This document shows positions 1 through 24,283 of a DNA stretch of 24,283 nt, piece after piece (position 1 is the stretch's first letter; every line of letters starts with the position of its first letter). The position numbers and the translations under genes are program-made. Under the pieces are notes generated by a model, which did no database searches, was not told the DNA's origin, and saw nothing but the letters and a program-made list of their open reading frames with translations. This DNA comes from a virus: IMG/VR virus record IMGVR_UViG_3300018432_000568, positions 1 through 24,283 of that record, one strand, 5' to 3'.

Positions 1-477
1 GATCAGGTGATGGACGAAGAAGTGCGCGACCTCATCGTGCCGATGCTCATCAATCCGATCACTCGGTTGCGCGGGCAGCCGATTGCGGTCGATGACGTGC
101 TCACGCTGAAGTCGAGCGGCTCGTTTCCGACCATCGCGGAGCGTCGCGGCGTGAGCTACATCGAACGAGCGCTCAAGGACGGCACTCAGTTCACTCGGCT
201 GCGCAACAACGACGAGTCGTTGCGCGACGAGTTGGATCGCACGATCGAAGCGTTTCTGCTCGTGCAGATGCGACTCGGTGCGTTTCGATCGAAGGATCCG
301 GCGAAAGCCTTTTTCGTCGACGTCGGCGATGCCATCAACCCGCCGAGCGAGCAGTTTGCGGGCAAGGTGAATGTGCGAGTCGGGCTCGCAACGCAGAAGC
401 CGGCTCGGTTTGTGATCCTCTCGTTTGCTCAGGACACGCGTGCCATCGACGAAGAGATTGCTGCCGCTGCCGGCTGA
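1..477 (+). CDS. Tail sheath protein, C-terminal part (5' partial)
   Basis: The frame is open from the first base of the window, so the gene starts upstream and only about 158 C-terminal residues are visible. They match the conserved C-terminal domain of contractile tail sheath proteins: an ERRGVSYIERAL helix followed by a LRDELDRTIEAFLL stretch, then KAFFVDVGDAINPP and a closing strand with KPARFVILSF, which corresponds to the 'eAFfV...NPP...P.PAEFVi' signature. The sheath polymerises around the tube and contracts on infection. The downstream tube gene follows after 15 bases, the usual sheath-tube order. A GTG at 7 and an ATG at 10 exist, but a separate 156-residue gene starting there would lack the rest of the sheath fold. 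Full-length sheaths usually have 400-700 residues. Family assignment is by recognition of the motif pattern, not a search. Confidence 0.87.
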   Translation, partial: DQVMDEEVRDLIVPMLINPITRLRGQPIAVDDVLTLKSSGSFPTIAERRGVSYIERALKDGTQFTRLRNNDESLRDELDRTIEAFLLVQMRLGAFRSKDPAKAFFVDVGDAINPPSEQFAGKVNVRVGLATQKPARFVILSFAQDTRAIDEEIAAAAG

Positions 478-492
478 TAGGGAAGACAGCGC

Positions 493-963
493 ATGAGCAT
501 CATCGGACAACCCCGTCACTTCCATACGAAGTTCAAATTCCAGATCGAGATCGACGGTCTCGGCAGTGCTGCCTTTCAGAGCTGCAGCGAGCTGAAAGCT
601 GAGATCGCCAAGATCGAATACTTCGAAGGCGGCGCGATCACGCCCGACAAGCAACCCGGGCGTCTGACGATCAGCGACATCACTCTCGAGCGAGCGGTGA
701 CGAAGGACGTCGATCTCTACACATGGTTTCAGATGACGGCGAATGCGGTCGTGAACGGTGGTCTGCGCAGTCCGATGTTCAAGCGACAGGGCTCGATCGT
801 TCAATACGACCGAGACAATGCCGTGATGCGCCGATGGCAGCTCGCGGGGCTCTGGCCCGTCTCGTACGTCGGCGGCGCGTGGGACAACAACAGCGACGAG
901 TTTGCGATGGAACAGATCGTTCTCTCGCTCGACTGGTTTCTGCTCAAGAAAAACAACCGCTAA
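493..963 (+). CDS. Tail tube protein (T4 gp19-like)
   Basis: A 156-residue protein of the phage_T4_gp19 / 'conserved phage tail region' family that forms the inner tube of contractile tails and related injection systems. Visible family features are the N-terminal FHTKFKFQIEIDG strand, the FQSCSELKAEIAKIEYFEGG segment, the PGRLTISDITLERAVTKD strand-turn-strand with a following DLYTWFQ helix, a GSIVQYDRD hairpin, and the C-terminal EFAMEQIVLSLDWFLL strand. Length is typical of the family (about 140-170). A GGAAG Shine-Dalgarno at 481-485 lies seven bases before the ATG. It sits directly after the sheath, as expected. Confidence 0.93.
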   Translation: MSIIGQPRHFHTKFKFQIEIDGLGSAAFQSCSELKAEIAKIEYFEGGAITPDKQPGRLTISDITLERAVTKDVDLYTWFQMTANAVVNGGLRSPMFKRQGSIVQYDRDNAVMRRWQLAGLWPVSYVGGAWDNNSDEFAMEQIVLSLDWFLLKKNNR

Positions 964-966
964 GCC

Positions 967-1089
967 ATGGCCCGCAACGAGCCGCTCGTCGTCGGTGTGC
1001 GATTGAGCTGGGCTGCATTCGTTCTGCAGCTCGGGCTCGGCTTTCTCGCTGGCGTTGCGGGCGGCGCTCTGTATCAGTGGCTCTTTTAG
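967..1089 (+). CDS. Small single-span membrane protein (40 aa)
   Basis: A 40-residue ORF starting three bases after the tube gene. After a short charged N-terminus (MARNEPLVVGVR) it is almost entirely hydrophobic, with one predicted membrane span around residues 14-36 (LSWAAFVLQLGLGFLAGVAG) and a YQWLF end. No Shine-Dalgarno is obvious, so it may be translated by coupling to the tube gene. It overlaps the next ORF by one base (TAGTG). I do not recognise the protein. Small membrane peptides are not part of the standard tube-to-tape-measure gene set. Spurious coding is possible at this length, but the chain of coupled starts (967, 1089, 1196) argues for reality. Confidence 0.5.
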   Translation: MARNEPLVVGVRLSWAAFVLQLGLGFLAGVAGGALYQWLF

Positions 1090-1199
1090 TGAATCACGAC
1101 GCTAACGACGCCCCGATCGAAAGCGGCGGCTGTGTTATCGCACTCGGCTTGCTCGCACTCTTAGTGATCACCCTCGGCTGCAGTTTTTGGTGCACATGA
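1089..1199 (+). CDS. Small single-span membrane protein (36 aa), GTG start
   Basis: A 36-residue ORF with a GTG start that overlaps the previous TAG by one base (TAGTG). It has a polar, acidic N-terminus (NHDANDAPIESGG) and a C-terminal membrane segment of about 20 residues (CVIALGLLALLVITLGCSFW) containing three of the gene's cysteines or near neighbours. It ends inside an ATGA overlap with the next gene. Function is unknown. The pair of tiny membrane ORFs recalls nested lysis genes in layout, but neither has a lipobox or a coiled-coil domain, so a spanin call is not supported. The frame extends upstream as a longer ORF from 723, but that part lies inside the tube gene and is a shadow. Confidence 0.45.
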   Translation: MNHDANDAPIESGGCVIALGLLALLVITLGCSFWCT

Positions 1200-1396
1200 C
1201 CAAACCGAGCAAGCCGAGCGAGAGCACGGAGCGGCTCATGATGCTGATCGGGCAGTTCGAGCGCTCGCTCGCTGGCGCGATTGAAGCGAACATGCCCGAC
1301 CGATTCACACGCGAGCACGCGATTCGCTTGTTGGCTTTCTGCAACACAGTGCAGATGAGTCTCGTAGAAGGCACGGCCGCCAAAGACAATTGGTGA
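1196..1396 (+). CDS. Small helical hypothetical protein (66 aa)
   Basis: The start is taken at the ATG at 1196 because it makes a four-base ATGA overlap with the preceding stop; an in-frame TTG at 1187 would add three residues. The product is a soluble, mostly helical 66-residue protein with an STERLMMLIGQFERSLAGAI amphipathic helix and a TREHAIRLLAFCNTVQMSL second helix. I do not recognise a family. Its position between the tube and the gp26-like chaperone gene suggests a tail-assembly role, but that is inferred only from context. Confidence 0.6.
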   Translation: MTKPSKPSESTERLMMLIGQFERSLAGAIEANMPDRFTREHAIRLLAFCNTVQMSLVEGTAAKDNW

Positions 1397-1453
1397 GCCT
1401 CGAGCCAATCAACTGCGTTGAGGCTCGCACCGGGCCCGACAAGGACGATTCGA

Positions 1454-2233
1454 ATGAGCAAAGAGATCGAGCTAGAGTGCCCCTCTGGGCTTCGCGTACG
1501 GCTTCGCGGGATCAAGGGCAAAGACCTAGACGGGTTGCGCGACAAGCGCCGTGTGCAGACCGGAGAGGCCTTTAGTCGCCTACTCGACGAGTGCACGCTC
1601 GAGGTGATCGACCACGGGCCCTACAGCAAGGAGGGCGGCTGGCGTTGGGCTAACGCTCTCGTCGGCGACCGAGTGCGCGCTCTGATCGGGGTACGCGTGG
1701 CCACGTCTGGCACTCTCTACGCGTTTCGCGCTCGGTGCTCGAACGAGGATTGCCGAGCCTGGATCGATTGGGAGGTCGACATGCTCGACTTGCCGATGAA
1801 GCGGCTCTCGGCCGAGTCGCGAGCGACGTATCTCGCGGGCAACCGGTTCGAGACGATCGTCGGCGAGAAGCTCGTGACGTTTCATCTGACGACGGGCGAG
1901 GATCAGGTCCGTGCGTTTCGCAAGCGTGAACAAGTCGCTGCTTCTGCGAAGCGGCAACAGCGCGAGTCGGGTTCATCGGAGTCGAGCGGGCAGGGGCAGA
2001 TACTTCTCGGGCTCGCGATGCGCATCGTCGAGGTCGAGGGCGAGCCCGACATCGTCACGTTTCTCGGTGAGCTAGATCTCGGCGAGGTGCATCGTCTCAG
2101 TCGCGCGATGGATCTAGCTGACTGCGGCATCGAGACGACGATCGACATCGTTTGCGACAAGTGCTCGGAGGTCACTTCCACGGAGCTCCCTTTGGACGCG
2201 ACGTTCTTTCGACCGGTGACTACAACGACCTAG
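1454..2233 (+). CDS. Tail assembly chaperone, T4 gp26-like, frameshift donor
   Basis: A 259-residue protein starting at the ATG at 1454, chosen because AAGGA at 1441-1445 forms a Shine-Dalgarno; an upstream in-frame TTG at 1418 lacks one. The segment around residues 71-110 (GDRVRALIGVRVATSGTLY, then CSNEDC at 95-100, then IDWEVDMLDLP) and a second Cys pair CDKC at 234-237 match the pattern of T4 gp26-like baseplate/tail assembly proteins, in which cysteines probably bind zinc. The gene sits just before the tape measure, where tail assembly chaperones are encoded. Nine codons downstream of the second Cys pair the heptamer C CCT TTG (2188-2194) is in the correct phase for -1 slippage; the zero-frame product ends at a TAG after 12 more residues. 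Family assignment is by pattern only. Confidence 0.72.
   Translation: MSKEIELECPSGLRVRLRGIKGKDLDGLRDKRRVQTGEAFSRLLDECTLEVIDHGPYSKEGGWRWANALVGDRVRALIGVRVATSGTLYAFRARCSNEDCRAWIDWEVDMLDLPMKRLSAESRATYLAGNRFETIVGEKLVTFHLTTGEDQVRAFRKREQVAASAKRQQRESGSSESSGQGQILLGLAMRIVEVEGEPDIVTFLGELDLGEVHRLSRAMDLADCGIETTIDIVCDKCSEVTSTELPLDATFFRPVTTTT
2188..2194 (+). promoter_or_regulatory. Candidate -1 programmed frameshift heptamer CCCTTTG
   Basis: The heptamer is phased C CCT TTG in the reading frame of the 1454 gene, so it fits X XXY YYZ exactly with X=C, Y=T, Z=G. Slippage re-pairs the two tRNAs on CCC and TTT and enters the frame that stays open to 2478. It lies in the 79-base overlap of the two frames. No clear downstream pseudoknot was found by eye. 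Confidence 0.65.
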
Positions 2234-2478
2234 AGATCCTTGCTGCAGTGCTGCCGTCGCTCGAAACGCCCGACGACGACGGCGGCGAGACGCGGCCTCT
2301 CAGCTGGCAAGAAATCCGATTCGAGTTGATGTGGACGCAGCACGGCGGATCGGGGCTTGGGATGTCATTCGCAGAGGTCAACGACCTCGACGTCGACGAG
2401 ATCTTTTGGCTGTTCACGGCGCAGCGTGCACGACGTACGAAAGAGGGCGAGGCCCTCAAGCGAGCGGGTAAGAGGTGA
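2194..2478 (+). CDS. Frameshift extension of tail assembly chaperone (GT-type product)
   Basis: This is the -1 frame relative to the gene starting at 1454, open to a TGA at 2476-2478. Read through the slippery heptamer it adds 94 residues, giving a 341-residue fusion. The added domain is acidic and helical (DYNDLEILAAVLPS, LSWQEIRFELMW, MSFAEVNDLDVDEIFWLF) with a basic KRAGKR end. The frame has no convincing independent start: TTG at 2152 and GTG at 2161 lie inside the upstream gene without a Shine-Dalgarno, and the first ATG is at 2362. In many long-tailed phages a G/GT pair made by programmed frameshifting lies exactly here, and the T part binds the tape measure. Boundary 2194 is the first base read after slippage. 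Alternative: a separate gene from 2161. Confidence 0.7.
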   Translation, partial: GRDVLSTGDYNDLEILAAVLPSLETPDDDGGETRPLSWQEIRFELMWTQHGGSGLGMSFAEVNDLDVDEIFWLFTAQRARRTKEGEALKRAGKR

Positions 2479-2480
2479 GA

Positions 2481-2498
2481 TGTGGCCCCGGGGTTACA
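2481..2498. repeat. Dyad motif copy 1, TGTGGCCCCGGGGTTACA
   Basis: First of three copies of an 18-bp dyad with consensus TGTRRCCCCGGGGYYACA. Including flanks, 22 bases here (2478-2499) recur exactly as the reverse complement at 14603-14624, and 17 of the 18 core bases recur at 23360-23377. It lies between the chaperone stop and the tape measure start, outside coding sequence. It could be an operator or an RNA hairpin element. Confidence 0.7.
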
Positions 2499-2511
2499 AC
2501 CCCGGGTAGCC
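2484..2511 (+). promoter_or_regulatory. Strong GC hairpin just before the tape measure start
   Basis: As RNA, 2487-2494 (CCCGGGGU) pairs perfectly with 2499-2506 (ACCCCGGG) around a UACA loop, and GGC 2484-2486 can pair with GCC 2509-2511 across a two-base bulge. It ends seven bases before the GTG at 2519, in the place of the missing Shine-Dalgarno. There is no T-run after it, so it is not a standard intrinsic terminator. It may control translation, mark an mRNA end, or be a by-product of the DNA operator. Confidence 0.55.
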
Positions 2512-2518
2512 TCAACCC
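2507..2518 (+). promoter_or_regulatory. Candidate -10 box TAGCCT, leaderless start of tape measure
   Basis: TAGCCT (2507-2512) fits TANNNT and is followed by exactly six bases and then the GTG start codon, the geometry of a leaderless transcript. No Shine-Dalgarno precedes the GTG. A -35 box is not recognisable; that region is occupied by the dyad motif. The box overlaps the 3' arm region of the hairpin described for 2484-2511. Low confidence. Confidence 0.3.
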
Positions 2519-4822
2519 GTGGCGCTCAACAACCTCGGGCTCGGCTTTCTTTTCAACGCGCAGGACATGGCGTCCGGCACGATGAAGAAGCTTGGAGCCA
2601 ACCTCAAGGGGCTCGAGGAACAGTCGGGCCACTCGATCGGCAACATCGATCAGATGGTCGCCAAGCTGAGCGGCGGTCTCGCAGCCATGGCGATCGGCGC
2701 CGGCGGTCTCGCCGCTGCATTCTCGCTTGCCGGCGCGGCTGCGAAGTTCGAGACGGCGACGGCTCAAGTCGGCGCGGTGGCCAATGCAACCGCGGCCGAG
2801 CTGATCCAGCTCGAGGACGCGGCGATCCGGTTGAGCAAGTCGCGCGGCTTCGCGCCGACCGAGGCGATGCTCGGTCTCAACGAGCTGGCGCAAGCCGGCT
2901 TCGATGCGAAGACGTCGATCGAGTTGCTCGATCCCGTGCTGCTACTCGCAGCCGGTTCGCTTGGCGACCTCAACCCGCAAGAGTCGGCGGGCGTCGTCTC
3001 GCAGGCGATGAAGGCGTTTTCGATCGAGACCAAAGACGCCGGCATCATGGTCGATCAGATGCTTGGCGCGGGCATGGACTTCGCGATGGGTGCGAAGGAT
3101 CTGCCGATCGCACTCGGTCGAATCGCGAGCGGCTCGATCGCGATGAATCAGAACATGACCGAGTCGATGATCACATTCGGCATGGTCAAGAACGTCATCG
3201 GCGGAGCCGAGGTCTCTGCGACCGCTGTCAGCTCGGCATTCTTGCGCCTCGCCGATCCCGAGGTCGCGAAGATGATGCACAAGCAAGGCGTCGAGGTCGC
3301 GGACTCGAGCGGCAAGTTTCGAAGCTTTCTCGACATCATGAACGACCTGCAGCCCGCTCTCGGAAAGATGACGGAGCAAGGCAAAGCGGGCTTCTTGAAA
3401 AAAGCTTTCGGAGAGGATGCGTTGAAGGCTGTCAACGCGGTGATCAGTCAGCTCGAGACGGGCAAAGAGGGCGTCGACGGCGTGATGCGCAAGGGCGCAG
3501 ACGTGACCGAGTATTACCGCAACCGCATGATCAACATGGGCGGTACGGGCGAGATCTTTGCGAACAAGATGCTTGCGACGTTCGAGGGCGCAGAGAAGCA
3601 ACTCGCGGGATCGTTGGCCACGATCGCGATCAAGATTGGCGAGCCGTTCAAAGACCTTTTCAAACCGGTGATCGTCGGGCTCACGATGGCCGTCGATTGG
3701 CTCGAGGGCTTGCTAAAGAGCCTGAGCCCCGAGGTCAAAAAGTGGGGCGCGTTGCTGCTCGTCGGCGGATCCGCTCTGCTCGTAGTCGCAGGCGCAATGT
3801 CCGTCATGTTTGCGATCGCCCCGATCTTTGCGGGCGGTCTCATGGCGCTGTCGATCGGCTTCTCGGGCTTCTCGATCGCACTCGGCGCCGCACTCGTTGC
3901 AGCATGGCCTTTCGTGCTCGCAGGCATTGCGATCGCTGCGGTGGTCTACGCGATCCAAGAGAACATCGGCGGGATGGGCGATGTCTGGGATCGCATGGTC
4001 GGCATGTTCTCGGGCGGCGGCGAGGTGCTCAAAAACATCTTCAACAAGGTGCTCGGGTTCGTCGTGCCGCTTTGGGAGGCCCTCAAAGAGGGATTCGGTA
4101 GCGCGTGGGAAATGATGTCGCCTGTCTTCGGCATGATGTCGACGGCATTCGACGTGCTACTCGACGCGTTCTCGAGCTTGGGCGAGACGTTCGACTCGAC
4201 TGCGAGCGGGCCCGGTACGTTTCTGATGAATGTGTTCCGCGGGATCGGCAAAGTCGTGTCGTTCTTGCTCAGTGGCGTGATGATGCTGATCACGTTTTTC
4301 ATCTTCTTCGCGAGCATCGTCGCGCACGTCGTGACCGGCGCATTCAGTCTGATCAAGACGGTCTTTCTCGGTCTCTACGACGCGATCGCGTTCTACATCG
4401 ATGCATTCATGGATTGGATGAAGGTGCTCGGTAAGGGCATCGACGTGATCAAGGGTTGGCTCGGCATCGAGGTCACGGCAGATCCGGTCGAGCAGAAAGA
4501 AGCGCAGTCCGACGCGTACGGCTCGGTCAAGTATCGCGGGATGGCGGATCCGAATACGACTCCCGATCCTCGAGTGAACGCGGCGCCGGCAGACGAGATC
4601 ACGGCGGCGACCGAGGCGGAGCTTTATTACAAGTCGAACATGCCAGCGACGCCGGATCCGAAAGAGAACGCGGATCAGATCGGCAACTCAGTCGCTAAGG
4701 CTCTGCAGAAGATGCCACTCGTCGTCAACATGGACGGGCAGAAGGTCGGCGCGATCATCGCGAGCGCGGCTCGCTCGGACATGGCGCGTTCAAGCTCAAG
4801 CAACGTAGCGAGTGAGCGATGA
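2519..4822 (+). CDS. Tape measure protein
   Basis: A 767-residue tail tape measure protein. The N-terminal third matches the phage tape measure domain of the TP901/TIGR01760 type: a TAQVGAVANATAAELIQLE helix, the LNELAQAGFDAKTSIELLDP segment, LADPEVAKMMHKQGVEVAD, and KAFGEDALKAVNAVISQL. Two long hydrophobic blocks follow, at about residues 409-479 and 578-627, typical of tape measures whose segments enter the host membrane. The C-terminus (from about 655) is polar and Pro/Asp-rich. At the usual rule of about 0.15 nm per residue this implies a tail near 115 nm. The start is a GTG at 2519 without a Shine-Dalgarno, directly behind a dyad and hairpin. It overlaps the next gene by four bases (ATGA). 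Confidence 0.92.
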   Translation: MALNNLGLGFLFNAQDMASGTMKKLGANLKGLEEQSGHSIGNIDQMVAKLSGGLAAMAIGAGGLAAAFSLAGAAAKFETATAQVGAVANATAAELIQLEDAAIRLSKSRGFAPTEAMLGLNELAQAGFDAKTSIELLDPVLLLAAGSLGDLNPQESAGVVSQAMKAFSIETKDAGIMVDQMLGAGMDFAMGAKDLPIALGRIASGSIAMNQNMTESMITFGMVKNVIGGAEVSATAVSSAFLRLADPEVAKMMHKQGVEVADSSGKFRSFLDIMNDLQPALGKMTEQGKAGFLKKAFGEDALKAVNAVISQLETGKEGVDGVMRKGADVTEYYRNRMINMGGTGEIFANKMLATFEGAEKQLAGSLATIAIKIGEPFKDLFKPVIVGLTMAVDWLEGLLKSLSPEVKKWGALLLVGGSALLVVAGAMSVMFAIAPIFAGGLMALSIGFSGFSIALGAALVAAWPFVLAGIAIAAVVYAIQENIGGMGDVWDRMVGMFSGGGEVLKNIFNKVLGFVVPLWEALKEGFGSAWEMMSPVFGMMSTAFDVLLDAFSSLGETFDSTASGPGTFLMNVFRGIGKVVSFLLSGVMMLITFFIFFASIVAHVVTGAFSLIKTVFLGLYDAIAFYIDAFMDWMKVLGKGIDVIKGWLGIEVTADPVEQKEAQSDAYGSVKYRGMADPNTTPDPRVNAAPADEITAATEAELYYKSNMPATPDPKENADQIGNSVAKALQKMPLVVNMDGQKVGAIIASAARSDMARSSSSNVASER

Positions 4823-5640
4823 GCGCGCGCGAAGACAACCGCACGCTCGCTCGCACGACGTATGCGGCGAATCTCGTCGCCATACCGCAGCGCTTCTCGG
4901 TTTGGAACGAGACATCGAATCAAGAGATCGTAGCGCAGATGAATCCGACGACGTTCGATGAGAGCATCGGCGCGGAATACGACAAGCTCTCGACGCCCGG
5001 GCAGTCGCATCAGCGAATGCACTACCGGAACACCGCAAACTACGTCGTCTCGATGGATCTGCGCTGGCGCGCGTTTTCAGAAGACGAATACGCCGAGATG
5101 ATTGTGGCTCGTCACCAACTCTTGAGTTGGTGCTATCCATGGCACTCGGCCGGGCAGCGGCAAATCGGTCCGCCTCGTCTGGTCGCGACATGGCCGACCG
5201 TGTTCTCGATCAGCTGCTACCTGATGAGCTGCAAGATCAAGCACGAGCGCTTCGGCCTCGACGGCGGATCGGTTGCATGGACTGCCTCGGTCGTGTTCGA
5301 AGAAGCTCGCGAGCGCTTTCTGTCGAGCGCTCAAGTCGCAGACGTCGTGATCGTGCGCGGGCTCGAGAAAAAACCAGACGTCGCGGCGCCGGTCATCAAC
5401 CCAAAGCCTGCAGCGGCGCCGAAGCCTCCGGGCAACCCAAAGCAGGACGCGTACATTTACAGCAAGTGGTTTTCACCTCAAGCGATCCCGGCTGGTCAAG
5501 AGGACGTCGCGGCGCCATACATTGCAGCGGCCGATCGGTACATGCTGCAACCTCCAAGCAAGACCCGCACGGCGAATCTCGTCAACACGGCTACGATGCT
5601 AGACGTCGCGTTGACGTCGGGCGGCGAGTACCAGGGTTGA
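4819..5640 (+). CDS. CIS-tube-type baseplate/tail protein
   Basis: A 273-residue protein whose N-terminal 180 residues resemble the 'contractile injection system tube protein' family (Afp7-like, linking tube and baseplate). The supporting pattern is an N-terminal strand ending in QMNPTTFDESIGAEY (the 'v.FNP..y....' signature), HYRNTANYVVSMDLRW, a central FSISCYLMSCKIKHERF and VAWTASVVFEE strand. Residues after about 190 form a Pro/Lys/Ala linker (PKPAAAPKPPGNPKQ) and a C-terminal tail with a YSKWFSPQAIP motif. Family members often carry a LysM domain at the C-terminus; here LysM is encoded by the very next gene, three bases away, which supports the call. Starts in an ATGA overlap with the tape measure. 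Confidence 0.72.
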   Translation: MSAREDNRTLARTTYAANLVAIPQRFSVWNETSNQEIVAQMNPTTFDESIGAEYDKLSTPGQSHQRMHYRNTANYVVSMDLRWRAFSEDEYAEMIVARHQLLSWCYPWHSAGQRQIGPPRLVATWPTVFSISCYLMSCKIKHERFGLDGGSVAWTASVVFEEARERFLSSAQVADVVIVRGLEKKPDVAAPVINPKPAAAPKPPGNPKQDAYIYSKWFSPQAIPAGQEDVAAPYIAAADRYMLQPPSKTRTANLVNTATMLDVALTSGGEYQG

Positions 5641-5643
5641 TCG

Positions 5644-5988
5644 ATGGCCGTTTACGAACACAGTCGACACACGTTCTGCCACGGCTTTACCGATGCCGAC
5701 GGGTGCGCGTTTCTCGACGATCGCGATCCGTTCCGATACCGCGACCTTGCCGACAACGCGACGCACATCGTCAAGCAAGGCGAAACGATTTGGTCGATCG
5801 CGGGGCAGCACTTCGCGCCGCACGATCGCGCGGCGGGCCTATGGTGGGCGATCGCGGACTTTCAACCGAATCCGATTCACGACCCGACGATCGCGCTCGT
5901 TGCCGGATCGGTGCTGATCTTGCCGAGCTTACGGACGGTGTTGCACGACGCACTCGGTGAGCAGAGGCGGCGCGAAAGCCGCCTATGA
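5644..5988 (+). CDS. LysM-domain baseplate protein (tail protein X / gp53-like)
   Basis: A 114-residue protein with a LysM-like fold at about residues 39-98: THIVKQGETIWSIAGQHF, a helix with GLWWAIADFQPN, and LVAGSVLILPS, which fits the 'v.pGDTl..IA......W..I...N.i.dp..l..G..l.iP' consensus. Proteins of this type (P2 gpX, T4 gp53) bind between the hub and wedge parts of contractile baseplates. The N-terminal 35 residues (ending FRYRDLADN) are an extension. It is followed by the hub gene with an ATGA overlap. Confidence 0.8.
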   Translation: MAVYEHSRHTFCHGFTDADGCAFLDDRDPFRYRDLADNATHIVKQGETIWSIAGQHFAPHDRAAGLWWAIADFQPNPIHDPTIALVAGSVLILPSLRTVLHDALGEQRRRESRL

Positions 5989-7364
5989 GAAACGCACCGA
6001 ACATCGAGGTGTCGATCGAACCGGAGGGCTCGCCGAAGGTGCGAGTCGACATGAGCGACTCGATCATTTCGATGTCGTACGAAGACTGCGAGAACAAGGC
6101 CGACAAGCTCTCGCTCGTCGTCGACAACCACGATCTCTCGCACTTCGACGATCCGATTTGGCGTCATGGGAACAAGCTTCATGTGAGCTGGGGCTACGCC
6201 GAGGCGATGTCGATCACGCGCATCTGTCAGATCCGGAAAATCTCGGGCTTCAAAGAGTTGACGATCGAAGCGCTCGGGCGCGAGGTCGAGCTAAACGTCG
6301 AGACGAAGGTCCGTGCGTTCGAGGGCTCGAGTCGCAGCGACGTCGCACGACAGATCGCGGCCGAGTGGGGATTCAAGGATCCGACTCAGCTGCACATTCA
6401 GGACACGAAGCGCGCGCGTGAGCACATCACGCAAGCCCGGCAGACCGACGCGCAACTCTTGCGACGACTGGCGAGCAAAGAGGGCTTCGAGTGGTACATC
6501 GATCACGACGGGTTTCACTTTCACGAGCGGAACTTTCTGCAGCGCTCACTACGTAGCTTTTCGTGGTTCGACGATCCGGACCGATCCGAGATCCAGTCGA
6601 TCACGGTCGAGAGCGATGTCACCAAGCGCGCCGGCTCGGTCGCGGTCAAGAGTCACAGTCCGATCAAGCGCAACTCGATTCTGACGCTCGCGACTCAGGC
6701 GAGCGAGAAGGAGCGGGCGGTGCTCGCGGCGGTGGTCGAGGCGCCGGGTCTCACCGAGAAGAATCGCCCGGGCTACAAGTCAGTCGCGCATCACGAGATC
6801 ATCACGAGCACGGATGACGACGAAGAAGGCGCGGCCCGCACGGGCTCGGCTGCGTTTCGCAACGCACAACACCGAGCTGTGAAACTCACGATGGAGGTCG
6901 AGGGCGACCCGAACGTGTACGCCAAGTCGATCATCGAGTTGCGCGGCGTAGGCAAGCGGCTCTCGCAGAACTACTACGTGCGAACGGTGACGCACTCGAT
7001 CCGAGGCGCGTACACGATGACGCTCGAGTGCGTGTCGGACGGCTCGGGCGGGCACACGACGAAGAGCAAGCACGCGAGCAACGCGAGCGCGGTGCAAGTC
7101 GGGCCTGCGATCGTCGGCAAGAAGGGGCCGAGCACACCGACGGTCCGAAACTCGATCCTGACGCTCGGCAACACGCCGAAGGCTCTCGAGCCCGTCACCA
7201 ATCCCGACGGCAGCAAGCAATTCGTACCTCCCAATTCGAGCGCCCTGACGCCCCCTGCAGAGCCCGGGCCGGCAGCTTGGCCCATGGGCTCGACCGATGA
7301 GGCTGCGGCCCGCAGAGCGGCGCTCGTGAGCCCGCTCAAGCCCGGTGAAAGCGAAGACCCGTGA
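5985..7364 (+). CDS. Baseplate hub protein (T4 gp27 / P2 gpD-like)
   Basis: A 459-residue protein of the late control D / VgrG-gp27 family, the trimeric hub connecting tube and spike. Visible features are an N-terminal split-barrel (IISMSYEDCENKADKLSLVV, then DDPIWRHGNKLHVSWGY), the GFKELTIEALGREVEL strand pair, the characteristic SRSDVARQIAAEWGF helix, TDAQLLRRLASKEGFEWYID with DGFHFHER, and a second barrel ending RLSQNYYVRTVTHSI. From about residue 355 the chain is low-complexity, rich in Ser, Thr and Pro, an extension not needed for the hub fold. Both ends overlap neighbours by four bases. Confidence 0.9.
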   Translation: MRNAPNIEVSIEPEGSPKVRVDMSDSIISMSYEDCENKADKLSLVVDNHDLSHFDDPIWRHGNKLHVSWGYAEAMSITRICQIRKISGFKELTIEALGREVELNVETKVRAFEGSSRSDVARQIAAEWGFKDPTQLHIQDTKRAREHITQARQTDAQLLRRLASKEGFEWYIDHDGFHFHERNFLQRSLRSFSWFDDPDRSEIQSITVESDVTKRAGSVAVKSHSPIKRNSILTLATQASEKERAVLAAVVEAPGLTEKNRPGYKSVAHHEIITSTDDDEEGAARTGSAAFRNAQHRAVKLTMEVEGDPNVYAKSIIELRGVGKRLSQNYYVRTVTHSIRGAYTMTLECVSDGSGGHTTKSKHASNASAVQVGPAIVGKKGPSTPTVRNSILTLGNTPKALEPVTNPDGSKQFVPPNSSALTPPAEPGPAAWPMGSTDEAAARRAALVSPLKPGESEDP

Positions 7365-7933
7365 TCGACAACGAGGATGCGCATTTCTCTCTGTACGAGG
7401 GCACGGTGTACGACAACCGCGACCCGCTGCGGCTCGGGCGGATCAAGGCCAACGTGCCGGGCGTACTCGAGCCCTACAGCGGTTGGGCTCTGCCGATCGG
7501 CGGCACGGGCGGCGGTGCCGAGGATTCGGGTTGGTGGCAAGTGCCGGCGATCGGCGCCAACGTCGCGATCATGTTCCGCGAGGGCGATCCGGATCATCCT
7601 CGGTACTTCGTCGGCGGTTGGGGTGCGCCGGACGGCGTCTCGCAGAGCCCGAGCTTCGCGAGCGAGCTGCCGGCCGACGAGGCGGTGCAAGTGGCCGGCC
7701 TCGAAACCAAGCGGTGGAACATCGTCGTCGACGATCGGCCCGGGCACGAGAGCGTGCGGATCGTCGATCGAAAGTTTGCGGGCAACGCGATCGAGATCGA
7801 CGGCGTGCTGCAGGGCGTGACGATCAGCGGGACCGTCGGCGTTCAGATCAAGAGTACGGGCGTCGTGAACATTCAAGCGATGCAGGTAGTCATCAACGGG
7901 CGAGTCGTGCTGCCGACGGGGAAGCCGATATGA
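7361..7933 (+). CDS. Baseplate spike protein (gp5 / gpV OB-fold)
   Basis: A 190-residue central spike. Residues about 12-88 form the phage_base_V OB-fold: YEGTVYDNRDPLRLGRIKA, a GWALPIG turn, GWWQVPAIGANVAIMF and DHPRYFVGGWG. After a linker, residues 100-180 (KRWNIVVDDRPGHESVRI through IKSTGVVNIQAMQVVINGR) are the repetitive strands expected of the trimeric beta-helix needle, closing with VVLPTGKPI. GTG start in a GTGA overlap with the hub gene. There is no lysozyme domain. Tip metal-binding histidines are not evident. Confidence 0.9.
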   Translation: MIDNEDAHFSLYEGTVYDNRDPLRLGRIKANVPGVLEPYSGWALPIGGTGGGAEDSGWWQVPAIGANVAIMFREGDPDHPRYFVGGWGAPDGVSQSPSFASELPADEAVQVAGLETKRWNIVVDDRPGHESVRIVDRKFAGNAIEIDGVLQGVTISGTVGVQIKSTGVVNIQAMQVVINGRVVLPTGKPI

Positions 7934-8643
7934 GTCTCGACCTCGAGTCGCTTTACTGCATCCCGATCGGCGAGATGCCGAAACCGCTTTGCGTGACGTT
8001 GCCGGGCGGGCTCGAGGTGTGTGCGATGCCGGGCGATCTGCCGCCGTCGCTCTTCTCGTACGCTCGCACGGCACTCGGTGCAGCCAATAGCGCGATGGCT
8101 CCGCTCGGGCCGATCTTCACCATCATCGAAGTCGTGACGAGCGTGCATGCCTGCCTCAAGTCGATCGTCGACTGCCTCGGGCCGCCGCCGAATCCGGCGA
8201 AGCTGATCAAGGCCCTCGTCGACCTCGCCAAAAAGATGGAGGCTCTGCTCAAGCTGATTCCTCAGCTAAGTGTCCCGCTCATGATCGTGCAGCTCATCGA
8301 CGTGCTCATCGCAGCACTCGACGGGGCCGCATCCGAGCTTGCGTCGCTCGCTCGGTACGCCTTGCAGATCCAGCAAGCCGAGTTCGCTGCGCAGTCGGCG
8401 CCGGCTCTGCTCGACATGATTGCATGCTCGAAGGGCTCGCTCGCGATGCAGATGAGCAACATCGAATCGGCGTTCGCTTCGATCAACCCGATCATCGAGT
8501 TGATCAACACGCTCGGAGGGCTCGCGGGGCTGCCGCCGATCGCGGCATTCTCGGGCCTCGATCCAGACCCGACCGTCGCGACCGAGGCGCTCCGCGCCGC
8601 AGCGGATGCGCTACGCGTGGTCCGATACGCGATCCCGGTCTAG
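7930..8643 (+). CDS. Helical baseplate-associated protein, unknown
   Basis: A 237-residue protein starting in an ATGA overlap with the spike gene. The first 40 residues are short strands with repeated Pro/Gly turns (CIPIGEMPKPLCVTLPGG, MPGDLPP). The rest is hydrophobic and helical, with two long amphipathic blocks: residues about 58-120 (LGPIFTIIEVVTSVHACL, LIPQLSVPLMIVQLIDVLI) and about 140-190. It contains five or six cysteines. I do not recognise a named family. The location directly behind the spike is where a tip or spike chaperone might be encoded, but it lacks PAAR features. A function should not be assumed. Confidence 0.8.
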   Translation: MSLDLESLYCIPIGEMPKPLCVTLPGGLEVCAMPGDLPPSLFSYARTALGAANSAMAPLGPIFTIIEVVTSVHACLKSIVDCLGPPPNPAKLIKALVDLAKKMEALLKLIPQLSVPLMIVQLIDVLIAALDGAASELASLARYALQIQQAEFAAQSAPALLDMIACSKGSLAMQMSNIESAFASINPIIELINTLGGLAGLPPIAAFSGLDPDPTVATEALRAAADALRVVRYAIPV

Positions 8644-8652
8644 TGCTTGGCG

Positions 8653-8665
8653 TACCCTCGACCGC
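8653..8665 (+). promoter_or_regulatory. Candidate -10 box TACCCT, leaderless start
   Basis: TACCCT (8653-8658) fits TANNNT and lies seven bases before the ATG at 8666, which has no Shine-Dalgarno. The local string TACCCTCGACC resembles TAGCCTCAACC before the tape measure start. No -35 box is visible. Such a promoter would separate the receptor-binding cassette from the hub genes. Low confidence. Confidence 0.25.
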
Positions 8666-9628
8666 ATGGCTCTCATGCGAATCGATCAGGCGTCCGAGGC
8701 GGGCTTCGAAGGCTCACCGGGCGTCGCGCGCAATTGGGGCATGGCCGAGTCGACTGTGTACCTCGTCGACCTCACGCCGGGCGGCGAGACGCTCTTCGAA
8801 ATCTTGTGGGCCGACGACGAGCAGAGTGCGGCGACATTGCACCCGAGTGAGGGCGACGGGCACACCTGGGAATTCACACCCGCAGCGGCACCGAACGGCG
8901 GCGGCAACGCGATCCGGATCCGACTGACGCACACGGGTCCCGGACAGGTCGTGTCGACTCAGATCCGAATCTTTGGGATCCCGGATGCGAACGGCGTAAT
9001 CCCGCCCGCGCCGGGCGAGCTAGCAGATCCGAACGCCTCGCTACTCAACGCGAGCGATCCGGCAGTCATCGATCGGTGCGAGCGCAATTGGCCGACCAAT
9101 CGCTTTCCTGCAGGGCAGCCGTTTGGCTGGAGCGACGCAGTGCCGCGCACCCCGGCTGGCGCGGGCGGATCGTTGGCGCCTACGTACTTCAAAGCATACG
9201 CATCGCTGCAAGTCTCGATGAGCAACGCGTCCGGTGGTTGGGCAGGGCTCATGGAAAAGCTCTCGGCGCTCGAGGGCGAAGAAGCCGAAGGCATCGTGCT
9301 CGACGGCTCGACTCTCATCGTGCCGGCGACGGGCTTGTACGTGCTCGACCTGATGGTGACGTACTACGTGAGTCAGGCCACACCGGCATTGTTCGCGCTG
9401 CGCGCGCGGTGCGACGGCGTGACTCTCGCTCAACAAGTCTCGAGCCAGAGTGGTTTCAACGACGACGGTGCTGCGAGGCTCCATGCGGTGTTGGCTCTCA
9501 ATGCAGGCGACCTCGTCTCGCTCGAGTTCTCTCAGGCAACGGGTGGCAACGTGGCCGGTGCGGCGTGGCCGAACTTTGGCGGTGAAGAAGCTCGGCACTC
9601 GAACATCGTGATGTATCGAATCGCCTGA
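8666..9628 (+). CDS. Receptor-binding/tail protein with C1q/TNF-like C-terminal domain
   Basis: A 320-residue protein; ATG at 8666 chosen because the longer upstream frame (from 8606) lies inside the preceding gene. Residues 1-105 are beta-rich (STVYLVDLTPGGETLFEILW, NAIRIRLTH). A Pro/Asn-rich linker follows, with a GWSDAVPRTP segment. Residues about 175-320 have the hallmarks of a C1q/TNF-like jelly roll: DGSTLIVPATGLYVLDLMVTY, an RCDGVTL strand, LALNAGDLVSLEF, and a FGGEEARHSNIVMYRI ending. Such trimeric domains in phage virions are used for surface or glycan binding. Assignment is by fold pattern, not search. It opens the receptor-binding cassette. Confidence 0.7.
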   Translation: MALMRIDQASEAGFEGSPGVARNWGMAESTVYLVDLTPGGETLFEILWADDEQSAATLHPSEGDGHTWEFTPAAAPNGGGNAIRIRLTHTGPGQVVSTQIRIFGIPDANGVIPPAPGELADPNASLLNASDPAVIDRCERNWPTNRFPAGQPFGWSDAVPRTPAGAGGSLAPTYFKAYASLQVSMSNASGGWAGLMEKLSALEGEEAEGIVLDGSTLIVPATGLYVLDLMVTYYVSQATPALFALRARCDGVTLAQQVSSQSGFNDDGAARLHAVLALNAGDLVSLEFSQATGGNVAGAAWPNFGGEEARHSNIVMYRIA

Positions 9629-9638
9629 ACGGAGAAAT

Positions 9639-10061
9639 ATGGGCAACATTGCGAACGCAGAGGACGGCCGATACCTAGATGCGGTCGACATCAACGAAGT
9701 TCAGCCCGGGCGGTGGTTCAGCCCGGGGCAGACGATCACGTTGTCGGTTGAGATCGAAGTCGGCGAGGCCACGATCGCAGGGCACTTCTACGGCGAGATC
9801 ACTGCAGACCCGCGGCGCGAGAAGGGGATCTCACGAGTCATTCTGCCTGTCGGCTGCCTGCATACGCTGATGGACAATGTCACGTTGCCCGAGCACGGCA
9901 ACTTCGTGCAACTCGACGCGGCGACCTCCGGCGCGTTCACAGTCACGCTCTCGTTTGCCGGCGCCGGGCACATGCGATTTTGCTGGGAGCCCTCAGGCGG
10001 CGGCGGCGATGCGCCAAACACGATCACGGTGTTCGGGCAGGACCGCGGCGCATGTTCCTGA
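9639..10061 (+). CDS. Beta-rich hypothetical virion protein (140 aa)
   Basis: A 140-residue protein preceded by a good Shine-Dalgarno (GGAGA at 9630-9634, four bases short of the ATG). It looks like a small beta sandwich: WFSPGQTITLSVEIEVGEAT, HFYGEIT, GISRVILPVG, SGAFTVTLSFAGAGHMRFCW. I do not recognise a family. Position between a C1q-like protein and a fibre suggests a structural accessory or fibre-connecting role. It overlaps the next ORF by 10 bases. Confidence 0.72.
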   Translation: MGNIANAEDGRYLDAVDINEVQPGRWFSPGQTITLSVEIEVGEATIAGHFYGEITADPRREKGISRVILPVGCLHTLMDNVTLPEHGNFVQLDAATSGAFTVTLSFAGAGHMRFCWEPSGGGGDAPNTITVFGQDRGACS

Positions 10062-10216
10062 GCCCGCCACTCTCGCCGCGAATCTCGCCCTCGCTCTCGG
10101 TAGCGCTCGAGGGCCGCAGCGGTGTCGTCGAAGACACCGAGGATGCTTTGCTCTTCGACGGCGATGATCAGCCGCTCGTATACGACGGCGACGACGAGCC
10201 GCTCACGGTCGGCTGA
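10052..10216 (+). CDS. Small protein with D/G-rich repeat tail (54 aa)
   Basis: A 54-residue ORF starting at the ATG at 10052, overlapping the previous gene by 10 bases. The first half is Pro/Ser-rich (SPPLSPRISPSLS). The second half carries a short repeat, LLFDGDDQPLVYDGDDEPLT, two units of about ten residues. A similar tail, ALLYDDGSALLDDADG, ends the gpI-family protein at 18092-19552. Both precede an Ala-rich fibre whose N-terminus is shared, so the tail may be a fibre-docking peptide. That role is inference. Confidence 0.6.
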   Translation: MFLSPPLSPRISPSLSVALEGRSGVVEDTEDALLFDGDDQPLVYDGDDEPLTVG

Positions 10217-10231
10217 GAACAGGGAGCAACC

Positions 10232-11845
10232 ATGGGAATTCGTCTCGGTCTCAAGTTGGATTCGACACTGCGTTATGCAGGCGGTTTCTACGGCCTCGCT
10301 GCGCAGTTGGTCTCGGACATCAGCACTGCATTCAACAATGCAGCGACCGCTCTCACGACTGCCAACAACGCACAAGCGGCAGCCGCAACCGTACTCACGG
10401 CAGCCGAGGCTGCGAACGCCGCAGCAGTCACAGCTGGAACCGCAGCTGCAACTGCGCAGACGACAGCGAATACCGCGCAGACAGGGCTCACGAGTCATAT
10501 CGGCTCGATCGGAGCAGCGCACGGCGCTGCGACCTCTGCAGAAGCCGGATTCGCTACGGCTGAGCAGATCACCAAGCTCGACGGCGTAGAAGAAGGCGCG
10601 CAGATCACGAGTGCCGCTCGAGTGCTCGCAGCTCTAGCAGGCGCAGCCGCTGACATCGCGGTCAACGCGCGAAAGATCACCGGTCTCGGAACACCAAGCA
10701 CGGGATCGGATGCGGCGACGAAAGCCTACGCTGACGCCGGAGACGCGACTGCATCGACGGGTGCGACGACAGCACTCGCAACACATGCTGCGAATGGCGC
10801 GGCTCACCCCGCAGCGACGGCATCTTCGAGCGGCGTAGCGACCGCTGCACAGATCACCAAGCTCGAGGCCATCGAGGATGGCGCTCAGGTCACGAGCGCG
10901 GCTCGTGTGCTTGCGGCGATCGCGTTGGCTGCCGGCGACATCGCGGTCAACGCGCGAAAGATCACAGGTCTCGGAACACCGACTGCAGGCACCGACGCTG
11001 CAACTAAGACCTATGCCGACACCGGGGACACTGCAGCGATCGCGTCTGCGGCTACGGCTGCAAACACGGCTCTGGCAACTCACGCGGCGAGCGGCACAAC
11101 CCATCCAGTCGCAACGGCGTCCGCGACAGGCATGGCGACCGCTGCGCAGATCACCAAGCTCGATGCGATCGAAACCGGGGCTCAGGTCACGAGCGCCGCT
11201 CGAGTGCTGACGGCGCTCGCTGGCGCGGCTGGCGACATCGCTGTCAATGCTCGGAAGATCACCGGGCTCGCAACACCGACTGCAAGCACCGATGCGTCGA
11301 CAAAAGCGTATGCGGATACGGCAGCGAGTACAGCAGTGTCGACTCACGCTGCACTTGGCACCGGACATCCGGTTGCGACCGGCGCAACGAATGGCATGAT
11401 GAGTGCCGCAGACAAGACAGCGCACGACGCGAATGTCACCAAGCTAGCAACGCTCGCAACCGGGCAGGCAGCCACGGTCGGACGTCTGACTGTCGACTCG
11501 GTGCTCGAGACACCGATCACGGTTGCGTACGCAGCTGCGATCGCGCTCGACATCGGCGCGAAGAACGATCACAGCATCGGTCTTCTGACGGGCCCGGTCG
11601 CCTTTACCTTTTTGAATGCAGCAGCTGGCCGACAGGGCTTGATCATCGTCAAGCAAGACGAAGTAGGTTCTCGTGTCGTCACGATTACGCCTCCGGCCGG
11701 CTACACCATCACTCGTGACTCAGATACCGCGGATCTCGCAGTCGCACCCGAGGCAGGTCGCGTCACCATGCTGGCGTATGTGTGCCTCGTAGTGGCGGGT
11801 GTTCCGCTGTTTCATGTGGCTAGAACGATCATGGTGGAAGCCTAA
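10232..11845 (+). CDS. Tail fibre protein with ~97-residue tandem repeats
   Basis: A 537-residue Ala/Thr-rich fibre with Shine-Dalgarno GGGAG at 10220-10224. Residues 7-34 (with TLRYAGGFYGLAAQL) form an N-terminal anchor similar to that of the fibre at 19560. Residues about 34-90 look like a coiled coil. Then come three repeats carrying AQITKL..IE.GAQVTSAARVL and NARKITGLGTP..........KAYAD, with the QITKL motif at DNA positions 10565, 10850 and 11147, so units of 95 and 99 codons; a fourth is truncated. Residues about 425-537 form a beta-rich C-terminus (GLIIVKQDEVGSRVVTITPP) of the kind found at the end of many phage fibres. It probably forms a trimeric shaft that carries a receptor-binding tip. 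Confidence 0.85.
   Translation: MGIRLGLKLDSTLRYAGGFYGLAAQLVSDISTAFNNAATALTTANNAQAAAATVLTAAEAANAAAVTAGTAAATAQTTANTAQTGLTSHIGSIGAAHGAATSAEAGFATAEQITKLDGVEEGAQITSAARVLAALAGAAADIAVNARKITGLGTPSTGSDAATKAYADAGDATASTGATTALATHAANGAAHPAATASSSGVATAAQITKLEAIEDGAQVTSAARVLAAIALAAGDIAVNARKITGLGTPTAGTDAATKTYADTGDTAAIASAATAANTALATHAASGTTHPVATASATGMATAAQITKLDAIETGAQVTSAARVLTALAGAAGDIAVNARKITGLATPTASTDASTKAYADTAASTAVSTHAALGTGHPVATGATNGMMSAADKTAHDANVTKLATLATGQAATVGRLTVDSVLETPITVAYAAAIALDIGAKNDHSIGLLTGPVAFTFLNAAAGRQGLIIVKQDEVGSRVVTITPPAGYTITRDSDTADLAVAPEAGRVTMLAYVCLVVAGVPLFHVARTIMVEA
10490..11400 (+). repeat. Three and a half ~290-bp coding repeats in the fibre shaft
   Basis: Repeat units start near a conserved THA..G..HP..AT codon block. 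The motif CAGATCACCAAGCTCGA begins at 10565, 10850 and 11147 (spacing 285 and 297 bases). The first copy is the most diverged and the fourth lacks the second half. Such repeats can lengthen or shorten the shaft by recombination. Confidence 0.8.
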
Positions 11846-12672
11846 TGCGTCCGGGCAGACCTGCATTCTTAGCGCGTGCGCGCGGCCCGGCTCTCGCACT
11901 GCCACTGCGACCGCTGGATCTCGTCGGATCGAAACTTATTCTCGATCTCGACAGTCGCTATGTGTCATTGGGGATCGGAACAAAGATTGGGCAGTGGCGC
12001 GATCAGAGTTCGTATGGACATCACGGCATACAGGGCACGTTGCTCAATCAGCCGGCGCATCAACTGCCGGTTGCGGGGCTCACGTTCGACGGCAAGCCTG
12101 CGGTTCGGTTTACCAACATCACCAATACAACCTATTTCGACGGCGCGATCGCGCCCGGGTTGTTGAATGTCGGCGACACCCCGTATCTCTACGTCGTCAC
12201 ACGAACGTGGCAAACGGGCGGATACTCACATCCGGCGTTCGGACTGATCTCGATCAGCGCAGACGGAACAGCTGCTACTGAGATCCGTTTGGGGAAAACG
12301 ACCGGCTATTCGATGTCGATGAATGGCACGGACTACGTTGCCAGCATCAGCCCGAACAATTCGTTTTACTACGCGTGGCCCATGGAAATGATGGGTCGGT
12401 TTGCTGCCGCGAAGATGCACCTCGAGCTTAGTTGGTTTCAGTTGCCTTCGACGCATCACCCGAATCCGTGGAACGCGAATGTCGATGCGCCGACCGGTCT
12501 GTTGAATGCGCTTACTCAGTTTACAGTCGGGCGCAGCTTCGCAGGCATCGGTGGTCGCATGGATGTCTTTCGCATCCTGGTTGTGAATCCAGCGCCAACA
12601 CCGGAGCAGCACATCGCGATCCGGAACTGTCTGCGGCGTGAATACCCGTCGTTTATCGCAACCGCATCCTGA
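11845..12672 (+). CDS. Lectin-like (concanavalin/LamG fold) virion protein
   Basis: A 275-residue protein in a TAATG overlap with the fibre gene. After a 25-residue basic, Pro-rich N-terminus it shows the pattern of a concanavalin A/LamG-like sandwich: SKLILDLDSRYVSLGIG, IGQWRDQSSYGHHGIQG, LTFDGKPAVRFTN, then PYLYVVTRTW, HLELSWFQLPS, FTVGRSFAGIGGRMDVFRI, and a LRREYPSF closing helix. This resembles the 'W.D.SG....Q......P.....G...V.F' signature of phage lectin domains. It is probably the receptor-binding or carbohydrate-binding partner of the fibre. Family assignment is by pattern. Confidence 0.72.
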   Translation: MRPGRPAFLARARGPALALPLRPLDLVGSKLILDLDSRYVSLGIGTKIGQWRDQSSYGHHGIQGTLLNQPAHQLPVAGLTFDGKPAVRFTNITNTTYFDGAIAPGLLNVGDTPYLYVVTRTWQTGGYSHPAFGLISISADGTAATEIRLGKTTGYSMSMNGTDYVASISPNNSFYYAWPMEMMGRFAAAKMHLELSWFQLPSTHHPNPWNANVDAPTGLLNALTQFTVGRSFAGIGGRMDVFRILVVNPAPTPEQHIAIRNCLRREYPSFIATAS

Positions 12673-12689
12673 GAAAGCAAAGGGACCAA

Positions 12690-13046
12690 ATGGCGCGAGA
12701 GTATCTAGTTGTTCCGGCGAGCGAAGCGCAAGACGCACGCGAGGCGCTCGGTCGTCTCTATGCCGAGTCACTCAGTCTGCCGTGGCCGATTCGAGCGCAG
12801 AACGCAGAGCCGGAGGATCATTCGGGCGACACGCTCTATTACTGCAACCCAGCGCCAAGCGTCGACGAGACAGAGGCTGCGTTCGGCCCGCGCGATGAGG
12901 TGCTCGAGTACTGTGCAGGCAAGATGATCTCGCTTACGTCGGGCAGCTATACCGTGCCGTCGACGTTCACGACGTTGCCGGACAACTGGTTTCTCAATCC
13001 GCCGCTACCCGAAGAAGAAGAGTATCCGTCCCTGCCGCCCGAATGA
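12690..13046 (+). CDS. Hypothetical protein, possible fibre accessory (118 aa)
   Basis: A 118-residue protein with Shine-Dalgarno AAAGGGA at 12678-12684. It has an N-terminal strand (REYLVVPASE), a helix (AREALGRLYAESLSL), a central LYYCNP segment, and a C-terminal Pro/Glu tail (PPLPEEEEYPSLPPE). No family is recognised. A chaperone or fibre-assembly role is possible because it follows the fibre and lectin genes, but nothing in the sequence proves it. It overlaps the lipoprotein gene by four bases. Confidence 0.7.
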   Translation: MAREYLVVPASEAQDAREALGRLYAESLSLPWPIRAQNAEPEDHSGDTLYYCNPAPSVDETEAAFGPRDEVLEYCAGKMISLTSGSYTVPSTFTTLPDNWFLNPPLPEEEEYPSLPPE

Positions 13047-13510
13047 GAGCACTCGCAACATTGTTGACTATGGCGATCGCAGGTTGCGCGACAGCGGGAC
13101 TCACACCGCTGTCGCATGCGCAGAACGCGAGCGACTCGATGCGCGACATGCTCGTGCTCGTCGACGAAGAAGCGGCGAAGATTTTTTCGATCGCTGCAGC
13201 GAAAGCCGATCGCGATTACCCTGACGACGATGCCGAATACGATCGCGTGATGGAGAAGTTCGAGAACGTCAATCGCGTGATCGAAGCCGCGCGGCTCGAG
13301 CATGCATTGCTGAGTGTCGCGGTCGGGCAGTGGGAACAGGATCCGAGCGGTCGAGAGCGTTGGTATGACGTGTTGCCGTGCGCGCTCGTCACGGTCGAGA
13401 CGCTCGCATCTGTGCTCACCGAGCCCGTGCGCGGCGCGGCGCTCGCGGTAGCTCGACAGCTTCGAGCGTTGAGGCCCGCGCATTGGCAAGAGTGCCGGAG
13501 GCAGACGTGA
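13043..13510 (+). CDS. Lipoprotein, phage-encoded (155 aa)
   Basis: The N-terminus is a short lipoprotein signal: MR, a hydrophobic stretch (ALATLLTMA), and a lipobox IAGC with the modified cysteine at residue 15. The mature part is soluble and helical (SMRDMLVLVDEEAAKIFSI, EKFENVNRVIEAARLEHALL) with two further cysteines near the C-terminus. An exported lipid-anchored protein within a baseplate/fibre operon is unlikely to be a virion part. Possible roles are receptor masking against superinfection (as the Llp lipoprotein of phage T5) or lysis; the small size and overlap of an outer-membrane spanin are absent. ATGA overlap upstream and GTGA overlap downstream. Confidence 0.72.
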   Translation: MRALATLLTMAIAGCATAGLTPLSHAQNASDSMRDMLVLVDEEAAKIFSIAAAKADRDYPDDDAEYDRVMEKFENVNRVIEAARLEHALLSVAVGQWEQDPSGRERWYDVLPCALVTVETLASVLTEPVRGAALAVARQLRALRPAHWQECRRQT

Positions 13511-13710
13511 AAGAGATCGTGAGCGAGATCCTGTTTTCGCGCGTGCCGAGGATGATCAAAATCCTATTCACGGGCCAAGACCTCGAGCAGACACCGAAAG
13601 AAGAGCGGCGAGTGCAGGGCCCGTTGCCACCGTCGAAGGCCGAGCAAATCTTGCTCGACGCGCGGCGTGATCGTGCGGCGCGTCTCGCAGCGAAGAAGAC
13701 CGAGTCATGA
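13507..13710 (+). CDS. Small basic helical protein (67 aa)
   Basis: A 67-residue protein with a GTG start in a GTGA overlap with the lipoprotein gene. It begins with an amphipathic segment (EIVSEILFSRVPRMIKILF) and ends in a charged helix (KAEQILLDARRDRAARLAAKK). It overlaps the next gene by four bases. No family recognised. The longer upstream frame (from 13378) lies inside the lipoprotein gene. Coupling suggests it is real. Confidence 0.6.
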   Translation: MKEIVSEILFSRVPRMIKILFTGQDLEQTPKEERRVQGPLPPSKAEQILLDARRDRAARLAAKKTES

Positions 13711-14102
13711 GCTACGGGCTCGCGAGCTACGGGGCCGAGTCGTACGGGCTCGGTGAAGACGAGGGCGCGGGGCCGCTGATCTACGGCTGGATCCCAAGCG
13801 CCGGGCTTCAGATCTCGCGGCTCGATTGGGTCGGCTTTACGGTGACCTCGAAGCGACCGCTCGTCTCTGTCGTCGCACGAGTCATCTATAGGTCTGGCAT
13901 CACGGAGACGATCTACGACAGCAACAGCGGTGGTCACTTCTCGGGTCTGTACTGGCGCGGCAGTGCATCGATCGTGATCGCAGCCGGGATTCGCATCGTG
14001 TGTCGGCGATCGGGCGGCTGGCCCGCTGCGACGTTTCGACTGCATGTGCGGGCCGTCGACGATCGCGGTCGAGCGGCGATCGGGCAAGGGGACTACGCAT
14101 GA
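13707..14102 (+). CDS. Beta-rich hypothetical structural protein (131 aa)
   Basis: A 131-residue protein starting in an ATGA overlap. The N-terminus is Tyr/Gly-rich (SYGLASYGAESYGLG). The rest has alternating strands (LDWVGFTVTSKRPLVSVVA, GLYWRGSASIVIAAGIRIV, TFRLHVRAVD), like a small Ig-like or jelly-roll domain. I do not recognise it. It is coupled to the gp25-like wedge gene, so a baseplate role is likely but inferred from context. Confidence 0.72.
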   Translation: MSYGLASYGAESYGLGEDEGAGPLIYGWIPSAGLQISRLDWVGFTVTSKRPLVSVVARVIYRSGITETIYDSNSGGHFSGLYWRGSASIVIAAGIRIVCRRSGGWPAATFRLHVRAVDDRGRAAIGQGDYA

Positions 14103-14593
14103 GCGCACCGACTTGGCAGATCCTACCGGACCCGATCACGCCGGACCTCGAGAGCCCCGTGATCATGCACGCCGACACCGGGCGAGCGATCTCAGTCGGC
14201 TTCGCGGGCCGAGGGTTGACCGTACCGTTTCAGCGCGACGGCAAATCGGACTTCAGAGCGGGCAGCTCGGCCGAGCTAACGCGGTCGGCGGTCTCGCTCG
14301 TGCTCGGCACGATCTGCGGCTCAGGAACAACCCAGGGCGAGCTGCCGTGGCGAACTGAGTTCGGATCGCTCGTGCACCTCTTGCGCTTGCGCGTGAATAG
14401 CCCCGCTCTGGCCGAGTTGTCTCGAAGCCTGATCGCGCAAGCGCTCGCTCGGTGGGTGCCATGGGTGCAGATCCGCCGAATCGAAGTGAGCGTGCAAGAC
14501 GACCGACATACGGTCCGCATCGCCTACGATTCGGTCGATCCATCGGGCCGTGTGTTGGTGCCCGGACTGGAGACGCAGGTCGCGCTCGGATAG
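14099..14593 (+). CDS. Baseplate wedge protein, gp25/gpW-like
   Basis: A 164-residue protein of the GPW/gp25 family, which forms the inner ring of contractile baseplates and starts sheath assembly. Recognisable are the SSAELTRSAVSLVLGTICGS helix, the ELPWRTEFGSLVHLLR segment (the 'GE....P.FG..L..L.F' signature), an ALAELSRSLIAQALARW helix, and the IRRIEVSV and RIAYDSVDPSG closing strands. The start is taken at the ATG at 14099 in an ATGA overlap, not the longer upstream frame from 14000. J follows after a 30-base gap that holds dyad copy 2. Confidence 0.87.
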   Translation: MSAPTWQILPDPITPDLESPVIMHADTGRAISVGFAGRGLTVPFQRDGKSDFRAGSSAELTRSAVSLVLGTICGSGTTQGELPWRTEFGSLVHLLRLRVNSPALAELSRSLIAQALARWVPWVQIRRIEVSVQDDRHTVRIAYDSVDPSGRVLVPGLETQVALG

Positions 14594-14596
14594 CCT
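14591..14596 (+). promoter_or_regulatory. Candidate -10 box TAGCCT before baseplate J gene
   Basis: TAGCCT with the same following C as the box at 2507. It overlaps the gp25 stop codon (TAG) and lies 27 bases before the TTG start at 14624. The dyad motif lies between box and start, on the opposite arrangement to copy 1. No -35 box found. Low confidence. Confidence 0.2.
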
Positions 14597-14603
14597 CGCA
14601 GTT

Positions 14604-14621
14604 TGTAACCCCGGGGCCACA
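14604..14621. repeat. Dyad motif copy 2 (inverted), TGTAACCCCGGGGCCACA
   Basis: Exact reverse complement of copy 1 at 2481-2498; with flanks the match is 22 bases (14603-14624). It fills the gap between the gp25-like gene and baseplate J and ends two bases before the TTG start codon. As RNA this orientation has two A-C mismatches, so it pairs worse than copies 1 and 3, which favours a role as DNA. Confidence 0.7.
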
Positions 14622-14623
14622 TC

Positions 14624-16117
14624 TTGAGTCTGATCCGACCATCGCTCGACTACACCTCGAAGGACTTCGACGCTCTGCGCGCGAGGCTCTTCAATCTGGT
14701 CGACTCAGCGTTCCCTGAGTGGACCGAAAAGCAGGTAGCCAACTTCGGCAATCTGCTCGTCGAGATGTTCGCATTCACAGGCGACGTGCTCGGCTACTAC
14801 CAAGACTCGCAAGCCAAAGAGAGCCGATGGTCGCAGGCGCGGTTGCGGCGCTCGATGCTCGGGCTCGTCAAGCTCATCGGTTTCAGCGCTCGAGGTACGA
14901 GCGCGGCAACGGCCGACATCACGCTGCAGCTTGCCGCCCCTCCGGTCGGCTCGGTGACGATCGAGATCGGCGATACGTTTCGCACGCTCGAGGCGGCCGA
15001 CGCGATCGTGTTCCAGGCGATCACAAGTGCCGTGATTGCTGCCGGCGCGGATCCGCCTGTTGCGACTCTCACGGTCGAGCACAGCGCTCCGAGCAACGAG
15101 GTCGTGCAGTCGACCGAGTTAGCGGATCAAGAGTACATGCTCAACGATTCGCCCTTTCTCGATGGCTCGCTCGCGATTCTGGCAAGCGATGGCCCGTACA
15201 CGCTCGTCGAGGACCTGCTTAGCTCGACGGCGATCAACAAGCACGCGACGGTCACGGTCGACGAAAACGATCGGGCTCACGTGCGATTCGGCAACGGCTC
15301 TCTCGGGTCGATCCCGACGGGCGCGATCACCTTCGTCTACAAGACGGGCGGCGGCTCGCGCGGCAACGTCGAACAAAACTCGATCCGGCGACCGGGCAAG
15401 GCCTACGTCGACACGTTCGGCAACGCGGTCAACGTGACGGTCTCCAACCCTCAGAAGGCGTCGGGCGGTCTCGAGCGGCAGACGGTCGAGGGCATCCGGG
15501 GAAGCGCTCCTAGAAGCTTGAGGGTGCCTACGCGGACCGTGTGCCGAGAGGATTACGAGATCAACGCTCTGCGCGTCTCGGGCGTGGCGCGCGCTCTCAT
15601 GGTGAGCAACGACGAGAAGCCGAGCGTTCGAGAAAATCAGGGCGAGCTGTACATCGTGCCATCAGGCGGCGGCGCACCCTCGTTGTCGATGATCGAGGCG
15701 GTCATTCACATGTGCACCGTGACCTATCCCAACTCGATCACGTTTCGCTTGCATGTGTTCGGCGCGGTGTACCTCCCGATCAACGTGAGCGCGCGAGTGC
15801 ATCTCGCTCGAGGCGCAACGCCGGGCGTCGTCGGACCCGCGGTTCGAGCGGCGCTCGCGAAATTCTTTGCAACGCTCGCGCCCGATGGATCCGACAACCC
15901 GTCGATCGACTTCGGCTTCTACCTCGACGGCGCGCTCGCATGGAGCGACATCTTCAACGCGGTTCGAGACACGCCGGGCGTTCGAAAGATCGACGACGGC
16001 TACAGCGCTTTCACGCTCAACGGTCAAGACGACGATGTCGACGTACTGCCTCAACAGTTTCCAATCTTGGGCACGGTCACTCTCGTCGATGCCAAAACCG
16101 GGATCCCGTTGCCGTGA
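14624..16117 (+). CDS. Baseplate J-like protein (gp6-like wedge)
   Basis: A 497-residue baseplate_J family protein that forms the wedge ring around the hub. Supporting features are an N-terminal LDYTSKDFDALRARLFNL helix, ANFGNLLVEMFAFTGDVLGYYQD and the RLRRSMLGLVKLIGF helix; a central barrel with VRFGNGSLGSIPTGAITFVY and GSRGNV; an RTVCREDYEINALRVSGVARA segment; and an alpha/beta C-terminus with RVHLARGATPGVVGPAVRA and AWSDIFNAVRDTPGV. The start is a TTG at 14624 with no clear Shine-Dalgarno, preceded by dyad copy 2. A GTGA overlap leads to the next gene. Confidence 0.9.
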   Translation: MSLIRPSLDYTSKDFDALRARLFNLVDSAFPEWTEKQVANFGNLLVEMFAFTGDVLGYYQDSQAKESRWSQARLRRSMLGLVKLIGFSARGTSAATADITLQLAAPPVGSVTIEIGDTFRTLEAADAIVFQAITSAVIAAGADPPVATLTVEHSAPSNEVVQSTELADQEYMLNDSPFLDGSLAILASDGPYTLVEDLLSSTAINKHATVTVDENDRAHVRFGNGSLGSIPTGAITFVYKTGGGSRGNVEQNSIRRPGKAYVDTFGNAVNVTVSNPQKASGGLERQTVEGIRGSAPRSLRVPTRTVCREDYEINALRVSGVARALMVSNDEKPSVRENQGELYIVPSGGGAPSLSMIEAVIHMCTVTYPNSITFRLHVFGAVYLPINVSARVHLARGATPGVVGPAVRAALAKFFATLAPDGSDNPSIDFGFYLDGALAWSDIFNAVRDTPGVRKIDDGYSAFTLNGQDDDVDVLPQQFPILGTVTLVDAKTGIPLP

Positions 16118-16929
16118 TCGCGAATCCCTCGTACGAAATCGCGATCGAGGGCGGGCCTTCTGGGATCGCGGACGGCTGGCTCGGCATCACGATTGGATCG
16201 CTCGAGGAGACCGCCGAATTCAACGGCGACCTCGGCCTCGCGTTCGCAGGCTACGAAACGTTTGAGCACGGTTGGGGCTCGAGCGATCCGCAAGAGCTGC
16301 TTTTCGGGGACGCTGCATTTCATCTCGACTCGCGTCTCGAGCGATTCGAGACGCGGTGGTCGCCTCTCGACGATCAACAGACGATGATCCTCACGGGGCT
16401 CTCGGCTGCAGTCTTCTCGACACCGGCGCAGACGTTCGAGCCCTTCGAGGATGGTTGGAAGATCCTCGATGCGACTCTGTCTTTCGTGCTCGGACCGACC
16501 GCAGCGCTACCGGTCGAGAGCTTCAGTGATTGGGCTCCAGCGGCGAGCGTGCTTGGCCCGACGGCCGCTGCAGCGTTTGGCACTGCAGGTCTCGGCACGA
16601 GCCCGGCTTCGCCCTCTGCGGTGGAACACTTCGAGCTGCGAGCGCGGCATCTCGTGACGGTCGATGCCGACGAAAACAGCGTACGAGCTGTGTTCCCCGC
16701 TGTGTTTGCATTCGTGACGGGCGATGCCGTGACGTTCGCGGTCGAGCGGGGCGAGCTACCCTCGCCGATCTCTGAAACCGAAACGTACCTCGTCGATCTC
16801 GGCGTGCACGTCGACAAGCTCACGATCCGAACGGCTGCAGACGCGGACGAAGTTGAGATCACAGACTACGGGTCCGGAGTGCACTACCTGATCGCGGATC
16901 CTGGTAGGTTCTGGCTCGACTCGTTGTGA
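16114..16929 (+). CDS. Repeat-containing structural protein, unknown (271 aa)
   Basis: A 271-residue protein with a GTG start in a GTGA overlap with the J gene. Residues about 40-180 contain a loosely repeated motif with an aromatic-acid-Trp core: YETFEHGWGSS, LERFETRWSPL, FEPFEDGWKIL, VESFSDWAPA, VEHFEL, at intervals of about 28-40 residues and interspersed with FVLGPTAALP and LGPTAAAAFG. The C-terminus is a separate beta-rich domain (AVFAFVTGDAVTFAV, ETYLVDLGVHVDKLTI). The genomic position is that of a baseplate-attached virion protein. No family is recognised. Confidence 0.75.
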   Translation: MIANPSYEIAIEGGPSGIADGWLGITIGSLEETAEFNGDLGLAFAGYETFEHGWGSSDPQELLFGDAAFHLDSRLERFETRWSPLDDQQTMILTGLSAAVFSTPAQTFEPFEDGWKILDATLSFVLGPTAALPVESFSDWAPAASVLGPTAAAAFGTAGLGTSPASPSAVEHFELRARHLVTVDADENSVRAVFPAVFAFVTGDAVTFAVERGELPSPISETETYLVDLGVHVDKLTIRTAADADEVEITDYGSGVHYLIADPGRFWLDSL

Positions 16930-16957
16930 AACCTCTGCGCGGATAGATGGGACACAC

Positions 16958-17689
16958 ATGGCCTCACTCGATTGGTCGCCTCTCAGCGGAGGACTGACAG
17001 ACAGCACGGTCAAGCGAGGCGCGACAGCGGGCGCAACACCTCCGAACGGCGGCGGCTCGTATGTGTACGGCATGCACTCGATCGCCAATGTCGCGGGCAC
17101 GGTCGGGCTCAACTGCGTATTGAGCGACTTCAATCCGACCGCGAAGGGCGGCCGGATCACGGGCGCGTTGCGGCGTGCTGTTGTCGGCGGCGCGAGCGGC
17201 TTCGCTCCGTTCTTCTTCATGATGGCCGAAGGCGACGACGTCTCAGATGTCGCGTACATCCTCGGCATGTCGGACGAAGCGGCGTCTCACATCGAGTTGC
17301 GCAAGGGATCGATCGCGCAAGGGCTGCCGGATGCCGCCGTCGATCCCGATGCGCAACCGAACATCCTGATGCGCTCGACCGATACGTGGCAGCAAGACAC
17401 TTGGCAACACTTGCGACTCGACGTCGTAGCGCAAGGCAACGGCGATGTGCTTCTGCAGGTCTATCGCTCAGATCTTCTGACGCGACCGGTGCACTCGCCG
17501 ATCTGGACGCTCGTGCCTGGCATGGAAGGCCCGTTTCATCCATCGGTGATCGGCTTCGTCGATGACTCGCTCGGCATCAACACGGGATCGGCGCCGCTCG
17601 TCGGTGGTCGCGTCGGATTCGGCGCGCGATTCGAGACCGCCAATCGCGTCTGCTATTTCGATCACGTGAGCCTCGAACGCCAACTTTGA
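16958..17689 (+). CDS. Lectin/LamG-like virion protein, unknown ligand
   Basis: A 243-residue protein. Its ATG is preceded by GGGA at 16948-16951, a weak Shine-Dalgarno. The arrangement of strands (SYVYGMHSIANVAGTVGLNC, FAPFFFMMAEGDDVSDVAYI, HIELRKGSI, DTWQHLRLDVVAQGNGDVLL) and the closing GRVGFGARFETANRVCYFDH resemble phage proteins with a concanavalin-like sandwich that often end 'FD.v.v'. Substrate and exact family cannot be named. It lies between J and I, so it is probably attached to the baseplate or fibre root. Confidence 0.65.
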   Translation: MASLDWSPLSGGLTDSTVKRGATAGATPPNGGGSYVYGMHSIANVAGTVGLNCVLSDFNPTAKGGRITGALRRAVVGGASGFAPFFFMMAEGDDVSDVAYILGMSDEAASHIELRKGSIAQGLPDAAVDPDAQPNILMRSTDTWQQDTWQHLRLDVVAQGNGDVLLQVYRSDLLTRPVHSPIWTLVPGMEGPFHPSVIGFVDDSLGINTGSAPLVGGRVGFGARFETANRVCYFDHVSLERQL

Positions 17690-17699
17690 TCGAGGTGGT

Positions 17700-18095
17700 T
17701 TGAACGTCTTCGACAAGGATCTCGGTGTTCATCAGGGTCGCATCGCAGCGGCTGGCGCGGTCGCGGGCGGTTTCGTCTACGAGCTGGGCCATGCGTTGCT
17801 TGCGGACGTCAACGTCGCACCGGGCGACTCGCATGAGGTCTCGCAGACCTTCGTGCACGCTGCCGGCATGCGAGTATTGAGCGCGCACGTTCGCATCGTC
17901 ACTCCGCAAGAGTTGCCCGTCGGGCATGCGTGGGTCTTTTCGGTCTGGCTCAACAATCGGAGGATGTTCTCGAGGGCGCTCTTTGCTGCGAAGCGAGTGC
18001 TCGTGCTCGACGACATGCGGGTGAGTCTGGCGAACGTGTTCGACGCCCCGGCGATGAACACGATCGTGTTTCGTTTGGAGCTTGAGGCAACGTGA
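17700..18095 (+). CDS. Hypothetical structural protein (131 aa), TTG start
   Basis: A 131-residue protein. The TTG at 17700 is chosen because a strong Shine-Dalgarno-like GAGGTGG (17692-17698) lies directly upstream and the product overlaps the next gene by four bases. It is beta-rich (DVNVAPGDSHEVSQTFVH, RVLSAHVRIVTPQEL, HAWVFSVWLNNRRMF, TIVFRLELEAT). I do not recognise it. The close coupling to the gpI-like gene suggests that its product works with it. Confidence 0.7.
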   Translation: MNVFDKDLGVHQGRIAAAGAVAGGFVYELGHALLADVNVAPGDSHEVSQTFVHAAGMRVLSAHVRIVTPQELPVGHAWVFSVWLNNRRMFSRALFAAKRVLVLDDMRVSLANVFDAPAMNTIVFRLELEAT

Positions 18096-19552
18096 GACTG
18101 CCATCGATACAGCTCGACGCGATCGTAGAGTCGGCGTCTGTCGGCGTCGATCGGCTGATCGCGAATCGCAATCCGCAACCCGATGAAGTGCAGGTCGGGC
18201 TACGTCGCGCAATCGAGTTTGATCACATCACGCTCGCAGGTGTCGCGCCGTCCGGTAATGACTTCGTGATCTCGGTCGCAGGCGGCGTCGTGTTTGACGG
18301 CGTCGAGTTTCTTCACGGCTGGACTGGATACGACGACGGCGACAGCGACAGTGCGATCCCCGGAGTTCGGCACTTCGTCTTGTACCCGCCGATCGACTAC
18401 GTGAACGGCGATCGCGTCGTCGTGCTCGTTGCCGTGCAGGGCGATGCACCGGTGACTTGGAGCTTCGTCGCGCACGACTACGCCGCGCCGCTGATCATCG
18501 AAGCGCTTGCGATCGATGCGATGCGCGTGCGCGTGAGTTTCGGCGAGCCGGTGTCGATGGTGAGCGCTGCGATCGAGAGCGATGCGCTCAACCCTGCGAG
18601 CTACGTGATCGAACGCTCGACGCGACCGGCTGCGACACCGCAAGTCGTGAGCGTCGAACGCCTCAGCGATTCGAGCGTGGTGCTCACGACGTCGTTCGAG
18701 CTGACATTCGGCGCCGGCTACATGCTCGTCGTGAGTGAAGTCGGCGACGAGTTCGGCAACCGGATTACGCCGCCGAACAACGTGTTCGAGTTCGTCGGCT
18801 TTCTGCCGCCATGGCCCGCGGGTCGACGCTTTCTGCTCCACGATTTTGTTCCGGCATACACGCTCGCGGCGGACTCGTCTGGCGATCTGCGGTTGTTCCT
18901 CGGTTGCCTGCAAGACAGCGTCAACGTGCTGCTCTACGCGATCGACAGATGGGCCGAGATCCTCGATCCGGATCTCGCACCCGAGTCGTTTCTCGACGCG
19001 ATGCTCGAGGACCTCGGCAACCCGTTTGCCTTCGAGTTGGATGTCACGGACAAGCGCAAGCTCGCCAAGCTGCTCGTCCGCATTTATCAGCTCAAGGGCA
19101 CGCAAAAGGGTATTCGCGATGTCGTGCGATTTTTCCTCGGCATCGAGGTCACGATCGAGACCTTCAACGGCGTTGGCTGGCGCCTCGGTTACGATCGACT
19201 TTCGTCGGAGATGAATGTCGCAGCACCTAACCCGATCATCATCGGCGCGGGCAGCCGAGCGACGTACTCGTTTCGCGTGCGTACCGAGCAGATTCTGACG
19301 GCGGATCAACGGGCTCGGATTCACACGATCGCGACGTACATGAAGGGCGCAGCGGAACACCTCGTCGGGGTGCGCGATGGATCGCCGGTGGTGATCCCGC
19401 CCGAGTATTGGACTCTCGGGATCACGTCGCTCGGCTACGCGGCGATCTCTGCCTTTGTGCCGAGCGACGTGCCGATCGGCGCGCTCCTGTACGATGACGG
19501 CTCGGCACTTCTCGACGACGCGGACGGTGTCTCTTTCCTGTTGGATGGTTGA
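18092..19552 (+). CDS. Tail protein I family (P2 gpI-like) with Ig-like insertion
   Basis: A 486-residue protein with a GTG start in a GTGA overlap. Residues about 293-365 carry the conserved core of the P2 gpI / 'phage tail protein domain' family: DPDLAPESFLDAMLEDLGNP, KRKLAKLLVRIYQLKGTQKG and RDVVRFFLGIEVTIETF with GWRLG. This protein links baseplate wedge and tail fibres. Residues about 133-235 form an inserted Ig-like strand domain (ALAIDAMRVRVSFGEPVSM, GYMLVVSEVGDEFGNRI), so the protein is longer than P2 gpI (about 176 residues). The C-terminal tail ALLYDDGSALLDDADG resembles the tail of the 54-residue protein at 10052 and is directly followed by a fibre gene. Confidence 0.85.
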   Translation: MRLPSIQLDAIVESASVGVDRLIANRNPQPDEVQVGLRRAIEFDHITLAGVAPSGNDFVISVAGGVVFDGVEFLHGWTGYDDGDSDSAIPGVRHFVLYPPIDYVNGDRVVVLVAVQGDAPVTWSFVAHDYAAPLIIEALAIDAMRVRVSFGEPVSMVSAAIESDALNPASYVIERSTRPAATPQVVSVERLSDSSVVLTTSFELTFGAGYMLVVSEVGDEFGNRITPPNNVFEFVGFLPPWPAGRRFLLHDFVPAYTLAADSSGDLRLFLGCLQDSVNVLLYAIDRWAEILDPDLAPESFLDAMLEDLGNPFAFELDVTDKRKLAKLLVRIYQLKGTQKGIRDVVRFFLGIEVTIETFNGVGWRLGYDRLSSEMNVAAPNPIIIGAGSRATYSFRVRTEQILTADQRARIHTIATYMKGAAEHLVGVRDGSPVVIPPEYWTLGITSLGYAAISAFVPSDVPIGALLYDDGSALLDDADGVSFLLDG

Positions 19553-19559
19553 GGTCGCA

Positions 19560-20645
19560 ATGCCTGATAACGCACCCCTCTCGACGCGGCTCAATCCGAC
19601 ACTCGTCTATGACGGGGCGTATGGCGTCAGCCCTCTCGTGCTCAATGAGATTGAAGCCGCTGGCAGCGCTGCAGAAGCAGCATCGGTCGCCGCTGGCGAG
19701 GCAATGACTGCCGCTGGCGAGGCAATGACGGCCGCTGGCGAAGCGGCAACGGCTGCTAGCGACGCGAGTGCAGGCGCGGACGTCGCGTACACGACTGCAA
19801 TGAATGCCGCTGCCGCTGCCGCGGCAGCACATCTAGCGGCGACCGATGCGATGGTCGCGGCGACCGCGGCGCTTGCCGCAGCGCTCGCTGTCATCACGCC
19901 GGTGTCTGAGTTTTGGGCAAGGCCGGCAGTCGCGCATGCGAACAACCAAGAGTTCGACAGCCCTGTCTTGCCGCCTTGGACCCTGTTCAATCTCAGCTCG
20001 ACAGGCGTCGGCGTAGGTACAGCGGGCACGCTCGTTACGACGCCGCCCGCTGACTTGACGACAGACCTCACGGGCGCGCAGACACGGCTCATCGCAAACG
20101 GGAAACGTTCGTGGCTGCACATGCAGACCTCGAACGATGGGTTGTTTCGCTTCTACGGTTTCAAAATGACGTTGTTGCCGCGGCACGTGTTCCGCGCGCG
20201 ACTCGCCACCATGTTCGGATCGTGGGCATCGGCGCCGACGGCATACGCGGGCGACGTCGAATTGTGCGTCGCATGCGACAACGGAGCGAACGCACCGAGC
20301 TTCGATGCCGCTGGCGTGCGTATGGGATGGGCGTCCGGCTTGTTGTCGGCCCGGTACCACTCAGGAGGTGTCACGCAAACCGCGGCATCCTGGTTGTCGA
20401 CGCCGACTTCAGAGCACGAAGTCATGCTGATCAAGTCTCCGACTGGAAAGTGGATGTTCGCAGTGCGCGACGCTGCAACCACGCATTATCTCGGGCAGGT
20501 CGACTTCGCAGGCGCGCTCGAGAATCAATCGGTCTGGGTTGGCTTCCGATTCGCGGGCAAGGGCGACTTGCCAGATGCCATCAATCGGCACATGTCCGCC
20601 GACTACTATCGGCAGCAAGACGATCACGCGGGGCTCTATCTCTGA
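19560..20645 (+). CDS. Tail fibre with Ala-rich stalk and lectin-like C-terminus
   Basis: A 361-residue protein starting at the ATG at 19560, with Shine-Dalgarno GAGG at 19551-19554. Residues 8-35 (with NPTLVYDGAYGVSPL and VLNEIEAAG) align with the N-terminus of the fibre at 10232, suggesting a common attachment domain. Residues about 36-120 are an Ala-rich stalk containing three 7-residue AAGEAMT-type repeats. Residues about 125-361 look like a lectin-type sandwich (VYRFYGFKMTL-type strands, DVELCVACDNG, EVMLIKSPTGKWMFAV, SVWVGFRFAGKGD). It follows the gpI-like gene directly, the standard place for a fibre. Ligand unknown. Confidence 0.78.
   Translation: MPDNAPLSTRLNPTLVYDGAYGVSPLVLNEIEAAGSAAEAASVAAGEAMTAAGEAMTAAGEAATAASDASAGADVAYTTAMNAAAAAAAAHLAATDAMVAATAALAAALAVITPVSEFWARPAVAHANNQEFDSPVLPPWTLFNLSSTGVGVGTAGTLVTTPPADLTTDLTGAQTRLIANGKRSWLHMQTSNDGLFRFYGFKMTLLPRHVFRARLATMFGSWASAPTAYAGDVELCVACDNGANAPSFDAAGVRMGWASGLLSARYHSGGVTQTAASWLSTPTSEHEVMLIKSPTGKWMFAVRDAATTHYLGQVDFAGALENQSVWVGFRFAGKGDLPDAINRHMSADYYRQQDDHAGLYL
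19689..19751 (+). repeat. Three 21-bp tandem coding repeats (Ala/Glu stalk)
   Basis: Three consecutive 21-bp units, GCCGCTGGCGAGGCAATGAC followed by T or G, at 19689-19709, 19710-19730 and 19731-19751. The first two differ by one base; the third is diverged. They encode AAGEAMT / AAGEAMT / AAGEAAT, and are in frame, so copy number changes would alter stalk length by seven residues without breaking the gene. Confidence 0.85.
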
Positions 20646-20653
20646 CGCGCAGA

Positions 20654-20794
20654 TCACTCGCGGCCGAGGATCTGCCGAAACTCGAGATCGTTGCCGATGA
20701 AGAGGTGATTCGAGGGCGGGCCGAAGTAGATCCAGAGCCACACGGCGAGCGCGAGAGCCGCTAGCGCGGCGACGATCTGCAGTGCTGTCTTCAT
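20654..20794 (-). CDS. Small single-span membrane protein on the opposite strand (46 aa)
   Basis: The only plausible gene on the - strand. From an ATG complementary to 20792-20794 the frame runs to a TGA at 20654-20656. It has a short N-terminus (MKTA), one strong membrane span at about residues 5-26 (LQIVAALAALALAVWLWIYF), then a hydrophilic tail (GPPSNHLFIGNDLEFRQILG). A longer in-frame start at 20860 exists but adds a basic non-hydrophobic stretch. It is convergent with the fibre gene 19560 and its stop lies eight bases after that gene ends. Upstream GAAG is a poor Shine-Dalgarno. It could be an independently expressed moron or an intergenic coincidence. No family recognised. Confidence 0.45.
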   Translation of the reverse strand: MKTALQIVAALAALALAVWLWIYFGPPSNHLFIGNDLEFRQILGRE

Positions 20795-20814
20795 TCTTCG
20801 ACGGTGCCCCGATG

Positions 20815-20844
20815 TTGGTTCCCTGAACAGGCGGCGGTCATAGT
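20815..20844 (+). promoter_or_regulatory. Candidate sigma70-like promoter before the fibre/spike gene
   Basis: TTGGTT (20815-20820) and CATAGT (20839-20844) are separated by 18 bp, matching three and four of six consensus positions. The following fibre gene at 20869 is separated from the upstream operon by the minus-strand ORF, so a fresh promoter would make sense. Weak evidence by eye only. Confidence 0.3.
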
Positions 20845-20868
20845 GCTCGTGAGATCCCAAGGCAAGAA

Positions 20869-22668
20869 ATGAACAAGTTCCACACGTATTTCGGCCAAGT
20901 CATCACGGACACCGAGCTGAACGAGATCTTCACCGAGCTGACCGGGGGGATCGAACGGTTCATTCAAGACTTTGGATTCTTCGGCATTGCTGCAGGCGCG
21001 GTCGTGACTCGACACGAGCCTGCAAACATGACGGTCGACGTCTCGGGCCCGGCGATCTTGTACGATCAGCTGGCGCAGCGGTTGTCGTTCGGCTCGACGC
21101 AAGTCGTCAACTGCGCGCAAGACGAGAACGGCGTGAGCACGGCAGTCGTCGGTCCGCCGAATGCTCGATGGCTCTCGATCTTCGCGAAGTTCGTCTCGAC
21201 GCCAAGCGACCCTCGTACAGATGATCTCGGTGCGACTGTGTTCTATCGCGACGTCGCAGGATTTCAGCTGCGCGTGGCGCAAGGCTCGGAGGCCGATGCG
21301 ATCGCCGATTCGCCTCGAGCGCCATTGCGCGGCGATCAGATCCTGATCGCAGACGTGCGCATCGTGCACGGGCAGGCGTCGATCCAGGCGGTCGACATCG
21401 ACGTCTCTCGTACGCAGACGATCTACCGCCTCCCGGGTGCACCGATCTCAATCCAGGCGCGCGGGCTCGCTGACGTGCTGCAGGCGATGCTCGATTCGCT
21501 CAACACCGTGCGAGACGCGGTCGATGCGGACTTCGATGCGTTTCAGGCACTCATCAACGCGGCGATCGCGACGATGACGTCTGATTTCAACTCGCAGTTT
21601 GTGAGTACCAGCGCTGCGATCGCGGCGCTCGATGGGCGAGTCGATGCGCTCGAGGACTACGAGCCCCCGGCGCTTCCCAACTTCGCCCGACGCGACCAAG
21701 AAAACACGTTCGCGCATACGCAGACGTTCGAGAACCACGACGCAACACGCGCGGTGCTCGAGGTGCCAGATGCGCCAAGTGTCGCCGAGAAGTGGCGACA
21801 GATCCTCTCGTTCAAGAACGCAGGCGGGCAGTATGTGCGCCATTACGTCGGCTGCGATGACACGCAAGGTACCTACGCCATCGTTTCCAACTGCCATTGG
21901 GACGTCGGCTCGCAAACTTGGGTGAGGCAGTCGGCGTCATTCCCCTCGACGGCTCTGATCCTCAAGTACGGTCGATTGTGCGTGGCTCATCGCGAAGCCT
22001 CGCTCGCAGGCTGGAATCAGTGGGATGCGAGCCCGGGCGGGATCGAATTGGAAGTGCTCGGTGCGATCCAGGCCGGCAGCATCGGCACGGGCGGCGCTCT
22101 CACAGCGGCGAGTGTCGCTGCGACGGGCAACCTCACCTCGAGCGCGGGTAGCATCAATGCGCCTGCAGGCAGCATCAGTGCAGGGGTTGCGCTCACGTCG
22201 GGCGGACACATCATCGCGGGCAATGCGGGCGAGTTCGGTTACACCGGGATCAAGCTCAGGTCGAAGCCTTTCAGCCTCGCCTCTGCACAAGGTATCGAGC
22301 TGTCGCATTCGGATGACGGCATGTCGCTAGGCGCCGTCGGAAATTTCGGCGAGGCAAACATACCTCTCGTTCTTCCACGCAACGCGAAGCTCGGCTCGAT
22401 TGTGGTCTATGCAGATCAGCAAACCGTTTTTGGCGGGGCGGTTCTTTCGTGCAAGCTGATGAAGAAGATCGGCATTGCTGGGACTGCAACAATCTTCACA
22501 GGTACCACTGCGGTCCCGGGGGGTACTGGTCCAATGATTTGGACGATCGCGAGTGCGGGGCACTTGTATGACGCGGACGCGGACTACTTCATCAAGCTCG
22601 CAGGGACCGACATCACGATCCAGCGGGTCGAGATGATCGATTGGGAAGACCCGGGCTATCGCGGCTGA
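20869..22668 (+). CDS. Large tail fibre/spike protein (599 aa)
   Basis: A 599-residue protein with a Shine-Dalgarno AAGGCAAG just before its ATG. Residues 1-75 form an N-terminal domain (YFGQVITDTELNEIFTELTG, EPANMTVDVSGPAILYDQLA) typical of phage tail/baseplate attachment proteins. Residues about 190-265 are a helical, probably coiled-coil part (VLQAMLDSLNTVRDAVDADF, SAAIAALDGRVDALEDYEPP). Residues about 404-450 show a glycine-spaced repeat (GALTAASVAATGNLTSSAGS, APAGSISAGVALTSGGHIIAG), consistent with a beta-spiral or beta-helical shaft. The C-terminus (about 495-599) is a beta-rich domain. It is the likely distal receptor-binding fibre. Function is inferred from composition and place. Confidence 0.8.
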   Translation: MNKFHTYFGQVITDTELNEIFTELTGGIERFIQDFGFFGIAAGAVVTRHEPANMTVDVSGPAILYDQLAQRLSFGSTQVVNCAQDENGVSTAVVGPPNARWLSIFAKFVSTPSDPRTDDLGATVFYRDVAGFQLRVAQGSEADAIADSPRAPLRGDQILIADVRIVHGQASIQAVDIDVSRTQTIYRLPGAPISIQARGLADVLQAMLDSLNTVRDAVDADFDAFQALINAAIATMTSDFNSQFVSTSAAIAALDGRVDALEDYEPPALPNFARRDQENTFAHTQTFENHDATRAVLEVPDAPSVAEKWRQILSFKNAGGQYVRHYVGCDDTQGTYAIVSNCHWDVGSQTWVRQSASFPSTALILKYGRLCVAHREASLAGWNQWDASPGGIELEVLGAIQAGSIGTGGALTAASVAATGNLTSSAGSINAPAGSISAGVALTSGGHIIAGNAGEFGYTGIKLRSKPFSLASAQGIELSHSDDGMSLGAVGNFGEANIPLVLPRNAKLGSIVVYADQQTVFGGAVLSCKLMKKIGIAGTATIFTGTTAVPGGTGPMIWTIASAGHLYDADADYFIKLAGTDITIQRVEMIDWEDPGYRG

Positions 22669-22675
22669 TCTGACT

Positions 22676-23356
22676 ATGGCGAATCCAACTAACGCGCCCG
22701 AGAAGCCGCCTGAGATCGTCGATCACAAGCTGACGTTCGCACGGTGGAAGCCGAGCGCGAATCACGGCGGCTTGCTTGTACGCCCGTCGTTGCTGCTCAT
22801 CCACTACACCGCGGGTAACTCGCTCGCGAGTGCGATCACGACGCTCTGCGATGCTCGGCAATGGGGCCCGCCGAAGACACCGGGCGGGCCGCCCGTCAAG
22901 CTCAAGCGCAAGTCGGCAAACCTGCTCATCGGTCGCACGGGCGAAGCTGTGCAGCTCGTCGCGTTCAATCGTGTTGCCTGGCATGCGGGCGAGAGCGAGT
23001 GGCGCGGTAAGGCGCAAGTGAATCTCTTCTCGATCGGCATCGAGTTGGACAACGCGGGTTGGCTCGAGGCGGGCTTGCCCGGGCGATGGCATACGCGCGG
23101 CGGCAAGAGCGTGTTTTACACCGATGCCGAAGTGTTGATGGCTCGGCACAAGTCGGGCGGGCCTGAGAGAGCGTGGCATCGCTACTCGCCCGAGCAACTC
23201 GAGACGCTCGAGAGGGCTGCGATCGCGATCGTGCGGGCCTATCCTTCGATCAAGGAAATCGTCGGGCACGAGGACGTCAATCCCGCGCGCAAGACCGATC
23301 CCGGGCCCGCGTTTCCGATGCTCGAGTTTCGACAGAAAGTGTTCGCGGCTCGCTAG
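22676..23356 (+). CDS. N-acetylmuramoyl-L-alanine amidase (endolysin)
   Basis: A 226-residue Amidase_2 enzyme that cleaves the bond between N-acetylmuramic acid and L-alanine in peptidoglycan at lysis. The AmpD-type active site is visible: zinc ligands H43 (LLIHYTAG), H198 and D208 in VGHEDVNPARKTDPGPAF, with K206 next to D208 as in AmpD, and probable catalytic E123 in SIGIELDN. AWHAGES (101-107) is the conserved Trp-His-Ala-Gly segment. No signal peptide is seen, so release would depend on a holin. No clear Shine-Dalgarno is seen. A 40-residue insertion lies between E123 and H198. It sits before two small membrane genes. Confidence 0.92.
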   Translation: MANPTNAPEKPPEIVDHKLTFARWKPSANHGGLLVRPSLLLIHYTAGNSLASAITTLCDARQWGPPKTPGGPPVKLKRKSANLLIGRTGEAVQLVAFNRVAWHAGESEWRGKAQVNLFSIGIELDNAGWLEAGLPGRWHTRGGKSVFYTDAEVLMARHKSGGPERAWHRYSPEQLETLERAAIAIVRAYPSIKEIVGHEDVNPARKTDPGPAFPMLEFRQKVFAAR

Positions 23357-23358
23357 GC

Positions 23359-23385
23359 GTGTGGCCCCGGGGCTACACTTGCCGA
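23359..23385 (+). promoter_or_regulatory. Hairpin and candidate -10 box (TACACT) before the small membrane gene
   Basis: Bases 23359-23378 can fold as an eight-pair stem with a CCGG loop, one pair being G-U. It begins two bases after the endolysin stop; no T-run follows. TACACT at 23374-23379 fits TANNNT and is followed by six bases and then the GTG start, the same geometry as at 2507-2519. The box and the hairpin overlap, so only one of the two readings may be relevant. Confidence 0.4.
23360..23377. repeat. Dyad motif copy 3, TGTGGCCCCGGGGCTACA
   Basis: Matches copy 1 at 17 of 18 positions, in the same orientation. It lies between the endolysin stop (23354-23356) and the GTG start at 23386, so again it marks a gene boundary without a Shine-Dalgarno. 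Copies 1 and 3 share the direction; copy 2 is inverted. Confidence 0.7.
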
Positions 23386-23526
23386 GTGAGTTGGTTGACT
23401 GACAGGCAATACGAGATCGCACGGCAAGAACGAGCCGATCAACGGGCTCGCGACGAGTTTAGTAGCGATCTGGCAATGCTCATCGGCGTGTTGCTCGCAA
23501 TAGCGATTGCGCTGCTCTGGAGATGA
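23386..23526 (+). CDS. Small tail-anchored membrane protein, holin candidate (46 aa)
   Basis: A 46-residue protein with a GTG start and no Shine-Dalgarno. The first 30 residues are charged (SWLTDRQYEIARQERADQRA), and the last 18 form a membrane segment (LAMLIGVLLAIAIALLWR). This looks like a C-terminal membrane anchor. Following the endolysin and preceding a two-span protein, it may belong to the holin/antiholin or inner-membrane lysis system. Identity is not proven. Upstream it is preceded by dyad copy 3; the next gene starts three bases after its stop. Confidence 0.65.
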   Translation: MSWLTDRQYEIARQERADQRARDEFSSDLAMLIGVLLAIAIALLWR

Positions 23527-23529
23527 TCG

Positions 23530-23877
23530 ATGGATACCAAGCCCGCGACCCTTCTGATTCATGCCGGCTGCGTCGTCATCATCGCGGCGTGTTTCGCGCT
23601 CGCAGCGACGGCTCTCAAGGAACACCCAATCGCGGCGCTCGCAGTCGTCGGCGTCGGCTTCTGGCTTTGGGGCAAACTCGGCTTCAAGCCGGCGACGCCG
23701 ATCCTCGACTCGATCATCCAAAAGCTCGCGCCGGCAGACGTCGTGAAACTCATCTCGCAGCGACCCGCGCCGATGCCGACCGAGCCTCGAGTGACACCGA
23801 GTGAGATCGCACCGGGCGTCGGCCCGCTACCAACGCGTCCGCCAAGCGACCCGCCTACGGGTGCGTCGGAGCGCTGA
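23530..23877 (+). CDS. Two-span membrane protein, probable holin
   Basis: A 115-residue protein with Shine-Dalgarno GGAGA at 23518-23522, seven bases before the ATG. Two membrane spans are visible: residues about 6-28 (ATLLIHAGCVVIIAACFALA) and about 34-50 (IAALAVVGVGFWLWGKL), followed by a soluble tail rich in Pro (PAPMPTEPRVTPSEI, PLPTRPPSDPPT). Small two-span proteins beside an endolysin without a signal peptide are typically holins, which open the inner membrane. No sequence family can be named with certainty. The following gene starts one base after the stop. Confidence 0.68.
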   Translation: MDTKPATLLIHAGCVVIIAACFALAATALKEHPIAALAVVGVGFWLWGKLGFKPATPILDSIIQKLAPADVVKLISQRPAPMPTEPRVTPSEIAPGVGPLPTRPPSDPPTGASER

Positions 23878-23878
23878 C

Positions 23879-24283
23879 GTGATCGTGTTGGTCTGCGGCG
23901 GGCGGGCGTACTTCAAACGAGCCCGCGTGTTCGAGGTGCTCGACCGCATTCATGCGCTCGAGTGCATCACGCTACTCGTCGACGGTGCGGCGCCTGGAGC
24001 CGATCTAGACGGCTACCGGTGGGCGGTGGCTCGAGGCGTACCGACCTCACGCTATCGGGCAGCTTGGCGCCGCTACGGGCTCGCAGCGGGCGGTATTCGC
24101 AACCGTCGGATGTACCGAGCGAGCAGGCCTGATCTCGTCGTCGCGTTTCCGGGCGGCACGGGTACGGCCGACATGGTGAGGGTTGCGCGCTCGGGCGGCA
24201 CTCGAGTCGTCGAGATCGACGCGCCCGAGCCGATCGCCCGAGCTGCAGTCGAGACCCGACAGCTCGGGCTCAAGGGCATGTGA
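23879..24283 (+). CDS. SLOG-fold protein, DUF2493 / YspA-like
   Basis: A 134-residue protein with the pattern of the DUF2493 (YAcAr/YspA-like, SLOG superfamily) proteins: VCGGRAYF at 5-12, LLVDGAAPGAD at 32-42, AAGGIRNRRM at 69-78, and VVAFPGGTGTADMV at 87-100. The SLOG fold binds nucleotides or nucleotide-derived signals through these Gly-rich loops. In phages such genes are common near lysis or late genes with no agreed function. The start is a GTG at 23879, one base after the preceding stop; the upstream extension of the frame lies inside the holin-like gene. The stop codon TGA is the last three bases of the window, so the gene is complete. No catalytic role is claimed. Confidence 0.85.
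   Translation: MIVLVCGGRAYFKRARVFEVLDRIHALECITLLVDGAAPGADLDGYRWAVARGVPTSRYRAAWRRYGLAAGGIRNRRMYRASRPDLVVAFPGGTGTADMVRVARSGGTRVVEIDAPEPIARAAVETRQLGLKGM

Follow-up and report, generated by a model that had tools for sequence, protein, structure and literature searches.

Comparative evidence for a programmed -1 frameshift in a probable T4-type tail assembly chaperone gene at a conserved C CCU UUN heptamer

The window, which is the whole stretch of DNA that was analysed in this work, is a linear virus record of 24,283 bases, and its left end encodes a contractile tail. Two overlapping frames in this tail region, gene A and the extension that we refer to as domain B, are best explained as one gene for a T4-type tail assembly chaperone whose long form would be produced through a -1 shift at the heptamer C CCU UUG. 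We place the probability of this reading at about 0.9, based on sequence comparison. Such comparison gives strong evidence for a programmed -1 shift, and it is also from comparison that the signal, the fused frame, the selection acting on B, and the homology to T4 gp26 and gp51 are apparent. The locus is ordinary in kind and well supported.

We infer the slip itself, its rate, and the chaperone role of the products from the data described below. Most ribosomes would terminate at the A stop at 2233, which gives the short form. Some of the ribosomes would slip back one base on C CCU UUG, where tRNA-Pro would shift from CCU to CCC and tRNA-Leu from UUG to UUU, and the slipped ribosomes would make the long form, A(1-247)-B, with 94 residues of B. 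Lambda G/GT, T4 gp26 (A alone), and T4 gp51 (A and B in one frame) suggest by analogy that the tape measure protein would be coated by many short and a few long copies, which would recruit tube subunits and then leave.

Tail gene order

The tail genes and the features of the A-B locus lie on the plus strand. The C-terminal part of the tail sheath protein is encoded at 7-477 by a gene that enters from the window edge (phrog_15814, 7.5e-54; phrog_17610 'tail sheath', 1.9e-30). It is followed by the gene for a tail tube protein of the T4 gp19 type at 493-963 (Pfam PF06841, 2.6e-29; phrog_4542, 3.7e-31). The tape measure protein (767 aa) is encoded at 2519-4822 (phrog_1533, 1e-45; PF10145, 4.1e-25). 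Profile matches 3' of the tape measure gene identified a CIS-type tube-like protein, a LysM protein, and baseplate hub proteins. The A-B locus sits between the tube and the tape measure genes, as in chaperone pairs of the G/GT kind.

Slippery heptamer and frame overlap

Gene A (1454-2233) encodes 259 aa. The codons at the site are CTC CCT TTG GAC, and the heptamer C CCT TTG (2188-2194) is in exact X XXY YYZ phase with A, as an earlier note on this DNA had claimed. After the preceding stop, the -1 frame stays open from 2122 to 2478 and overlaps A by 112 nt. Counted from the first TTG, the overlap is about 80 nt, which agrees with the 79 bases and the open frame to 2478 described in the earlier note. 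The reading after the shift would be CCC TTT GGA CGC and stays open to the TGA at 2476-2478. The predicted fusion therefore consists of A(1-247) and the 94 residues of domain B (2194-2478), joined as TELPL followed by GRDVL, and the last 12 residues of A are lost. All four cysteines of A (C95, C100, C234, and C237) are N-terminal to the shift point. The proposal that the shift would swap these 12 residues for a 94-residue domain and leave both cysteine pairs intact is thus borne out by the sequence. A +1 shift in the window was rejected, since the +1 frame hits TGA two codons past the FF codons.

In-phase XXXYYYZ heptamers occur 14 times in the 5943 codon steps of the genes of the window, and 0.064 are expected in the 27-codon overlap. 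This chance expectation is only suggestive when taken alone, and it is the conservation that decides. The earlier remark that CCCTTTG is not the commonest slippery site stands insofar as this site is rare among published ones, but CCCTTT is near-invariant in the clade of the window. The lambda slippery site is GGGAAAG. Slippage on CCCUUUG is less neat than on CCCUUUC, with tRNA-Leu(CAA) re-pairing incompletely with UUU.

Conservation of the site among relatives

A strict search with A identified one close relative (L002), and anchoring on the tube protein identified L014, L015, and L017. The alignment of A yielded 49 viral loci and a further 20 on contigs of bacterial genomes, of which nearly all are labelled as Myxococcota or Deltaproteobacteria. 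The search for close relatives with B alone returned no match because it relies on strict peptide patterns. The stop of A, the three frames, the in-phase heptamers, and the match to the B profile were scored by script for each locus. Near-duplicates were dropped at 90% nucleotide identity.

The in-phase heptamer C CCT TT[CGAT] was found in 38 of the 40 non-redundant representatives from viral contigs and Myxococcota, each of which had been chosen for having one of the heptamer sites, and A AAT TTT was found nearby in the other two. The site forms are CTC CCT TTC (31), CTC CCT TTG (4), CTC CCT TTA (1), ATC CCT TTC (1), ATC CCT TTT (1), and A AAT TTT (2). The last form lies a few codons downstream of the usual site (L038 and L061). 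L002, in which A is 87% and B is 73% identical to the window, has the identical heptamer at the same place. B is in the -1 frame wherever it was matched in clade members with undisturbed A. Among the loci examined, no clade member is known that has an intact 3' end but lacks a heptamer, and the two readable relatives that do not have CCCTTT carry another heptamer.

Six loci were left out and counted neither way, either because the A frame is broken in the contig (L058, L085, and L086) or because they end too early (L049, L056, and L057). One locus (L084) was counted for the heptamer only, as its -1 frame closes after 23 codons without a match to B. The contig of L042 has the heptamer and ends before B. 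L054 and L055 have the heptamer and an open -1 frame that does not match the B profile. L038, L039, and L061 do not have CCCTTT and carry A AAT TTT at FF codons, where the site has moved and a heptamer is retained.

Synonymous conservation was scored against codon usage in 208 columns of a codon alignment of 36 clade members. Codon 246 (CCT in 35/36) ranks first and codon 245 (CTC in 32/36) ranks second of the 208 columns, with an excess of 0.61 and 0.56, respectively, compared to a mean of 0.06 (sd 0.12). CCT accounts for 16.8% of proline codons in the clade loci, and it is rare at other conserved prolines (P10, 8/36; P114, 2/28; P254, 2/32). Codons 225-244 show no comparable excess in this alignment, and therefore the constraint begins at the heptamer. 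The relatives share ancestry, so these counts are not independent, and the control columns are subject to the same relatedness.

The two frames would likewise be joined in an mRNA made by RNA polymerase slippage, and long T runs elsewhere (TTTTTTT) could permit such slippage in the clades that have them. The runs at this locus consist of only three C and three T, and polymerase slippage normally needs longer homopolymers. The exact codon phase C CCT TTN is also expected of ribosomes and not of polymerase. We regard polymerase slippage as extremely unlikely here.

Two observations were made on the loci in bacterial contigs. Three distinct copies of the locus (L071, L076, and L081) are found on three contigs of one Archangiaceae genome bin (JAACJQ). 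Terminase-like matches occur on the contigs of L070 and L075, where the contig match was deduced from record numbers, and therefore at least some of the bacterial copies are phage or prophage.

Domain B as a protein

B has a match (5.5e-9) to the 63-position orphan family phrog_20255. The alignment of 35 B sequences from the relatives exhibits the core motif W/Y-x-QHGGSGL...E-A-x-K and a charged C-terminal helix. The AlphaFold2 model of B (pLDDT 77) has a long C-terminal helix. This model has no fold match (all E above 1), an absence that means little, and PDB sequence searches with A and with B gave no match. Over the 79 codons past the A stop, the comparison of the window with L002 gives dN 0.188, dS 0.730, and dN/dS 0.26, and the differences at codon positions 1/2/3 of the -1 frame are 14/15/27. 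This pattern indicates that B evolves as a protein in the -1 frame.

A single -1 step restores one long frame, as would also be expected if the disjoint frames were a decayed or mis-sequenced single gene in which no shift is used. Tens of independent contigs nevertheless share this layout, B shows indels of codon scale and the dN/dS given above, and A retains its own C-terminal codons (TFF) and stop. The relatives have already refuted decay or sequencing error, which would survive only if all of the contigs share one artefact and has a negligible probability.

Independent initiation of B

Three start-type codons precede the B core in the window; none of them is ATG and none has a Shine-Dalgarno sequence of at least 4 nt, in line with the earlier claim that the downstream frame has no Shine-Dalgarno start. 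In three clade members (L024, L028, and L061), the -1 frame is closed by a stop about one codon ahead of the heptamer, and the stretch from there to the B core contains no ATG, GTG, or TTG. A -1-frame stop also lies within about 12 nt of the heptamer in L041 and L051. Candidate starts with a Shine-Dalgarno are scattered, namely a GTG with GAGG at -36 in a related subgroup and a single ATG in L065 and L055, and no relative in the clade consistently has both a Shine-Dalgarno and an ATG for B. Because three members have no start codon and the Shine-Dalgarno starts are scattered, independent initiation of B appears to be excluded in L024, L028, and L061 and unlikely across the clade.

These data bear on the alternative that B is a separate small protein, made from its own start codon or by re-initiation after the A stop through translational coupling. 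Such an arrangement is seen in the distant relatives Cygsa01 (L092) and Vibrio D508 (L098), which have a TAATG stop-start overlap, no heptamer, and B annotated as its own gene, and the cyanophage gp51 is also annotated as a short separate gene. In the clade of the window, however, there is no recurring start preceded by a Shine-Dalgarno, and a separate B leaves the extreme conservation of CTC CCT unexplained. We consider a separate B very unlikely and retain the -1 shift as the preferred reading.

In L092, L098, and L099 (Ackermannviridae SJ2), B comes after gp26 in the -1 frame, and there is no heptamer. The TAATG overlap of L092 and L098 suggests that coupled translation may be a third route to B.

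Relation to T4 gp26 and gp51

A matches PHROG 150 over residues 4-256 (E 2.7e-8), and T4 gp26 is also in PHROG 150. T4 gp51 matches a longer stretch of this family (13-280 of 282) compared to gp26 (14-235). In profile alignment, gp51 spans the whole A-B fusion end to end, whereas gp26 covers the A part only. B alone, as a profile that pools the window and its relatives, matches the C-terminus of gp51 with an hhalign E of 2.6e-5, compared to 0.53 for gp26. The B of L060, a +1-type relative, matches phrog_634 'baseplate hub assembly catalyst' (9.2e-6) at positions 68-117 of 121. The four cysteines proposed in the earlier note are present and invariant in the 39-sequence alignment. The description of a gp26-like protein joined by a -1 shift to a second domain before the tape measure is likewise supported by comparison.

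The window and T4 are alike in the gp26-like full length of A, in the end-to-end match of A-B to gp51, and in the shared N-terminal part. They differ in that T4 has two separate genes and no frameshift according to the citing papers, whereas the window has one gene with a -1 site. A full-length separate gene for the long form is absent in the window, where the long form is encoded by A and the -1 frame only. The cyanophage and Ah1 loci also have no such gene, and because of this, a separate full-length gene is not family-defining.

The AlphaFold2 model of A (pLDDT 94, pTM 0.90) matches predicted phage baseplate hub subunits in BFVD, the best being baseplate hub subunit E of SP-15 (1.1e-15). 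Among solved structures, the HK97 tail assembly chaperone 2ob9 (Z 6.0, residues 1-86) and YqbN 3klu (Z 5.7) match best, and both fall on A residues 1-87. They rank first and second of 303 chains, with the next at Z 3.8; these Z values are modest and below 8, and Foldseek alone gives E 1.6. The likeness of the N-terminal part of A to the HK97 chaperone and YqbN is a lead rather than proof. The earlier statement that A does not have the lambda G fold is unsupported, as the best (weak) solved match to this part is the HK97 chaperone. In the A model, the shift point at residue 247 comes directly after the last strand (240-244) and would be a sensible domain boundary.

It has been reported that gp26 and gp51 are T4 hub assembly chaperones of unclear mechanism, in the part of a 2010 review that concerns them (PMC3004832). 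The short and long products might instead be structural parts of the baseplate hub and not tape measure chaperones: PHROG 150 bears the name 'baseplate hub', and genetic data with contradictory results, as outlined in the same review, place gp26 in the hub. The review also describes gp51 as absent from the particle, and short and long chaperones in T4-like phages have been published, as cited in PMC10885494 and PMC12846349. The gene order of tube, A, B, and tape measure and the best solved fold matches, which are tail chaperones, also argue against structural hub parts, which we consider unlikely. A and A-B would thus be the short and long forms of a T4-type tail assembly chaperone and, by analogy, the counterpart of lambda G/GT.

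Comparison with known systems

G-T frameshifting of tail chaperones has been described as widely conserved 'except T4' in a passage of a 2016 review (PMC5009743). According to PMC10885494, Vladimirov, Gautam & Davidson (2022, Virology 566:9) reported that T4-like phages do not shift but encode the short form and the long fusion in two genes. PMC12846349, with reference to Vladimirov 2022, states that -1 shifting at polyT signals is known from other T4-like phages. The chaperone assignment and the -1 principle in T4-like phages are therefore not new, judging from these two citing papers. The idea that gp26 and gp51 account for the missing frameshift of T4 is already published, as the same citing papers show. 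Together with the published gp26/gp51 assignment, the loci in this work show the frameshifted state among relatives of T4's own genes, in contrast to the 'except T4' of the 2016 review.

The locus differs from lambda gpG/gpGT (Xu, Hendrix & Duda 2004; PMC5009743) in an additional cysteine-bearing region of A and in B, which is similar to gp51 and not to lambda T. The phage Adele and Vandenendeviridae/Andersonviridae, as presented in PMC12846349, also have an unannotated -1 extension between the chaperone and tape measure genes and a conserved slippery motif. The motif in Adele is GTTTTT, whereas it is CCCTTT here, and the proteins are likened by layout and motif. More generally, the sites described for other T4-like phages in the citing literature are polyU, and the site of the window is CCCUUUN.

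The cyanophage locus (Sullivan 2010, PMC3037559) is similar in that T TTT TTC precedes the stop of gp26 and B lies in the -1 frame. It differs in its slippery site and in having been published, in the relevant text of that paper, as a truncated gp51 that is about 200 N-terminal residues short. A frameshift from gp26 would supply the first 200 residues and offers an explanation for their absence from the gp51 of that account. The searched text of PMC3037559 contains no mention of frameshifting for cyanophage gp51. In three cyanophage loci (L093, L094, and L088), the annotated short gp51 resembles the frameshifted end of gp26.

The findings in this work assign a function to an unannotated extension and to an orphan family, phrog_20255, that occur in phages associated with Myxococcota and other groups. 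They also show that the predicted long chaperone goes unrecognised by gene callers in many genomes of T4-like phages.

Shift direction in other T4-like clades

Cyanophages, Aeromonas Ah1, pf16, OLIVR5, Atu_ph04, and Bhz51 have an open -1 frame and, immediately upstream of the gp26 stop, T TTT TTC or T TTT TTT. The B profile scores well in most of these polyT -1 loci, but not in Bhz51.

In two other clades comprising 96 loci, B is in the +1 frame at the same junction, with T-rich sites. These +1-type loci (L101-L210 and L003-L006, L008, and L010) include SP-15, LIS04, Immuto, and Mel-JY01-type phages, and B is mostly unannotated in the phage records, for example in SP-15, LIS04, and Immuto. The sites at the FF codons are typically TTT TTT TGG CCT or TTT TTT CGT and are near-invariant. 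In 10 members of one +1-type clade, B was not scored by the profile in either frame, but these loci have an open frame-shifted ORF in +1. All but a few of the +1-type sites would be explained if tRNA-Phe moved forward by one base, from UUU to UUU or UUC. A -2 shift would be possible only at long T runs.

It is likely that, within one family of homologous chaperones, shifts in opposite directions lead to the same long form. The clade of the window and several T4-like families would use -1 (C CCU UUN, U UUU UUC/U, and A AAU UUU) and two clades would use +1 (UUU UUU UGG CCU or UUU UUU CGU), with the junction fixed just after the last strand of the short form, and in T4 a second gene would have taken the place of the shift. 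Two features are apparently new, the near-invariant C CCU UUN site and the clade-specific shift direction at one fixed junction. Should the +1 clades be confirmed, a single junction would have persisted while the direction of the shift changed, and this would be a good natural test of what selection holds constant.

Candidate stimulators of the shift

Downstream RNA structure was rejected as a stimulator because no stable structure was found downstream of the heptamer in the window (z +1.5) and only two of the ten relatives that were folded look structured (L020, z -5.3; L017, z -2.3). The Rfam search of the window returned no match. A Shine-Dalgarno-like GGAGGT (2167-2172) lies 15 nt upstream of the heptamer in the window and is a possible stimulator. 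In the clade, Shine-Dalgarno-like 4-mers cluster 5-9 nt upstream of the heptamer and end 9 nt upstream in 22/38; the 4-mer at this 9-nt spacing is missing in the window, and part of the clade pattern follows the amino acid codons. These elements give only a hint that an upstream Shine-Dalgarno-like sequence may stimulate the shift.

Additional sequence features

A perfect 9-bp inverted repeat lies at 2487-2506, between the stop of B and the start of the tape measure gene. It consists of CCCGGGGTT, then TA..., then AACCCCGGG. A block of 30-odd bases around it is identical in L002, while the flanks diverge. The tape measure start is GTG without an obvious Shine-Dalgarno, and the inverted repeat could be a regulator of tape measure translation.

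An unlisted ORF of 40 codons, MARNEPLVVGVRLSW...GGALYQWLF, follows the tube gene at 967-1089. It is hydrophobic and possibly encodes a small membrane protein. A similar ORF, MQPLVVGVRLSW...GGALYAWLTS, is present at the equivalent place in L002.
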